A stretch of DNA of 64,000 nt from Chloroflexota bacterium. Lineage in GTDB: Bacteria; Chloroflexota; Anaerolineae; Aggregatilineales; J027. The notes below the pieces were generated by a model. It did no database searches. It was not told where the DNA came from and saw nothing but the letters and a program-made list of their open reading frames with translations. Position 1 is the stretch's first letter. Every line of letters begins with the position of its first letter. Shown here one piece after another: positions 1 to 64,000 of the stretch. The position numbers and the translations under genes are program-made. The DNA is taken from positions 229,602-293,601 of the forward strand of contig JABFGB010000002.1 of the NCBI GenBank assembly GCA_013112715.1, given 5' to 3'.

Positions 1-25
1 CAGCAGCATCATTCGTTCGCTGTAA
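1..25 (+). CDS. 3' end of an upstream gene, possibly another small pilin
   Basis: One forward frame reads SSIIRSL and stops at position 25. A terminator hairpin follows at 51-79. The tail resembles the C-terminus of the Flp pilin that starts at 121 (...YSSAVNALP), so a tandem pilin gene is plausible. Only eight codons are visible, so the identity is a guess. Confidence 0.3.
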
Positions 26-50
26 TCGCAGAACGCTCGACTCAAAGTCT

Positions 51-79
51 AAACCCTCGGCTTGTGCCGGGGGTTTTTT
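51..79 (+). terminator. Rho-independent terminator upstream of the pilin gene
   Basis: An 11-bp stem (AAACCCTCGGC paired with GCCGGGGGTTT, one G-T wobble) has a TTGT loop and ends in a run of T. It separates the gene ending near position 25 from the pilin gene. A near copy follows the pilin gene at 300-330. Confidence 0.75.
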
Positions 80-120
80 CATACCGAAGCAAAGGAGAAG
101 TTTGACAAAGGAGTAGGCCC

Positions 121-276
121 ATGTCCGCTTGGTTGAAGAAAAATCAAGATGGGCAGGGATTGGTGGAGTATGCCTTAATTATTATGCTGGTTGCGCTTAT
201 CGTAATCATCGTGCTGGTTGTACTCGGCCCCGGCGTTGGGAATTTATACTCCTCTGCCGTGAATGCCCTGCCATAA
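121..276 (+). CDS. Flp-type (Tad) pilin subunit
   Basis: A 51-residue protein of the Flp/Fap pilin family, the major subunit of Tad-type adhesive pili. It has a short charged leader (MSAWLKKNQDGQ), the family's processing motif GQGLVEYAL with the conserved Glu and Tyr, and one hydrophobic helix at about residues 18-37. In the family a prepilin peptidase cleaves after the leader glycine and the mature helix packs into the fibre. AAAGGAG lies a few bases before the ATG, which fixes the start. The gene stands alone between two terminators and no Tad assembly genes (tadA, tadB, rcpA) are in the window. The family is clear; the function in this organism is inferred. Confidence 0.85.
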   Translation: MSAWLKKNQDGQGLVEYALIIMLVALIVIIVLVVLGPGVGNLYSSAVNALP

Positions 277-299
277 CACGAAATTATCCTGAACTCATT

Positions 300-330
300 A
301 ACCCTCGGCGTTATCTCCGGGGGTTTTTTT
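300..330 (+). terminator. Rho-independent terminator after the pilin gene
   Basis: AACCCTCGG pairs with CCGGGGGTT across an 8-base loop and is followed by seven T. It lies at the meeting point of the forward pilin gene and the reverse gene ending at 329, and nearly copies the hairpin at 51-79. Confidence 0.8.
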
Positions 331-2242
331 ATGGTTCACATCGGACGGGCAAGGTCTGAACGCTGTAATTTTGGAAAATCTCGTCGGCGAGTTGTTCATA
401 TAGGCCGAAGCGCACATTTATCGCATCTGAGTGACGGGGTAGAGGATACACATCCGTCACGATTTCGTTGGGCAGCCAATCGGTCATGGGTCGCCAACCG
501 TAAATGGGAGCGGACTGGTCGGCTTGGTCAATGACTTCCCCATTTGCATCTAACAAATGCACCATGATGTGTAAATTGCGAGATGGGGTCTCCGCTGCGG
601 CCCAATCTACCGTGAGGACAATAGTTTGACGGGTACAGGTAATTTGGGCATCTAGGGCGATGACGGGAACGGGGGCATCAAAATCAGCAGGTAGGGTAAC
701 TGGCGTTTCAGCGAAGCGGGGCTTGGTATCAATCTGTACCAGATATGGGGCGACGGCTCGCAGATAAATTTTTGTACCGAGACGGTTTTCCCACCATGCA
801 ATGGGTTGATTAAAAAATGTATATTCGGGGGTAATCAGTGGCCCTTGCTGCAATAGGGCATCAAAATCGGCTTTGTGATCGGCACGGCGGATATAGGTTA
901 ATTGATGTTCGACATCCTGTGCAAAACCAATGGCATAAAAACGCGGCCCCCATGCCAGCATTAAGGTGGAGTTAGGGGGAGCATTTTCGGCAAGGGCAAT
1001 CGTCTCCAGACCTGTGCGGTCATGGGTGATGTTCTGTATAAAGTTGTGGTTCTGGTCGTACAGCCATAGACTGAAGTAGATTAGGGCAGCGGCAAGGGCG
1101 GCATAGACGGCGAATTGTAATTTGGTGTGCCAACGATGCACCTGTTCTTGACGATTGCGTGAGGCTATTTGCAAGACCTCATCCACTAAAAACAGCCAAC
1201 CGAACGCGAATGCCAGTTGCACGGCGAAGATGTTTGGGGCAAGAACATCGCTAAAAAGACCTACGGCAAAGACGTAGTTGGGTATCAATGCCAAAATTAG
1301 TGTTAGACTGGGCCGCCGATACTGAGGATTTCGCAAGGCGATGACTAATCCTAGCAACCCCAACAGAATCCCCGGAATACTCACCCCTTGCACCATAATA
1401 TCGTTGATTTTGTCGAAATTTTGCTGAAAGGCTACTTGAGAATCTGGCAAGCCAAAAAAATGATTGGCTTCTTTTCCCATAAACTGCTCCCAAAACCCCG
1501 ATAGTGTATTGGGTTCGCCATAGACCCATGTCGCGTCGGGGTTGGCACGGAGCGGGAGATACAGGTAAGGCAGAAAACCGATCAAACCAAGCAGAAGCGC
1601 CAATATCAACATGGATGGTTTGCGAAGCAAGGGTTTGACATCGGGCCATGCAGCATAGAGGAGGGCTGGGATCAACAGCGTAATGGTGCGGTGATGAAAG
1701 ACGCCAATGCCTCCGATGAACGCTAACCAAAGGATACGGTGTCGAATGGGTTTCCGCCAGAGGGCCACCAGTAACAGGAGGATTTGCAGCAGGAAGGTGA
1801 ATGAATAGACCTCGGCAATAACATTATGTACCCATACAAACCGCGTGAGGCCAAGCACAAAGGTCATAACAGCGGCGAGAATGGGTTTTTGAGTAAGGTG
1901 GGTCGCCAATGCGTAGACCAGTATCAGGGCCACCCCTCCCCATAACCATGAGACGAGGGCAGGGGCGGTGGTGGCAGAGACCCCGATCAGTTTTAGCGCC
2001 GCAACCAGTCCGCTACTGAGCATCACGTACAGGGGGTAGCCAGTTGGATGCAGTGTACCCCACGTGTTGAGAACGGCTTGGGTCTCGCCTACATCAATCA
2101 TCATGATGTGTGATGAGCCGTTGATGATGGTCTGGAAAGTGGGACGGTAGATCAGCGATAAGGTAATCAACACAATGATAACCAGCAGCACCAATGCCGT
2201 ACTTCGGTTCAACACTTTGGCTTGCAAGGTTGCTGGTTTCAT
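329..2242 (-). CDS. DUF2723-type multi-pass membrane protein, probable GT-C glycosyltransferase
   Basis: A 637-residue integral membrane protein with about ten hydrophobic segments over residues 1-400. An acidic motif in the first outer loop (DVGETQ) is followed by HPTGYPLYVM, the conserved signature of DUF2723 proteins, which are related to protein O-mannosyltransferases that use lipid-linked sugars. The last 120 or so residues form a soluble, beta-rich domain predicted to lie outside the cell. It is the last gene of a reverse cluster, 5 bases downstream of a methyltransferase gene, so a role in surface glycan or glycoprotein assembly is likely. The substrate is unknown. A C-terminal beta domain of similar type occurs in the protein encoded at 18748-21162. 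Confidence 0.75.
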   Translation of the reverse strand: MKPATLQAKVLNRSTALVLLVIIVLITLSLIYRPTFQTIINGSSHIMMIDVGETQAVLNTWGTLHPTGYPLYVMLSSGLVAALKLIGVSATTAPALVSWLWGGVALILVYALATHLTQKPILAAVMTFVLGLTRFVWVHNVIAEVYSFTFLLQILLLLVALWRKPIRHRILWLAFIGGIGVFHHRTITLLIPALLYAAWPDVKPLLRKPSMLILALLLGLIGFLPYLYLPLRANPDATWVYGEPNTLSGFWEQFMGKEANHFFGLPDSQVAFQQNFDKINDIMVQGVSIPGILLGLLGLVIALRNPQYRRPSLTLILALIPNYVFAVGLFSDVLAPNIFAVQLAFAFGWLFLVDEVLQIASRNRQEQVHRWHTKLQFAVYAALAAALIYFSLWLYDQNHNFIQNITHDRTGLETIALAENAPPNSTLMLAWGPRFYAIGFAQDVEHQLTYIRRADHKADFDALLQQGPLITPEYTFFNQPIAWWENRLGTKIYLRAVAPYLVQIDTKPRFAETPVTLPADFDAPVPVIALDAQITCTRQTIVLTVDWAAAETPSRNLHIMVHLLDANGEVIDQADQSAPIYGWRPMTDWLPNEIVTDVYPLPRHSDAINVRFGLYEQLADEIFQNYSVQTLPVRCEP

Positions 2243-2247
2243 GAAAT

Positions 2248-3546
2248 CTATTGAGATGACCGCCGTCGCAGCCGCTGATCCGCTTTATAGGCGAAAGTTT
2301 GTTTAATCGTCTGTAATTCGGTCTGCTGCTGATCAATAGTGGTCTTGGCCGCCGTTAATTGCTCCAAAGCAGCTGCAAGTTCGGCTTCACGGGCTTTCAA
2401 AATTTCCATGATGCTGTCCCGTTGCGATTCAGCAGCGCTCCGGGTGGCGTTTAATACCTCATGCACTGTAGCAAGTTCGGTATCTTTCGTTTTGACCATC
2501 TCTTCAAGAGCAGTGATAGCTTTTTTGCTTTCGGCTAATTCTTGTTCACGGTCACCGACCAGTGTCTTGAGCGCAGTGGCATATTCCTCGGCCCGTTTGA
2601 TGTTGTCATGTAGACTTTGGCGCTCTTCTTCCCACTGACGACTCTGCAAATCGAGTGCTGCGGAAACCGCCGCCGAAGACTCGGAGATTTTCCAAAAGCT
2701 GCCACTTAGATCAGGCCCAGATTGTGCCGCTTGTTGAAGTGGGACGGCTTCTTTTTTGCCCGCATCGGAGGTCTTTTCAATCCCTTGATCTACCCGACGG
2801 GAAATCTCGAGCGCCTCATTATAGACGGCAATGCCCGTTAAATAACCCCGGTTGGAGTAGATGGCGGTTTGCTCAACCTCGAACTGCCCCTCGTAAAACA
2901 AAGCCTTCAGCGCTGCCATATTGGGGCCGACTTTATTGGTGTGGTCGCCAAGCAGTGAGTCACCGGGATAGAATTGGATGAGGGCGACATTTTCTAACAG
3001 TGGGGCAACGTCAGCTAATTTGACGGATGTGCCGTTGGGTAGACTCACGAAATTATCAATCAGGTGACTTTCGACAAAGACTTTGCCCCCCAGTTTAGTG
3101 ACTGACCGCACGTGGTCAATCGCCAGCATGGGGTTGCGGAGGTGATAGAGCAGACCCAAGAATAGTACAATGTCGAAGGTGCCATGTATGTCTGGCGAGA
3201 GATTGTAGATATTTTCGACCAGATAAGTGGCCTTGCTGCCGAGGATTTTGCTGGCAATGGGGAAACCCGTATTTTCAGCTTGAACGTAATCAATCCCCAC
3301 CACCTCGGCCCCGCGCCGCTCGAGTTCAAAGGTGAAAAAACCATCACGGCAACTGATGTCCAGTACACGCAGACCTGTGCAATCTTGCGGCAGACCAAGT
3401 GCATCCAATTCAGCAAGGGTGTGTTCTGAGTGATTGGTGCCGGGGGTAACGATGCCACCGGGGAGGGTGATGCGGTGATACCAGCCCGTAAACGAATCTA
3501 CAAGACGGCGAATTTCGGCTGGGTCGGTGATGGCAGGGTTGGTCAT
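2248..3546 (-). CDS. SAM-dependent methyltransferase with C-terminal coiled coil
   Basis: A 432-residue protein. The first 250 residues are a class I methyltransferase of the CmoB/DUF1698-like type. LRVLDISCRDGFFTFELERR is the SAM-binding motif I, GAEVVGIDY carries the acidic residue that holds the ribose, and DIVLFLGLLYHLRNP is the post-motif typical of this family. Residues from about 300 to the end are a long charged coiled coil with heptad-like Leu/Ala spacing. The N-terminal part is closely related to the protein encoded at 4439-5233, which lacks the coiled coil. CmoB itself modifies tRNA, but the sugar-transferase neighbours point instead to methylation of a glycan. The coiled coil may measure chain length or bind a partner. 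Target unknown. Confidence 0.75.
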   Translation of the reverse strand: MTNPAITDPAEIRRLVDSFTGWYHRITLPGGIVTPGTNHSEHTLAELDALGLPQDCTGLRVLDISCRDGFFTFELERRGAEVVGIDYVQAENTGFPIASKILGSKATYLVENIYNLSPDIHGTFDIVLFLGLLYHLRNPMLAIDHVRSVTKLGGKVFVESHLIDNFVSLPNGTSVKLADVAPLLENVALIQFYPGDSLLGDHTNKVGPNMAALKALFYEGQFEVEQTAIYSNRGYLTGIAVYNEALEISRRVDQGIEKTSDAGKKEAVPLQQAAQSGPDLSGSFWKISESSAAVSAALDLQSRQWEEERQSLHDNIKRAEEYATALKTLVGDREQELAESKKAITALEEMVKTKDTELATVHEVLNATRSAAESQRDSIMEILKAREAELAAALEQLTAAKTTIDQQQTELQTIKQTFAYKADQRLRRRSSQ

Positions 3547-3549
3547 GGT

Positions 3550-4401
3550 TTATTCCTTCTGCAAAACCACAATGTCTTGATAGCTTAACATGCCGCGTAA
3601 CAGGTAGTTGCGAACGGTAAAGAATTGACCCCAATGCTTCATAATATAGCTTTTTTGATGGAACATGGAATGGTAAAAATCAGGGAAAACGCCCGTCCAT
3701 TCATCATCCGAGGCAAAACAGAAACCGTTTTCTTCATAGGCCATGACATGGTGGATCATGGCGGGAAGATCAGGGGCGCTGTTATAGAATCCTTGCCACG
3801 CAAAATCACCGTGTATGGTTAATAGCAGCACTGCGCCGGGTTTCGTAACCCTTTTTAGCTCACCTAACCACGCATCTTGGTACTTTTCGTCCAAATGGCT
3901 AAAAACACTGTGGGCATAGACCAGATCGAACTGCTCATCGGCATAGTTGAGCGGAGGCAGTCCTTGATTTACCTCATATTGAGCATAGCGGATATACTTT
4001 TTGCTCCAATTGATGGCTAACTCATCAATATCTGTGCCATAGAGTTGGGCCGTCCGGCTGAGGTCTTTCATCCAGCGCATGATACGTCCGCAGCCAACCC
4101 CAAAATCCAAAATACTGTGGAAGTCGTCAAAAGTCATGCCGATGGACTGAAGGGCCGCCTCAAAGTCACGGCGCGATTCTTTTCCTGTGCGATTAAAGCG
4201 CTTGACGTCGTAGCCCCCCGCGACACGATAACGCAAGTGAGGTGGTGGCATGGGTGGGGTGCCGCCTTGTGGCAACTGGGAAAGCCAAAAGAATATATCT
4301 TTTGGATATTGGCGGAATGATTTACGAGTGGTATCCCACCAATAACGCTCCTCTGGCGTCATGTCATCGGTGAGGTCATTAAACAGATATTTGAGCTGCA
4401 T
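3550..4401 (-). CDS. Class I SAM-dependent methyltransferase
   Basis: A 283-residue soluble protein. ILDFGVGCGRIMRWMKDL at about residues 97-114 is motif I of the Rossmann-fold methyltransferases, QLYGTDIDELAINW is motif II, and FDLVYAHSVFSHLDE is the acidic motif before strand 5. It lies between two CmoB-like methyltransferase genes, only 3 bases before the next gene, so the three are probably co-transcribed with the large glycosyltransferase upstream. The likely role is methylation of a sugar or glycan terminus. The acceptor cannot be told from sequence. Confidence 0.75.
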   Translation of the reverse strand: MQLKYLFNDLTDDMTPEERYWWDTTRKSFRQYPKDIFFWLSQLPQGGTPPMPPPHLRYRVAGGYDVKRFNRTGKESRRDFEAALQSIGMTFDDFHSILDFGVGCGRIMRWMKDLSRTAQLYGTDIDELAINWSKKYIRYAQYEVNQGLPPLNYADEQFDLVYAHSVFSHLDEKYQDAWLGELKRVTKPGAVLLLTIHGDFAWQGFYNSAPDLPAMIHHVMAYEENGFCFASDDEWTGVFPDFYHSMFHQKSYIMKHWGQFFTVRNYLLRGMLSYQDIVVLQKE

Positions 4402-4438
4402 GTGTGGCTTTCTGAGTGCTCAGAATAGTTTATGGACT

Positions 4439-5233
4439 CTAGCGATTTAATTCTGTTGACCCATCCATTCGACGGAAGCGGCTGATACTATAATCCTCAA
4501 TCGCACGCGCTTTGACATATCCGCGTGAGCCGACCACATAGTCTGCCAAGACCTCAAATTCGGCGTCATGAGTCATGGCACGTAGGGCGGCCATGTTGGG
4601 AGCGAATTTATTGGTGGCATCCCCCGCCAAGCTGTCCTGTGGATAATATTGCATCAAGGGTGTATCAATCAGGCTCATCGAGATTTTGCCCATCGGGAGG
4701 AAGGAGCCATCCTTGAGTTGGAAATAGTTATCAATCAAGTGGGTTTCGGTAAATAATAATGCACCCGGACGGGAAACAGACCGAATTTTATCGAGGGCCA
4801 GCATAGGATGACGCAGGTGATAGAGTACCCCTAGAAACAGAATCAGATCGAACCGTCCATGTTTTTCAGGTGAGAGATCATAGACGTTTTCGACCATAAA
4901 GGTCGTTTTGCTGCCGAGGATTTTGCTGATAATCGAGAAACCAGTGGTGGTAGGGAGGGCATAGTCAATGCCAATGACCTCAGCACCGCGTCGTTCCATC
5001 TCGAACATAAAATAGCCGTCTCGACACCCAATATCCAAAACGCGCATCCCCTTGGCATTGCGGGGTAGGCCCAACATATCCAAATGGGAGAGCATTTCAT
5101 CCGAATTGTTTAGGCCGGGCGTGACAATATTGCCGGGTAACTTAATGCGATGATACCAAGGGCTAAACCCCTCGATCATAGATTTGATTTGGTTTTTATC
5201 AGTGATAGGCGCAGAAATTGGCGCTTTGGTCAT
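4439..5233 (-). CDS. CmoB/DUF1698-like SAM-dependent methyltransferase
   Basis: A 264-residue protein that parallels the first 250 residues of the product of 2248-3546. The opening (FSPWYHRIKLPGNIVTPG), SAM motif I (MRVLDIGCRDGYFMFEMERR), motif II (GAEVIGIDY) and FDLILFLGVLYHLRHP are shared almost position for position. No coiled coil is present. Its start codon overlaps the stop of the glycosyltransferase gene by 4 bases (ATGA), indicating translational coupling. The two related enzymes may act on different acceptors or as a pair. Function beyond methyl transfer is inferred from context. Confidence 0.78.
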   Translation of the reverse strand: MTKAPISAPITDKNQIKSMIEGFSPWYHRIKLPGNIVTPGLNNSDEMLSHLDMLGLPRNAKGMRVLDIGCRDGYFMFEMERRGAEVIGIDYALPTTTGFSIISKILGSKTTFMVENVYDLSPEKHGRFDLILFLGVLYHLRHPMLALDKIRSVSRPGALLFTETHLIDNYFQLKDGSFLPMGKISMSLIDTPLMQYYPQDSLAGDATNKFAPNMAALRAMTHDAEFEVLADYVVGSRGYVKARAIEDYSISRFRRMDGSTELNR

Positions 5234-8031
5234 TTTGAAAGCCTCTTCAGAATATAACGGATGCGATTAGCGGTAGCCTCACCGACCACCTGTGGGTTGT
5301 GATACCGCCGCATGTATTCAGCCGCCGCACGGCCTTTTTCCGCTGCGATTTCAGGATGTTCATAGGTTTCGCGCAGGGCTTTGGCAGCGGCATGAATATC
5401 GGGTTCGGCCCACACATTCCCGGCGCGATAGGGATGATAATTTTCGGTAATCGTCACAAGGTCGTATGGGATCAGGTAGCTGGTGTTGATGTTCATAAAA
5501 TCCACATTGCCAGAATAGGCCGTGCCGATGACGGGACGCCCCATTGTCATGGCCTCGGCTAATGTCATACCATATCCTTCGGAACGATGGAGGGAAATAT
5601 AGACATCGCAGGTTTTAATAAGGGCATAGGTGTCTTCACGCGAGAGATAATCTTCTAGCAAAATTCCATTGACCTGACTTAGCTCTTCCCGTAGGCGGGC
5701 GGCCTCTGCCGGGAAGTTACCAATGCGATTGACCTTGATGACCAGACGGGCTTTTTCTTTGCGTTCTTCGGGGGTGAAGGCCTCAGCAAAAGCGCGAATC
5801 GTAGCCCAAGGATTTTTGCGCTCGATGATGCTGTCGGCATTAAAAACGAACAGCGCGAGAAAGGCATCTTCGGGTAGGCCGAATTTGGCACGACTGATCA
5901 CCTTCGGCAGTTCGATTGGAAATGAGACTGGCATGAGTACAACGGGCACAGGCGCACTTTTGGCAATGGCTCGCTGCACAAAGCTGCTGAATACCCAAAT
6001 TTCGTTATACACATCAAAACAATGCTGCCAATCGTCCGGGAAGTGATCAAGCTCCCACGCCCAATAGCCAATGTTGTAGTGCCTTTCATAGACATGCTGG
6101 GGAAGAACATCGCGGACAGGGAAAGTCATGTCGGCATTGACTTGGAACACATTGACGGTGTAGGGGGTGCCTTGGTGATACTGATCAGCCGTAAAATCTT
6201 CTTTGCGGGCAGGATCATAGGCTTCGACGGGCAAAGCCGCAATCGGGAAATTCACAGCTTCAAGGGATTTCATCAGATTGCGGGCGATTTGACCAATGCC
6301 TGTTTCGGAGCGAATAAAACCGACAATATTGGTGCCCTCTTTGATCTCAAGGTCGTCCGGCGGCTTACTGCTTGGGGCTAGAAGGTGTGGAGAGGCAGGT
6401 TGGAGCGGTGGTTTATTCGGATATTGGAAACCACTGGCAATCGTGTTCATGCGCGGGAATTGGGCATAAAAACGAGCCGTCATGATGAGACGTAGACCGA
6501 CCATGCGGCGTACCTGATTGAGCACCCCCATCTGTAAAAGCTGGCGGCGAATCGTTCCATAGAACCCGCCCGGCCCGGTATAGATAGCAGGCGGGGCATC
6601 TAAAAGGTTGGGCGGTAAGAATGGTTTTACACTGGTGGGGAAACGGCGATAGTACCGCACAGTTTGTGTCCACCGCCCTCCCATACCAGACGGGGCAAGG
6701 TGAGGCGAAAGGATACCCCCTGATAGCGTATGGTGTCCGTTGTTGGCTTCGATGACGGTCTCGGAAATGTTGATTTGCTCGGCCCGCCTCACTTTTTTGA
6801 GAGATGCTTTAATCGGTGCGCGGTAGAAGGGGTGGAAAATCGCCTCGGTACTTTCATTCAGTACAAACCAATTGGCATAGGCGATCTCGTTGATTTCCGA
6901 GAGGCTAGGAAAGGCTTCTTTAAGATAGGTCGCAACCTCACGTAATGTCAAAAGATAGGGCGACACGTAGCCGTTGGGTGTTGGCGAGGTAGCCCATTCA
7001 CGGAAATTTTGGGGTGATTCAATATCATAGGGATCGGGCCAACGCTGACCATCAATGTCCTGCATCCGCAAACAGATTCGCAAAATATCCGGGATTGGAA
7101 CGCCATCGCTAAATTTGCCGTAAAAATAGGGCAGTTTGCGCGTATTGTGATAGTCATTATCAATCAGGCGCTGACGATAATCAGCAAAAATCTGGTGATA
7201 GGCTCCGTTGAGTTGTGACATCACAAAGCGGTCTTGATGTTTGGAGACCGCCTCGAGGTTGTCTACCGAAAAGCCGCTGAAATGGAAAAAGATGAGTGGA
7301 TTTTCGGGACTATCTACGTAATATCCATCAGGGCCATGCTGCAAATCGCGGGTTTTGAAGTTCCAATAGGCAAGGTTGTAGCCGGGGTTGCGTAAAATAT
7401 AGACCCCATCATACAGACTTGGCATCAGATCGGCCCAATGCTGATCTACAAACATGCCTTTATCAATTTCGCGGGTGCAGTTGTTATAGAGCCGTTTTTG
7501 CCACCATTGGAGCAGTTCGCGCCATTGATATTTTCGGGCAAGGGCGATGAAACCAAGATTGAACGTTCCGGCCTGCAAAATGTTGAGTTCGGATGGGGAA
7601 AAGTCATCATCGAGGGGGTCTAGCAAATGAGGTGTCAAGACGACCCCATGCTCATCCAACAGATTGAGAAGTTCATCCAGCTGATGATAAATCACGATGT
7701 CAGGATCGAAATAGATAACTTTTTGAGCTTCAAAACGGTCAAAAAGGGCTTCCAATAGATAGGGTTTGACTGCCGTATTGAGTTCCATGATGTCATACTT
7801 CATGGCGAAATGAGGCCAGCGTGGGATGCCCAAATCTTGCGCCAACATCGTCTGGAAATTCTCGGCAGCAGGGTCAAAGGCACCCTCAATGATATCTACC
7901 AACAACACCACAGGATATATGTTGTCGTGGAACTGCCGCAGCGAATTCACCAATGTACGGGCCGCCGCGAGATAATTTTTTGAGATGATGGTGCAGGCGA
8001 TGGTCGCGTTGGGTGGAATTGTATTGGTCAT
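5230..8031 (-). CDS. Two-domain glycosyltransferase (GT8-like plus GT4-like)
   Basis: A 933-residue cytoplasmic protein, about the size of two glycosyltransferases. Residues 1-300 look like a GT-A fold of GT8-like type: TIISKNYLAAARTLVNSL at the start and the metal-binding DxD in KVIYFDPDIVIYH. Residues from about 570 to the end look like a GT-B fold of family GT4: NIVGFIRSETGIGQIARNL at its start and the EX7E motif within RSEGYGMTLAEAMTMGRPVIG near the end. The middle 250 residues are a linker I cannot place. It is the first gene of the reverse cluster with three methyltransferases and a DUF2723 protein. A single chain that adds two kinds of sugar to a surface polymer is the simplest reading; substrates are unknown. 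Confidence 0.8.
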   Translation of the reverse strand: MTNTIPPNATIACTIISKNYLAAARTLVNSLRQFHDNIYPVVLLVDIIEGAFDPAAENFQTMLAQDLGIPRWPHFAMKYDIMELNTAVKPYLLEALFDRFEAQKVIYFDPDIVIYHQLDELLNLLDEHGVVLTPHLLDPLDDDFSPSELNILQAGTFNLGFIALARKYQWRELLQWWQKRLYNNCTREIDKGMFVDQHWADLMPSLYDGVYILRNPGYNLAYWNFKTRDLQHGPDGYYVDSPENPLIFFHFSGFSVDNLEAVSKHQDRFVMSQLNGAYHQIFADYRQRLIDNDYHNTRKLPYFYGKFSDGVPIPDILRICLRMQDIDGQRWPDPYDIESPQNFREWATSPTPNGYVSPYLLTLREVATYLKEAFPSLSEINEIAYANWFVLNESTEAIFHPFYRAPIKASLKKVRRAEQINISETVIEANNGHHTLSGGILSPHLAPSGMGGRWTQTVRYYRRFPTSVKPFLPPNLLDAPPAIYTGPGGFYGTIRRQLLQMGVLNQVRRMVGLRLIMTARFYAQFPRMNTIASGFQYPNKPPLQPASPHLLAPSSKPPDDLEIKEGTNIVGFIRSETGIGQIARNLMKSLEAVNFPIAALPVEAYDPARKEDFTADQYHQGTPYTVNVFQVNADMTFPVRDVLPQHVYERHYNIGYWAWELDHFPDDWQHCFDVYNEIWVFSSFVQRAIAKSAPVPVVLMPVSFPIELPKVISRAKFGLPEDAFLALFVFNADSIIERKNPWATIRAFAEAFTPEERKEKARLVIKVNRIGNFPAEAARLREELSQVNGILLEDYLSREDTYALIKTCDVYISLHRSEGYGMTLAEAMTMGRPVIGTAYSGNVDFMNINTSYLIPYDLVTITENYHPYRAGNVWAEPDIHAAAKALRETYEHPEIAAEKGRAAAEYMRRYHNPQVVGEATANRIRYILKRLSK

Positions 8032-8151
8032 AAGTATATTTAAAATGACTACTCCAAGAAGTATGGCCCCAATCGAATTCAGCCGTTCATCTTAACCTAA
8101 TTTTAGAGGTTGCTCAATCCCTTTCTGCGCTATTGGCAAAAGTTACTAGAC

Positions 8152-8182
8152 ACAAAAAAGGGCAGGTTGAAGCACCTGCCCA
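8152..8182 (-). terminator. Rho-independent terminator after the propeller-protein gene
   Basis: On the reverse strand a perfect 8-bp stem (GGGCAGGT with ACCTGCCC) around a 6-base loop is followed by six T. It ends transcription of the gene that stops at 8207. Confidence 0.85.
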
Positions 8183-8206
8183 GAGTTGTTACAGCGGAGT
8201 GGACAA

Positions 8207-10708
8207 TTAGCGCCACGAGCCTGCGGCAATCAAGGTTGTGCCCAGTGGGCTACCTGCTTGTTGGGTTGTCCATAGCCCAGAATTCCAGTCGAGGTCTTGG
8301 CGGTACCAGAAGTTACCCGTTCCGGTATAGTAGAGGCCGAAACTATCTTGTAGATTGTGGTTCCAGTCGCCACAGGTAAACAAACCTTCGGGGGCTTCGG
8401 GTGTGCCGAGATATTGGGCGCGATCGAAGGCCGAATAACTGATCGAGAGACCGGGTTCAGGTGGATAGGGGGCACGGTCGGTGAATGCGACAAACGCGCC
8501 ACGCCGAATGGCTACCGAATCAATGCGGTCATTGTTAAAGTTGCCCGCGCAGAATTGATGGGTGCCAGTGAAGCCTTGTGAGTCGGGCAGCATCGTGCTT
8601 AACCACTGTACGCCCAGTGGCGGCGCAGTCCCGTTGGTGAGGTCGCAGGAATAGTAGAGTGCGAAGGCCGTGCCCCAGGGCGGGAAGGGACCGCTGTCTA
8701 CAACCCCGATACAATCATTCATGGTGCGGAAGTCGAAGCGGCCCGCGACAACAGGTCGTCCGCCGCCTTGGAAACCAATCCATATCCCAAACCATTGGGA
8801 GGTTGGCCCAAGAGAGTTGGTGTAGTAGAAGATACCATTGGTAGCCATGACCCCGGGAGTCTTGATCGAGTCTGTGTTCCAGTCCCCCATGATCCATGCG
8901 CCGCCCACTGTTGCGGCCGGAGCGCCCATCGTGTAGGTATCACGGTCAAAGGTTGTCGAGGGGCTGCTGAAGTTTTTCCATAAACTAGCTTGACCCGCTT
9001 GGTATTGGAAAACAGCTAATTTATCGTCTGCACAGGAGAAGGTACTGGCATTAGCCGGATTGGTATAGGCCGAGACCGTATCATATGGAGGGATACCATC
9101 TCCATCTACAAAACCACGCACGCGGTAGTAGAAGCGGGCACTGCATATCAAACCAGTGCTGGCATAGGTCGAGACATTCGGTGCGGTCGCATGAATGATT
9201 TGCCAACCGTCAATCCCATTTTCGGAACGTTCAATGCTAAAACCTGTTTCATTGGTGGCATTGTCAACCCATACGAGGTTGATTTGGCTGCGCGAAACGG
9301 GAGTCACCACTAGGTTCGCAGGGGCAAAGAACGCACCAGACCCCGGTGAACGGTCGAAAATGAAAACGTCAGTACGGGAGTTCAGGTCGCCACCTGTTCC
9401 AAGTAGATTATCGGCATCCGAAGTGAACGCAATATAACGCCCATCGGTTGAAATGCTTGCTCGGAATGAGGGGAGGGTGCCGCCTGCGCCGGTGGTGTTT
9501 TGTGAAATGCGCGAAGTTGCGTCTGTCGTGCGATTGCGCAGGAAAATATCCAGTTGATTTTCGGTATCGTTGTTGGTCAGGTTTGTGGCGTGCGACTCAA
9601 AAGTAACGAGGTTACCATCGGTTGAAATTGAAGGATTTGATGATTCCCCGTCAGACGCGCTAGTACCGTTAAAAGCCAACGAAACCAGTTCAGTGATGCT
9701 TGTCACACGGTCACGCACATATATATCGTTGATGTCATTATCGTCTATTGCATCAAATGAGGCGGTTGAAACAAAAACCACAAAACGCCCATCGGCTGAA
9801 ACTTCTGGCCCCGCTTCGGCAAAATTGTCAGGAGCTTGGGCGCCGTTTGACGCCACCGAAGCAAGGGTCGTCGTATTGTTGATGAGATCACGGACGAAAA
9901 TATCCGGGTCGGCGGTGTCGCCAGCGACAAGATTGGAGGAGAAGGACATATACGCTACGACGCTTCCATCTCCAGAAATAGAGGGTTCGCGCGACTCACT
10001 ATTCCCTTGCTGCCCGGCGGTGCTGATTGAGAGCAGGGTAGTGGTGTTGGCAGTGAGGTCACGTAGATAGATGTCGGACAGCCCACCATTTGCATCTGTG
10101 CCGCCGACAAAATTCGCGCCCGATTCAAAGGCTACAAAACGTCCGTCACCCGAAATGACTGGGTTAAATGAATGGAGGCCGAGTCCTCCTTGTACACCTC
10201 CGCTGGTGACCGAAACACGGGTAGTGGTGTTGGTCGCACGGTCACGCAAGAAAATGTCTTCCGCGCTATTAGTATCTCCAGAAACAAGGTTGTTGGCTAA
10301 TGATTGGTAGACAACATAGCGTCCGTCATTCGAGATTTGCGGATTGGTTGACGGGCCTCCAGTGGCTTGTACTCCTGCGCTCGATAATGAAATGCGTCTG
10401 GTCGTGCAATTCAACTGGTCGTGTACAAAAATATCGGTGACACCATTGGTATCGTTTGCGACCAAGTTGTCTGAGTCTGAGGCAAATACGATAAAACGCC
10501 CGTCGCTTGAAATACGGGCTGGGTCAGAATTACCATTGCCGACATTCGTGCCGTTGTCGCTGATAGAGACACGATACATGGCACCCGTTGCACACCCTTG
10601 AGCTAGCGCAACGGGGGGGGCGTGTTCTGGCAAGATGCCAATCACCACCATCCAGCCAAGGATGAGGAGGGTAAACCATCTTTTCCTGAGGAGAGCGTTA
10701 TTTCTCAT
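8207..10708 (-). CDS. Secreted TolB-like propeller protein with fibronectin III and repeat module
   Basis: An 833-residue secreted protein. It has a signal peptide (RKRWFTLLILGWMVVIGIL then ALAQ). Residues 45-440 contain about seven repeats of the form SxDGRYVxFxSxAxNLxxxDTNxxxDIFxRD, the WD40-like blades of TolB-type propellers. A fibronectin type III-like domain follows (about 450-540), then a module of about 250 residues with FG-GAP-like GDWN repeats, ending in SWR. That module is shared with the next two proteins upstream. The ATG at 10708 is preferred because GGAAAG lies 6 bases before it and it begins the signal peptide; an in-frame GTG at 10726 is possible. A surface or matrix protein is likely; no enzymatic motif was seen. 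Confidence 0.7.
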   Translation of the reverse strand: MRNNALLRKRWFTLLILGWMVVIGILPEHAPPVALAQGCATGAMYRVSISDNGTNVGNGNSDPARISSDGRFIVFASDSDNLVANDTNGVTDIFVHDQLNCTTRRISLSSAGVQATGGPSTNPQISNDGRYVVYQSLANNLVSGDTNSAEDIFLRDRATNTTTRVSVTSGGVQGGLGLHSFNPVISGDGRFVAFESGANFVGGTDANGGLSDIYLRDLTANTTTLLSISTAGQQGNSESREPSISGDGSVVAYMSFSSNLVAGDTADPDIFVRDLINNTTTLASVASNGAQAPDNFAEAGPEVSADGRFVVFVSTASFDAIDDNDINDIYVRDRVTSITELVSLAFNGTSASDGESSNPSISTDGNLVTFESHATNLTNNDTENQLDIFLRNRTTDATSRISQNTTGAGGTLPSFRASISTDGRYIAFTSDADNLLGTGGDLNSRTDVFIFDRSPGSGAFFAPANLVVTPVSRSQINLVWVDNATNETGFSIERSENGIDGWQIIHATAPNVSTYASTGLICSARFYYRVRGFVDGDGIPPYDTVSAYTNPANASTFSCADDKLAVFQYQAGQASLWKNFSSPSTTFDRDTYTMGAPAATVGGAWIMGDWNTDSIKTPGVMATNGIFYYTNSLGPTSQWFGIWIGFQGGGRPVVAGRFDFRTMNDCIGVVDSGPFPPWGTAFALYYSCDLTNGTAPPLGVQWLSTMLPDSQGFTGTHQFCAGNFNNDRIDSVAIRRGAFVAFTDRAPYPPEPGLSISYSAFDRAQYLGTPEAPEGLFTCGDWNHNLQDSFGLYYTGTGNFWYRQDLDWNSGLWTTQQAGSPLGTTLIAAGSWR

Positions 10709-10915
10709 GCTTATCTTTCCGATCACCCAACAACTAGGTTCTCAATGTTATGTTAATTTTATTGAGAGATTGTCATAAATCCAGTTTATGCCTTAAATTG
10801 GCCCAATACACATATTTTCTAAGTGGTAAAATAGATTCCAGCAATTCTTCTTAATTGTAAATCAAAAATCACTGGAATCTGTAGAAAGTTAGCGAATTGA
10901 AATTGTTAGAGTCTG

Positions 10916-13594
10916 TCAGGGAGTTGTTTGTCTCTCATTAGCATTTTCGTCTGTGCCGATGCTGAAAGCGTCAACCGCCACCGGGCCATTCAGCGATACA
11001 ATACGGAGGGTGTGTTCACCGAGATTCAAATAATTGATGAGGCTGCTTTGGCGATAAGCGGTGGTGGAATCTGGGAGAATGATGGTACGGACAGCGACAT
11101 CATCAACCAAAATGGTGAACGAAGCGGGTGCTCCCAATTGGGCGTAGATGATCTCCACTGAACTGCCATTGAAACTATATTCAAGGCTCTGTTCCGCTGA
11201 AGTAGTCACTAAATATCCCCCACCGCTTGATTCAGGCGAGTTCACCAACTGCCATAACCCGTCTTGGCGGACAGTTGGATCATTCGATTCGATAGTGCTT
11301 GGCGCCGATGTTTGGGATGGGGGGATGTCACTTTGGGCACTGCTATCGCCGCTACCACTTCCCGCGCCACCGGATCGCCAAGAGGTAACGCTTAAGGATG
11401 ATGTGCCGATGGTGGTTGAAACCCGTTGCAGGCTGTATTGGCCCGTATTCCACTGGACATCATTACGACGGTAAAAATATCCATTGCCGTAATAAACGCC
11501 GAAACTGTCAATCGTATCATTGTTCCAGTCGCCGGATAGGAAAATGCCATAGTCATTGGTACTGGGTGTACCAAAATACTGCGCGAGGTTGAACGCCGCT
11601 TCAAGGGTGGTGGGGGCGACATTGGTAAAAGCAACATAGGGGCCACGCCGCACCGCAATGGTGTCTATTCCATCGCCGTTGAAATCCCCCGCCGCAAATT
11701 GATGTGCTCCCAATCCACCAAAACCCGCAGCATCACCAAGCACCACACTCAGCCATTGGAAGGTCAGGGGCGGGGTAGGGCCGCCGGTGAAATTGCAGGT
11801 GAAATAGAGCGCGAAGGCTGTCCCGTAGCCTGCATAATAGCCACTGTCCACAACGCCGAGGCAATCATTGGTTGCGCCGGTAAAACGACCTGCAACCGCA
11901 GGCCGACCAAATAAGCCGACCCAGATGGCACCCCAAGTGCTGGTGGTGGCGTTGCTGTTGGTAAAATAAAACACCCCATTTGACCCATAGAGGCCGGGGG
12001 TTTTGAGGCCGTCGCCATTCCAGTCACCCATGACCCACTGACCCGTGACAGGCGCGCCCCCCGGAAAATTGGTATAGGAACCTGCGACAGGGTTGTCGAG
12101 CAAGGAGTTGACGAGACTGACGTTGCCATTGGTGTTGTTAAAGCGGGCCAATGTATCGCCATAGACATTACTAACCTGCACAGTATAACCTGTGTTGGTT
12201 TGTGAGAGGACACGCATGGTGATGCCATTGGCGTTGTCGGTGAAAACTTCGCCGGGTATCCATTGGGCTGCCGCGTCGTTGGGGTTGCTGTTGTTGTCAA
12301 TATCCACCACTTGGGCGGGTTGGCTGCGGCTGCCATTATTGAGTACATCATGCAGGATCACGGCGTTACTGGGCAGGATGGCATCGTAATATTGAGAGGG
12401 AGGCGGCGTGCTGGTGGTGCGACGGGCTTCGACCACATAAAAACGATTGGATACACCATAGAAAGGTACTTGCACCATACGATACCCGGTTGTGTAGGGT
12501 TGATTGAGCCGTTCGAGCGTAACGGTTTGGGTCTGGCCGGGGTTGACCGTCACTTTGGAGGCACCGGGAATCCAACCCAGCAAGGTATCAAGGTGGAATG
12601 AGTTCGTCCCTTGTGGTAAACAACCATAAGTCGGGTCATCCGCGCCGGGTCGTCCACAACTGCCCCAAGTGTCGCTCATGACATCCCACTGCGAATCATA
12701 GGCCGCGCCATACGCACCGGATGAATGTGGCATCCCAATCGCATGGCCCATTTCATGCACAAACGGCGATTCGTTTTGCCATGCCCAACTGGGCAGCCAT
12801 GTATAACGATACCACGACACGCCGTCTCGATTGAGTGGATAGCCCCCGTAGCCGCCATAGGCCACATTTTGCATGGAGTGGTTGATAATCAGGTTGACGC
12901 CGGAATAGCTGGCAAAATTGACTTGAGCATCGGCAAGGCCCGTACATTCATTGTAGAGGGCTTGGCGTCCGGCGCTGGTCCTGAGATCATATGATGACGA
13001 AGTGCCCGACAGGTTAAACCAACCAAATGTCGCTGATCCGGTGACGTTAAACAGGCCGCCCGACATTTGCTGCCAATAGTGGTTGATGCCGGGGTAGGAA
13101 GCACTGAAGAGGCCCGTAAAATAGGAAGTTGGCTGTTCAGTTGCACCGTTGGAAACGCGACACAGAATATTGACAAACGGATAACTGCCCCCGATACGGG
13201 CTGCTTGAGCTTGGGTGTCCCCCTCTTCAACAATGCTAATGGCTCCAACCTTGATCGCTGGGTCATCCCCATCTGCCCCTGCCGCGCCGCCTTCGACCTC
13301 ATACCCGCTGATTTTCACAGTTTTGTCTTGCAAGCGGGAGGCAGTAGAAATATCGAGGAGAAGAGGTGTGACATTGCCTGCCTGATCCACTAAAGTGACA
13401 TCATAATGATAGGCAAGGTTGGAACCCGGGCCGGGATCGTGATGCAAAACGCCGAGTTTACCGACAAGGGTAATCATTCCTTGACGATGGGGAGCGGCGG
13501 ATGAAGGGTTGGTGAGCAGGAAGGTGACGCTTAGGCCTTCGACGAGGCTAAATAGGACTAGGACGGCGATTATCAACCATCGTTTGGGTAACAT
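10916..13594 (-). CDS. Secreted metzincin-type zinc metalloprotease (M11/M6-like)
   Basis: An 892-residue secreted protein with an N-terminal signal or anchor segment (residues 5-27). The zinc site HEMGHAIGMPH (His280, Glu281, His284, His290) with DVMSD as a Met-turn about 15 residues later marks a metzincin; the layout suggests the gametolysin M11 or immune-inhibitor M6 group. Residues from about 490 to 740 are the FG-GAP-like module shared with both neighbours, with GDWNGDG, GDFNGDG and GDWNND repeats. After a Ser-rich linker the last 110 residues form a beta domain (about 780-885) that also occurs at the N-terminus of the subtilisin upstream. Likely an extracellular or surface protease; substrate unknown. 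Confidence 0.8.
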   Translation of the reverse strand: MLPKRWLIIAVLVLFSLVEGLSVTFLLTNPSSAAPHRQGMITLVGKLGVLHHDPGPGSNLAYHYDVTLVDQAGNVTPLLLDISTASRLQDKTVKISGYEVEGGAAGADGDDPAIKVGAISIVEEGDTQAQAARIGGSYPFVNILCRVSNGATEQPTSYFTGLFSASYPGINHYWQQMSGGLFNVTGSATFGWFNLSGTSSSYDLRTSAGRQALYNECTGLADAQVNFASYSGVNLIINHSMQNVAYGGYGGYPLNRDGVSWYRYTWLPSWAWQNESPFVHEMGHAIGMPHSSGAYGAAYDSQWDVMSDTWGSCGRPGADDPTYGCLPQGTNSFHLDTLLGWIPGASKVTVNPGQTQTVTLERLNQPYTTGYRMVQVPFYGVSNRFYVVEARRTTSTPPPSQYYDAILPSNAVILHDVLNNGSRSQPAQVVDIDNNSNPNDAAAQWIPGEVFTDNANGITMRVLSQTNTGYTVQVSNVYGDTLARFNNTNGNVSLVNSLLDNPVAGSYTNFPGGAPVTGQWVMGDWNGDGLKTPGLYGSNGVFYFTNSNATTSTWGAIWVGLFGRPAVAGRFTGATNDCLGVVDSGYYAGYGTAFALYFTCNFTGGPTPPLTFQWLSVVLGDAAGFGGLGAHQFAAGDFNGDGIDTIAVRRGPYVAFTNVAPTTLEAAFNLAQYFGTPSTNDYGIFLSGDWNNDTIDSFGVYYGNGYFYRRNDVQWNTGQYSLQRVSTTIGTSSLSVTSWRSGGAGSGSGDSSAQSDIPPSQTSAPSTIESNDPTVRQDGLWQLVNSPESSGGGYLVTTSAEQSLEYSFNGSSVEIIYAQLGAPASFTILVDDVAVRTIILPDSTTAYRQSSLINYLNLGEHTLRIVSLNGPVAVDAFSIGTDENANERQTTP

Positions 13595-13721
13595 AGACGG
13601 CTGTTGTTCTCCCTATACTTGGTTTAATTGAGTTCTTGACCTGATAAGTCAAAAATAAAATCAGAATTAAGAACTGATTATAAGTATAGTAAATACTCAA
13701 GGCTTTTGCAACGCTTTGGTC

Positions 13722-13793
13722 AAATCCCCCTCTCCGCTCGATTCATCTATGAACCTTGACGAAAAGGGGGATAAGGTTTATTAGAGGGGATTT
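13722..13793. repeat. GC-rich inverted repeat between two secreted protease genes
   Basis: AAATCCCCCTCT at 13722-13733 pairs with AGAGGGGATTT at 13783-13793, with one unpaired C, and an inner AGGGGGAT at about 13765-13772 could pair with the same left arm. The loop is long and no clear T run follows on either strand, so this may be a REP-like element more than a terminator. Similar runs occur at 37394-37429 and 53492-53531. Confidence 0.4.
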
Positions 13794-13796
13794 AAC

Positions 13797-16700
13797 TTAC
13801 CGTTGACGCCAAGACGCAGCACTGTGAATGATACCAGTGGGTAGGCCGATATACTGGTAGATATAGGCTCCAGAATTCCAATCTAGGTCGTTGCGACGGT
13901 AGAAATCGCCGTTGTTATAGACAAGGCCAAAGCTATCTATGTTGTTGCTATCCCAGTCACCCGCCACGAACAGGCCGTAATTGACGGCGCTAGGTGCCCC
14001 GATGTATTGGGCCAGATTGAATTCGGCATGACCCGTACCGGGGACAATGTTGGTAAAGGCGATGTATGGCCCACGCCGGATAGCAACGGAATCTAAGCCG
14101 TCGTTGTTCCAATCGCCCGATACAAACTGGTGATCGCCTAGCCCCGCAAAGCCCGCACTATCACTCAGCACGACGCTTAACCATTGGAAGGTCAAAGGCG
14201 GATTGGGGTTGCCCGCGTAGTTACAGGTGAAATAGAGCGCAAACGCCGTGCCATAGGGTGGGAAATTGGCACTGTCTACCGCACCCACACAATCATTGGT
14301 GGCTCCACTGAATTTGCCAACCACAAGAGGTCGGTTGAATAGGCCAATCCAGAAGCCGGCCCAAGGATTAGCGGCCTCGTAACCGATGTTGTTGGTGTAA
14401 TAGAACACACCATTGGGTGCATACAGCCCCGGCGTTTTTTGCCCATCCCCGTTCCAGTCGCCCATGACCCATTGACCACCTGTTTGTGGCCCACCAGTTG
14501 GGTAAGTGGCATAGTTAACCGGGGGAGGTGATGTTTGGAGGGTATCCACAAGGCCTGCATAGTTGGCGCTGTTATTGAACACCGCAATGGTGTCGCCGAC
14601 TGGAATATTGCTGACACTCAGACGCAGGACACTGGTGCCCGTTGCGGCTGTCCCATATTTTGCAATCATGATGCGATAGGTTACGCCGCCTGTCGCACTG
14701 AAATTTAGGGCAGAGGTGCGAATGCCATGAATTCCATCCACATCATCATTGCACCCCTCAAATATCAATGAACCTTCCGTCCCAGTATAGACCCCAATCA
14801 CCGTGTCGTAGGTGCTGCCTTCTGTACTGACTGAGACTAGTCCAGCGGATAGAGGCGTATACTGATACCAAACAGTGTCGGAGCGAGTTGGGACATTACA
14901 CAACGTCGCACCAACCGGGTCATTTAGAGTTGTAGTGGCTTGAAAGACCTCTTGGTTACGCCGATAGGGTAGCGAAGAAACGATGGTCGCGTTGGCAAAC
15001 AAGTCATTGGAAGGTGCTCCGGCAGCTTCATCTGGTAAGACGGCTTGGACGGCGGAGAGCGCATTGATCCGCCGGAAGGTAAAGCCATTCTTGGAATCCG
15101 TCACATTGACCCCGGTGCTGTACAGCGTGCTTTGGATTTGGGCCGGAGTCAGGGTGGGGTTGGCTTCTAACATCAAGGCCGCGACTGCCGCGACTGTCGG
15201 TGAGGCTTGGGAGGTGCCACGATACGTACTCGTTCCGCCCCCCATGCCTGCGGAAGTAATGCGTGCGCCGGGGGCCAGCAAATCGAGTTCGGCATTGCTG
15301 TTGGTAAAGCATGTGATGACCGTTGCGCTAGTTGCGGCATCTGCACAAGCAGGCCATGAACCACCAAAAAGCGAGTTGTACGTCCCGCTATCGGGTTCTG
15401 CGCCCAAATTGCTGTCGTAGGTCGCGCCAACCGAGACTACACCCGTATTGCAGGCAGGCGAGGACAGACTGGTTGCGCTGCCTTGATTGCCACTGGAAGC
15501 AAAAATGGCAACCCCATGTGTATTGACTAGGGTATTGGCCGCCGTTGCGACGGTAGGTTGAGCGGCATCGCAAGTGGCGGTGCTGGTGTAGAGTGCGAAT
15601 GTCCCGAGGCTCATGTTAATGATGTCTACATTAAGAGTGGCTTGATTCGCAATAACCCAGTTCAGTCCCTCAACCCAGTCCGAGACGAAACCTGAGCCAG
15701 TATTGGAAAGCACCCGCACCGCAACAATCTTGACATCTGGCGCAAACCCGATGGGTGCAACCACACCATTGGCGGTAATGACGCCGCTGACATTCGTGCC
15801 ATGCCCATTGGCATCTTCGGCACTGATCCCACTGGCTGTATTACTAGGCGGGCAATTGTTCTGAGTTTCGCAGTGTTGGGCAATGATGTCGTCGCTTAGG
15901 TCGGGATGGTTTGTGTCAATGCCGGAGTCCAACACGGCAATCGTGACCCCCCGCCCACGTAAGCCATAGGTCAAACGAGCGACATCGGCTTGGATGGCAG
16001 GTACGCTCACATCCGTGTGCATGGTGCTCGGTTCGTCAATGACGATGGATTCCACTAGGGGGTCGGCTTGCAATTGGATAAGAGTGGCAAAGTCGGCATA
16101 CCCCGCAAAGGCTGGCAGGTGGGAATATTTATGGCGTATTTCAAATTTGCCTGCACTTGCCAAGACCTCATTTTGCATATCGGCATTGAGGCGGGTGTTA
16201 AATGGCACACGACCAAAACCAATCGAGGGGGCACGCAGTTGGACGATGACCCGGATTTGACCTTCACTTTGCGCGGCGGCCATGACGGTTTCATCGAGTT
16301 TGTCGGTATTCACACCACGCGGAATGGGCGTTGAAGCGACAGGCGCAGTTTCGGTTGGGGTGGGTTCAACAGGCGGGGGTGCTGGAATATAGAAAGCATC
16401 TACCCCGATGATTGTGCCTTCCTGCGGATAGACCTTGAGCGTATGCGGGCCATTTTCCAAATAATCCACAATGGCGCGGTTGCCAAATTGGGGTGTCGTG
16501 CCGTCGGTCATGACGGTACGCAGGACTGTGCCGTCTACTTCAATGGCGAGCGCCCCCAATGCTGGATTTTGCACATAGACGATTTCAATACGTGGGCCGA
16601 CAAATTCGAGTGTCAGGGTGTCGTCCACGCTTTTGCCGCTGTAGAGGTAACTTCCCCCACTGGCTCCGGCAGCGGCTTGTTTTGTCCAACTGCCCGATTG

Positions 16701-16853
16701 CTGGACGAGGGGATCATCAGATTCGATTAATCGTCCAACGGGGCCATCATCCGAACGAGCCGGTGTTGGCTGGGCGGACAGTATAATACCTGCTATCAGA
16801 AAGATAAAGATCAAGACACCTGAAAAAGTGCGCCGATTGGCTAATCTTGACAC
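13797..16853 (-). CDS. Secreted subtilisin-family serine protease, multidomain
   Basis: A 1018-residue secreted S8 protease. It has a signal peptide, then a beta domain (about 40-150) matching the C-terminal domain of the metalloprotease downstream, a Pro/Thr-rich linker, an inhibitor-like prodomain (about 190-280) and the catalytic domain. The triad is visible as Asp309 in VLDSGID, His351 in NGHGTNVSG and Ser548 in GTSQASP; Asn in SSGNQGS fits the oxyanion hole. A PPC-type domain (about 625-755) and the shared FG-GAP-like module (about 760-1018) follow. It starts with GTG and has GGAG 7 bases upstream. The three consecutive secreted proteins probably act at the surface together. Confidence 0.87.
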   Translation of the reverse strand: MSRLANRRTFSGVLIFIFLIAGIILSAQPTPARSDDGPVGRLIESDDPLVQQSGSWTKQAAAGASGGSYLYSGKSVDDTLTLEFVGPRIEIVYVQNPALGALAIEVDGTVLRTVMTDGTTPQFGNRAIVDYLENGPHTLKVYPQEGTIIGVDAFYIPAPPPVEPTPTETAPVASTPIPRGVNTDKLDETVMAAAQSEGQIRVIVQLRAPSIGFGRVPFNTRLNADMQNEVLASAGKFEIRHKYSHLPAFAGYADFATLIQLQADPLVESIVIDEPSTMHTDVSVPAIQADVARLTYGLRGRGVTIAVLDSGIDTNHPDLSDDIIAQHCETQNNCPPSNTASGISAEDANGHGTNVSGVITANGVVAPIGFAPDVKIVAVRVLSNTGSGFVSDWVEGLNWVIANQATLNVDIINMSLGTFALYTSTATCDAAQPTVATAANTLVNTHGVAIFASSGNQGSATSLSSPACNTGVVSVGATYDSNLGAEPDSGTYNSLFGGSWPACADAATSATVITCFTNSNAELDLLAPGARITSAGMGGGTSTYRGTSQASPTVAAVAALMLEANPTLTPAQIQSTLYSTGVNVTDSKNGFTFRRINALSAVQAVLPDEAAGAPSNDLFANATIVSSLPYRRNQEVFQATTTLNDPVGATLCNVPTRSDTVWYQYTPLSAGLVSVSTEGSTYDTVIGVYTGTEGSLIFEGCNDDVDGIHGIRTSALNFSATGGVTYRIMIAKYGTAATGTSVLRLSVSNIPVGDTIAVFNNSANYAGLVDTLQTSPPPVNYATYPTGGPQTGGQWVMGDWNGDGQKTPGLYAPNGVFYYTNNIGYEAANPWAGFWIGLFNRPLVVGKFSGATNDCVGAVDSANFPPYGTAFALYFTCNYAGNPNPPLTFQWLSVVLSDSAGFAGLGDHQFVSGDWNNDGLDSVAIRRGPYIAFTNIVPGTGHAEFNLAQYIGAPSAVNYGLFVAGDWDSNNIDSFGLVYNNGDFYRRNDLDWNSGAYIYQYIGLPTGIIHSAASWRQR

Positions 16854-16991
16854 AGGGGAACTCCATATTCTCTAGGGTATGGCAAAGATTCATTTTCATT
16901 ATATGTCAAGATTCCGTCAGGTTGCTGTCAGCATTTGTGAAAAGCGGGGTAGAGTAGTGCTTTAGTGGGAATTAGAAAATGGAGTGTGTCG

Positions 16992-17948
16992 GTGACGATA
17001 AAAATTTCGGTGCATCTCGTGACCTATAATAGCGCCGATCCTATTGAAATGTGCCTCGATTCACTGCTGGGCCAGCAGGGGGTAGATTTTGGGGTGCTAG
17101 TAGTGGATAACGCCTCCACTGATGATACAGTGGCGCGGGTGCAAAAAAAGGGTGTTGAAGTCGTCGTCAATTCGGAAAATTGGGGGTATTCGGCGGCGCA
17201 TAATTTGGCAATCAGCCGTACCCAGAGCGACTATGTACTGACTCTCAACCCGGATGTGTGGTTGGCACCGGGATACTTGGCGACGATGGTGGGGACCCTC
17301 GATGAAAATCCAAAACTTGGTTCGGCAGCAGGGTTGTTGCTGCGTGTGGAGAAACTGGGTGAGACGCCGCAATGGATTGACAGCACGGGCTTGTTGATGA
17401 GCCGCTCGCGCCGTCAACTTTTGCGGAACAGTGGCGATCCGGTTGCCAAAACGCCCTTGCAGTCGGACGCGGTGTTTGGGCCGGATGGTGCAGCAGCGAT
17501 TTATCGGCGGGCCATGTTGGAAGATATTGCCATCAATGGCGAGATTTTTGATGAAGATTTTTTTATGCATAAAGAAGATGTGGATGTCTGTTGGCGAGCA
17601 CAACTGCGCGGTTGGCAGTCGCTCTATGTACCGGAGGCGGTGGGGCATCACATTCGCGGGTTTCGGCCCGGTCAGCGGGAACGGGTCTCGGCAGATATGC
17701 GCTTTTTGGGGGTGCGAAATCGTTATTTGCTGATGCTGAAAAATGAAATCATGCCGCATTTTTGGCGCGATGCCCCGGCGATTCTGTGGTATGACCTTAA
17801 AATTTGGGGATTCATTTTGTTAAAGGAACGATCTTCACTGCGGGCGTTTAGGTCGGTGTGGCAGCTACGCAAACGCATGATGGCAAAACGGCGTGTGATT
17901 CAGGCCGGGCGCAAAGTTGAATGGCGCGATTTACGAAAGTTTTTCTAG
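16992..17948 (+). CDS. GT2 family glycosyltransferase (rhamnosyltransferase-like)
   Basis: A 318-residue cytoplasmic enzyme of family GT2. KISVHLVTYNSADPIEMCLD is the nucleotide-binding start, VVDNASTDDT the next motif, LTLNPDVWLAPG holds the metal-binding Asp, and KEDVDVCWRAQLRGW is the ED motif of rhamnosyltransferase-like members. I chose the GTG at 16992 because GGAG lies 7 bases upstream; an in-frame GTG at 16965 would add nine residues. It is convergent with the WecG-type gene, the two stop codons being back to back. It probably adds one sugar to a lipid-linked glycan; donor and acceptor unknown. The protein encoded at 28647-29669 is a related GT2. Confidence 0.83.
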   Translation: MTIKISVHLVTYNSADPIEMCLDSLLGQQGVDFGVLVVDNASTDDTVARVQKKGVEVVVNSENWGYSAAHNLAISRTQSDYVLTLNPDVWLAPGYLATMVGTLDENPKLGSAAGLLLRVEKLGETPQWIDSTGLLMSRSRRQLLRNSGDPVAKTPLQSDAVFGPDGAAAIYRRAMLEDIAINGEIFDEDFFMHKEDVDVCWRAQLRGWQSLYVPEAVGHHIRGFRPGQRERVSADMRFLGVRNRYLLMLKNEIMPHFWRDAPAILWYDLKIWGFILLKERSSLRAFRSVWQLRKRMMAKRRVIQAGRKVEWRDLRKFF

Positions 17949-18755
17949 TCACCCATAGCGCATTTCTTCGGTAGGGGCGGTGGTGTCATCCGGGTCGTTG
18001 ATTCGGAGGTGGGTGGCTTGGAGAAATAACAACCACAGATACAGAGGATTCAGCAATAGGTAACGTTTCCAGAGGCGGCTGGGTTCGCGGGTCAGGCGAT
18101 AGAACCATTCGAGGCCGCGTTTTTGCATCCATGCCGGGGCTTGAGCAAGGGTTCCGGCGTGAAAGTCGAAGGCGGCCCCTACTGCCAGTAAGGGCATCGA
18201 AAGCAGGTCACGGTATTCATAGACCCATGTTTCTTGACGAGGGCAACCCAACCCGACAAAGACCATTTTTGCACCGCTGGCTTGGATTTTCGCCGCGATT
18301 TGCAGCTTTTCATCGGCAGTGACCCGACGAAAAAATGAGGGCTGCATCCCGGCAATCTTCAAACCGGGGAACTGGCAGGTCAAATTTTGGGCTAATTGAT
18401 CGAGTGTTTTGGGTTGACTGCCATAGAGATAAATCGGCAGGTTTTCGGCGGCGGCGCGTTCGCATAATTTGAGGGTTAGTGTTGGGCCATAGACACGATC
18501 CGTCAGGCGCGTTTTGTGTAACCAATTGAGTGCCCAGCGAACTGGCTGACCATCAGGGGTGATGATGTCCAAGTGATTGAGGCGATAGCGTTGAGTTTTG
18601 TCAAGGACGCCTGTCATGACGCCATGCACAGCGAGAGCAGTGACAGCTAGTGGCTGTTGCATTCGAGCCGCCGAAATAATGCACTCAACAGCAGCGGCGT
18701 AGTCTATGGCGTTAATTTCTACACCCAGTACATTGTACTTGCCGCGGTCAATCAT
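17949..18755 (-). CDS. WecG/TagA/CpsF family glycosyltransferase
   Basis: A 268-residue GT26 enzyme; family members transfer ManNAc or a related sugar to a polyprenyl-linked acceptor early in wall or capsule polymer synthesis. The family pattern is clear: [12 protein letters not shown] at the start, [46 protein letters not shown], and [29 protein letters not shown] near the end. The reading frame stays open to 19136, but that extension lies inside the upstream gene and reads as nonsense. The ATG at 18755 has AGGAG 7 bases before it and overlaps the upstream stop by 8 bases, so the two genes are coupled. Confidence 0.88.
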
Positions 18756-21162
18756 CCGAGTTCTCCTGCACCGTAATGGGGAGAAGCGTGGCGATACGAT
18801 TGCTGGGAACCACGCCGAGGTCGGGGTTACGCACCGCCAAATTTTCACCAGTGACGTAGTTGTAGACCGTGACTTCCAGATAATACTCGCCCGGCGGTAG
18901 ATCGGCAGGTAGTTCGAGGCCATGATTATCGCGGATGGTGCGACCAATTTCCCAGCGGGATGTATGCCCAAAAGTGGCAATAGGCAACCCGTCTTGCTGG
19001 ACAATGGGGCGGTGGGTGGCGTCGGAGATGCGAACGCTGACATTGTAATCCGTAACCATCGGTTGCAGTGCCGACCAAACAATCGAAACAGGGACAACAT
19101 CGCCCGGTTGGTAAGTGGTGCCGCGTGGCAGGTCATAGCCCAACAGCCCTAAAAGCTCACCAAAAATGTAATTTGTCCGGTAGACTGATGGGACACTTGG
19201 GACATCCACTGTGTCGTACAAAATGGCGCGTGCTGTTTGGCTGACGGTGTATTCACGGACAGGAAAGTAACGAATCGTCAGTAAGCGTTCGGCAGGGCGA
19301 ATCGCATCCGTTATAAATGGCCCTGATGCGGCTACAAACCATAGGCGGCGATAATGATCCGGCGCCCAATCGAGCGCATAACTCGCATAGGGGCCGAGGG
19401 CGGGGTAGAGTTCGTCATCGCGGATTTCGGGTTCACCCGGCGCATAACCGCCACGCATCGGCAGAGGAAGGGTCATTAATACCGCGTCGGCTTTAAAATA
19501 ATTCATGAACAGGCGTGAATACTCACCGCGTTCAATCAGAACAATATCATCGGGTTGAACTTCTTGATTGAGAATTTCGATGAGTTCAAATACATCAGAT
19601 TGGCCGCTTATATAACGTTCATCGTCGCGCAGTTGATAGATGCCTTCGCCGAGGGGGAGGATAGGCGACAAAACTACAACGGTTGTGATGGTAGCCTTTA
19701 GAGCGGTATTTAACTGGGAATGGGCCTTCTTGGCCCATACACAGAGGCCAATGCCGACAAGTAGCATCATAAGCGTCAATAGGTGCATCAACCATTCTTG
19801 CTCTACGATTGTCCATGCAGGTTGTAATTGGTCGCCGCTAAAATGATGCCAATGGTAGGGGATTTGTGACTCGCTCCAGACCCAATTGTAATCGGCCCAT
19901 TTTTGCCATTCATCAAAACGGGTTGGATCATCAAAGAGGCTAAATTGAAGTTCAGTGTAGTAGTTGGTATAAGGGACACCGAGACCAAGCCACTGCATTC
20001 CAATGCTGACGATCAACAGTGGAATAAAGGCCAACCATCCGGCATATTGTTTGAAGGTAGTTGGCTTGCGAAAAAGCCACTCAAGCACAGGCAGCACCCA
20101 TAACATTAGGATAGGCAAAAATGGCACCATATAACGTGGCCCCCATCCCCATCCGCCATTCCAAACTGTACTTTGACGGGTGACACCATAACTGGCGCTG
20201 ACCGCAATCAAGGCGAGGGCTGGCCCAAGCACCAAGCGCCATTCACCATACCGCCACAACATCACCGCTCCGATCCAGCCTGCCGCCAGAATTGGCGAAA
20301 ACAGCCAGATACTACGAGAGGGACTAACATGATAACCGAGAAGACTCTCTGGGACTGAATTCCATGTGAGTGTATCAACATCTGTCCAGCGGGTGAATGA
20401 GTAACGACCTTCTTCCACGTCGGGTTGGAGGAAAAGTACCACCGTGATAAGCGTGCCAAAAATCAGCACTAGTATTACTACAGCGGGCAAAGCGTGTCGC
20501 CAGACGACCCGTGAAGGGAAAAGGGATATTAAAACGGCGGGTAGGATTAACCAGCCGATTTGTTTGGTCAAAATTGCCGCGACAATCGCTAGGGCTGCGA
20601 GTAGAGCCTGTCGCCAAACCGACTGGTGTTGTTCCATGCGTTGGTGAATTTGGGTAGCAAAGTGAAACGCCCATAACACAAAAAGGCTCATCACGGGTTC
20701 ACGAAAGATCCATCGGCTATAGGGCCATGCGGCGGTGGCAACCCCAAAAATGAGCGCCCCCCACCATGCTACCCCAAGACGATGCCCGCGTTGTAGAGCA
20801 ATGATATATATGCTGATTGCTGCAAGAGCCATCACAAAAATATTCAAGGTAAAAACAGTATGTAGTCGTCCAATGTCCGGCAGTTGATGACCTAGCCAAA
20901 AGAGCGGTGCCGCAATAATTACTTGGAGGGGTTCATACTTTTGTTGGGGCCATGGAGTGCCGTCTTCTTGGATACTAGGGACGACATTATAACCAATTGT
21001 CCGAGCCATTGTGCCATTTAATACAAGGCTTTGGGTGCTGTCAAAAATGATATACTCGTCGGAACTTAGCGGTAATCCACTATAGCTAAAGATGTAAGTC
21101 CCGGTTAATATCAACCAGAGGGCCAAGCCAAGCAATAGTTTTTTATTGTGGTGTTGGTTCAT
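18748..21162 (-). CDS. GT-C type membrane glycosyltransferase (PMT/ArnT-like)
   Basis: An 804-residue multi-pass membrane protein. About eleven hydrophobic segments cover residues 8-500. The first outer loop has [12 protein letters not shown] with adjacent acidic residues, as in dolichol- or polyprenyl-phosphate sugar transferases, and [11 protein letters not shown] lies in a later loop. Residues from about 660 on form a soluble beta-sandwich-like domain ([18 protein letters not shown], then [14 protein letters not shown]). The gene ends in an 8-base overlap with the WecG-type gene. It probably moves a sugar from a lipid carrier to a glycan or protein outside the membrane. Its start codon overlaps the possible start of the divergent ABC permease gene, which is unusual. 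Confidence 0.72.
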
Positions 21163-22399
21163 GTGTTTTGTAACTACTGACTTGGATAAGAAATTCTTGA
21201 TTAAAAGCCAAATTCGAGTTTATACACTCTTGTCGTTTCTCAAAATGCTGTCGGTATTGGTGGGAGCGATGTTGGTTGCTGTGCAGACCCGCCTTAAATA
21301 TACCTATGGCAAACCATTGGGTGAAGACTATCAGGCCCACCCGATTGGCCTCTATCTAGTGATGGCGCTTTCGGTTGTGGTGGCTAACTTTATCATCTTG
21401 ATACTCGTTCGTGTAGGGCTAAAATTGACGGTTGCCCTACGTCAGTTGTTGATCTTATGGCTGGCAACCGCCACCACTACAGGACTGGCATGGTTGTTCA
21501 TACCTGCATTGTCTCAACTTCAGTTGGCCTACTTTGCGGGGGCTGCCGTGCTTTTTGCGCCATGTGTCACAGTGATTCCGGCGTTGTGGAAGGGTTCTGA
21601 TGGACAACCTATTTCATTCCACCTTGCCAAACTTTGGAGCTATCGGGTTCTGCTGCTCATTTGGCTGCGCTATAACATTTTGGCCCGTTATAGCCAAGCC
21701 ACTTTAGGGATTTTGTGGATTATCCTGCTGCCCCTTGCGACCTCTGGGGTACTGGCATTTGTTTTTTCGGAGTTTTTGCGAATTGGTGTAACCACGTCCG
21801 ATGTTCCCTTTGTGACGTTCTTTTTGGCGGCGTTGGTTCCATGGACGCTTTTTCAACAGAGCATTACCAAAGGCTCGACCAGCATCTTTAACCAAATTGG
21901 GTTGATTATTCAGGTCTATTTCCCGCGTGAGATTTTGGTCTTGATTACCTTGGGCGAGGCACTGGTCGATGTGTTTTTTATGTTCCTCGCCATGCTACTG
22001 ATTAACGCCATAAGTGGGGTTTGGCCGAATTGGTTCTATCTCTATCTGCCCCTGTTGATTTTGATTCAAGCCGTTTTTATGTTGGGCCTGATGCTATTTT
22101 TGGGATCATTGAGTGTGCTGGTGCGTGACATCCCACAGTTGGTCGGGGTGGTGATGCAGCTTTTGTTTTATATGTCCCCCATTTTGTATCCGGCCTCATT
22201 TATCCCGGAGCGCTATCGGTTTATTTTGGCAATCAACCCATTGGTGCCCTTATTCCAAGCCTATCGGGATGTGATTGTATATGCCAAGACACCCGATTTT
22301 TCGACCCTGTATTTTCCGTTGGTCGTTTCGATCATCGTGTTATTTATGGGTTATGTCTATTTTAAATCCAAAGAAGATGGTTTTGCGGATCGGCTATGA
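21161..22399 (+). CDS. Polysaccharide ABC exporter, permease subunit (Wzm/TagG type)
   Basis: A roughly 412-residue membrane protein of the ABC-2 permease family. The last 260 residues match the usual length and pattern of Wzm/TagG permeases: LAKLWSYRVLLLIWLRYNILARYSQATLGILW, then six membrane segments, with MSPILYPASFIPERYRFILAINP near the end. About 150 residues with four extra membrane segments precede this. The start is uncertain: ATG at 21161 overlaps the divergent gene's start codon, ATG at 21245 is the next, and neither has a good ribosome-binding site. The ATP-binding subunit follows with a 4-base overlap. It should export a lipid-linked glycan made by neighbouring transferases. Confidence 0.82.
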   Translation: MCFVTTDLDKKFLIKSQIRVYTLLSFLKMLSVLVGAMLVAVQTRLKYTYGKPLGEDYQAHPIGLYLVMALSVVVANFIILILVRVGLKLTVALRQLLILWLATATTTGLAWLFIPALSQLQLAYFAGAAVLFAPCVTVIPALWKGSDGQPISFHLAKLWSYRVLLLIWLRYNILARYSQATLGILWIILLPLATSGVLAFVFSEFLRIGVTTSDVPFVTFFLAALVPWTLFQQSITKGSTSIFNQIGLIIQVYFPREILVLITLGEALVDVFFMFLAMLLINAISGVWPNWFYLYLPLLILIQAVFMLGLMLFLGSLSVLVRDIPQLVGVVMQLLFYMSPILYPASFIPERYRFILAINPLVPLFQAYRDVIVYAKTPDFSTLYFPLVVSIIVLFMGYVYFKSKEDGFADRL

Positions 22400-23289
22400 C
22401 ATCACCAATTGAACCCATTATCGTGGCTGAACACGTTTCTAAACGGTATGCCCAAAATGAAAGTCGTACCAGCTTACGGCATGAATTTAACGACATTGCC
22501 AAGCGGTTTTTGAAGCAGTCCATTGCCCGCAAACCCGTTGAGCCATTTTGGGCGCTACGGGATGTGTCCTTTACTGTTCCGGCGGGGCAAACCGTTGGCA
22601 TTGTAGGGCGTAATGGGTCTGGCAAAAGCACCCTGTTCCGAACCTTATGCGGGATTACCCACCCGACGGAAGGGTATGTGTCTGTGCGCGGGCGTTTCTC
22701 GACGTTGATCGCGTTGGGGGCAGGGTTTAATCAGGAGCGCAGCGGACGCGAGAATATCTACCTGAGTGCAGCTATTCAAGGTGTTCCCCCGCGTGAGATT
22801 GAACATGCGATCCATGACATTATTGAGTTTGCGGAATTGGGCCAGTTTATTGACCTGCCTGTGAAGCGATATTCCAGCGGGATGTATGCCCGGCTTGGAT
22901 TTAGCATCGCGGTGCATTTGAAACCCGATATTTTGTTTGTAGACGAAATTTTGGCGGTTGGGGATGCGGCCTTTCAGGATAAGTGCATCGAGCGGATTTT
23001 GGAGATGAAAGCCAGTGGACTGACCATGCTCATTGTGACCCACCAAACCGCTCAAGTGATGAGACTGTGTGATCGGGCGATTTGGCTGCATAAGGGTCGT
23101 ATGATGATGGATGGGGATACCAAAACGGTGATGGAGAAATATCACCAGATGATTTATGAAACCGAAATCCTGCCGACCCTCAATACACCATCAGAGGCGA
23201 CACCAGCAACGACACCTGAGTCAACAGCCGAGGCAGGGCCGGAGATTCAATCAGCACCCGTTAGGTTAAGTACCCCCGATGCGCCGTAA
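22396..23289 (+). CDS. Polysaccharide ABC exporter, ATP-binding subunit (Wzt/TagH type)
   Basis: A 297-residue ATPase. Walker A is GIVGRNGSGKSTLFRTL, the signature motif is the variant YSSGMYARLGFS used by the Wzt/TagH branch in place of LSGGQ, Walker B is DILFVDEILAVGD, and the switch His is in IVTHQT. An N-terminal extension of about 50 residues (KRFLKQSIARKPVEPFWALRDVSF) fits this branch. The last 45 residues are Thr/Pro-rich and no carbohydrate-binding domain of the O9a type is present, so export is probably not coupled to recognition of a chain-terminating group. The ATGA overlap shows coupling with the permease. Confidence 0.88.
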   Translation: MTSPIEPIIVAEHVSKRYAQNESRTSLRHEFNDIAKRFLKQSIARKPVEPFWALRDVSFTVPAGQTVGIVGRNGSGKSTLFRTLCGITHPTEGYVSVRGRFSTLIALGAGFNQERSGRENIYLSAAIQGVPPREIEHAIHDIIEFAELGQFIDLPVKRYSSGMYARLGFSIAVHLKPDILFVDEILAVGDAAFQDKCIERILEMKASGLTMLIVTHQTAQVMRLCDRAIWLHKGRMMMDGDTKTVMEKYHQMIYETEILPTLNTPSEATPATTPESTAEAGPEIQSAPVRLSTPDAP

Positions 23290-24663
23290 GGCAATCGCGG
23301 CCAGTTCATAGTTGGGATTGCGCTGGAGGGCCTCTTGATACTCGGTTTGAGCAAGAGCATAATTGCCCTGAATTTCGTAGACTCGCCCCAAGTAGTAATA
23401 CATCTCTTCGACGTAAGAAGTCGTCTTGAGGGTGCTGTTGACCAGTGTTAACACATCTTCAAGGCGGCTGGTTTGCAGCAGGGCTTCGAATACCCCATAT
23501 TGATACCAGAAAAACCGATAAGGCAGGCCGAGATCAAGGGCTTGTTGATAGGCGGTCACGGCTTCGGGGTAGCGCCCAATGGAGGTTAGGGATGTCCCCA
23601 AATTTGACCACGCATAGGGGTTTTCGGGGTCGCTGGCGGCTTCTTGTTGGGCGACTTGGGCTGCTTTTTGACGGTTGAGACTCTCAACCCAATCTGACCC
23701 CAAAAAGGCTGCCAACTCGCTCTCCCTCTCTGGCCCATAGATGACGATAAAGTTGCGATTAAAAGACTGCCACTGACTGTCAAATTTGGCGCTTGGATAG
23801 GTGACGGTTGGTCGGTTATCACGACCTAAATAGGAATCATAGACGGTGACCGTGTCAGCAGTAGTGTCATAGGCGATGACGGTTTCATAATGCCCAAACC
23901 AACCTTCCCCCGCAGGCTCATAGCCTGATTCCACAATCACCACAAAACGATTGGCGATCAACCAGCGGATTTGGTCGAGTGAACCCGCCATACGCCAAAT
24001 GGCTTTTAGGTTGGTGAAGCGGTTGACGTAATCCACCATTTGCTGCGGCGTAACATTTTTGTCTTCCCGGTCAGGTTTCAGATAATTAGCGGTATCATCC
24101 TGCGTGCCCTGCCAATTGAAATAGGACAAACCCATCGCTAAATTTGCAGGCCCACAATTGTTCCAGCCCTGTCGAAAAAACTTGACCCCTTCCAGTGTAT
24201 AGGCTTGTGGTGGAGGCAGTGGGGTTGGGGTAGGCGGAATCGGTGTTGGGCTTGGCGGGACGGTTGGCGGCAGAGTGGGTGCAGCAGCGGTCAAAACAAA
24301 GGCGGTTTGCGTTTGGGCCACAAAAATGGATTCCAGCGTCGCCCCATTATCAATCGTAGGCGTTAGGGATGGAGTGGGGGTTAGGCTGGGTGGCAGGGTA
24401 TTGGTCGGCGTGAGGGTCGGGGCAGGCGTATGGGTGATGACTTGATAGGCCACCACCCGCTTGGGGGATGTGGACTCGGCCCGTCGAAAGTGAAATTCTG
24501 GCAAGACAACGGGCAGCACGATAAAAATTAACAAAATTGGCACGACAAAGCCAACGTTAAAGCCGAAAATGAGCCACGCCAAACGGCCTGACCAATTGCT
24601 GCCTTCTTCATATTCCCATTGATCTACGGTTTGTAGACGGGGGATAGGGCGGCCTTGATCCAT
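23266..24663 (-). CDS. Membrane-anchored C39-like cysteine-peptidase-fold protein with TPRs
   Basis: A 465-residue protein with one membrane segment (about 25-50), a Pro/Thr-rich linker (about 75-150), a papain-like domain of the C39 type and two to three TPRs near the end. In the fold the candidate catalytic residues are Cys in GWNNCGPANLAMGLSY, His in WFGHYETVIAYD and Asp in VYDSYLG. TPRs appear at PYAWSNLGTSLTSIGRYPEAVTAYQQAL and MYYYLGRVYEIQGNYALAQTEYQEAL. The domain should sit outside the membrane. Its 3' end overlaps the convergent ABC ATPase gene by 24 bases. Whether it cleaves peptides or just binds them is not shown. GGAG lies 8 bases before the ATG. Confidence 0.75.
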   Translation of the reverse strand: MDQGRPIPRLQTVDQWEYEEGSNWSGRLAWLIFGFNVGFVVPILLIFIVLPVVLPEFHFRRAESTSPKRVVAYQVITHTPAPTLTPTNTLPPSLTPTPSLTPTIDNGATLESIFVAQTQTAFVLTAAAPTLPPTVPPSPTPIPPTPTPLPPPQAYTLEGVKFFRQGWNNCGPANLAMGLSYFNWQGTQDDTANYLKPDREDKNVTPQQMVDYVNRFTNLKAIWRMAGSLDQIRWLIANRFVVIVESGYEPAGEGWFGHYETVIAYDTTADTVTVYDSYLGRDNRPTVTYPSAKFDSQWQSFNRNFIVIYGPERESELAAFLGSDWVESLNRQKAAQVAQQEAASDPENPYAWSNLGTSLTSIGRYPEAVTAYQQALDLGLPYRFFWYQYGVFEALLQTSRLEDVLTLVNSTLKTTSYVEEMYYYLGRVYEIQGNYALAQTEYQEALQRNPNYELAAIALRRIGGT

Positions 24664-24681
24664 CCCACTACTCCAAAATTT

Positions 24682-26097
24682 TTAGTTCATGCGTTTCCAC
24701 GTTGATCCCACCCAGCGGAAGATGATTTGTTCACGCTGACTGGTGTCATTCGGGTTAGAAAGGGCGTCCACATAGGCAAACAAATTCCCATCCGGGTCGC
24801 TGGTGATGACGGTTCCGTTTACTTCTGGGGTGATTTGATTGGGATCATAGCTGACGCAGCGAATGTTGGCCGCCGCCGTCGCGTTGGGGGTTTCATCATA
24901 TAACTGATAACAAGCGGGTTGATTCTGTTCACTGAGAGTCTTTTCGATTTCCAAACGCCATTGGAAAAAATCGTTCCAATAGAAACCATTAAGACGCTCA
25001 AGCCCCAAATCTTGAAGGGCGACGCTGCCTGTTACGGCTTGTAAATCGCTGAAAGTTGAATCAGGGCGTAGAGTATTCAAAATTTGACCGGGGGCACTTG
25101 CTCCAAACGCGGCGGTAAAGGTCGTAAAAAAGCGGGACCCATCTGCCGGGTTGGAGGTAAATTCACCTGCCAGCCAAGCGGCAACTTCGCGCTGCAACCA
25201 TGCGGCGTCGCTGTAGGGGTTGGGTTGGAAGTTAAGGCCGCGACTGTAAGTCACGAGTTTTTCGGCTAATAGTTGGGCAAGCATGGCCTCAGTTTCGGGT
25301 GTGAAAGGCACATCGTTACGGGCACGTCCCACCAATAGGGGTGAGGGTAGACGGACTTTCCATTCCTCGTATAAATCCCATTCCGGACCGGGTAGCGTTT
25401 CGGGGGTGATTTCGATGGTCAATTGTACTTGACCCGCCGAGCAAATCAGCAGGGTGCAGGCTTCGTCCCACCAACCATCTACTTGATTTGCCAATGCCTC
25501 CGCCATGCGACGGTCAAGTTCATGATAGGTGACTTTAAGACTGCCCTTATCAATCGTTTTTTCATCGCCCCAAAATTCGACATCTGGGGGGACACGCCGC
25601 CAGCCGGCTTGACCATTGACGTTGTCTTCATAGAGCCAATAAAACCACACAACGCGATAGGGCACACCTGCGATTTTTTCTTCTAGGACGACTCGTCCGC
25701 GCGGCTCATCTATGGTGATGGAGACCACCTTGCCAGTTAATTCCAATAGCCCCGCCTGTTTGAGTTCCTGATATTCATTGAAGAGATCACGTTGATTTTG
25801 CAGCCAATCTTCGCTGGCACTGCGCTTAACTTGCATGTAGTTGGATAGGTTGCCGACCTTAATGGCAGTAATTTCAACGTCTACCGTATCTAGTAGATTC
25901 TGACGCACCTGATTATCTACGGCACGTAGCCGCCAAATGATGCCACCCAAGATACCGCCAAGAAGACAAGCCAAAACTGCCATGCCCAATAGTAAGTTGC
26001 GCCGCTGCCGACGCCGATAGCGCTTGGCGTTGGGGTCTTCGGTAGCCCGTTGTTTGGCCCGCTCCGATTCAATTTGCCAGTCGAGTTGGATACCCAT
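24682..26097 (-). CDS. Unrecognised membrane-anchored protein
   Basis: A 471-residue protein I do not recognise. A basic cytoplasmic head of about 35 residues (AKRYRRRQRRN) leads to one strong membrane segment (LLLGMAVLACLLGGILGGIIW), so the remaining 410 residues should lie outside. That part is Trp-rich with mixed alpha and beta character: VVWFYWLYEDNVNGQAGWRRVPP, then helices such as EAMLAQLLAEKLVTYSRGL followed by AAWLQREVAAWLAGEF, a pattern reminiscent of a degenerate peptidase-like or gluzincin-like helix pair, but no HExxH is present. It lies 18 bases upstream of the C39-like gene, which has the same topology, so the two probably work together. Confidence 0.6.
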   Translation of the reverse strand: MGIQLDWQIESERAKQRATEDPNAKRYRRRQRRNLLLGMAVLACLLGGILGGIIWRLRAVDNQVRQNLLDTVDVEITAIKVGNLSNYMQVKRSASEDWLQNQRDLFNEYQELKQAGLLELTGKVVSITIDEPRGRVVLEEKIAGVPYRVVWFYWLYEDNVNGQAGWRRVPPDVEFWGDEKTIDKGSLKVTYHELDRRMAEALANQVDGWWDEACTLLICSAGQVQLTIEITPETLPGPEWDLYEEWKVRLPSPLLVGRARNDVPFTPETEAMLAQLLAEKLVTYSRGLNFQPNPYSDAAWLQREVAAWLAGEFTSNPADGSRFFTTFTAAFGASAPGQILNTLRPDSTFSDLQAVTGSVALQDLGLERLNGFYWNDFFQWRLEIEKTLSEQNQPACYQLYDETPNATAAANIRCVSYDPNQITPEVNGTVITSDPDGNLFAYVDALSNPNDTSQREQIIFRWVGSTWKRMN

Positions 26098-26196
26098 TCA
26101 ATTTGTTCCAGTAAACCTAGTCCAAGAGGGCCTTAGACTAGGAAATTCGAGGAAGTCTGTCAAGAATGCTTTGCCAGTGATTCGCCTACGCCTGTC

Positions 26197-26991
26197 TTAA
26201 AGCTGGGCTGGAGTCACATCTCCCACCAAAATCCGTTGTACTCCATCGTGACTGTCTCTGACCAACAGCGCACCCATCGCATCTACGTTTTCGGCGATGC
26301 CCGAAATAATTCCACCAGTGGTGTGGATATGGACGGTTTGACCAATAGTAGAAAGCCATGTTCGCCATGTATCCAATAAAACTGGCTCGGAAATTTTGTC
26401 CACCCAGTTTTCAAGATGAGCGATTATCTCCGCCGCAAGGGTGGCGCGACTGACCGCCTCTTGGGTAAAAGCCTCAAGGCTGACCGCTCCGTCTGCTAAG
26501 GGTGTGCCCATAAAATTCACCCGCACATTGATGCCAACCCCCACAATGACGGCCTGCAATTGGTCGCCCAACCAAAGGGCCTCGGTCAAAATGCCTGCCA
26601 CTTTGCGTCCGGCCAGTTGAACATCGTTGGGCCACTTGAGTTTAATCACACCCGGAATCAGTAGGGGATTGAGGGTTTCGGCAACAGCGACACCTGCGGC
26701 CATCGTAACTCGCTGCAAGTGTTCGGGAACCAAGCGGGGACGCAGAATGATGCTCATGGCAAGGGCTTGTCCGGCAGGGGTGTGCCACTGGCGATTGAGG
26801 CGACCTCGACCCGCCACCTGTTCATCCGCGATGACTACGGCGTATGAGGGCAGGCCCGGTTCAGTATGCAGCCATTCGCGGGCCATATCCATCGTACTGT
26901 TGACACGGGAATAAAATCGAAACGGGTGGTGTTTTAGGGCCTCTTTTAGGGACGCCTCGTTCAAAACGTCGGACGGGTTGGATACTACCAT
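26197..26991 (-). CDS. birA: Biotin-[acetyl-CoA-carboxylase] ligase
   Basis: A 264-residue enzyme that activates biotin with ATP and attaches it to the carrier lysine of biotin-dependent carboxylases. The family motifs are all visible: VNSTMDMAREWL, the biotinyl-AMP loop ADEQVAGRGRLNRQWHTPAG, and KWPNDVQLAGRKVAGILTEA, followed by VIVGVGINVRVNF. The C-terminal SH3-like cap is also there (GIAENVDAMGALLVRD). There is no N-terminal helix-turn-helix, so this is a group I ligase that does not act as a repressor. The gene stands between an unknown membrane-protein gene and a sugar-transferase gene, without an obvious functional link. Confidence 0.93.
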   Translation of the reverse strand: MVVSNPSDVLNEASLKEALKHHPFRFYSRVNSTMDMAREWLHTEPGLPSYAVVIADEQVAGRGRLNRQWHTPAGQALAMSIILRPRLVPEHLQRVTMAAGVAVAETLNPLLIPGVIKLKWPNDVQLAGRKVAGILTEALWLGDQLQAVIVGVGINVRVNFMGTPLADGAVSLEAFTQEAVSRATLAAEIIAHLENWVDKISEPVLLDTWRTWLSTIGQTVHIHTTGGIISGIAENVDAMGALLVRDSHDGVQRILVGDVTPAQL

Positions 26992-27015
26992 AAATTTAGG
27001 TTGTTCCTCTAATCA

Positions 27016-28443
27016 CTAAAATGCCCCACGCCGACTGATGACCGCCGGGATGGTGCGCAATAAAATGACGAAATCTAACCAAATCGAATAATTTTGAATA
27101 TAGTATAAATCATCTTCGGTACTGAGGTGCATCATCGTTCCAGCACGCCCATTGATCTGCCACCAGCCGGTCATCCCCGCCGGAATTTCAAAACGTTTTT
27201 TCTGCCATGGCTCATAAAGACTGACAATCCAAGGCATCTCAGGCCGCGGGCCGACCAAACTCATGTCACCCTTGAGCACGTTGACCAATTGGGGTAGTTC
27301 ATCAATGCTCATGCGGCGCAAAAATTTACCAAAGCGCGTGACACGGGGGTCATCGGGGTCTTTGTGAATGACATTGCCGTTTTGGTCAATCTTTGTAACT
27401 TCATTTTGGCGACCTTCGGCATCTTTCACCATCGTGCGGAACTTATACATCTTGAAAGGGCGCATTCCTTCGCCGATACGATCTTGGGCAAAGATGACCG
27501 GGCCACGCGAGGTGAGCATAACCCCTAATCCCACGATTAGCAGGAGGGGTAATGCAAGAATCAGCAGAATGGAACTGAGCGTGACATCTACCACCCGTTT
27601 GACAAGGCGCTGCGACGAACTGAGGCGAGGTTCGCGCAGACCAATCAACGGCATTTTTTCCAGTTCTTCGACGGTGCTAAAGAGGTACTGCATTTCGCGC
27701 AGGTCGGGCGCAAAACGAATGGCGACTCCACATTCGTGTAACTGCTGCACCAACTGGCGTAAATGAATGTAGTCCGGTTCTTCAAGGGCCAAAATGACCT
27801 CATCAATGGCGTTTTCATCGAGCAACTCCACCACCTGTGACACTTTGCCCAAAATCGGCGCATCTGTGACCACTGTGGTTTCGGGCAGCCCATCGTCTTG
27901 GGCATAGCCAGCTAAAAAGACCCCTGTCCAAGCATAGGCTCGCACTTGGCGGCTTATTTGCTGGGCCAATTCGCCCGTGCCCACGACCAAAACACGGCGG
28001 CTGTCATAGGTTCGTCCGCCCGTAAGTCGAAAATAGACACGCATGGCGGTGCGATAACTTATGGTCAATCCACCCGCAAAGAACACCAGCAAAACGGCCT
28101 GTAGATGGGAATAGGTGCGGGAAGCCATGTAAAGCATCCCAAAAAAGATAAAAATGGCGATAAACGTTCCCTTTAACAACACGCCGATTTCAAGCAGTAG
28201 GCGGTAGGTTTGACGTGGGGAGTAGGCTCCGACGGCATTCAAAATGATTAACCACGCAATCGGAAACACGATATAAAACCACCAAGGCGTTGGAGAGGCA
28301 TTGTCGGTGCGGATGGGTTTGCCAATTCCCGCGTCAAAAAGGGTGGCCCGCATTACTGCGGCAAGCCGAACAGCCAGCATTGCACAGATACAATCTAGAG
28401 TTAGTAGAAATGTCATGAATGAAACGCTAAAACCGCGTGTCAT
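27016..28443 (-). CDS. Polyprenyl-phosphate sugar-1-phosphate transferase (WcaJ/WbaP-like)
   Basis: A 475-residue membrane protein that starts glycan chains by moving a sugar phosphate from a nucleotide sugar to undecaprenyl phosphate. Four or five membrane segments fill the first 140 residues. A Rossmann-like domain follows (RVLVVGTGELAQQISRQ), and then the catalytic domain: KRVVDVTLSSILLILALPLL, QDRIGEGMRPFKMYKFRTM, and DELPQLVNVLKGDMSLVGPRPE with the conserved acidic and Pro-Arg-Pro residues. Length and order match the exopolysaccharide polyprenyl glycosylphosphotransferase family. It is the likely first enzyme of the pathway served by the nearby glycosyltransferases and ABC exporter. Confidence 0.9.
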   Translation of the reverse strand: MTRGFSVSFMTFLLTLDCICAMLAVRLAAVMRATLFDAGIGKPIRTDNASPTPWWFYIVFPIAWLIILNAVGAYSPRQTYRLLLEIGVLLKGTFIAIFIFFGMLYMASRTYSHLQAVLLVFFAGGLTISYRTAMRVYFRLTGGRTYDSRRVLVVGTGELAQQISRQVRAYAWTGVFLAGYAQDDGLPETTVVTDAPILGKVSQVVELLDENAIDEVILALEEPDYIHLRQLVQQLHECGVAIRFAPDLREMQYLFSTVEELEKMPLIGLREPRLSSSQRLVKRVVDVTLSSILLILALPLLLIVGLGVMLTSRGPVIFAQDRIGEGMRPFKMYKFRTMVKDAEGRQNEVTKIDQNGNVIHKDPDDPRVTRFGKFLRRMSIDELPQLVNVLKGDMSLVGPRPEMPWIVSLYEPWQKKRFEIPAGMTGWWQINGRAGTMMHLSTEDDLYYIQNYSIWLDFVILLRTIPAVISRRGAF

Positions 28444-28576
28444 GGACTTAAAAATAGCTCCCTTTTTGTTCGAGCCTCGCGCCAGACCATTCTAGAGGCA
28501 GATGGTTTCTTGCACAAGGTATCATGGAATGGCCTTGCGTGCCTTTATGGGATGGATACTAATAATATACCGCCTC

Positions 28577-28603
28577 TTGACGATTGCCGAATCTTGGTAC
28601 AAT
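28577..28603 (+). promoter_or_regulatory. Candidate sigma-70 type promoter of the GT2 gene
   Basis: TTGACG at 28577-28582 and TACAAT at 28598-28603 are separated by 15 bases. Transcription from here would start near 28610, which supports a start codon downstream, at 28626 or 28647. Confidence 0.45.
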
Positions 28604-28646
28604 GAGTCGTGTCTATTTTGCCACTATGAGGGTTATATTTTCACAC

Positions 28647-29669
28647 ATGACTGATCAACCGTTACCGCGTGTTTGTGTGGGCTTGATTACCTATAACTCC
28701 ATGACTGACCTGCCTGCCGTGATTTTGGGACTTGAGTTGCAGGACTACCCATCGCTGCAAGTGATTATTTTGGATAATGTTTCGCAAGATGACAGTGTGA
28801 AATTTGTCCAAGACCATGCGGCTTTTGCCAAACTCATTATAAATCCTGCTAATGTGGGCTTTGCGCGGGGGCATAATCAAATTTTGGCGGAGGCCCAACT
28901 TGGCCCTAATGATTATTATTTAGCACTAAATGCTGATCTTGTGCTTTCGTCGAATTATGTTACACAATTAGTGGCATCCCTGCGCAAAAATGGCTCGGAT
29001 TGGGGAACCGGCAAGTTGTATCAGATGGATGAGCAAGGCCGCCCGACCCGCCAACTCTACAGTACAGGCCATGCCATGCTGCGTGGGGGCTATGCGCTGA
29101 ATATCGGTAAGGGGCTAGAGGATATAGGGCAGTTTGATGAAGGGCGTGAGGTGTTTGGCGCACCGGGAGCGGCTGTCCTTATCAGCCAAAAATTGATTGC
29201 TGCCGTCGCTCCAGATGGGGAATTATTCGATGCAGATATGTTTTTCTATTCAGAAGATACAGATTTGGATTGGCGAGCACGCTTGCAGGGGTTTAAATGC
29301 TGGTATGAACCAACGGCGGTAGCCTATCATCGGGGCAGCCCGCGTGAATCGCTGAATGCACAGGGGCTTGGGAACCGTTATCTGAGTGTCATCAAAAATG
29401 CCTTCCTGTTGGATTTATTCACCTACAATGTACCCCTCATCGTTTTTCATTGTGTGCTGCGGCTTCTTATCACGCCCAAACGCGGTTGGGTGATGACACG
29501 GAAAGTGATTACCCATGCTCGGCGTATGTGGCGCAAACGAAGCAAACCTGCCGTTACGCGGGGGTATATGTTGAACTGGTTTCAATGGGGGACATGGCAA
29601 CTCTCCGATCAGCCGATCACCACCCGTGATAGGTTGATGAGTTTTTGGAGAAAACTGAAGGGGCGGTAA
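28647..29669 (+). CDS. GT2 family glycosyltransferase (rhamnosyltransferase-like)
   Basis: A 340-residue cytoplasmic GT2 enzyme. CVGLITYNSMTDLPAVILGL opens the nucleotide-binding half, ILDNVSQDDS follows, LALNADLVLSSNYV holds the metal-binding Asp, and FYSEDTDLDWRARLQGFKCWYEP is the ED-containing acceptor motif. The C-terminal part has a hydrophobic helix (LLDLFTYNVPLIVFHCVLRLL) that may sit on the membrane. The ATG at 28647 is chosen because a promoter-like element ends at 28603 and homology begins a few residues later; ATG 28626 is an alternative. It resembles the enzyme encoded at 16992-17948, and the pair probably act in the same glycan pathway. Confidence 0.82.
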   Translation: MTDQPLPRVCVGLITYNSMTDLPAVILGLELQDYPSLQVIILDNVSQDDSVKFVQDHAAFAKLIINPANVGFARGHNQILAEAQLGPNDYYLALNADLVLSSNYVTQLVASLRKNGSDWGTGKLYQMDEQGRPTRQLYSTGHAMLRGGYALNIGKGLEDIGQFDEGREVFGAPGAAVLISQKLIAAVAPDGELFDADMFFYSEDTDLDWRARLQGFKCWYEPTAVAYHRGSPRESLNAQGLGNRYLSVIKNAFLLDLFTYNVPLIVFHCVLRLLITPKRGWVMTRKVITHARRMWRKRSKPAVTRGYMLNWFQWGTWQLSDQPITTRDRLMSFWRKLKGR

Positions 29670-29685
29670 AACAAACCCCATCCCC

Positions 29686-29716
29686 AACCCTTCCCTGTGT
29701 TCGGGGAAGGGTTTTC
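29686..29716 (+). terminator. Terminator after the GT2 gene
   Basis: AACCCTTCCC at 29686-29695 pairs perfectly with GGGAAGGGTT at 29704-29713, 8-base loop, followed by TTTTC. It could act on both strands between convergent genes. Confidence 0.7.
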
Positions 29717-29785
29717 TGTAGCTAGATTAACCACCGCTAGGGACGGGTTTTATGAGCTTCGATTAGCCGCCTTTTTAGGAGTTTA

Positions 29786-32275
29786 TCAGCCGGGAACGAA
29801 GGTAAACATCCGCTCGGCATTGGCTTCGACGCCTTCACGGGTAAACCACGAATTGCGATACTGTCCGGTTGCCCATAGCTCCATTTGGTCATCATAATGC
29901 GGGCTAAAGGGGTTGCCACTTTGACCAATTGGCAAAATACGCTGGCTGTTGTCGAAGTTGCTAAAATCAATCAACTGGCGCTGGCTGGGGATGTAAGTCG
30001 TATCAAACGAATCATCGGAGTAGCCAATCGCGTTGACGATGGACGCGCCACCGGGGGTCTCGATTTCACGGTTAAAAATGGCTTCGACCTCGGGATCGCC
30101 GCTGTAGCCAAGCGGTTCAGCCACATTGCGCGTGACGTGTAGGGCACCCCAACGCCATTGGCTGCGATCTTCACCATATTGCTCGACCATTTTCGCATAG
30201 CCAGAAGCAAAAGCTGCCTTCAAAATGTCATCCGGTGTCTCAATGACATCTTCGGTATCCCCGTTGTCCCATAACTGCCCATAAATCGGATTCGCCTTGT
30301 TTGCCAACAGGACGCGGAATACTTCCCAGAAACGCGGACTGCCGGGGCCGACATCGCTATAAAAATCGCCAAAGTCATCATTAAAGGTCAGGCGGTTAAT
30401 TTCCATCCAGACTGTTTCGAACAACGCGGCGTAGGGGCTGTCTACTGAATTGTAGTGATCCCATTCACCCAGCCACGTCACAGCTTCGGTGAGGGCAGGG
30501 TCGTCAAAGGTTAGAGCTTGTAGGGCGGGAACAATCGTATCGGCGTTGCCATTATAATTATCGGTTTGGATGGCCTTAAGTTCGTCCATCGTGAAAATAC
30601 CATCGGCATCACTTTGCAATAATGTTTCAATGCGTTTGGCACGATAGCCGTAGTCATTCACTTCAAGCAGATAGTAGGGGAATTCATCACCTACGACGCG
30701 GTTGTTGGCGGTGGCGATATACCCTTGTTCAGGATTAAACACTTCGGGCATTTCTTCAAATGGAATATACCCCTGCCACGCAAATTGGTCGGTGCTGCCG
30801 TCCACAGGCATACGCGGGTCGTGGCCCTCGGCGCGAATCGGCACTTTGGAGGAGAGCTTATAGCCGATATTGCCTTCAATATCTGCGTAGACGATATTTT
30901 GGCAGGCCGTATCAAACAGTGAAACCGCCATCAAAAACTCTTCCCAGTTGGTGGCACGGTCAAAATGGAGAATGCTTTCAATAATCGTACTGGGGTCAAG
31001 GGTTGTCCAGCGTAATGCCCATACAGGCTCAAAGCCGAGCGCTTCCGAAATAACAGGCCCCCAGACTGAATTCCGCACTTGCACTTCAATCGGATCGCCG
31101 CCGACCACATGGACGGTTTCAGTACGCACATCGAAATCTACCCATGCGCCATTATATTGATATTGCAAGGGGTTATCGGGGTTGAGGGTAAGCGTGTAGA
31201 GGTCTTGGGTATCGGCCCCGCCAACGGTCAACCCCCATGCGATATGGTCATTATTGCCGATTAACACGCCCGGAGCACCGGGGAAGATCACCCCCACCAC
31301 GTTATAGGGGCAGTCGGCGTTTTGCTCGACGCAGTGCAGCCCTTGTTCATACCACACTCCCGGCATAGCAATCCCGATATGGGGGTCGTTGGCGAGATAG
31401 GGGGCACCTGTGTCGGTGCGACTGCCGCTAATCGTCCATGAATTGGAAATCGCAGTTGTGCCATAACCAATCACGGTGCGGATTTCATCTAAATCCACAT
31501 TCCCGACGAGTTGGGTATGCACATTGCTGAAATCAAAGGTGAGGGGGGTATCGCCTTCGGGCACAGTCATGGAGGTTGTGGCGGCGGTGTAATCAATCCC
31601 ACCGGGTTGGGTAATTAGGGGATGGTCGGCGGGATATTTGGGGAAGAACAATTGCAACGCAATCGTTGCTAATGCTCCTGCACCTTCAGCAATCACTGAA
31701 CGTTGAATTTCCGCTTGGAAGTCATCGGCAAAGGTAAAGGTTAGGGCTTTGCCAAAGGTGACGGTATCCAGCGGGGTCCAAGGATCAATGGTGGGTTCAA
31801 TGCCTTTTTCGGCTAGATAGCTGTATTCGGCGGCCACTTGCTCCGGAGTCTTAGCTGCTAGATAAGCATTTACACCATCCGAATAGGCTTGTAGAGCGCT
31901 GAGGGCGTCGGCGTCAAAGATGGCAAGGTCTTGTTCGGCGGCGACACGCAGGCCGAGTGTGCGAAAAAAAGCATCCTGCCCGGCATAGGATGGCTCAATT
32001 TCGGCAAGGCGACCCGAAGCCAGACGCCTTGACCATTCCATCTGCCAAAAGCGCTCGCTGGCATGGATATAACCTTGTGCCATGAAAAGATCATGCGAAG
32101 TTTGAGCATAGATGTGGGGAATTCCATAGCTATCTAAATAAACCAACACCTCAGCATCTAGGCCGGGAAGGGTGAGCGTTTCGCCTTCTTGGGCTTTGGT
32201 GGGATGGTTGACACGGGCCGAAATGGGGACGAGGGTTAGCACAAGTATTAAAAGCAACCCTATTTTGGTGCGCAT
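29786..32275 (-). CDS. Penicillin acylase family N-terminal nucleophile hydrolase
   Basis: An 829-residue exported enzyme of the S45 penicillin amidase family, which cleaves the amide bond of N-acyl compounds such as beta-lactams or acyl-homoserine lactones. It has a signal peptide (LLLILVLTLVPISA). The alpha chain starts near IPHIYAQTSHDLFMAQGYIHASERFWQME, the typical opening. The precursor should split before the Ser of SNSWTISGSRTDTGAPYLANDPH, freeing the nucleophile of the beta chain. Later GVIFPGAPGVLIGNNDHIAWGLT and FDTTYIPSQRQLIDF also fit. Length is as usual for the family. It stands alone between terminator-bounded transcripts, so the natural substrate is unknown; quorum-signal breakdown is one option among several. 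Confidence 0.88.
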   Translation of the reverse strand: MRTKIGLLLILVLTLVPISARVNHPTKAQEGETLTLPGLDAEVLVYLDSYGIPHIYAQTSHDLFMAQGYIHASERFWQMEWSRRLASGRLAEIEPSYAGQDAFFRTLGLRVAAEQDLAIFDADALSALQAYSDGVNAYLAAKTPEQVAAEYSYLAEKGIEPTIDPWTPLDTVTFGKALTFTFADDFQAEIQRSVIAEGAGALATIALQLFFPKYPADHPLITQPGGIDYTAATTSMTVPEGDTPLTFDFSNVHTQLVGNVDLDEIRTVIGYGTTAISNSWTISGSRTDTGAPYLANDPHIGIAMPGVWYEQGLHCVEQNADCPYNVVGVIFPGAPGVLIGNNDHIAWGLTVGGADTQDLYTLTLNPDNPLQYQYNGAWVDFDVRTETVHVVGGDPIEVQVRNSVWGPVISEALGFEPVWALRWTTLDPSTIIESILHFDRATNWEEFLMAVSLFDTACQNIVYADIEGNIGYKLSSKVPIRAEGHDPRMPVDGSTDQFAWQGYIPFEEMPEVFNPEQGYIATANNRVVGDEFPYYLLEVNDYGYRAKRIETLLQSDADGIFTMDELKAIQTDNYNGNADTIVPALQALTFDDPALTEAVTWLGEWDHYNSVDSPYAALFETVWMEINRLTFNDDFGDFYSDVGPGSPRFWEVFRVLLANKANPIYGQLWDNGDTEDVIETPDDILKAAFASGYAKMVEQYGEDRSQWRWGALHVTRNVAEPLGYSGDPEVEAIFNREIETPGGASIVNAIGYSDDSFDTTYIPSQRQLIDFSNFDNSQRILPIGQSGNPFSPHYDDQMELWATGQYRNSWFTREGVEANAERMFTFVPG

Positions 32276-32479
32276 TTTTTTAAAATCTCCAAATTGTTGA
32301 TAAATGTAACCACGTTCATGGGGGCCAAAACTAACGGTATTCCCTAGCTCTATTATCTCCTTTCCATAAAATCGAACCTCCTTTTATCAAATGTACTCCC
32401 ACTGTGGATGAAGAGCAAAATTTGGGTATTTTGTAGGCCGAAAAAGTGCCAAAATAGACCCACAAGAGCCATCCAAGAC

Positions 32480-32488
32480 TGCTACAAT
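32480..32488 (+). promoter_or_regulatory. Extended -10 promoter element of the CDF transporter gene
   Basis: TGC followed by TACAAT forms an extended -10 box about 30 bases before the ATG at 32519. No good -35 box was seen. Its position argues against the longer reading from 32408. Confidence 0.45.
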
Positions 32489-32518
32489 ACACGCAGTGAA
32501 ACTTCAACAGGAGAATCT

Positions 32519-33931
32519 ATGGCAGTTCATGAACACCCATTGAATGAGCGTACCCAAGCCGTGAGTCGGGTATTGTGGCAAATTTTGGTACTCAATGTGC
32601 TGGTGGCGGCTGGCAAGATTGCGGTTGGTCTTTTGACTGGCACGGTATCCATTATCGCGGATGGCCTGCATAGCACGATTGATTCGGCTTCCAATATCAT
32701 TGCCCTCTTTGCACAACGGATTGCGGCCCGCCCACCGGATGAAACACATCCCTATGGGCATCAGCGTTTTGAAACACTGGCGAGTCTAGGAATTGGTGGA
32801 ATGCTCCTTTTGGCGGGATGGGAGGTGCTCAAAGTCGCCATAGAACGCCTGCGTTCGGGCGAAGTGCCAGAAGTCGGCGAGGTGCAATTTGTGGTACTGC
32901 TGATGACACTGGTAGTTAATCTTTGGGTAGTGTTGTATGAACGTAATAAAAGCCAAAAACTGAATTCGGAATTGTTAAAAGCCGATGCTGCCCATACGAC
33001 CTCGGATGTCTGGGTGACAATTTCGGTCATCGCAGGTTTGATTGGTGTCAAACTGGGGCTGGGGTGGATGGATGCGGCGGTGTCATTGTTGATCGTGGGG
33101 GTGATTGGCTATACAGCGTGGGGTATCTTGCGGCGTACCGGAGGAATATTGGTGGATGAGGCCCCTCTGTCGCCTGAAAAACTGGCGGAAATTGCCGAAT
33201 TGACACCGGGGGTGAATAAAGTGATTCGCGCCCGTAGCCGGGGTACGGAGGATGCGGTGCTGGTAGATTTGGATGTGCAGATGGATTCGAGTATCAGCAC
33301 CGAATATGCCAGCAATATCACCGAGCGCATTCGGGAACGATTGGCAGGGCGTTTTCCCCATATCACGGAAGTGCAGGTGCATGTCATTCCTGACCACAGC
33401 CACCAATTGGACTATATCACGGCAGCCCGCGCCGCTGCCGACGCATTGGGCTTGGGGGTACATGAAATCAGCGGAGTGGTGACGCCGCAGGGTAAGGTTT
33501 TGGAGATGCACGTCGAAGTACCCCCAGCTGTCACCTTACGGGAGGCCCATCGCCAAATTGACCTATTGGAGTCACGACTGCGTGGTCGGCCTGAAATCGT
33601 AGACGTGGTGACGCACATCGAACCTGCTGAATTTGCCAGCGCCATGCCAGCGGTATCACCGGATGCCACCAAACTGCATGTGGATGCCTTAACCAACTTA
33701 CGCCATCAATTTCCGCAGGGCGATTGGCATGATTCTAATATTCGGCGTGACCGCGCAGGCTACGCACTGACATTGCACTGCCATTTGCCGGGAGACATCA
33801 GCATTGAAATGGCCCATCAAATCGCGGAAGAAGCGGAGTTATTTTTGCGGATGCAATTTCCGCAGCTTCATCGGGTGACGATTCACACGGAGCCAGAGGA
33901 TGATAATAGCAAGGGTGATGGAGGTCTCTAG
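32519..33931 (+). CDS. Cation diffusion facilitator (Zn/Mn-type efflux) with three C-terminal domains
   Basis: A 470-residue membrane transporter that exchanges a divalent metal ion for protons. Six membrane segments fill residues 20-205. The metal site is visible as His51-xxx-Asp55 on helix 2 and His159-xxx-Asp163 on helix 5; HPYGHQRFE at 77-85 is the conserved loop. The pair of HxxxD motifs suggests zinc. One cytoplasmic C-terminal domain is usual, but here three follow in a row (about 215-290, 297-368 and 385-458), each starting with a helix and ending like VQVHVIP, VVTHIEP or VTIHTEP. The start is fixed by AGGAG 5 bases upstream and the promoter at 32480. The gene abuts the lactate dehydrogenase gene. 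Confidence 0.85.
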   Translation: MAVHEHPLNERTQAVSRVLWQILVLNVLVAAGKIAVGLLTGTVSIIADGLHSTIDSASNIIALFAQRIAARPPDETHPYGHQRFETLASLGIGGMLLLAGWEVLKVAIERLRSGEVPEVGEVQFVVLLMTLVVNLWVVLYERNKSQKLNSELLKADAAHTTSDVWVTISVIAGLIGVKLGLGWMDAAVSLLIVGVIGYTAWGILRRTGGILVDEAPLSPEKLAEIAELTPGVNKVIRARSRGTEDAVLVDLDVQMDSSISTEYASNITERIRERLAGRFPHITEVQVHVIPDHSHQLDYITAARAAADALGLGVHEISGVVTPQGKVLEMHVEVPPAVTLREAHRQIDLLESRLRGRPEIVDVVTHIEPAEFASAMPAVSPDATKLHVDALTNLRHQFPQGDWHDSNIRRDRAGYALTLHCHLPGDISIEMAHQIAEEAELFLRMQFPQLHRVTIHTEPEDDNSKGDGGL

Positions 33932-34885
33932 ATGAAAATTGGGATTGTGGGAACAGGCTTTGTGGGGGCGACGGCAGCCTATGCGTTGGTGATGCAGGGC
34001 ATTGGACGTGAGATTGTTTTGGTGGACAAAAATACCGCCCGTGCTGAAGCCGAGGCCAACGATATTTTTCACGCTGTACCCTTCGCAAATCCGCTGAATA
34101 TACGGGCAGGCGGTTATCCCGACCTTGCCAATTCACGGGTGATTATTTTGGCGGCAGGGGTCAATCAACAGCCGGGGGAGACACGCCTGCAATTATTGAC
34201 TCGCAATGCCAAGATTTTTGGAGAGGTGGTGCCCGAAATTTTGCGTTATGCCCCCGACGCGGTACTAGTAGTGGCGACCAATCCGGTGGATATTATGACT
34301 CACCTAACAGCCCGATTTGCTGCTCAACAGGATGTGCCATCTAGTCGGGTGATCGGCTCCGGCACGACACTCGACAGCGCCCGTTTTCGTGTTCTGTTGG
34401 GGCGCTTTTTGGGCGTGGATTCCCAGCATGTACATGGTTATGTGGTCGGCGAACATGGTGATTCGGAAGTGCTCACATGGTCACTGGTGACGGTGGGGGG
34501 AATTCCACTGCAAGAATTTTGTGAGCGGCGGGGCATTACACTGGATTCAACCATCAAACAGCAAATTGATGAACAGGTGCGGCGGGCAGCCTATCATATT
34601 ATCAGTGGTAAACAGGCGACCTATTATGGCATTGGTAGCGCATTGGCCCGGATTGTAGATGTGATTTTAAGCGATCAGCGCTCGATTCTAAGTGTTTGCA
34701 CTCCGGTTAATGAGGTGGTGGGTGTGCGAGATGTCACGTTGGCTTTGCCCCATTTATTAGGTGGAAGTGGGGTCATTGAAACTCTTTCATTGCCACTCAG
34801 CCTGAGCGATGAGGAGGAAGAACAGTTACGCAAGAGTGCGATGGTGATACGGACGGCGATTGAGAGTTTGAGTCAACAAAGCTGA
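33932..34885 (+). CDS. ldh: L-lactate dehydrogenase
   Basis: A 317-residue NAD-dependent 2-hydroxyacid dehydrogenase. The start [19 protein letters not shown] is the NAD-binding loop and VLVDKN the ribose-binding acid. [16 protein letters not shown] contains the Gln that distinguishes lactate from malate dehydrogenases, which have Arg here. [18 protein letters not shown] and VVGEHGDSE with the catalytic His complete the site. It should interconvert pyruvate and L-lactate. The ATG follows the transporter stop directly, with GGAGG before it, so the two genes share a message although their roles look unrelated. Length is normal. Confidence 0.93.
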
Positions 34886-34935
34886 CAAGTAAGGAAAGAG
34901 GAGGCCAGAAAGAATCCGACTTCCTCTTTAAATAT

Positions 34936-34968
34936 AAAAAAGGGGTGCTGGTTCCGAATTTTGGAACC
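34936..34968 (-). terminator. Possible weak terminator after the stress-type gene
   Basis: On the reverse strand GGTTCC pairs with GGAACC across a 7-base loop, beginning at the stop codon. A run of six T follows 8 bases later. The stem is short, so this is tentative. On the forward strand AAAGAGGA and TCCTCTTT nearby could form another weak hairpin for the lactate dehydrogenase gene. Confidence 0.3.
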
Positions 34969-35885
34969 TAGTCGGTCAGGCTCTCCCATGCGTTGCGAAC
35001 GGCCTCTTTGATCTGATCCCATGTATTAGGGCGCTCTTCTTCCCAACGACGGCGGGCTTCAGGTTCAATCTGTTCCCATTGATAGCCCCGATAGTAGCTA
35101 TTCGACCCCAGATTAAACCCATACAGATAGGCAGGCAGGTAAAAATCATAGGGATTGCCCGTGTGTCCGTAATACATGTTGTAGTGATTGCGATACTCCG
35201 GCGCATAGTTCTCGAAGGTACGGGGTCGGCTGTAGGTGCGGATGCCCGTGCGCTCGGACGTGTAAGTGCCGCCCCGTGTGGAAGCGCTTTGGGCCATTCT
35301 GCCAGCATTCTGTTGACGCTGTTCCGTTGAAAAATTAGCGGTATCATCATTGATATCTGCGCTATTTTGGATATCCAAATCAATCGGATTGTGGCGATTC
35401 ATTACTTCGCGCACACGGTCTGCCCATGTTTCGTGAACACTGACCCCCACCAACGCACCACCTCTGCGGATGCCTTCGGTGTAGTACGCCGCATCTTCTT
35501 CGGGCACGCCAAAGTTCATCAGGCTGGCCGCGATACCACCAGTCACTGCACCAGTGGCCGCACCAACCCCCGCCGATAATGCAGCGGCTCCCAAAGCTCC
35601 ACCGGCGATAATCGGCCCAACACCGGGGATCAAGGCTACACCCAACCCAACCAGCGTGCCCACAACGGCGCCAAAACCAGCCCCTTCGGCAGCTTCGACA
35701 TCACCATCTGCGCCACCCACTTGATTGTCAGGGGCGGTTATCTGCCATTTTTCGCCGTAACGGGTCACGCTGTCGCTGGCAACTAGACTAATGGTGTGGC
35801 GGTCTAGTCCTGCGTTCACCAAATCTTCAACGACTTTACGTGCCGTATTGAAATCTTTATAGAGGCCAACAAATGTCTCAGACAT
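34968..35885 (-). CDS. General stress protein (YflT/GSP17M-like) with glycine-zipper region
   Basis: A 305-residue protein. The first 60 residues (FVGLYKDFNTARKVVEDLVNAGL, then ISLVAS) match the domain of general stress protein 17M and YflT. Residues about 75-150 are a hydrophobic Gly/Ala-rich stretch (GFGAVVGTLVGLGVALIPGVGPIIAGGALGAAAL) typical of glycine zippers that insert into membranes. After a second basic-acidic segment (GVSVHETWADRVREVMNRHN) the last 100 residues are hydrophilic, rich in Tyr, Arg, Asn and Trp. AAGGAG precedes the ATG. In the family such proteins rise under stress; a direct function is not known. No stress-specific promoter was identified. Confidence 0.72.
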   Translation of the reverse strand: MSETFVGLYKDFNTARKVVEDLVNAGLDRHTISLVASDSVTRYGEKWQITAPDNQVGGADGDVEAAEGAGFGAVVGTLVGLGVALIPGVGPIIAGGALGAAALSAGVGAATGAVTGGIAASLMNFGVPEEDAAYYTEGIRRGGALVGVSVHETWADRVREVMNRHNPIDLDIQNSADINDDTANFSTEQRQQNAGRMAQSASTRGGTYTSERTGIRTYSRPRTFENYAPEYRNHYNMYYGHTGNPYDFYLPAYLYGFNLGSNSYYRGYQWEQIEPEARRRWEEERPNTWDQIKEAVRNAWESLTD

Positions 35886-36096
35886 TGTATTCTCCTTAGC
35901 TTAATCATCCATAATTCAATCATAAAAGATCGTACTTTATGGATGAGGCACAGGTGGCCTATTTGTGTTAGGGTCACTTGGTTGGTCAGTGAGAGGGTAG
36001 GGAGAAAGAGATTGGCTTGGCAAACAAAAGAGATCTCTTCTCCCAAACGGGATAGCCTAGTGAGTGGAATTTTGTAGCCTGTCCTGAAATAGGCAG

Positions 36097-37371
36097 TTAG
36101 CCTTTCAGGGTAGCGCCGACGGGTCGGGGGGTGTGACCGGGAAAAACGATGCTAAGGTCAGTGTTGGCGGTGCGATTGGTCAACAGTTCGCTCAATACAT
36201 CCCGATAATCGGTAGTGATTTGCAAATCGCCATTGTCCAAAAAGTCGGAATTGAGGCCGGGCCATTGGGCGATGACGGGCATTCTAGCGACGTGTGGACT
36301 CATAATATACATCGCGCCACCGTGCCCGTGATCGGTGCCGCCCCCGCCATTTTCTTGCACTCGCCGTCCAAATTCAGACATGACCACCACTGTAATTTTG
36401 TCCATGTAATCGAGCAGGTCATCATGGAAAGCGCGGAGATTTTGACTCAATGAGATGAGCAGGCCGGACAACAGACCATCGCTGCGACCCTGTGCGACGT
36501 GGGTATCGTAATTGCCATGATCCACACAGGCAACCTCTAAGCCAGCACCTGCTTTAATAAGAGCCGCTGTTTGTTTCAGTCCACGTCCCAGATCGGAATC
36601 GTCATAACGCGCACCGTTGGCGGGGCGATATTTGTCCACCTCAATCTGCTTGACCAGTTCGAGGGCTTGGAAGGTGGCATCGGCGCTCAGATTGAGGGGT
36701 GCGTCGCTTTCTTGGTACATGGCCGAAAGCGTGGCGGCCATCTGGTCGGTCTGACGGGTGTCGCCGTGTAGATGAAAATCGGCAATCGAGCGCAGGGCAT
36801 TGGCGGATACATAACCCCGCAGGCTGGTGGGCAGCTTGTCACTCCAACCGATGGCCCGTAAGGGTGAATCTCCCTCCGCTGAAGTCGCCATGAGATGACG
36901 CCCCAGCCAACCCGAACCGATGCCTGCTTCCGCGCCATTTGTGCCGCGTTCCATCAGATCCATCGCTTCGAAATGACTGCGCGAGACATTCGGCGTACCA
37001 GCGGCGTGAATGACCGTCATATGCCCATTCATCAGAAGTTCGTGGATGGGGCGCATGTCGGGATTGAGGCCGAAAAAGTCGTCTAGCGCCAACGCTTTGA
37101 CACTATCACTGCTGTCCGGTTGACCAATGGCGAGCAGGGGGCGGGCTTTGTAGTAGTTGTCATCACCAAACGGCACAATCATATTAAGGGCATCCGCGCC
37201 ACCACGTAGAAAAATGCAGACAAGGGTATCACCCTTAACTCCCTCACTGGCAAAAGCAAGTCGGGGCAACCATGCGGGCCACAGAACGCGGGTAGCTCCA
37301 ATGGCGCTGAGGGCAGTCGCGGCCTGCAACCATTGGCGGCGGGAGAGCAGATGGGTACGGTTCTCAGACAT
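36097..37371 (-). CDS. DUF1501 family Tat-exported protein
   Basis: A 424-residue protein with a twin-arginine signal (LLSRRQWLQAATALSAIGATRVLW). The body matches DUF1501, an alkaline-phosphatase-superfamily group: CIFLRGGADALNMIVPFGDDNYYKARP at the start, THVAQGRSDGLLSGL, VVVMSEFGRRVQENGGGGTDHGHGGAMYIM near the end. The Asp/His cluster of the last motif is in the place of the metal-binding site of sulfatases and phosphatases, but activity for the family is not established. The DUF1800 gene lies 60 bases upstream on the same strand; the two families are nearly always neighbours and are thought to work together outside the cell. AGGAG precedes the start. Confidence 0.85.
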   Translation of the reverse strand: MSENRTHLLSRRQWLQAATALSAIGATRVLWPAWLPRLAFASEGVKGDTLVCIFLRGGADALNMIVPFGDDNYYKARPLLAIGQPDSSDSVKALALDDFFGLNPDMRPIHELLMNGHMTVIHAAGTPNVSRSHFEAMDLMERGTNGAEAGIGSGWLGRHLMATSAEGDSPLRAIGWSDKLPTSLRGYVSANALRSIADFHLHGDTRQTDQMAATLSAMYQESDAPLNLSADATFQALELVKQIEVDKYRPANGARYDDSDLGRGLKQTAALIKAGAGLEVACVDHGNYDTHVAQGRSDGLLSGLLISLSQNLRAFHDDLLDYMDKITVVVMSEFGRRVQENGGGGTDHGHGGAMYIMSPHVARMPVIAQWPGLNSDFLDNGDLQITTDYRDVLSELLTNRTANTDLSIVFPGHTPRPVGATLKG

Positions 37372-37393
37372 GATGAATCTCCTGTGTAATTAA

Positions 37394-37429
37394 CCTCACC
37401 CCCTCCCCAAAATGGCGAGGGGAGGAGGG
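37394..37429. repeat. GC-rich REP-like palindrome between the DUF1800 and DUF1501 genes
   Basis: CCTCACCCCCTCCCC is followed by an 8-base loop and GAGGGGAGGAGGG. The same CCTCACCCC...CCCC-loop-GAGGGG arrangement is found at 53492-53531. With no T run on either side it is more likely a dispersed repeat or message-stabilising hairpin within the operon than a terminator. Confidence 0.5.
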
Positions 37430-37431
37430 AT

Positions 37432-38958
37432 TTATCTCCATTGAAAAGCAGGACTCGCCAACAGCAGACCAAGCGTTTGCAGCATTTGGCCTCGACCCTT
37501 GTCACCACTCAAATTCGGTTTTTTGCCTGTGCCGTTTGTCGCAAAATTCCACAATGCAGCACTCTCATTGAGCGTCAAATCGCGTGCCAATACCAAACGT
37601 CCAAAATTGTGCAGCAGCTTTTCGGCATTGCGTTCAGAGTCCATACGTTCAGCGATGTCCCATAGGTCTATTTTGACACCAGATAGCTCGTCGTTCACTA
37701 AATCGAGGGCGAGATTGATGCGCGGGAGCATGTTGTTGGCCCAACCGACAGCGTTATCAGGATAGCCGTCTGGGGTAGCCCATGCAAATGGACGATGCCC
37801 CATGCGGTCTAATAAATCAATCAGATCGCGGTTGCCGTCATAATTGGCATTGGTAGCCCGCAGCAGCGATGCCATCAATTCAAAGGGACGCTTGAGTTTG
37901 GGCGGAGCGCTGTCAAAATCGGGATGGTTCAAGAGGGTACGCAGCACGGCCCGAATATCGCCATCGGTGGACTGCCATGTGGTGACACAATCATCAATGA
38001 TGTTTTGGGGTGGGTCGTCGGCGATAAAGCGCTGTACCAGCTTCGTGCAGACGAATTTGGAGGTGCTGGGGTGATTGACCAAAATTTCCAAGACCTTATC
38101 GCCATCATCCTTCCCACCACCCGCCGGGATGACATGCCCCAAGACCGTTTTTTCGCCGTCGTCGTGCCAAGCACTGTGATATTCAAATTCGCCGTCGTCG
38201 TTTTTGCCCCAACCGGTCAGGCAGCGAGCGACCTCTTGAATGTCTTGTTCGGTGTAACCCCCATGTACGCCGAGGGTATGCAGTTCCATAATCTCACGGG
38301 CGTAATTTTCATTGGGGTGGCTTTTTTCATTCTCGGTATTATCCAAATAGTGCAGCATGGCCGGACTGTGGGCAGACGCTTTCAACAAGTCGCGGAATTT
38401 GCCGAGGGCGTGGGGACGAATCACCTCACGGTCATCTACGGTTTTGAAATACAATACATCGTTTTTGAACTGGTAGATGCTGAAATGGTCTGTCCAGAAG
38501 CCAACCATGACCTCATATAGCTGGCGTTCGGAGAATACCGCCCGGACGAGGGTCATTTGGGCCAATTCATAGGCGACCAAATCTTTATCCCCGCCGCCAA
38601 AATCGTCACTGCCATTCAGCGACATCAAATCTTGGGCTTGCCAATTGAGTGTATCGTAGCGCCGTAGTCGCCAATCGAGCGCGTCATCCTCTATATCCTT
38701 ATAGTCCAACTGCTGCTTGATCCATTTTTCGCGGCCCAGCTGCTGCACTTTTTCAAGTTGACCGGGGCGGGGGCCATAGGCGGCGCGATTGAGTAAATGG
38801 GCGATAGGGTGACGATTCGCTCCCGATGGCAACCAGAGTTCTTTGGGCAGATCGGGCTGGGCGAGACGATCAATGACGTTGCTACAACCGGAGGCCGCCA
38901 ATATCGTTCCCCCGGCAAGGGTTGTCAGAAAAGCACGGCGCGAAAGTTGGGTTTTCAT
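37432..38958 (-). CDS. DUF1800 family Tat-exported lipoprotein
   Basis: A 508-residue protein. Its leader (LSRRAFLTTLAGGTILAASGCS) has both twin arginines and a lipobox, so it is probably exported folded and lipid-anchored. The family pattern is clear: HLLNRAAYGPRPGQLEKVQQLGREKWIKQQLDY, then MVGFWTDHFSIY, NENYAREIMELHTLGVHGGYTEQDIQEVARCLTGW, and KFVCTKLVQRFI. DUF1800 proteins have no proven activity and nearly always sit next to DUF1501, as here. ATG 38958 is preferred over 38973 because GGAGG lies 8 bases before it. Confidence 0.87.
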   Translation of the reverse strand: MKTQLSRRAFLTTLAGGTILAASGCSNVIDRLAQPDLPKELWLPSGANRHPIAHLLNRAAYGPRPGQLEKVQQLGREKWIKQQLDYKDIEDDALDWRLRRYDTLNWQAQDLMSLNGSDDFGGGDKDLVAYELAQMTLVRAVFSERQLYEVMVGFWTDHFSIYQFKNDVLYFKTVDDREVIRPHALGKFRDLLKASAHSPAMLHYLDNTENEKSHPNENYAREIMELHTLGVHGGYTEQDIQEVARCLTGWGKNDDGEFEYHSAWHDDGEKTVLGHVIPAGGGKDDGDKVLEILVNHPSTSKFVCTKLVQRFIADDPPQNIIDDCVTTWQSTDGDIRAVLRTLLNHPDFDSAPPKLKRPFELMASLLRATNANYDGNRDLIDLLDRMGHRPFAWATPDGYPDNAVGWANNMLPRINLALDLVNDELSGVKIDLWDIAERMDSERNAEKLLHNFGRLVLARDLTLNESAALWNFATNGTGKKPNLSGDKGRGQMLQTLGLLLASPAFQWR

Positions 38959-38975
38959 GGAAGCACCCTCCATAA

Positions 38976-39542
38976 CTAGGCTTCGGCGGGTTGGGGTTCA
39001 AGGGTAGTCTGATATTGGGGCTGAACGACGGGCTTGGGGCGGGGATTGCCCGTAAAAATTTGCCCAAAGCGGCCTGCCATCACCATCACAATCGCGCCCA
39101 TGCCGATAATCAGACCAAAGGGCAGCACGATAAACCAACCGATGACCGGGAAGGCAATCGCAAACGAGAGGGCCACCGCGCCGCTGATGGATTCGACCAG
39201 CGCGTTTTCATCCCGCCGATTCATCCATGCAATCCGCATTCCGATCAGCCGAGCGACGACGGCTAACCCCCAGAAGGCCCACAGCGACACCAGCAGCATA
39301 AAGATGGTGCCGCACGCCTGTATAAAGCTCCCAATCGAAATGAACAACACAGCAGGGCCGCCCACAAATAGTACCGGAATCAGCCCCACAAAAAACGGCG
39401 TAATCGCACCTTTGGCAAGGCGGGTCGCGGCGCGGGTGCTGGTGTCATAAAACCCGAGATTTAGAAAAATCAACAGGGCGGGCAGTGCCAACATCAACCC
39501 GGCGAGACAGCTTATGGCTAAGATCGAATCCCCAATACCCAT
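38976..39542 (-). CDS. Small multi-pass membrane protein, unrecognised
   Basis: A 188-residue protein with five hydrophobic segments: two in the first 65 residues, one around IFMLLVSLWAFWGLAVVARL, and two around AVALSFAIAFPVIGWFIVLPFGLIIGMGAIVMVMAG. A short basic loop with RRDEN joins them and the last 25 residues are Pro/Gln-rich and cytoplasmic. I do not recognise the family. GGAGG lies a few bases before its ATG, and only about 17 bases separate it from the DUF1800 gene, so the three genes form an operon. It may help anchor or organise the exported pair. Confidence 0.6.
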   Translation of the reverse strand: MGIGDSILAISCLAGLMLALPALLIFLNLGFYDTSTRAATRLAKGAITPFFVGLIPVLFVGGPAVLFISIGSFIQACGTIFMLLVSLWAFWGLAVVARLIGMRIAWMNRRDENALVESISGAVALSFAIAFPVIGWFIVLPFGLIIGMGAIVMVMAGRFGQIFTGNPRPKPVVQPQYQTTLEPQPAEA

Positions 39543-39715
39543 GATGTTACCTCCAGAAGAATTCCAAAGAAGTTGTCTTCACAATAGCAGGGATGGGAAA
39601 TGGGATGTAGTCAATGGGGTCATGACTTGGCGGGAGATGGCTCATACTGTCATATGACACCCGTCACGCGGGATATGATTCTATGCAGTGTCGGGTCGGG
39701 TTGACGTGTGTTACG

Positions 39716-40960
39716 ATGGATATTATGAAACATATGGAACCCGGTTTACTTCAAGTATTTAGGCTCTACGTCGGCACATGGTTGGCGGTGATGCTGCTGG
39801 CTTTATGTGGGGCACTCTCGGATGACAAAGAGGCAGTCAACTTCTTGTTGATGGTGATCGCCTCCACCCTGTTGATGGGGTATCTAGCATGGCCTTTGCT
39901 GCGTCGGAAACTGGGGCGCTATTTTTTGCCCATCGCACTATTTGGGGCTACCGCCAGTCCTATTTTGATTGAAGCCTTCAGTGTTTTCGTGAGGATGCTC
40001 GAAGGCACAAGAGGCGATGCGGCATGGCCTGACCCGGGATTGACCACAGTATGGCTGTTTGTGCCGATGATTTTTGTGAGTGTGCAATATGGCTTCCGGC
40101 GGACAACCATCTATATTGTGGGGGCGACCTTAGCCGAACTCGGCCTCTATTTTGTCCTCGCTATTTTACGTGGCCCTGCGTTGGGGACCATGATTGAGCA
40201 GGGGCTTTTTCGCGTCATTATTTTTATTCCTTTCGCCTATCTGGTCAGCAAATTAATGAATGGGCAGCGCGAAGAACGCCGCGCCTTAGCCCTCTCAAAT
40301 GCACGCTTGGCTCATTACGCGACGACATTAGAGCAATTAGCGGTCAGCCGCGAACGCAACCGGATGGCACGGGAACTCCATGACACCTTAGCCCATACCC
40401 TAAGTGCGGTGGCGGTACAGTTGGAGGCGGTAGACGTTTTGTGGGATACTGACCCAGTCAAAGCCCGCGAAACGCTGACCCTTTCCAAAGACTTGACGCG
40501 CAATGGCCTGACCGAAGCCCGCCGCGCCCTCAAAGCCCTACGTGCCAGCCCCTTGGAGGATTTGGGCTTAGTATTGGCGGTGCGCGATTTGGCGCAAATG
40601 AATGCAGAACGGGCCGGGTTACAGCTAAATTTACAAACCGCTGATACTTTGGGGGAACTGCACCCGACCGTTCAGCAGACCATTTATCGTATTGCCGAAG
40701 AAGCGATGAATAACGTGGTGCGCCATGCCAATGCATCGGCGCTGGCGGTGCTGCTGGGCTATGATGGCGGTCAATTAAAACTGCTGGTGATGGACAACGG
40801 TGAGGGGTTTGATCTAAACAAGGCCACGCAGAATGGGCATTATGGCTTAGTGGGGATGCAAGAACGCGCGGCCTTGTGTGGGGGTCAATTGAATGTGCAA
40901 AGCCAACCGGGGCAGGGGACACGAGTCGAGTTTAGTGTGGAGATGGTGAAATCGGCATGA
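39716..40960 (+). CDS. NarL-family sensor histidine kinase
   Basis: A roughly 414-residue membrane kinase of the HisKA_3 type. Five to six membrane segments occupy about residues 10-190. The phospho-acceptor helix is RERNRMARELHDTLAHTLSAVAVQLEAV with the His in ELHDTLAH. The ATPase domain has EEAMNNVVRHANAS (N box), VMDNGEGFDL (G1) and GHYGLVGMQERAALCGGQL (G2). The start is not certain: ATG codons at 39683, 39716 and 39725 are all in frame and none has a good ribosome-binding site. It overlaps the response-regulator gene by 4 bases and forms a two-component pair with it. The signal sensed is unknown; no extracellular domain of size is present. Confidence 0.87.
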   Translation: MDIMKHMEPGLLQVFRLYVGTWLAVMLLALCGALSDDKEAVNFLLMVIASTLLMGYLAWPLLRRKLGRYFLPIALFGATASPILIEAFSVFVRMLEGTRGDAAWPDPGLTTVWLFVPMIFVSVQYGFRRTTIYIVGATLAELGLYFVLAILRGPALGTMIEQGLFRVIIFIPFAYLVSKLMNGQREERRALALSNARLAHYATTLEQLAVSRERNRMARELHDTLAHTLSAVAVQLEAVDVLWDTDPVKARETLTLSKDLTRNGLTEARRALKALRASPLEDLGLVLAVRDLAQMNAERAGLQLNLQTADTLGELHPTVQQTIYRIAEEAMNNVVRHANASALAVLLGYDGGQLKLLVMDNGEGFDLNKATQNGHYGLVGMQERAALCGGQLNVQSQPGQGTRVEFSVEMVKSA

Positions 40961-41616
40961 CACGCATCTTAATTGTGGATGACCAAATTGTTGTTTCCGA
41001 AGGCTTGAAGGCCATTTTGAGTGCCACTCCCGGCATTGAGGTGGTGGGAATCGCACAGGACGGGGCGCAGGCACTAGAACTTATCCCGACTACCAAGCCG
41101 GACTTGGTGCTGATGGATCTAAAAATGCCGGGAATGAATGGCATCCATGCTACACGCAAGATCCGCGAACAATACCCCGATGTACGAATTCTGGTGCTGA
41201 CCACCTATGTCGAAGATGAATGGGTGTTTGATGCGATTCAGGCAGGCGCGGCGGGCTATTTGCTGAAAGATTCGCGGCGCGAGGATATTGTCAACGCGAT
41301 TCAGCGCACGATGGCGGGGCAGACCCCGGTTGACCCAGCGGTGGCAGATAAATTATTCGCGCTGGTACGGGGCAATGCACGACCCACTCCCCAAACCTCC
41401 ACGATTGCCCATGAACTCAATGAGCGCGAACGGGAAATTTTGCAGTTGCTGGCACGCGGGATGAGCAACGCGGCGATTGCAGAACGGCTTGTGTTGGCGG
41501 AGGGCACAGTGCGGAATTATGTCAGTTCGATTTTTGCCAAATTAAACGTCACAGATCGTACCCAAGCGGCGGCGTTGGCATGGCAGCATGGCTTGGTATC
41601 GGCAAAAGATGAATGA
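40957..41616 (+). CDS. NarL/LuxR-family response regulator
   Basis: A 219-residue DNA-binding regulator. The receiver has the acidic pair in ILIVDDQ, the phosphorylation Asp in LVLMDLKMPGMNG, and the conserved Lys in GYLLKDSRREDI. The C-terminal LuxR-type helix-turn-helix reads LNEREREILQLLARGMSNAAIAERL then TVRNYVSSIFAKLNV. Start and stop codons of the pair overlap (ATGA), so it is co-translated with its kinase. Likely targets cannot be told; the divergent membrane protein/DUF1800/DUF1501 operon is one candidate by position. Confidence 0.92.
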   Translation: MTRILIVDDQIVVSEGLKAILSATPGIEVVGIAQDGAQALELIPTTKPDLVLMDLKMPGMNGIHATRKIREQYPDVRILVLTTYVEDEWVFDAIQAGAAGYLLKDSRREDIVNAIQRTMAGQTPVDPAVADKLFALVRGNARPTPQTSTIAHELNEREREILQLLARGMSNAAIAERLVLAEGTVRNYVSSIFAKLNVTDRTQAAALAWQHGLVSAKDE

Positions 41617-41764
41617 ATGCCTACAGAATTAATGACTTTTATTAGGTGAGTTTCCCTCGCATTTCTGCTATGCTAGTTTGATAAACATATTGTATTAAAG
41701 TAGCGCTCCTGCTTCGCAGCCCCACCGCCTCATTTTAACCTCCCAAATAAATAAGGAAAAGAAA

Positions 41765-42310
41765 ATGGCTCAATTTATAGCGTATGATCCAAATGTTGAA
41801 GTCTCTGGAGCAGTCATTTTAGCGGCCATCGCGCACTTGAAGGCTGAAATTGTTCCGCTGCTTGAAAAACACGAAATTTTTGATGTGCAGCCTGATAAGT
41901 GGTATCCCTTGCAAGCCTTCCTCAATGTGCTGAAATCCATCAACGACGGGTGGAGTTTTGGCAGTTCAGCCGTTGACCTCATGAGCATCGGGATGCAGAT
42001 TCCTGAGAACGCGATGTGGCCGCCGAACGTGGATTCAGTGGAAACCGCGTTAGGCAGTATTGATACGGCCTATCATATCAATCACCGAGGGGGCGAGATT
42101 GGTCATTATCGCATCGAATTTGCGGAACCCCATCATATCCGCATGGTATGTGAGAATCCCTATCCCAGCGACTTTGACTATGGCATTATTTATCGCACCG
42201 TCAAGAAGTTTTCTCACAAAGGTCAGACGTTTCAAGTGCAGCGTGCTGATTCCCCATCACGGCTTAAAGGGGATGAGCTGTGCATCTACGACATCTTCTT
42301 TGCTGATTAA
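41765..42310 (+). CDS. Unrecognised soluble protein
   Basis: A 181-residue soluble protein I cannot assign. The first half is helical (VSGAVILAAIAHLKAEIVPLLEKHEIF and WYPLQAFLNVLKSI); the second half is beta-rich with conserved-looking IGHYRIEFAEPHHIRMVCENPYPSDFDYGIIYRTVKKF. Several His, Tyr and one Cys in that stretch could form a ligand or metal site; the overall impression is of a small sensor-like or V4R/haem-NO-like fold, which is only a guess. AAGGAAA precedes the ATG and a strong terminator follows, so it is a single-gene transcript. It lies about 150 bases after the two-component genes. Confidence 0.6.
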   Translation: MAQFIAYDPNVEVSGAVILAAIAHLKAEIVPLLEKHEIFDVQPDKWYPLQAFLNVLKSINDGWSFGSSAVDLMSIGMQIPENAMWPPNVDSVETALGSIDTAYHINHRGGEIGHYRIEFAEPHHIRMVCENPYPSDFDYGIIYRTVKKFSHKGQTFQVQRADSPSRLKGDELCIYDIFFAD

Positions 42311-42323
42311 ACCCCATGAAGTG

Positions 42324-42371
42324 ATTCTCGCCTTTGGAGCCATATATCCTTTTCAGAGGCGAGAATTTTTA
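42324..42371 (+). terminator. Terminator after the unknown 181-residue protein gene
   Basis: A perfect 10-bp stem (ATTCTCGCCT with AGGCGAGAAT) with a 23-base loop is followed by TTTT. It lies 14 bases after the stop codon. Confidence 0.75.
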
Positions 42372-42459
42372 CTAAATCGCATCCAACCAGCGGCATGGGT
42401 AGCGTGGGTTGGTGTCAGCAAAGGATGAGTAAAAAACATACTCCTTGAGCAGTTTAAAA

Positions 42460-42738
42460 CTAAATTTGAGGCTTAAAGTAACTGATTCCGATTTTCCAAT
42501 TGCCTTCAGCATAGGTAAATCCAGACTCATTCGTCCAGTTTTCCACAAAATTCACTTTTATTCTTTCGTAGTACGTTTGGGATACGGTAATACTAAACTG
42601 GAAATGATTAGGGTTTATCCCATATTCCTCGAACAGGGAGGTTATTTTTTCCATTATATTTACTAGGTCTGCCCTGTCTAGAAGTTGATCTTGTTTTGAC
42701 ATTGAGATACTCACAGATGATTTTTCAGGATTTATCAT
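42460..42738 (-). CDS. Small unknown protein, paralogue of its neighbour
   Basis: A 92-residue soluble protein. It parallels the product of 42735-42992: LLDRADLVNIMEKITSLFEEYGINPNHFQFSITVSQTYYERIKVNF here against FLDRTLIKEMMEKIMAVFTENGVDLENLFLHVEVPSEYYEAVKVNF there. That gives one N-terminal helix and a strand pair ending in the YYExxKVNF motif. The ATG overlaps the upstream stop by 4 bases, so the two are translated together. I do not recognise the family. A small partner pair, for example an adaptor or immunity-type protein, is possible but unsupported. GC is lower than in the neighbouring genes. Confidence 0.62.
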   Translation of the reverse strand: MINPEKSSVSISMSKQDQLLDRADLVNIMEKITSLFEEYGINPNHFQFSITVSQTYYERIKVNFVENWTNESGFTYAEGNWKIGISYFKPQI

Positions 42739-42992
42739 GAGGATTTTGTTTTTGGCATTATAACAGGCTCACCAACTAGAATGTCCCAATTGTCTTGTCT
42801 CACTCTAAACAAAATATCAGCAATGGGATTTCGCGGAAAATTGACCTTGACAGCTTCGTAGTATTCACTTGGAACTTCCACGTGTAAGAAAAGATTTTCT
42901 AGATCCACTCCATTCTCTGTGAAAACAGCCATAATTTTCTCCATCATCTCTTTGATGAGGGTTCGATCCAAAAATGGTGATTCATTGTTCAA
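42735..42992 (-). CDS. Small unknown protein with TTG start, paralogue of its neighbour
   Basis: An 85-residue soluble protein related to the one downstream (shared pattern: hydrophobic-LDR start, MMEKIMAVF helix, GVDLEN turn, YYEAVKVNF). It begins with TTG; AGGAG lies 8 bases upstream and no in-frame ATG exists near the start. After the shared region it has DILFRVRQDNWDILVGEPVIM, where the other has a Trp/Tyr-containing segment. The two genes look like an old tandem duplication kept as an operon. Function unknown. Confidence 0.62.
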   Translation of the reverse strand: MNNESPFLDRTLIKEMMEKIMAVFTENGVDLENLFLHVEVPSEYYEAVKVNFPRNPIADILFRVRQDNWDILVGEPVIMPKTKSS

Positions 42993-43065
42993 TTGATAGT
43001 CTCCTAAGTTGCTCTCATATAAGCGTAGTAGCTGCTTTCAATTTAACCTGCGATTATATGATTCA

Positions 43066-43089
43066 AGGGCGAACTCAATGGCCCGCCCT
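43066..43089 (-). terminator. Hairpin after the lipoprotein gene, possible terminator
   Basis: AGGGCG at 43066-43071 pairs with CGCCCT at 43084-43089 across a 12-base loop. On the reverse strand it follows the lipoprotein stop at 43106, but the T-rich tail is weak (CTTGAATC). Confidence 0.35.
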
Positions 43090-43105
43090 CATTCGATAGT
43101 CGTTT

Positions 43106-43930
43106 TTATGAGGGACACTGCCTCACAATTTGGGCGGGGTCGGGGGCGGTGTAATCAGGCTGATTACCTAACGCCGTCACGTTGAAAATGAAGGTATTCC
43201 CTTCGTGGCGTTCGAGGTCGGAATAGGTTGCCTCAAATCGAATCAAGGCTTTGGTGGCGTTATCAATGTAAATCGCGCCGTCAATGTAGAAGGGTGGCAC
43301 ATCGGCAATTTCTTTCTTCAAATCCTCCGAATCCACATCCTTCAAAATATCGAGGGCATCCTGCAATTTGGAGACAAGATGATATTGGGTGGTGGTAAAG
43401 CCATTCATGCTGACATTGGTGTTTTCCTGCTCGGCAACCGAAATCGCCTGCACCCCGATGGCAGTGGCGCTGTATTGCACAAACAAATCGCCGACGTTAC
43501 CCGCGAAAATTTCATCTTCATTGGTGTTATCGTCGCAGGAATATGTGCCATCGGCGTTGATGAGGTAGCGCTTCTTATCTACCGTCAAATATTCATGCAC
43601 CGTGTCGCCCTGTGCAATTCGCAAAATGGAATCGCCCTGCGCGTCGGCACTAATTGACCAGAACACCTGCCGATTGATCTGGGTGATGCTTTCGCCCGTC
43701 GCGGTGGTATCCCCGGAGGTCATGGTGGCTTCGGCTGCGAACCCGTTGGTCTTATCCAAGGCTTCCAAACCTTCGGTGGTGTATTTCCATGTCCCGCTTT
43801 CGCTGATTTCTTCGAGCAGGGTGACGGCCTTGCTCACTGCATTGACGGTATCTTCAACCTCGCTGAGATCGCAGGCGAGGGTTGCTCCCATCAAGAGCAT
43901 GATAGGCAGCAATACACGATAAATTTTCAT
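43106..43930 (-). CDS. Lipoprotein (LppX/LprG-like or similar)
   Basis: A 274-residue lipoprotein. The leader ends in the lipobox GATLAC, so Cys20 should be lipid-modified and the rest lie outside the membrane. The body alternates strands and short helices: FAAEATMTSGD, QVFWSISADAQGDSILRI, TVHEYLTVDKKRYLINADGTYSCDD, TTQYHLVSKLQDALDILKD, and YIDGAIYIDNATKALIRFEATY. This pattern of a half-barrel that wraps lipid occurs in LppX/LprG and related lipoproteins and in other outer-surface carriers; I infer the fold only weakly. Single-gene unit; role unknown. Confidence 0.65.
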   Translation of the reverse strand: MKIYRVLLPIMLLMGATLACDLSEVEDTVNAVSKAVTLLEEISESGTWKYTTEGLEALDKTNGFAAEATMTSGDTTATGESITQINRQVFWSISADAQGDSILRIAQGDTVHEYLTVDKKRYLINADGTYSCDDNTNEDEIFAGNVGDLFVQYSATAIGVQAISVAEQENTNVSMNGFTTTQYHLVSKLQDALDILKDVDSEDLKKEIADVPPFYIDGAIYIDNATKALIRFEATYSDLERHEGNTFIFNVTALGNQPDYTAPDPAQIVRQCPS

Positions 43931-44005
43931 AAGCGCAGTTCCTTGAAACTTGTTTTCCCCTATGAAAAATTATACGCGACATGTGGGAGGGGGTAGCGCA
44001 ATCCC

Positions 44006-44920
44006 CTAATTATTGAGGGCCGCCTGTGCCAATTTGTCTAGGCCATTCACTGCCGATGCCAGCGGGTTGCCTGCTTCAAGTGCCCATTCCACCGGACGAC
44101 CCTGTGCGGTGTATTTTTGTAGTTCGCGCCAAATCTCCGCATATTTGACCGGTGTGCCGCTGGCCGTTATCCAATTACGCTTTTGCCAGCCCTTGATCCA
44201 CTCAGTCACGCCCTTAAAGACATATTCACTGGTACAGTAAATTCGCAGCGGGGCATCCTTGGGCACGGTTTTGAAAATCTGTGAGGCGATCATCAATTCG
44301 AGTTTATTGGCGGATTCAACGGCGGGAACACGGCCTGTAAAATCCTGTGATTGGTCGCCATCCCACACCCGAATCGCCCAACCACCCGGCCCACCATTTT
44401 TTGGCACGACCACGCGAAAATAGACACTTAATGTGCCGGATGCTGCTTCAGCCATGACAATCGGAGCTTTTTCCGCAGTAGGTTTCGCGCCGGGGATGGC
44501 TGCTGCCGCCAATCGGTCTACTCGTTCGTTGTAAACATTGCCTGCGTGACCACGTACCCAATTCCAATGGATGTCGTGTTTTGTAACCAGCGCATTGAGC
44601 CGTTCCCATAAATCTTGATTTTTGACAGGCTGGCCTGTGCTGCTGCGCCAATCTTTGCGAATCCACCCCGGCATCCATTCGGTCAGGCCCTTTTTAACAT
44701 ACTCGCTGTCTACAAAAAGGTAAATTTCATGGGGCTGGTCAAAGGCTTGGAGGGCATTCATTACGGCTGTAAGTTCCATGCGGTTATTGGTGGTATCCTT
44801 TTCGCCGCCCGACAGTTCACGTTCCTGTCCGTTTTCATCAATAATCAAAACAGCCCAACCGCCGGGACCGGGATTGGGTTGGCAGCCACCATCGGTGTAA
44901 ATCGTTGCTTTTGGTTTCAT
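44006..44920 (-). CDS. rnhA: Ribonuclease H with an inactive second RNase H domain
   Basis: A 304-residue protein made of two RNase H-type domains. The first (1-143) is complete: Asp10 in TIYTDGGCQPNPGPGG, Glu49 in NNRMEL, Asp71 in FVDSEYV, His125 in RGHAGN and Asp135 in NERVDRLA. It should cut the RNA strand of RNA-DNA hybrids. The second (about 163-304) follows the same course, including GGPGGWA, NKLEL, SEYVFKGVTEWIKGWQKRNW and GLDKLAQAA, but Asp10 is replaced by Arg169, Asp71 by Thr230, and the His by Glu or a gap. Glu208 and Asp295 remain. The usual single-domain enzyme is about 150 residues, so this is a fused duplication whose second half probably binds without cutting. Confidence 0.9.
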   Translation of the reverse strand: MKPKATIYTDGGCQPNPGPGGWAVLIIDENGQERELSGGEKDTTNNRMELTAVMNALQAFDQPHEIYLFVDSEYVKKGLTEWMPGWIRKDWRSSTGQPVKNQDLWERLNALVTKHDIHWNWVRGHAGNVYNERVDRLAAAAIPGAKPTAEKAPIVMAEAASGTLSVYFRVVVPKNGGPGGWAIRVWDGDQSQDFTGRVPAVESANKLELMIASQIFKTVPKDAPLRIYCTSEYVFKGVTEWIKGWQKRNWITASGTPVKYAEIWRELQKYTAQGRPVEWALEAGNPLASAVNGLDKLAQAALNN

Positions 44921-44996
44921 TCGGTAAGCGTGTCCTTTTTCTGCAATGACGCCTCAAAAGTATGGCTGTCGCACCTCATCGACGCAACCCCAATTA

Positions 44997-45005
44997 TGTT
45001 ATAAT
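44997..45005 (+). promoter_or_regulatory. Extended -10 promoter of the Clp/RF-like gene
   Basis: TGT followed by a perfect TATAAT at 45000-45005 forms an extended -10 box 46 bases before the ATG at 45051. A weak -35 (TCGACG) lies 15 bases upstream. Transcription should begin near 45011. Confidence 0.6.
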
Positions 45006-45050
45006 GTGCGTTCCAAACTTTGGTAATGGGCAGATTTGTACTGGAACACC

Positions 45051-48000
45051 ATGAAATTTAAATTTCATCTTTACGTTCAAAAACATCGGAACCGCACGTA
45101 TACCGTGACGGTGCTGCCATTTTATGACATCAGCAGTTACGGCATCAATATGACGGAGATCAAAAAAGAGCTATCGGATGTCGTGATTGAACGCATTGCT
45201 GAAATGCCACCCAACCAACTGCATCGTTTGGAGTTTGATTCGCACATTTATCTGCAAAAAGTGCAGGTTGAACTCCGCCCAGTTGACCGCAAGAAACGTA
45301 ACAAACGCCGCGAAAAGGTCAAACTCCTGTTTAGTGTACTGGTTGAACCGCAAGAAGACGGTCAGTTATATGTCACCGTACCAAAACTTGGCCCACACGG
45401 GCCTGCTTTCTATGTGTACCAACCCGACGAATTGCAGACGCAGGCCAATATCGAATTGGCTGGCTGGCTCGATAATCTATCGCTCGATCAGTTGATGGAA
45501 TATCGGTATGCGCGGACCGAGACGCTGGAAACCTTGGAAGTTGAAGTCTCACTGAAAAAACCCAAAGAACGCGAGTCCAATAACCATGAACGCGGTGGGA
45601 TGTTTGGGCGCGGCGGTGGGGACGGTCATTGGGCCTTGAAAGAAATGGGCATCAATTTGACCGCACAGACGACTGAAAAACGCTTCCGCAAGGCTTATCA
45701 CCGTGAAGAAGTGGTAGATAAGGCCATGCAGGTGCTGCTGCAATCGCGTAATAACAGCGTTTTGTTAACTGGCCCTAGCGAAAGTGGCAAAACTTCGATT
45801 GTGCATGAAATTGTGCGGCGGGTCGCCTCCCAAGACGCGCCAGAAGGATTGGTGGAACGCGAAATCTGGATGCTGGCCCCGGATCGGATTATCGCAGGGG
45901 CACAGTACATTGGCACATGGGAAGAACGCATCAACGATTTGGTCAATGAGTGCCGCAAAAAGCAGCATATTTTGTATGTCAGCGATCTGCCCGGTTTGTT
46001 GGAAATTGGCCGTTGGTCAAAAAGTGATGCCAACGTCGCCCAAGCCCTGAAACCCCACATCGCCTCAGGTGAAGTCGTGATTATCGGGGAGGGGTCGCCG
46101 GATCGCGTAACGATGGGCGAACGGCTCGGCTCGGATTTCATGAATTTGTTCCGGCGGGTAGATGTGCCAGCTATGTCGGAGGAAGAAACACTCGCGGTTT
46201 TGAGCAACGTGGCCCGCGATTTGGAACGGGAATTTGACCTACGCATTGAACCTAGTGCCAATGAAGCCGCCACCCAGCTTTCGCGCCGATTTTCACCTTA
46301 TCGTGCTTTTCCGGGCAAGGCCATTCGTTTGTTGGAAGAAGCAGTGGCCGATGTCTCCCGTAAAAAGGATTCGGCGGAGTCGGATAACGGACGGGATGCT
46401 CCTACGTCGGCCAGTCTGCTGCGGCGATTACCCAAACGGGCAGTGGTCAAACGGCAGCATGTCATTGACACTTTTGCCCGCCATTCGGGGATGCCGGAAT
46501 TTATTGTCAATGACCGTTCGCGCCTTGATCTGGCAGAAGTTGAGAAATACTTCATGGAGCGGGTGCGCGGTCAAGAGCAGGCGGTTGGTTCAATCGTCAG
46601 TTTGGTAGCGACGGTCAAAGCGGGTTTAAATGACCCCGGCAAACCGCTCGGCACATTTTTGTTTATTGGGCCGACCGGGGTCGGCAAAACTTTTCTCGCC
46701 AAGACGCTGGCCTCCTATCTGTTTGGCGACGAAAAACGCCTAATCCGCTTCGATATGAGCGAATATGCTGATTTGGATGGGGTGTCGCGTCTCATCGGGT
46801 CGTTTGGCAGTGAAGGCGAATTGACCAAGCAGGTGCGTGCCCAACCGTTTTCGGTGGTGCTGCTGGACGAATTTGAAAAAGCCTCCCCACGCATCTATGA
46901 CATCTTTTTGCAGGTGTTGGGCGAAGGGCGCTTGACCGATGCGGGTGGCCGCACGACCTTTTTCCACAACAGCATCATTATCTTAACCAGTAATCTGGGG
47001 ACATCAGCAGGCGGTTTTCGCGGCTTAGGTTTTGGCAGCGAAAACGTCAACTATGCCGAACTAAACGCCCAATTGATGGTGCATTTCAAGGAGCAGGTCG
47101 AGAAATATTTCCGGCCTGAATTTGTCAACCGCATTGACCATGTGGTGGTGTTTAAACAGCTTGAACCGCTGGCCCTGCGCAGTATTGCCTCACGCGAATT
47201 GGGCGAAATTCTCATGCGTGATGGCATCACCCGCCGTAATTTGTTGGTCGAAATTGACGATGCGGTGATTGATCTAGTCTTGGAAAAAGGCTACAGCCCG
47301 CAATATGGCGCACGTCCGCTCAAGCGTGAAATTGAACGGTTGGTGGTCGCCCCGATGGCCCACCAATTGGCCCAAAAATCGGTGGATGATACTGAGTTAA
47401 TGCGGATTGAGGTGGATCGGGAAAGCAAGCAGATCAACCTCAAGCTCGTGCCGATTGACGAAGCACGTACCACGACACAAGTAGCCCTTTCGACGGCGCT
47501 GGATGGAACGGATATTCAAAAGCTGCAAATGGATACCGGGCAGTTGTTGGAAGGGTTCGCTATGCTGCGCCGCCGATTAGCGGATTGGGCCGACAGCGAT
47601 ACGGTCAAAGAGATGAATACCGAAAAAGCAGCCCTTTTGACGGCGACCCAGCAACCGGATTTTTGGGATAAAGGGGATGAGGCCCGCCGCCGATTGGCCC
47701 GTTTCTACTTCCTTGATCGTCTGACCCGCCGCCTGCGCCAACTGCTGGAACGCTGCGAATATCTGGAAGATTTTGCTATGCTGGTCAATCGGGAGCGCGA
47801 TTTGCGTTATCAGCCGGATTTGGCGCGAGATTATGCCGAGCTATATAGCAATGTGCTGTATCTTGAAATCGAGATGCGAACGGGACATCTACCGCACCGC
47901 CACCAAGCGATGATGTTAATTAATCGCTTGGGTCAATCGCCGATGAAAGATCAACAGGCTGCGACGGAATGGCCCCGCAAAATCGCCCGTATGTATCTGG

Positions 48001-48605
48001 AATGGGCAGAGCGTAAGGGTTATGACCGTGAGGTGTATTTGCTGCAACCGGATGAAAAAAGCCCCGGTAAGATGGCTTTCCATCACATCACCGCTGGGAA
48101 CTATGATGAACTCATCAAACGTTTTGAGGCTTATGCTCCCTCCGAAGAATTTGCGATCTTTTTTGAGGGTAGTAATGTGTTTGGTTTCCTCAAAGGGGAG
48201 CGTGGCACTCATAAATTGGTTGGGATAGATGGCGCATCGGATGAGTTGTGTCGGGTGCAGGTCTTTGCGATTCCTGATGGTACCAATATCAGCCGTTGGC
48301 TCTCAGATTATCAGTACATCAAAAACGAGATTGCGGAGGGCAAACGTCCACCACCCCCTACCGAAAAACTCACTGTCATCCGCACCTATTCATTAGAAAA
48401 ACAGGGCGAACGCTTTGTGCGGGATATGCGCACGACGGTACGTACTACGCGCATCAAAGACGTGATGGAAAAAGGCCGCTTGGATGATTTTATTTTGGCC
48501 TATTTGCAGCAGGAAGATGAAAATGTGGCATGGGAAGACCGTTTCCCGCCGACCTTCCCGTTCGAGCGCCGCGTCTATCGTGACCGCAATCCTTCAACTT
48601 CCTAA
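45051..48605 (+). CDS. ClpB/ClpC-like double AAA+ ATPase fused to a release-factor-2-like domain
   Basis: A 1184-residue protein. Residues 1-200 are a unique domain, not the usual Clp N-domain. AAA1 (about 205-470) has Walker A GPSESGKT at 241-248, but its Walker B reads ILYVSD in place of the usual hydrophobics-Asp-Glu. AAA2 has GPTGVGKT (540-547), VVLLDEFEKA (Asp606, Glu607), GRLTDAGGRT and the ClpB-type small domain PQYGARPLKREIERL. The usual GYVG pore loop after SRLIG is missing. Residues about 835-1160 resemble release factor 2: QPDFWDKGDEARR (868-880), ARMYLEWAERKGY (979-991), FLKGERGTHKLVGID (1046-1060), and the tail VRDMRTTVR...RLDDFILAYL. The GGQ peptidyl-hydrolase domain is absent. 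A ribosome-linked remodelling role is my inference. Confidence 0.85.
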   Translation: MKFKFHLYVQKHRNRTYTVTVLPFYDISSYGINMTEIKKELSDVVIERIAEMPPNQLHRLEFDSHIYLQKVQVELRPVDRKKRNKRREKVKLLFSVLVEPQEDGQLYVTVPKLGPHGPAFYVYQPDELQTQANIELAGWLDNLSLDQLMEYRYARTETLETLEVEVSLKKPKERESNNHERGGMFGRGGGDGHWALKEMGINLTAQTTEKRFRKAYHREEVVDKAMQVLLQSRNNSVLLTGPSESGKTSIVHEIVRRVASQDAPEGLVEREIWMLAPDRIIAGAQYIGTWEERINDLVNECRKKQHILYVSDLPGLLEIGRWSKSDANVAQALKPHIASGEVVIIGEGSPDRVTMGERLGSDFMNLFRRVDVPAMSEEETLAVLSNVARDLEREFDLRIEPSANEAATQLSRRFSPYRAFPGKAIRLLEEAVADVSRKKDSAESDNGRDAPTSASLLRRLPKRAVVKRQHVIDTFARHSGMPEFIVNDRSRLDLAEVEKYFMERVRGQEQAVGSIVSLVATVKAGLNDPGKPLGTFLFIGPTGVGKTFLAKTLASYLFGDEKRLIRFDMSEYADLDGVSRLIGSFGSEGELTKQVRAQPFSVVLLDEFEKASPRIYDIFLQVLGEGRLTDAGGRTTFFHNSIIILTSNLGTSAGGFRGLGFGSENVNYAELNAQLMVHFKEQVEKYFRPEFVNRIDHVVVFKQLEPLALRSIASRELGEILMRDGITRRNLLVEIDDAVIDLVLEKGYSPQYGARPLKREIERLVVAPMAHQLAQKSVDDTELMRIEVDRESKQINLKLVPIDEARTTTQVALSTALDGTDIQKLQMDTGQLLEGFAMLRRRLADWADSDTVKEMNTEKAALLTATQQPDFWDKGDEARRRLARFYFLDRLTRRLRQLLERCEYLEDFAMLVNRERDLRYQPDLARDYAELYSNVLYLEIEMRTGHLPHRHQAMMLINRLGQSPMKDQQAATEWPRKIARMYLEWAERKGYDREVYLLQPDEKSPGKMAFHHITAGNYDELIKRFEAYAPSEEFAIFFEGSNVFGFLKGERGTHKLVGIDGASDELCRVQVFAIPDGTNISRWLSDYQYIKNEIAEGKRPPPPTEKLTVIRTYSLEKQGERFVRDMRTTVRTTRIKDVMEKGRLDDFILAYLQQEDENVAWEDRFPPTFPFERRVYRDRNPSTS

Positions 48606-48627
48606 AGGATTTGTCAGTTTTTGTTGA

Positions 48628-48655
48628 GGTGGGTTAGCAAACCCTCCACGTTTTT
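48628..48655 (+). terminator. Terminator after the Clp/RF-like gene
   Basis: GGGTT and AACCC pair around AGCA, extended by a GG/CC pair after one mismatch, followed by ACG and five T. It lies about 22 bases after the stop codon. Confidence 0.5.
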
Positions 48656-48691
48656 CAACACTATGTAATACTTCAATTAGGAATATTACGG

Positions 48692-49075
48692 ATGGCCGAG
48701 ATTACGCCGGGTCAGGTTTACGATATTATTGGTAGTGCAGGCTTTGAAAAACTGGTTGCGGGGTTCTATCGGCGGGTTGCTACGGATGATGTTTTGCGCC
48801 CGATGTATCCCGAAGACGATTTAGAACCGGCCCGCCGCCGTCTGCAATTGTTCTTGGAACAGTTTTTTGGTGGCCCCACCACTTATTCGCAAGAACGGGG
48901 GCATCCCCGCCTGCGGATGCGTCATGCGCCTTTCAAAATTGACCAAGCGGCGCGAAATCGTTGGGTTGAACTGATGATCGCTGCGTTGGACGAGGTTGGA
49001 TTGGACCCGGAAGTTGCAGCAGTGATGCGGGATTATTTTGAAAATGGGGCGTCATTTTTGATCAATTCTCAGTGA
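48692..49075 (+). CDS. Truncated haemoglobin, group II type
   Basis: A 127-residue globin of the truncated (2-on-2) class. The start (VYDIIGSAGFEKLVAGFYRRVATDDVLRPMYPEDDLEPARRRLQLFLEQFFGGPTTYSQERGHPRLRMRHAPFKID) has the family features: Tyr at helix B (GFYRR), Phe and Tyr in the distal region, and the proximal His in RMRHAPF. Trp in NRWVELM is the group II helix-G tryptophan. Such proteins bind O2 or NO and may protect against nitrosative or oxidative stress. It may be co-transcribed with the small membrane-protein gene that follows closely. Confidence 0.9.
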   Translation: MAEITPGQVYDIIGSAGFEKLVAGFYRRVATDDVLRPMYPEDDLEPARRRLQLFLEQFFGGPTTYSQERGHPRLRMRHAPFKIDQAARNRWVELMIAALDEVGLDPEVAAVMRDYFENGASFLINSQ

Positions 49076-49089
49076 GGGGAGAAAACGGT

Positions 49090-49473
49090 ATGGCAAAAGC
49101 ACCTACCCGGCCAAGCGCCCGGATTGATAGGATCACCCGTCGCGTGGCCCAGATGTCGCGGCCCACGCGGATTGTGGTGAACATGCTGATTTCTTTGACA
49201 GTAGTTGGTTTGATCGGTCTGCCCATTATGTTTCTATTGGCGGGTAGCGATACGGTTGAAGGCGGAGGGGTAGCAGCCGTTCCAGTCACCATTTTGGCCC
49301 TGATTTGGTTAGTGACCTATGGCATTGGATGGTGGGCCATGGTCGGTTTTGACACAGATGTAGAGTGGGTGGCAGGACGACCTGCTGGTTGGATGCTGGT
49401 TTTTGGCGTGATGGTCTTTCTCATTTTTGCGCTAGAAATTATATTGAGTTTATTATTTGGTTTTGTCCTATAG
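49090..49473 (+). CDS. Small membrane protein, unrecognised
   Basis: A 127-residue protein with a basic 35-residue N-terminus (RPSARIDRITRRVAQMSRPTR) and three hydrophobic segments: IVVNMLISLTVVGLIGLPIMFLL, AAVPVTILALIWLVTYGIGWWAMVGF and AGWMLVFGVMVFLIFALEIILSLLFGF. ATG 49090 is used because GGGGAG lies upstream; the frame extends back to 49072, overlapping the globin stop. It lies between the globin and lipoprotein genes with tight spacing, so the three are probably one operon. Family unknown. Confidence 0.6.
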   Translation: MAKAPTRPSARIDRITRRVAQMSRPTRIVVNMLISLTVVGLIGLPIMFLLAGSDTVEGGGVAAVPVTILALIWLVTYGIGWWAMVGFDTDVEWVAGRPAGWMLVFGVMVFLIFALEIILSLLFGFVL

Positions 49474-49493
49474 ATGGCTTGGAGGGAAAGCTA

Positions 49494-50183
49494 ATGCGCC
49501 GATTATCGCTGTGGGGGTTACTGATCTTAGTTCTAATTTTAGCGGCGTGTGGTGGGGATAAAGACAAAGACAATGGGGGAGCGAGTAGGGGCAGCGAGAA
49601 TACCCCGTTGCCGACCACTACTGCTACGGATGTGCCAACCGCGACCACCATCCCGATTATCACCAATCCAACGCTGCCTCCCCCGGCGACGATTGATGTG
49701 CGAAACCCAAATTCTAACGCCACGTCGGGTAATGTTGGACAGCCAACCAGTCAAACAGCGCCTATCCCAACACGCGGCGGTGGGCCGACCCTGCCTCCCA
49801 CATGGACGCCCAGTTCGGGCAGCAGCGCTGCTACAACGCCCTCAGTGGCTCCTCCAACGTTGGTCATACCTACCTTTGAACGCCCTGCAATCTGTGACAG
49901 TTTTGCGCCCGACTATGAGCGAAATATTGACCAACATTTTGTGAACACCGACTTGACCATTTATTGGTTTCCAGTAGCTGCCGAGGGAGTAATCTACGCG
50001 GTGGAATTGTATGACGTGGCCGGGGTCGTGGTATTTTCAACCGAGATTCCCGAAACGCAAATCACATTCACTGGAGACTATTTCCCTACACGCGGCACCT
50101 ATTATTGGACGGTGCGGGCCAAACAAAATGGTGCGGTCATTGATTGCGGGGCTATTGATAACGAGGTGTTCGTCAATGGTTAA
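49494..50183 (+). CDS. Lipoprotein with low-complexity linker and C-terminal beta domain
   Basis: A 229-residue lipoprotein. LSLWGLLILVLILAAC is the signal ending in the lipobox, so Cys18 or so is the lipid-modified residue. Residues about 30-130 are a Pro/Thr/Ser-rich linker (for example TTTATDVPTATTIPIITNPT). The last 95 residues form a small beta-sandwich (ICDSFAPDYERNIDQHFVNTDLTIYWFPV, ending TYYWTVRAKQNGAVIDCGAI) with two Cys that could bond. The ATG at 49494 is preferred because GGAGG precedes it and the signal starts there, although the reading frame stays open back to 49365. Role unknown. Confidence 0.68.
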   Translation: MRRLSLWGLLILVLILAACGGDKDKDNGGASRGSENTPLPTTTATDVPTATTIPIITNPTLPPPATIDVRNPNSNATSGNVGQPTSQTAPIPTRGGGPTLPPTWTPSSGSSAATTPSVAPPTLVIPTFERPAICDSFAPDYERNIDQHFVNTDLTIYWFPVAAEGVIYAVELYDVAGVVVFSTEIPETQITFTGDYFPTRGTYYWTVRAKQNGAVIDCGAIDNEVFVNG

Positions 50184-50207
50184 TTCCCGAAACGAAATCG
50201 GAAAAAA

Positions 50208-50235
50208 GGGCCGATTTTGTGGGTCGGCTTTTTTG
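50208..50235. terminator. Terminator between convergent genes
   Basis: GCCGA at 50210-50214 pairs with TCGGC at 50224-50228 across a 9-base loop, followed by six T on the forward strand and preceded by a run of A, so it can serve both the lipoprotein gene and the kinase gene ending at 50240. Confidence 0.6.
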
Positions 50236-50239
50236 TTGA

Positions 50240-52354
50240 CTATTGGGTATCTGTGAGAGGCAACCAGCAGCCAAAAGTGCTGCCAACGCCGGGGGTGCTG
50301 GAAAAATAAACCTCCCCCCCATGTCGTTCAATCACTGCCTTAACCAGACTTAACCCTAAGCCAGTGCCGGGAATATCCTCAGTACCGGGGGCTTGGGCAC
50401 GATAGAATCGCTGAAATAAACCGTTTTGGCGATCCTGTGGAATCCCAAAACCGCTATCCTCCACTTCGAACCGAAATCGCCCATTTTCTACCCAACTGCG
50501 TACCTCGACCCGACCCTCATCCGGAGTGTATTTGATGGCATTCCCAACCAAATTGCTGAAGGCTTGGGTCAATTGAATTTCGCTGCCCGATACCAAGACG
50601 GATTGCGGTGGCAGATTCACGATGTAGTTTTGATGTTTTAGGTCGGCTTGTGAGCGCCCACTTTCGCTGACCTCACTGACTACCATCCACATATTGACAG
50701 GTTGGCGTTTGATGTCTTGCTGACTCTCAATTTTTTCCAGATTTAAGATGTCTTCCATCAAGCTCTGCATTCGATTGAGGCCGTTTTTCATGCGGGTCAC
50801 AAATTCAGTTTGTTGGGCATCAAGGCGTGAAGCTAAATCCATCAGCAGCAATTCAAGATAACCTTTGACGCTGTGCAGCGGATTACGTAGGTCGTGCGAG
50901 GCCATCCGAATCATTTCCGATTTGACCTGTTCCAACTCGCGCACATTAGCAAAGAGGGTGGCTTGCTGTAATGCGACGGTTGCTTGGAGGGCCATACTGC
51001 GCACAAGGCTGATTTCGTCAGGCTGAAATTGGCGATTATGGCGGCTTTCGCATAAGATCAACATCCCCAATAAATCTTCTTCATAGATCAGCGGCACAAC
51101 CAAAATGGACTGCGCTTTCATGGCGGTAATGATGCTGTGGATGCGGGGATTAACGGACGAATCGCTCAGGCGGAATTGACGCGGGCCTTCTCTAACCGTT
51201 CGCATGAAATCGGGATAATCTTGTTCACTATATAGCGTGCCTTCGTCCGGTAGGGCGTCCGGCATTTTGTCTTGCACAAAGCCGTTTTTGACCCGCAGCA
51301 CCTTAATGCGTGGGTCGTATTCAAGGAAACAGGCGCTTGAACCCTCGAGCAGTGTGACGATGCCACGTGCCGATAGCTCGATGACATCTTGGCGTTCCAA
51401 TCGGCTCGAAATAGTGGTGCTGACCTGATAGAGCTTTTCAAGCTGGCTGGCATAGGTCTGCGTTTTTTGATAGATGCGAGTTTTGTCGAGGGCTGCGGCG
51501 GTGCGCCCAGCGAGATGCACCAAAAATTCCCAGTCGCTGCTGTTGGTGAATTCACTCACGGGGACATTTTCAAGCGCGATAAAACCAGCGGGTTTGCCAC
51601 GCATCATCATTGGGATGAATAGATTTCCGGTTTGGTCATGGGGGCGGGCATCCACTACCGGGGTATTGTCCTGAAACATCTTGATGGTGTAGGGATAGTT
51701 TTTATAGAGCGAGTCTAGGGTCATAGGCCCCGTGAGAATTTGCGATTTCCCCACACTCGCCAACTTCTCTAATAACAACGTTTCTTCGTTCAGCCATGCC
51801 ACTCCACAGACGGTCGCCCCACTACGGCGTAGCGCACTATCAATTGCCAGATTTAGTACCCGTTCAATATTGAGGGTATAGCCCAACTCACGGTCAATGC
51901 GATGCAAAATATCTAACTGCTGGATTTTCTCTTGAAGATTGTCTTCTAGTTCGCGGGATTTGAGCAGACGGCGTACCCGATTGCGTAAAACGGCCCAATT
52001 GATGGGCTTAGTCAAATAATCGGTGCTGCCAGCTTTAAATGCCTGTTCGACTGCATCAAATTCGTCATAGGCCGTCATGATGACTACTGGGGTTTGTGGG
52101 CCACCGGGCAGTGTCTGGATTCTGGCACAGGCCTCTAGTCCATCCATCACGGGCATCATCAAATCCATGAGGATAATGTCAGGCTGATACTCCTCAAATA
52201 ACGAGACTCCCTCAGCACCATCGGCGGCAAGGATGACGGAATACCCTTCCGCTTCCATCACGGTTTTGACCATTGTTTGCATCCCTGTGTCATCATCTAC
52301 ACAAAGGACAAGGGGATTGCGGTTAGCAGTCGGCAGCATGAACCAATCTTTCAT
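50240..52354 (-). CDS. Hybrid response regulator / GAF / histidine kinase
   Basis: A 704-residue soluble signalling protein. The receiver (about 10-130) has VLCVDDDTG and the phosphorylation Asp in IILMDLMMPVMDGLEAC. Two GAF-type domains follow (about 155-305 and 315-470): LSIDSALRRSGATVCGVAWLNEE and VALQQATLF flank them. The kinase core has the phospho-acceptor His in MIRMASHDLRNPLHSVKGYLELLL, then FSNLVGNAIKYTPDEG (N box), FEVEDSGFGIPQDRQ (G1) and GTGLGLSLVKAVIERHGGEV (G2). It therefore receives a phosphate on the receiver and controls its own or another kinase output. No DNA-binding domain. It stands alone on the reverse strand. Confidence 0.88.
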   Translation of the reverse strand: MKDWFMLPTANRNPLVLCVDDDTGMQTMVKTVMEAEGYSVILAADGAEGVSLFEEYQPDIILMDLMMPVMDGLEACARIQTLPGGPQTPVVIMTAYDEFDAVEQAFKAGSTDYLTKPINWAVLRNRVRRLLKSRELEDNLQEKIQQLDILHRIDRELGYTLNIERVLNLAIDSALRRSGATVCGVAWLNEETLLLEKLASVGKSQILTGPMTLDSLYKNYPYTIKMFQDNTPVVDARPHDQTGNLFIPMMMRGKPAGFIALENVPVSEFTNSSDWEFLVHLAGRTAAALDKTRIYQKTQTYASQLEKLYQVSTTISSRLERQDVIELSARGIVTLLEGSSACFLEYDPRIKVLRVKNGFVQDKMPDALPDEGTLYSEQDYPDFMRTVREGPRQFRLSDSSVNPRIHSIITAMKAQSILVVPLIYEEDLLGMLILCESRHNRQFQPDEISLVRSMALQATVALQQATLFANVRELEQVKSEMIRMASHDLRNPLHSVKGYLELLLMDLASRLDAQQTEFVTRMKNGLNRMQSLMEDILNLEKIESQQDIKRQPVNMWMVVSEVSESGRSQADLKHQNYIVNLPPQSVLVSGSEIQLTQAFSNLVGNAIKYTPDEGRVEVRSWVENGRFRFEVEDSGFGIPQDRQNGLFQRFYRAQAPGTEDIPGTGLGLSLVKAVIERHGGEVYFSSTPGVGSTFGCWLPLTDTQ

Positions 52355-52420
52355 TTATAAATAATGTAAATTGCTAGGCCCTAGTTTAACTTTAGAACCC
52401 TGTTTGATGCAAAAGGCAGA

Positions 52421-52990
52421 CTAGGTAAAATATTGGAGCGCCAACCGAACTCGTTCTTCAATCTCATTGGGGGCGTCACGCGGAATAGATTGCAGGGCGC
52501 TTTGGGCTTCGACGATGCTATACCCGAGAGCGGTGAGCGCTGCCAATACATCAGCATCCACATCGCTGATAACCACCGGACGGTCTGATAGAGAAGCAGC
52601 GATTTTGTCTTTCAATTCAAATACGATCTTTTGCGCGGTCTTTTTCCCAATGCCGGGCACCCGAGTCAGCACATCGGCTTCTTCATGGACGACTGCATGT
52701 TGCAATTGTTCACGGGTGATGGTGCTTAAAATGGTCAGCGCGATTCTGGGGCCAACGCCACTCACGGTTAGCAGGGTTTGGAACAACAATCGCTCTTCTT
52801 CATCCGCAAACCCATAGAGACTGAGGGCGTCTTCGCGCACAATCAAGTGGGTATACAGAGTGACCGAAGCGCCATCAAGCCGCTCTAATACGGTTCGGGT
52901 GACGGCAATATGCAGCCCAATGCCCCCGACCATGACGACCAGATGATCTTTTCCTTGTGAGGCGACAGTGCCAGAAACAATATCAATCAT
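52421..52990 (-). CDS. ruvA: Holliday junction DNA helicase subunit RuvA
   Basis: A 189-residue DNA-binding protein that tetramerises on Holliday junctions and loads the RuvB motor. The start MIDIVSGTVASQGKDHLVVMVGGIGLHIAVT is the usual OB-fold, FQTLLTVSGVGPRIALTIL and RVPGIGKKTAQKIVFELKDKI are the two helix-hairpin-helix motifs, and DVLAALTALGYSIVEAQSAL the C-terminal helical domain that binds RuvB. It lies 3 bases after ruvC. RuvB is not next to it, which is less common. Function is secure from the family. Confidence 0.95.
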   Translation of the reverse strand: MIDIVSGTVASQGKDHLVVMVGGIGLHIAVTRTVLERLDGASVTLYTHLIVREDALSLYGFADEEERLLFQTLLTVSGVGPRIALTILSTITREQLQHAVVHEEADVLTRVPGIGKKTAQKIVFELKDKIAASLSDRPVVISDVDADVLAALTALGYSIVEAQSALQSIPRDAPNEIEERVRLALQYFT

Positions 52991-52993
52991 AGG

Positions 52994-53485
52994 TTATTCC
53001 GATAGACGCTCGAAGCGGGTAGATTGGAGGTGAGTAATGGCGATTGCCAAGCCATCGGCGGCATCATCCGGTTTCGGGATATTTTCAAGGCCGAGTAGCT
53101 GGCGAATCATTTCTTGCATTTGATATTTATCGGCATCCCCAAAACCTGTAATGGTCATCTTGGCGGTTTTGGGTTTGTATTCATAAATCGGCAGTCCGGC
53201 TTGGGCCAGCGCCAACAATAATACGCCTCGGGCCTGCGCCACTTTAATCCCGGTGGTCACGTTTTTGCCAAAAAACAGTTCTTCGATAGCGACCTGTTGT
53301 GGACGATGGCTGGTGAGGGTTTGGTTGAGTTGATGGTATAGCGAGAGTAGACGATGGGCGGTTGGGGTGTCGGGCGCGGTGGTATAAACCCCATAGGCGA
53401 TGGCTTCCAATGTGCCGTCGGGGTGTTCACGCACAAGGCCATACCCTGTTCGTGCGGTACCGGGGTCGAGACCGAGAACAAGCAT
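52994..53485 (-). CDS. ruvC: Crossover junction endodeoxyribonuclease RuvC
   Basis: A 163-residue nuclease that cuts Holliday junctions symmetrically. The acidic residues are visible: Asp7 in LGLDPGTARTGYGLV, Glu in QVAIEELFFGKN, and the Asp pair in KPDDAADGLAIAITH at the C-terminus. It lies 3 bases upstream of ruvA and downstream of yebC, a common order in bacteria. A REP-like palindrome lies in the 69-base gap that separates it from yebC. Confidence 0.95.
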   Translation of the reverse strand: MLVLGLDPGTARTGYGLVREHPDGTLEAIAYGVYTTAPDTPTAHRLLSLYHQLNQTLTSHRPQQVAIEELFFGKNVTTGIKVAQARGVLLLALAQAGLPIYEYKPKTAKMTITGFGDADKYQMQEMIRQLLGLENIPKPDDAADGLAIAITHLQSTRFERLSE

Positions 53486-53491
53486 GTTTCA

Positions 53492-53531
53492 CCTCACCCC
53501 AAACCCCTCGCCAAAAACGGAGAGGGGCTTT
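53492..53531. repeat. GC-rich REP-like palindrome between yebC and ruvC
   Basis: CCTCACCCCAAACCCCTC, a short A-rich loop and GAGAGGGGCTTT form a stem of at least CCCCTC/GAGGGG. It is similar to the element at 37394-37429. It may be a dispersed repeat or an attenuating hairpin within the yebC-ruvCA message. Confidence 0.5.
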
Positions 53532-53554
53532 AAGATCGTGTGGGCAGTCATATG

Positions 53555-54310
53555 CTAACTTTGTTCGAAGGCGGCGATGGCTTCGTCGCTGACCTTCAGA
53601 TTGCTGGAAACGGTCTGGACATCATCCAGTTCTTCCAATTTTTCAATCAATTTAAAGACCTGGACAGCCTGATCGGGTTCGAGTTCGACTTCATTGGTGG
53701 GCGACCAGATCAATTTACTGTCCGTAACCTTGTAACCGGCCTCGGCGAGTGCCCGTTCAACAGGGCTGAGATGTTCACGAGTGGTATATACCGAAATCGT
53801 TTCTTCGCCCTCCTCAACATCCTCCGCGCCTGCTTCGGCAGCCGTCATAAATAGGGTATCAAAATCTACCCCTTCGGCGGAAATCTCAATGTAGCCTTTT
53901 TGATTGAACTGCCATTGCACCGCGCCGCTGCTGCCCATGGTGCCATTGTTGCGGCTAAAGGCGTGTTTGACTTCAGCAAGGGTACGATTGCGGTTATCGG
54001 TTAGGGTATCCACCATCAAGGCAATCCCGTGAGGGGCATAGCCTTCATAGGTGATTTCCTCAAACTCTACCGCGTCTTCGCCAATGCCTGCGCCTTTATT
54101 GATGGCCCGTTCAATATTGTCTTTGGGCATGTTGGAAGCACGCGCCTTATCAATCGCAATCCGGAGACGGGGATTGCCGTTGGGGTCAGGGCCTCCTTCA
54201 CGGGCAGCCGTTGTCAATTCACGCCCAATACGGGTAAAAATCTTGCCGCGTTTGGCGTCTTCTGCGCCTTTGCGACGTTTAATGGTTGACCATTTACTAT
54301 GACCGGACAT
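53555..54310 (-). CDS. yebC: YebC/PmpR family regulatory protein
   Basis: A 251-residue cytoplasmic protein of the TACO1/YebC family. MSGHSKWSTIKRRKGAEDAKRGKIFTRI is the signature start, ARASNMPKDNIERAINKGAG is the next conserved block and EITYEGYAPHGIALMVDTLTDNRNRT the third. Some members act as DNA-binding regulators and others help ribosomes through proline runs. Its position before ruvC and ruvA is a classic arrangement. The promoter is at 54391-54420. Confidence 0.94.
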   Translation of the reverse strand: MSGHSKWSTIKRRKGAEDAKRGKIFTRIGRELTTAAREGGPDPNGNPRLRIAIDKARASNMPKDNIERAINKGAGIGEDAVEFEEITYEGYAPHGIALMVDTLTDNRNRTLAEVKHAFSRNNGTMGSSGAVQWQFNQKGYIEISAEGVDFDTLFMTAAEAGAEDVEEGEETISVYTTREHLSPVERALAEAGYKVTDSKLIWSPTNEVELEPDQAVQVFKLIEKLEELDDVQTVSSNLKVSDEAIAAFEQS

Positions 54311-54390
54311 CGTATAATCTCCAATTCCACTTCAAGCCACTGTCTGGTGGTTCATAATTGTCTAGTCAGAAACCGCTCTATATCAACGCA

Positions 54391-54420
54391 ATTATACCAG
54401 CGGCCCAAAATACATGGCAA
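54391..54420 (-). promoter_or_regulatory. Promoter of the yebC-ruvC-ruvA operon
   Basis: On the reverse strand TTGCCA (54420-54415) and TATAAT (54396-54391) are separated by 18 bases, with TGG before the -10 as an extended element. This leaves a leader of about 75 bases before the yebC ATG. Confidence 0.7.
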
Positions 54421-54440
54421 TATTGGCCTAGACCATCCTC

Positions 54441-56195
54441 CTATTGCGCGTCGCGTCCCCAGTTGTCAAAGGGAATACAAGAGGGCCAAAAATAACACGC
54501 TGATGGCAAGGGATTGCCGTCTTCATCAAAGCGATTTTGGTTAATATCGTCGAGATTGATTTCTGCCCCGCTGTAAGGCATGACACAGGCCGCTCCTCGA
54601 TCTGAAATATCCGGTTGGCGTGTTTGGAGCATGGGCTCATTCGGATTGAAATAGTTATAGACAAGACGTGAAACATCTTCAATCAATGTCCAGTCTTGAA
54701 GGACTTGTTGCAGCGAGTTCGTAATGTTGACCCCATCCCAGACATACATGACAAAGATATAGGGCGCACCTTCCGAAAACACAATGCCGACATCCCCCAC
54801 CACGCCTGCTTCCGGCACATATCCCACTTTATGCGCGATGGTAACGCCCTCTGGTACGCCCAATTCCAACAGACGACGGAAGTGTGTGCCTTTCAGAATT
54901 TCGATGATTTGACGGCATTCGGTCTGGGTAATTTCATCGGGGAAGACACTCAATAGGCCGCTGCCATTATAGGCGCAGTCATAAATCATCATGAGCATCG
55001 TACCCATATCAGCGGCAGTGGTAAGGTTTTGTGTGCCGGGGTTGGTGTTGACAGATGTATCTAGTTGAGCACTCGCCACACTTGCACCGGGGCAGGGGGT
55101 TGGATAGACGGCGGTGTAGTAGTTGGGAATGGGTAAGGTTTCTTGTGGCCCAATGTCAATCATACTGAGAAGATTGGTGTTGACTGCGCCAGCCTTACAA
55201 AACGTGTCATTCAATTTTTGTAGACCCGGTACAATGGCTTGTTCGCCAGTATAGATGGTTAGGGTATTCGCAGCGCCATTATCCGAGCAAATCACCGCCG
55301 CAGCCAGCAAAAATTTCAAGTCGTCGGTGGGAGAGGTGATTTGATAGCGGAAGAAATTAATCAGTGTACCAATTTTGATAGTGCTGCTTGCCAAAACATG
55401 AGCGTTCGGCAAAATACCCATTTCCTCGCCCGTGTTTAGGTTCATCACATACATTGAAACGACGGTATTTTGGCCGTTATAGAACATGCCGCGTGAAGTT
55501 TCGATGTATTCGATAATCGCTTGGCGCAGAGTATCCATCGTGGCGGCCTGACCGGGGGTAGTGGTGATGGGTAGTTCAATCACCCGTTTGGCCGGATCGG
55601 ATTCGTATAAGGCTGACCGAATGAGTGTGGCGGTCTGCTGCTGATCAAGACGGGTATAGGAACTGCTATTTTGGAAAGTACCTGTTGTCAGATCATAACT
55701 AGCCGTTGCCGCGTCTCGGTCATAACGGTTGGAGAGGTCTTGGATGTATTGGCTTAATTCAACTTCGGACAGGTTGGCAATTAAGGGCACATCAATCGCG
55801 GGTTGAGGGCGATTCCACAAATAATTCCAAAAGCCTGTCCAAAAATCATCGTCGGTTCCACTTTGGCGTTCGGCGGCGGCTTGCATGGCTTCGGTATCGA
55901 GTTGGAAACCAACCTCACTCGGATTCAACAGAATCGGGCTGCCTTCATAACGCATCACAATGGGTTGGTCAATATAGACGGCTTCAAGGCGGGCGAGACG
56001 TGTACCCGCGTCCAACCCGCCAACTTGGACACCCCCAATGGTGACATCCGTGCCGAGGTCGTTGGAACTGTCACTATAGGACACCAGATTGGTGCCAAAA
56101 GTAATTGCAGCGATAATCAATAAGATGCCGGAAAAAACCTCAATAATGGGCAGACGGCGGCGTTTTTGTTGCGAACGTAATTCCGTTAAGGTCAT
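54441..56195 (-). CDS. Membrane-anchored class A beta-lactamase-fold serine hydrolase with PG-binding domain
   Basis: A 584-residue protein with one membrane segment (IIEVFSGILLIIAAITFGTNL, about 17-37). Residues about 50-215 resemble the PG_binding_4 domain found with VanW and L,D-transpeptidase proteins. From about 240 on it is a class A beta-lactamase-like domain: Ser271-xx-Lys274 in LASSTIKIG, Ser304-Asp-Asn306 in CSDNGAAN, and Lys-Val-Gly in IAHKVGYVPEAG. The usual KTG is therefore KVG, and Glu166 of true lactamases is not obvious. Probably a cell-wall-directed D,D-peptidase or esterase, not a resistance enzyme. It may be transcribed with the Nudix gene 25 bases upstream. Confidence 0.8.
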   Translation of the reverse strand: MTLTELRSQQKRRRLPIIEVFSGILLIIAAITFGTNLVSYSDSSNDLGTDVTIGGVQVGGLDAGTRLARLEAVYIDQPIVMRYEGSPILLNPSEVGFQLDTEAMQAAAERQSGTDDDFWTGFWNYLWNRPQPAIDVPLIANLSEVELSQYIQDLSNRYDRDAATASYDLTTGTFQNSSSYTRLDQQQTATLIRSALYESDPAKRVIELPITTTPGQAATMDTLRQAIIEYIETSRGMFYNGQNTVVSMYVMNLNTGEEMGILPNAHVLASSTIKIGTLINFFRYQITSPTDDLKFLLAAAVICSDNGAANTLTIYTGEQAIVPGLQKLNDTFCKAGAVNTNLLSMIDIGPQETLPIPNYYTAVYPTPCPGASVASAQLDTSVNTNPGTQNLTTAADMGTMLMMIYDCAYNGSGLLSVFPDEITQTECRQIIEILKGTHFRRLLELGVPEGVTIAHKVGYVPEAGVVGDVGIVFSEGAPYIFVMYVWDGVNITNSLQQVLQDWTLIEDVSRLVYNYFNPNEPMLQTRQPDISDRGAACVMPYSGAEINLDDINQNRFDEDGNPLPSACYFWPSCIPFDNWGRDAQ

Positions 56196-56219
56196 CGGTC
56201 AAACCTCCTGTGATCTTGG

Positions 56220-56783
56220 TTACTTTAATGGCGGGAGGCCGTTTCGACTATGACGATATGCCAACGCTAAGTCAATTACGTGAACATGTTCCCTAAAAAG
56301 ATGGGGGAGTTCGGCACGGCTTAACCATTGATAGGCCAATAGTTCGCGGGATAGGGTTAAAGGGGGATGACTCATGGTGTTGTCTACCAGTTCTACCGCG
56401 AAGGCCACATCAATATGGTTTTTCCAATAGGGACTCGACCATGTATTGAGGGGGTACAGCGTTTTGACCTTTAACCCCGTTTCCTCAAAAAATTCGCGCT
56501 CCACCGCCGCTGTCAAAAGCTCATTACGATTTACCCAGCCCCCCGGTAGACCCCAAGGAATTTTGCTATGAAATACATGCTCCACCAACAGCACTTCCTC
56601 GATATTGTTCAGCAGCACGCCTACGACCCCTGCCGTAAAACGTGGCTGGAGCCAGCGCATGATCGAAATAGCGGTGAGGGTTAATTGGGGATGGCGTCGA
56701 ACATTTTGGGCAATGCGCCGCCCTAAGCGATTATCAGATGAATGATTAGAAATGTTAGACTCCTCGTCCCAAAAAAGTTGCAT
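56220..56783 (-). CDS. Nudix hydrolase
   Basis: A 187-residue hydrolase that splits nucleoside diphosphates linked to other groups. The Nudix box is complete: Gly82, Glu88, Arg96, Glu97, Glu100, Glu101 and Gly103 in GWVNRNELLTAAVEREFFEE plus TGL. The first 50 residues (helical, basic) are extra to the core. The substrate cannot be told from sequence. No clear functional link with its neighbours. Confidence 0.88.
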   Translation of the reverse strand: MQLFWDEESNISNHSSDNRLGRRIAQNVRRHPQLTLTAISIMRWLQPRFTAGVVGVLLNNIEEVLLVEHVFHSKIPWGLPGGWVNRNELLTAAVEREFFEETGLKVKTLYPLNTWSSPYWKNHIDVAFAVELVDNTMSHPPLTLSRELLAYQWLSRAELPHLFREHVHVIDLALAYRHSRNGLPPLK

Positions 56784-56826
56784 GGGAGGGAGTCTAACAA
56801 AGGCAAGAGCGGCTTGCTAGAGTGGA

Positions 56827-58077
56827 TTACTGAGGTAGGGTGAAATCGGGGATAATCCCTTGCCCTAGCGATGGGGTGATTCCAACAAATTCTGTGCAGC
56901 ACATGCCGTTCTCATCCAAGATGCTGAGACTTGTGCTGGTAATCGCACCATTGGTTACTTGATAATACAAAACCTCGTTGGTTTGATAGTTGTGAGTGAG
57001 CCATCCATCGGGCGTGCCTGTCATGAAGCCTTCTGTTTCCGTCATGGATGCAGTCAGCTGCGTCCCATCTCGGAAAATAACTTCCGCGCCGGCGAGGGTG
57101 GTTGGCAAGGGTAATTCAAATCCTTCCTGTACCCCAAAATTGTAGAAAGTGACAAGGACGGCTTCACCATTCACGACCCATTCCGTCAACCCGAGGGGGA
57201 GGGCATCCGGATGTTGGTACAGCAATTGGCCTTCCGCCTGCGTGGGGTCAGCAAAATAGAATACTACATTTGGTGGTACGCCTTCGGGATAAACCGCGCC
57301 GCTGGCAGCATAGGATTCATCATAAATCCCCGCCACACTTTCGCCCGTGCCCGCCAGTTCATGCCGCCGAAAAATCATGTTAAAGGGTTCAATAGGGTCG
57401 CTGAGTGTGCCCGCTGCCGGATCCCAAACTTGATAGAGGCCCTCAATTACGCCGATATAACAATTGAGGCAACTCGCTGCGACTCGAAGCCCATCTGTTT
57501 TCCATGCCCCAAAAACCGCGCTTTCGACTGGGACACTCATACCCGTAACGTAATCGGGATACAGGTCATTGACGGATTTATTGCCAGTGACAATTCCTGT
57601 GTTGACATCAAAGGTGGTCAGCAGGGCGGGAATATCAGCGGTTCCCATTAGATCTTGGGTGCTAAACAATGTGGTGGCGATTTGGCTGTTGTCTGGGCTA
57701 AATGGGCCAATGATTGCCCCATCCATCACCGAATTCAGTGGGTCAATGAGTTCAAGACAGCATGTTTGGCTCACCAAATCTGCGACAAACACGGAATTCT
57801 GATAGGTGATACCATCGGCACGGGTGTAATTTCCCAGAAAAGCAAGTTTGGTGTGGTCAGGTGAAAGGACAGGGCTGTAGAAGGAAGCCTGCGCCACGTT
57901 TGGTTTAGGTAGGGTGAATTGTGAGGTGATGCCTTGCGGGGTCAGTGTCGAAACCACAAAGGTATTGCTGTTAAATAAAATGACTTCCCATGGTTCTTGG
58001 GCATGACTTTTGGGTATGGGTGTAATCATGACAGCGATTAGAAAGGCGAAAATCGCTAAGGTTCGTCTCGTTCGCAT
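56827..58077 (-). CDS. Secreted propeller-like protein, unrecognised
   Basis: A 416-residue exported protein with a signal peptide (TRRTLAIFAFLIAVMITPIPKSHAQ). The mature part has repeats of strands with Asp/Ser turns, such as SFYSPVLSPDHTKLAFLGNYTRADG, IIGPFSPDNSQIATTLF and VLVTFYNFGVQEG, suggestive of a WD40/TolB-type propeller but with poor repeat matching. Two Cys pairs (TCCLEL, CLNCYIG, MCCTEF) could form disulfides. ATG 58077 is chosen because AGGAG precedes it and the signal starts there; the frame stays open to 58158. Role unknown. Confidence 0.6.
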   Translation of the reverse strand: MRTRRTLAIFAFLIAVMITPIPKSHAQEPWEVILFNSNTFVVSTLTPQGITSQFTLPKPNVAQASFYSPVLSPDHTKLAFLGNYTRADGITYQNSVFVADLVSQTCCLELIDPLNSVMDGAIIGPFSPDNSQIATTLFSTQDLMGTADIPALLTTFDVNTGIVTGNKSVNDLYPDYVTGMSVPVESAVFGAWKTDGLRVAASCLNCYIGVIEGLYQVWDPAAGTLSDPIEPFNMIFRRHELAGTGESVAGIYDESYAASGAVYPEGVPPNVVFYFADPTQAEGQLLYQHPDALPLGLTEWVVNGEAVLVTFYNFGVQEGFELPLPTTLAGAEVIFRDGTQLTASMTETEGFMTGTPDGWLTHNYQTNEVLYYQVTNGAITSTSLSILDENGMCCTEFVGITPSLGQGIIPDFTLPQ

Positions 58078-58178
58078 GGCGATGGCTCCTATCATGTTGG
58101 TGAAATAGGGGGAATTGCATATCCTTATCACGATATGCCACCTCGTGAGGTTTGTCAATCTGCCAAAAACTTACTGCC

Positions 58179-61100
58179 TTATTCTGTTTTGGTTGCCTCT
58201 GCTGGGACATTCGTTTTGGTATAGGGATGGGTGCTGGGCAGGATGAATTTGAAAGTGTTACCAACCCCCTGTGTGCTCTCAATCCAGATTTTGCCGCCAT
58301 GCGCTTCAATCAAGGCCCGTGCAATAGACATGCCCGCACCTGTCTCACCGAGACCAGCAATCAATGGGCTGTCGGCACGATAGAGGCCGCTAAACACCCG
58401 CTTGAGTTCCTCGGGGGGCACGCCGCCGCCTTCATCACTAATGGCGACATACACCACATCTCGAATGATTTCAGAATGACCATTGTTGCTGGGAATCGGC
58501 ACACTGGCTTCGTGCCGGGCCACCACCCGCACACTACCATCATTCGGCGATACCAGATAGGCATTTTGAATCAACTGATTAATGACCTGCTGAATGGCTT
58601 CGGGGTCAGCTTCGATGGGCAAATTATCTTCGGCGATGTCCATGTCCAAGACAATGCCTTTTTCGCCAAATTTATAGCGGCTGTTGGTGATGGCATCGTC
58701 AATTAAATCCACTAGGTTGAGCTTTTGCGGATGCAGACGTAAATTACCACTGTCGAGGGTTGAGATGCGGATTAAATCTTCGACCAGACGGGCCAGACGA
58801 TCCACATTGGCTTTGACGCGGGTCAAAAATTGGCGCTGCAACGCCCCCAAAATCCCCACCGATTCACCTAACAGCACATCGGTATAACCCATAATGACCG
58901 ATAGGGGGGTGCGGAGTTCTTGGGCGACGGAAATCACCGCGTCGCTTTCCACCTGTGTACTGGAGGGGTTCACTGTGACGGGTACGGCGGGCGGAATGCT
59001 GAGTTTTTCAATTTGGCGCTTGTAGCTTTCGATGTCCTCAGTGGCTTTTATCAATGACTGCTCAAGGTCGGTGCGTTCGCGGGTGAGTTCTTCAATCATG
59101 CCTGTCAAGGTGCCGACTCCCTCTGTATTGAGTTCTTCTAATCGCTCGCGGTCATCTTCCAACCGAGCCAAGAGGGTGTCGTATTCGGTTTGCAGGCGGG
59201 TCAATTCGGCGCGGAGATTATCGCGTTCAGCATTTAATTGGACACGCTCACTCGATAATTCTTGGCGCTCCTCGTTGGCCTTGTTCAACAGAGCCAGCGT
59301 CTCGTCCAATTCCATTTTCAGCGAATCGTTGTGGGCGATCATGCGGGCACGGTCTACTTGCCACTGCTCGCGCTCTAGCACCAGCGTCTGATATTCATTT
59401 TTCAGGCTACCGCGACTTTTGGCGATGGCTTCACGGTCTTGCATCAAACGGGCGATTTCGGCTTCTAGTGCCGCGATTTTGCTGTCGCGTTCGTTTTCCT
59501 GCGAAATGGCGGTTTCGAGATTTTGCCGTTCTTTGAGTAGGGCATCCCGTTCGCTTATGGCCTTTTCAGCGAGTGTTTTGTATTGGGCACGCTCTTCGCT
59601 TAGTTGGGCCAACTGCTTGGTAAGTTCCAGCGCCCCGCCTTCAATGCCCCGTGCATTCAGTTCGCTACGGGTCTGTTCCAACTCTTTAGCAATGCTGTCT
59701 CGTTCGAAGGCTATCCGGACTTTTTCTTCAGTTAGAGTGTTGAGCATTTGCAGCAGTTGTTGATTGGGTGGGGCGGCTTTACCCGCGCGGACTTCAGCGA
59801 TTTGCTGCTCCAATTGGGTCTTTTGTGTCTGTAGATCACCCAATTCGCGGCGCATGGCTTCAATGAGGCGTTCGTACATTTCAACATCGCCCTCGGAGGT
59901 CACACCAACCAATGTGGCGCGGGCTTCTTGTAGGGCGATGGCGAGTTTATGGCGTTCGCTTTGCAGTTGCAGGCGTTCTTTGGAAATGGCCTCAATGCGC
60001 TGCGTGATGCTCTGCGCGTCGGGGTCATCACCCAAAAATTCACGGATGCGACTGCGCTCGTAATCCAATTCAATTTGCAGTTCGCGGATGAGTTCGGTCA
60101 GGTGATTAATTTGATTTTCGGCAAGGGTCAGGCTGGCCTGCATCTCCTGTCGGGCCGCCATCATGCTGCCTTCATCCAGTGAATCGGCAGTATCCCCTTC
60201 GATAATCGAGAGGATGGCGCGTTCTTCGGCCTGTACCCGATTTAAAAAAGCGGTGCGGCTGATAACCAGCAGGCGGGCTGCGAGTGGGCCAATAGATTCC
60301 AGCAGGCGCAGGTCATTCACCCGTAGTTCCCGGCGGGTATAAGGTGTGCCGACAATCAACACCCCCACCACCTTTTGATTGCGAATCAGAGGCTGCAAAT
60401 AGGTTGGGCCGATGTGGGGTACATCCAACCGTGTGTACAAATCGAGCAGTTCTTCGCCATGATCTTCAATTTTGAGTTCACGCTGGCGGCGGGTTTCAAT
60501 CGCGTTGACGAGGGTCGGTTGCTCCTCCAAATTCAGCGATGACATACCCGTAATCGGTTCGCGCTCACTTTGATTGTAGGCCGCAATGACATCTGCCCAA
60601 TTTGCATCTTCATAAACGACCAACGCCACCACATCAGCCTTGACTGCATCTGCGACAGCCATCACAGTTTGGCGGGGTAGGGCGTCGGTTTCGGCCTTAT
60701 CCAACATCGTGCCAAGTGATTTGATAATTTCAAGCGCTTCGTTGCGACCCCCCAATGACGCGACGCCGGGGGTATCGGCGGTGACAGCACGGCTCATATC
60801 CTCAATTTCACGACCCGAAGAGCCATCCCCGCTGGGTGAAATGGTGGCGAATGGACGTGAAATGCTTTCGGCATAATGGGCCACTTGGTCAATGGCATTG
60901 GTCAGGCGGTCAATCACCATGCGATAGACCACGACCATCACCAACAAACTGCCCGCCAGAAATGTCCAGCGCAGACCACCCGCCGCGTCCCCCTCCAATT
61001 TTTCATTGGCAAGTTGGTAGAGGGTGTAAATGTGTCCGACGAGGATGGTCACGAAAAATAACAGCTTCAGCGGGATGTCAGCGACAAATTTATAGCGCGT

Positions 61101-61613
61101 AATCAGCAGCAGGAAGCCAAAAATTGCCAAAACTGTTGGGACAAACGTCCACGATAGGCTAAAAGACTGGGTATTAAAATCTTGGTCGGGATTCCATTCG
61201 GAATAATTGTAGGCCAGCCCCGCGATTAACAGGGCACATAAGGCAAATGCCACCAGCCCAGCAAAACGATCTTTTTTCTCTTTTTCTGCGGTGATGAGTG
61301 CCCACCCGATCAAGACCAACGCAAGGGCATTCGCAGCGCGTTCGAGCGGGGGCAAGATGTTCATGGAGTCATCCTCGGTGACGATCCCGACCAGTGACCC
61401 CAACATGAGCGAGACCCAGACGAGTTGGACAAGAAACAACCCAACCGTATAACGTCCGGCAGCCCATTCTTCTTTGGAGCGCATCCGCTGGCCCAACGCC
61501 ATAAACAGCGCCGCCATGTAGATCACGAAGATGCCGATAAAATAGAGCAGTTCGCCTGTTGAATCCACAAACAAGTTGACAAAATCTTGGGCGGTGTCCA
61601 AATCGTGCTCCAA
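58179..61613 (-). CDS. Large membrane histidine-kinase-like protein lacking the phospho-acceptor His
   Basis: A 1144-residue protein. Six to seven membrane segments cover about residues 20-240, with a possible 7TM-type sensor. A GAF domain (about 300-460) follows, then more than 350 residues of coiled coil (about 475-880) rich in Glu, Arg, Leu and Ala. The kinase core reads SVAQELRTPLSVIMGYTDVLL: the position normally His before ELRTPL is Gln898 (codon at 58920-58922). The ATPase domain is intact (IQQVINQLIQNAYLVSPNDG, SDEGGGVPPEELKRVFSGLYR, GAGMSIARALIEAHGGKIW). It may bind ATP yet not autophosphorylate. It lies divergent from the LCP-family gene. Confidence 0.82.
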   Translation of the reverse strand: MEHDLDTAQDFVNLFVDSTGELLYFIGIFVIYMAALFMALGQRMRSKEEWAAGRYTVGLFLVQLVWVSLMLGSLVGIVTEDDSMNILPPLERAANALALVLIGWALITAEKEKKDRFAGLVAFALCALLIAGLAYNYSEWNPDQDFNTQSFSLSWTFVPTVLAIFGFLLLITRYKFVADIPLKLLFFVTILVGHIYTLYQLANEKLEGDAAGGLRWTFLAGSLLVMVVVYRMVIDRLTNAIDQVAHYAESISRPFATISPSGDGSSGREIEDMSRAVTADTPGVASLGGRNEALEIIKSLGTMLDKAETDALPRQTVMAVADAVKADVVALVVYEDANWADVIAAYNQSEREPITGMSSLNLEEQPTLVNAIETRRQRELKIEDHGEELLDLYTRLDVPHIGPTYLQPLIRNQKVVGVLIVGTPYTRRELRVNDLRLLESIGPLAARLLVISRTAFLNRVQAEERAILSIIEGDTADSLDEGSMMAARQEMQASLTLAENQINHLTELIRELQIELDYERSRIREFLGDDPDAQSITQRIEAISKERLQLQSERHKLAIALQEARATLVGVTSEGDVEMYERLIEAMRRELGDLQTQKTQLEQQIAEVRAGKAAPPNQQLLQMLNTLTEEKVRIAFERDSIAKELEQTRSELNARGIEGGALELTKQLAQLSEERAQYKTLAEKAISERDALLKERQNLETAISQENERDSKIAALEAEIARLMQDREAIAKSRGSLKNEYQTLVLEREQWQVDRARMIAHNDSLKMELDETLALLNKANEERQELSSERVQLNAERDNLRAELTRLQTEYDTLLARLEDDRERLEELNTEGVGTLTGMIEELTRERTDLEQSLIKATEDIESYKRQIEKLSIPPAVPVTVNPSSTQVESDAVISVAQELRTPLSVIMGYTDVLLGESVGILGALQRQFLTRVKANVDRLARLVEDLIRISTLDSGNLRLHPQKLNLVDLIDDAITNSRYKFGEKGIVLDMDIAEDNLPIEADPEAIQQVINQLIQNAYLVSPNDGSVRVVARHEASVPIPSNNGHSEIIRDVVYVAISDEGGGVPPEELKRVFSGLYRADSPLIAGLGETGAGMSIARALIEAHGGKIWIESTQGVGNTFKFILPSTHPYTKTNVPAEATKTE

Positions 61614-61640
61614 CGGATACTAGACAAAATCTTTATCGTC

Positions 61641-61649
61641 AGTATAGCA
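61641..61649 (-). promoter_or_regulatory. Extended -10 promoter of the large kinase-like gene
   Basis: On the reverse strand TGC precedes TATACT (61646-61641), an extended -10 element about 28 bases before the ATG at 61613. A -35 box is not obvious. Confidence 0.5.
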
Positions 61650-61758
61650 CAGGTGTTTGCGGCACGAGAGCGGGAAATAGCTTCGACGGTACGAGTCAGG
61701 TATCAATAACGTTGGAGACTGGTTATGCGCGTCTGCCCTACGCATGGTCGCCTAGTCT

Positions 61759-61788
61759 TGGCAGGCGGTTGGGGAAGGCGCTATAGTT
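61759..61788 (+). promoter_or_regulatory. Promoter of the LCP-family gene
   Basis: TTGGCA at 61759-61764 and TATAGT at 61783-61788 are separated by 18 bases. Transcription should begin near 61795, 42 bases before the ATG. Confidence 0.6.
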
Positions 61789-61836
61789 GCTTGCCGATTT
61801 TGGATACACGAGGCTTATTGTTTTGGGAGATGGCGC

Positions 61837-63381
61837 ATGGCTAGGCAGCAACGATTTTGGCTTGGAATCAGTGGGTTGGTGATGGTGGTCAGTTTATTGT
61901 TGGCAGTCACGGCCACCCGCCAAAATGCAAATGCGTCCGGGCATCGGCAGGGCGATTTTACGCCATTCCCGACCAACACCTCCGATGTGCTTCCACCAGT
62001 TCCATCCTTGACACCGACCCCCACCGTTGAAACCATTCTGCCAACGTCTACCCCTCAGCCAATCTCAAGCGCACCCCTCGCCACGCCGACGGTACTCTAT
62101 CCACTGAATCCTGAACCCGGCCTTGTCTCAAATGGGACGTTGGTGCCCACGCGGATGCCGCTGTTGGTGGCGCGTGATCGGGAAGGCACCGAATATGAAC
62201 TTTACAATTTTCTGCTGCTCGGCAAAGACAGCGAATCCATTGACCAAGCCGACGGGGTGTATCGTACCGACACCATGATTATCGTCAGCGTCAATCTGAC
62301 TACCCAAACGGTTTCGATGCTTTCCCTGCCGCGTGACCTATTGGTGTATATCCCGGATTGGGGGATGCAGCGGCTCAATTTGGCATGGGGGCGTGGTGAG
62401 ACAGTCGGTTGGACGGACGGCGGTTTTGGCCTCTTGCGCCAGACCATCCTCTACAATTTTGGCATCCGTATCCACTATTTCGCCATGATTGATTTCAGCG
62501 GCTTCAAACAGGTGATTGATACGCTCGGCGGGGTGACGGTGGCGGTAGACTGCTCTATTCAAGACTATAAATTTACGGGTGAATATGACGAAAACAACGA
62601 ACCGATTTTTGAATTTTATACCTTGCCCGTTGGCGTACATCACATGGACAGCATCACGGCGCTGTTTTATGCCCGCAGTCGCCATTCCAGCAGTGATTTT
62701 GACCGGGGTCGCCGTCAGCAGCAGATTTTGCGGGCGATTTGGGCACAGGGAAAACAGGGCAGTTGGGTAACGGACATCCCCGCGTTGTATGACCAATTGA
62801 CGGATGTGGTGGAGACCAATATCCCGCTGGATGTGATGATTCAGCTTGCCCCGATTGCGCTGGGCCTTGAGCCGAACCAGATTGAAAATCATTTCTTCCG
62901 ACTGGGCTTTGAAACCGTATCATGGACATCGCCCGACGGGAGCAACGTACAAATTCCCCAACTCGGCATCATCAACACGATTCAGGCGTTTTTGACCCCC
63001 CCAACCGAAAACCGCCTAGCGAGTGAGGGCAGTCAGGTCGCCATTTATGACAACAGCGGCTTGGGCGTGCAGATGGATTACGTCGCGGCGGATCGTTTGT
63101 TGTGGGAGGGGGTCCTTTCACAGCCGATGGGTGAGGGCGCGCCGCCTGCCGAATATGCTGACCACCCCGATACGATTTTGATTGATTACACCGGGGAGGA
63201 CAAGGGCAGTATCCTCGATACACTGGTGGAAATTCTAAATATTCCTCCCGACAACATCATTGTTCAGCCAGACCCCAACCGGACGAGCGATTTTGCGGTG
63301 TATCTGACCTCCAATTATTCGGCCTGTGTGGATCGGGATGTGCGTGCGCCTGTGGATGTAACCCCGACGCCGGAATCATAA
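61837..63381 (+). CDS. LytR-CpsA-Psr (LCP) family protein
   Basis: A 514-residue membrane-anchored enzyme of the family that moves lipid-linked wall or capsule polymers onto peptidoglycan. One membrane segment (FWLGISGLVMVVSLLLAVTA), a Pro/Thr-rich linker (about 50-90), the LCP domain and a C-terminal LytR_C domain (about 390-500) follow in order. Family residues include Asp and Arg in YRTDTMIIVSVNL, LSLPRDLLVYIP, VDTLGGVTVAVD-like IDTLGGVTVAVDCSIQD, and the RxxxxDxxRxxRQQ pattern in ARSRHSSSDFDRGRRQQQIL. GGGAG precedes the ATG. It is the expected last step for the glycan made by the transferases and ABC exporter at 16-29 kb. Confidence 0.9.
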   Translation: MARQQRFWLGISGLVMVVSLLLAVTATRQNANASGHRQGDFTPFPTNTSDVLPPVPSLTPTPTVETILPTSTPQPISSAPLATPTVLYPLNPEPGLVSNGTLVPTRMPLLVARDREGTEYELYNFLLLGKDSESIDQADGVYRTDTMIIVSVNLTTQTVSMLSLPRDLLVYIPDWGMQRLNLAWGRGETVGWTDGGFGLLRQTILYNFGIRIHYFAMIDFSGFKQVIDTLGGVTVAVDCSIQDYKFTGEYDENNEPIFEFYTLPVGVHHMDSITALFYARSRHSSSDFDRGRRQQQILRAIWAQGKQGSWVTDIPALYDQLTDVVETNIPLDVMIQLAPIALGLEPNQIENHFFRLGFETVSWTSPDGSNVQIPQLGIINTIQAFLTPPTENRLASEGSQVAIYDNSGLGVQMDYVAADRLLWEGVLSQPMGEGAPPAEYADHPDTILIDYTGEDKGSILDTLVEILNIPPDNIIVQPDPNRTSDFAVYLTSNYSACVDRDVRAPVDVTPTPES

Positions 63382-63407
63382 CACCTGACATCTCGGTGAC
63401 ATATTTG

Positions 63408-63430
63408 GGGGGTGATGCAGTCCCCTTTTT
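63408..63430 (+). terminator. Possible terminator after the LCP gene
   Basis: Four or more G pair with CCCC across a 10-base loop, followed by TTTTT. The stem is short, so efficiency is doubtful. It lies about 25 bases after the stop codon. Confidence 0.4.
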
Positions 63431-63587
63431 ATTTCCCAAATTATGGTTAGGGCAGCATATCAAAAAGGTCATAGTCCCGTATTAAAATAGCTATATCATC
63501 TTGATTTAGAATAATAGTTCTATTAAATTTAGAATATACGTTCGAGATTGCTTATGACTCTTATTCTTATGAGGAGAATTTTGAATT

Positions 63588-64000
63588 ATGGACAATGAAT
63601 TTGCTGGCTCTGTGAGTCCAGAGATGACACAGGTTAAGGCTGCTGCAAAGGCGTTTTTCGATTCAATGGAATTATACATAGGGGCTATCCAACAGCTTGA
63701 AGATGAGATGAAAAGGCTTCAAGGTGAAATTGACGACCCACATCAAGAAGGGCCACAGCAGCAAGACGGGAATCTTGATGCTATTTGTGAAGACCTTGAT
63801 CCAATTGAGTGCCTTCAGGGGCTAAATATCGAGCTAATTACCGAAGGGTCTGCTACTTGGACGGATGAACAAATCCAAGTTGTGTATGATAGTATTAAAG
63901 CCCAGTATAATGCGATTGCCCAAGCTGGCGGAAGTTTTGAAAGTTTTTTCCCACATATAATTTTAGTGATGTCAGATCAAGGGGCCGGAACAGGTTACGG
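63588..64000 (+). CDS. 5' part of an unrecognised gene cut by the window end
   Basis: An open frame from ATG at 63588 runs to the end of the window (137 codons, no stop). GAGGAG lies about 13 bases upstream. The protein starts MDNEFAGSVSPEMTQVK and has a charged helix with coiled-coil character (MELYIGAIQQLEDEMKRLQGEIDDPHQEG), then an acidic stretch (DLDPIECLQGLNIELITEG) and the partial HIILVMSDQGAGTGYG. No signal peptide. It is clearly richer in A and T than the genes around it. I do not recognise it. Confidence 0.55.
   Translation, partial: MDNEFAGSVSPEMTQVKAAAKAFFDSMELYIGAIQQLEDEMKRLQGEIDDPHQEGPQQQDGNLDAICEDLDPIECLQGLNIELITEGSATWTDEQIQVVYDSIKAQYNAIAQAGGSFESFFPHIILVMSDQGAGTGY

Follow-up and report, generated by a model that had tools for sequence, protein, structure and literature searches.

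What does a release factor 2 (RF2) scaffold bind after losing the ability both to read a stop codon and to release a chain? This question is raised by a Clp-RF2 fusion gene located at 45051..48605 on the + strand of the window, by which we mean the whole 64,000-nt stretch of DNA analysed here; all the features described below lie on the same strand. The gene, supported by its single open frame, its orthologues in congeners and its dN/dS values, lies within an unbroken frame (45036..48605) that encodes 1189 amino acid residues from a TTG at position 45036 or 1184 residues from an ATG at position 45051. We consider the ATG to be the likely start because the MKFKF N-terminus is kept by the congeners and by another member, L202. 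The predicted product is an AAA+ protein of the Clp/Hsp100 type with two rings, and its 355 C-terminal residues show homology to RF2. A preliminary description of the locus correctly recognized an RF2-like C-terminus and set its start slightly too far downstream, as the module begins near residue 835 (47538).

Profile and structure searches both relate the tail to RF2. Searched alone, the tail (residues 835-1189) matches PF03462 (PCRF) with E=1.4e-11, and the same Pfam family is matched by residues 864-1062 in the whole protein (E=3.8e-10). The NCBIfam model TIGR00020 (prfB) matches the tail with E=6.8e-23 in three co-linear stretches that follow the order found in RF2, and RF2 chains are matched at 1e-7 using phmmer. 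When aligned, a family profile built from 21 tails covers essentially the full length of the RF2 chains solved in the PDB (E=5e-60), compared to about 1e-36 for RF1. The AlphaFold2 model of the tail (pLDDT 87.8, pTM 0.84) has RF2 as its best Foldseek match (E=9e-14) and compares with E. coli RF2 (1gqe) at a Z score of 21.7, with an rmsd of 4.2 Å over 278 residues. Together, these matches confirm the initial observation that an RF2-like domain is fused to a Clp-type AAA+ protein, and its relation to release factors holds. Members outside Chloroflexota have a shorter tail; the next-best matches of a profile derived from these tails only are release factor frames of canonical length, which independently supports their RF2 origin.

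In the module, domain 1 and superdomain 2/4 have retained their RF2 fold, whereas every stop-reading or peptidyl-tRNA-hydrolysing element that we can name is missing. The helical bundle resembling RF2 domain 1 (47541..47882), delineated by the PCRF match, the helices of the model and W877, contains a PDFW motif (47655-47666). The first part of superdomain 2/4 (47904..48269), assigned by fold match, retains MYLEWA and GERGTH and has lost the GxGGxE tip, SPF and HTSF. At the place of the GGQ domain 3 stands a segment of about 35 residues (48270..48374, residues 1079-1113) made of a short helix and a PPPP stretch, followed by the C-terminal part of superdomain 2/4 (48375..48527), with IRTYSL, VRDMRT and VMEKGRLDDFILAYL, and by a C-terminal extension predicted to be largely disordered (48528..48602, pLDDT about 45 over most of its length). 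Ten positions that show little or no variation in canonical RF2, namely W877, W990, G1045, L1052, E1055, G1057, H1059, R1116, Y1118 and G1147 in the numbering of the window protein, have the same residue in all 24 fused tails, and D1130 is kept in 23.

In agreement with the preliminary description, the GGQ domain is missing: none of the 24 tails bears GGQ at the homologous position, and most or all of domain 3 is gone. GGQ strings occur in L202 and L071, and neither is at the catalytic position. The SPF stop-codon motif is intact in no tail (S in 2, P in 3 and F in 1 of the 24), HTSF is absent (H in 0/24), each glycine of the GxGGxE α5 tip is found in at most two tails, and the switch-loop Trp is left in five. 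Judging from RF2 structures, we take the α5 tip, SPF, HTSF, GGQ and the switch-loop Trp to be the contacts with the stop codon, the decoding centre and the peptidyl-transferase centre (PTC). Since these reading and catalytic elements are lost, the protein is expected to be incapable of stop-codon reading and of chain release, and any docking on the ribosome must use surfaces other than the known mRNA and rRNA contacts of RF2. The claim that the ribosome-contact parts were kept thus has to be revised: the scaffold is kept, but the α5 tip, SPF, HTSF and GGQ are lost, as is the switch-loop Trp in most tails. That the tail mimics an A-site ligand can only be inferred, because the elements that would touch the mRNA, the decoding centre or the PTC are gone or mostly gone. 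Recruitment by ArfA or BrfA enables RF2 to act on non-stop ribosomes even if its SPF motif does not work (PMC8012679), so the loss of SPF alone leaves ribosome binding possible.

The motor motifs were compared, by alignment, with those of five Clp proteins encoded in this genome. An N-terminal α/β domain (45051..45545, model pLDDT mostly 60-92), restricted to this subtype, was found in 7 out of 396 genomes surveyed, always in frames of 1155-1199 residues; the N-terminal 220 residues have no Pfam match at E up to 1, hence no Clp_N domain was detected there. In the first AAA+ domain (D1, 45630..46385), the Walker A motif is kept (GPSESGKT, 45771..45794) and the acidic pair of Walker B is lost in nearly all members, the degenerate motif reading HILYVSDL here (45966..45989) as against ILFLDEL in the ordinary Clp references. 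The sensor-1 position of D1 bears a Glu that is invariant in a 22-row alignment, and subtypes differ as to whether the D1 pore loop has retained its aromatic residue. The second AAA+ domain with its D2-small region (D2, 46638..47396; AAA_2 E=2e-40, ClpB_D2-small E=2.4e-13) has Walker A (GPTGVGKT, 46668..46691), Walker B (VVLLDE, 46854..46871), sensor 1, the arginine finger (47130..47132, within NRID) and sensor 2, all kept in nearly all members. From these motifs, we infer that D2 is the working ATPase and that D1 binds ATP and hydrolyses it poorly. The D2 pore loop GYVGYEEGG is gone from every fused member, IGSFGSEGEL standing at its position in the window protein (46794..46823); this loss in all members, together with that of the D1 pore-loop aromatic in some, argues against ordinary threading.

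An LGF loop (47025..47033) occupies the ClpP-docking position of ClpA/C/X. This position carries GF in 27 out of 30 members and GL or GY in the others, as do the ClpC-like references and unlike ClpB, and this [LIVW]GF loop may allow docking of the ring on ClpP. For the motor, NCBIfam returned only sub-threshold ClpB and ClpA matches, the best Clp model being TIGR03346 (ClpB) with 401 bits for a curated cut-off of 1232 bits. The window protein matches positions 153-403 and 525-849 of this model, leaving unmatched the stretch 404-524 between D1 and D2, where no M domain is recognized. The linker joining D2 to the RF2-like module (47457..47525) is of low confidence (pLDDT 32-40) in the full-length model and is probably flexible; that model has a pLDDT of 81.6 and a pTM of 0.54, and its domain arrangement is not to be trusted.

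The fusion recurs well beyond this genome. The gene is intact in two congeners, whose orthologues are 97-98% identical over the tail, with dN/dS values of 0.02-0.04 for the tail, 0.00-0.03 for the remaining domains and 0.00-0.05 across every region tested. Strong matches to the tail profile were found in 15 out of 400 Chloroflexota genomes, in frames of 987-1192 residues belonging to several families. Further members came from a class survey and from the survey of the N-terminal domain. Public genomes scanned with a DNA pattern yielded at least 118 stretches; among the matches listed, 12 have a detectable RF2-like tail, including those of Ulvibacterium marinum (Bacteroidota), Lysobacter antibioticus, Labrys okinawensis and other Alphaproteobacteria, and two Verrucomicrobiota. 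The family thus spans at least Chloroflexota, Proteobacteria, Bacteroidota and Verrucomicrobiota, and its distribution across phyla is patchy: strong matches came from 6 of the 121 genomes surveyed in the Lysobacter order and from a single one of 142 genomes of the Labrys class, the Labrys genome on which that survey was centred.

In a 57-row tree, a 100/99 branch separates all 24 fused tails from RF1 and RF2; the branches of this tree are long, and no placement of the fused tails among canonical RF2s was found in it. In the D2 motor tree, the fused proteins are likewise separated (100/97) from 44 ordinary Clps. The one exception is L153, a tail-less protein encoded by a Myxococcales genome and bearing, as read from its sequence, HEAT-like repeats instead of the tail. 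Because the tails form one clade apart from RF1 and RF2, a single old fusion followed by loss or transfer is likely and constitutes the simplest reading, although it falls short of proof because the branches are long.

The host genome encodes a separate RF2 bearing GGQ, which rules out the fusion as an RF2 replacement, and each of the 12 outside carrier genomes tested has a shorter separate frame that matches the profile, as expected of their own release factors. The fusion is therefore an addition. ClpP and tmRNA are also encoded in the same genome as the window protein. No translation or protease gene adjoins the fusion as a general rule among the neighbourhoods examined: the order pyrR-fusion-pyrB is found in one Chloroflexota family, an XPB-type helicase lies nearby in two other lineages, and MutS or ExoVII adjoins single members. 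Several members outside Chloroflexota have a hydrophobic N-terminal segment, according to a hydropathy score that is not a membrane prediction, and this segment could anchor them in the membrane. The search for a plasmid home gave no match, and the phage search gave only weak matches, which extend over no more than about half of the query with 21-31% identity. A defence system was rejected given that PADLOC matches are confined to the generic AAA region. Neither Rfam nor tRNA matches were found in the window.

The explanation that we tentatively prefer, while rating it at somewhat under an even chance, is that the protein would be an ATP-driven and possibly ClpP-coupled remodeller directed to a translation-related complex by its non-catalytic RF2-derived module. 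The module would act as a targeting domain bringing the motor to the ribosome or to a translation factor. There, the ring, moving at the expense of ATP, would dislodge or remodel a component of the target or feed a chain to ClpP. Such a protein would work like a fused pair of Cdc48 and a release factor homologue, the module itself releasing no chain. This proposal is consistent with the homology to RF2, an architecture that is conserved and under selection, the single clade of tails and the separate clade of motors; it is also supported by the intact D2 motifs, the retained [LIVW]GF loop, the loss of the D1 Walker B, the separate release factors that make the fusion an addition, the presence of ClpP and tmRNA, and the low-confidence linker. 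Against it stand the loss of the known mRNA and rRNA contacts of RF2, the pore loop missing from D2 in all members and from D1 in some, the lack of a conserved translation or protease neighbour, the tail-less relative L153 and the hydrophobic N-terminal segments often found outside Chloroflexota. A more specific and, in our opinion, unlikely form of this mechanism is a single-chain machine in which the dead RF2 docks on stalled ribosomes or on 50S-peptidyl-tRNA while the Clp motor pulls the nascent chain or hands it to ClpP. If true, it would be a bacterial counterpart, of independent origin, of the Cdc48-Vms1 branch of ribosome-associated quality control in eukaryotes.

The RF2 module might instead have been recruited for its fold alone and now serve in assembly, in regulation or as a substrate adaptor, within a protein that is a Clp-type remodeller or a partner of ClpP and has no role at the ribosome, a possibility that we take seriously without expecting it to prove correct. 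It accounts for the loss of every named ribosome and mRNA contact motif about as well as the targeting mechanism does, and the positions kept in all tails look scaffold-like. The shorter tails outside Chloroflexota, several of them in members with a hydrophobic N-terminal segment, point in the same direction, as do the translation genes not found nearby and the tail-less relative with HEAT-like repeats, whose existence indicates that the motor is not tied to translation. However, E1055, H1059, R1116 and D1130 are polar and absolutely or nearly absolutely conserved, and might mark a binding surface in common with RF2. Moreover, the Chloroflexota members keep the whole RF2 architecture, domain 1 included, which is more than a generic scaffold needs.

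We regard as rather improbable a non-releasing decoy that would fill the release factor site and hold or protect stalled or hibernating ribosomes, with ATP hydrolysis controlling its removal. Such a role agrees with the loss of GGQ in all tails with retention of the overall fold, and GGQ-less relatives of release factors such as Dom34/Pelota do act on ribosomes elsewhere (PMC6514570), but the decoding-centre contacts needed for stable occupancy of the A site are lost and six tails per ring seem too many for a decoy of one site. Finally, a frameshift, a mis-assembly or the chance junction of a recently decayed RF2 gene with a Clp gene has nothing in its favour and practically no chance of being true here, as the architecture is shared by the congeners, several other Chloroflexota families and other phyla, and the tail evolves with a dN/dS of 0.02-0.04.

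Clp ATPases and the RF2 fold are each of known kinds; their combination, its conservation and the stripped state of RF2 are apparently undescribed. In line with the earlier statement that no characterized protein is known to have this design, no description of a Clp-RF2 fusion was found in the open-access literature, and a survey of release factor evolution (PMC6514570) has no occurrence of 'Clp' or 'PCRF'. The conserved family described here couples an AAA+ remodelling motor with a release factor fold stripped of its named reading and catalytic elements, and may reveal a hitherto unknown connection of protein remodelling with the ribosome. Should the target be ribosomal, the family would represent a new kind of motor in bacterial translation quality control; should it be another, the family would exemplify the rarely seen conversion of a release factor into an adaptor. 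Genetics or biochemistry may be feasible in the isolates that carry members, including Lysobacter antibioticus, Labrys okinawensis and Ulvibacterium marinum.

Among known systems, the fusion resembles RF2 (prfB; PF03462 PCRF and PF00472 RF-1) in domain 1 and superdomain 2/4, by sequence as well as by fold, and differs from it by a tail deprived of GGQ, domain 3, SPF, the GxGGxE tip and HTSF, placed behind a Clp ATPase and forming a separate clade. With the ClpC/ClpA-type Hsp100 unfoldases it has in common two AAA+ domains, an intact D2 ATPase, the D2-small region and the [LIVW]GF loop, whereas it lacks a Clp_N match, the D1 Walker B and the D2 pore loop, ends with an RF2-derived C-terminus and belongs to a separate D2 clade. 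The ClpB/Hsp104 disaggregase provides the best NCBIfam Clp match, TIGR03346, yet far under its cut-off; the fusion leaves the stretch between D1 and D2 unmatched and possesses an LGF loop, which is absent from the ClpB encoded in this genome. Dom34/Pelota is analogous in being related to release factors while lacking the catalytic motif, but it belongs to the archaeo-eukaryotic eRF1 family, not to RF2, and has no AAA+ domain. The resemblance to eukaryotic ribosome-associated quality control, in which Vms1/ANKZF1, a release factor-type protein, works with the AAA+ motor Cdc48/p97 (PMC5989216, PMC6514570), is a functional analogy only, for which no homology is claimed: Vms1 has an unrelated fold (aeRF-1), the system consists of two chains, and the release activity resides in Vms1.

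The fusion gene is directly followed on the same strand by a truncated-haemoglobin-type gene (Bac_globin; window 48692-49075, +). The RNase HI encoded at window 44006-44920 (-) carries its RNase_H domain twice in tandem, recognized as two Pfam stretches. Judged by eye, the usual catalytic acids are missing from the second copy, which may be a pseudo-enzyme. Elsewhere in the window, three neighbouring genes (8207-16853, -) code for secreted-type proteins, namely a PD40-repeat protein, a metalloprotease-like protein (by eye) and an S8 subtilase, all of which appear to share a C-terminal repeat region of the 'GDWNGDG..TPGLY' type.

In other genomes, the fusion gene lies on one strand between pyrR-like and pyrB-like genes, in that order, in one Chloroflexota family (L072, L074, L076-L079). 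At L067 (4181-11162, -), a fusion-like gene directly follows two others in an operon-like arrangement, one for a HEAT-repeat protein and one for an XPB-type helicase; the product of the fusion-like gene is the most divergent member, with altered Walker A and arginine finger in the second AAA+ domain (D2). Three Clp-like genes stand in tandem at L200 (10358-19291; G617 contig 351). The first two have full fusion length and long C-terminal extensions, and the tail profile matched only the second of the three, the third being seen in part as it runs past the end of the stretch examined. Non-Chloroflexota members L201, L155, L199, L235, L238 and L239 start with a hydrophobic stretch that may serve as a membrane anchor.

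A Myxococcales metagenome-assembled genome encodes a relative of the fusion motor (L153) with HEAT-like repeats at its N-terminus, an LGF loop (the ClpP-docking position in D2) and a degenerate first AAA+ domain (D1). L153 has no tail and shows that this motor lineage also occurs without the RF2 module.
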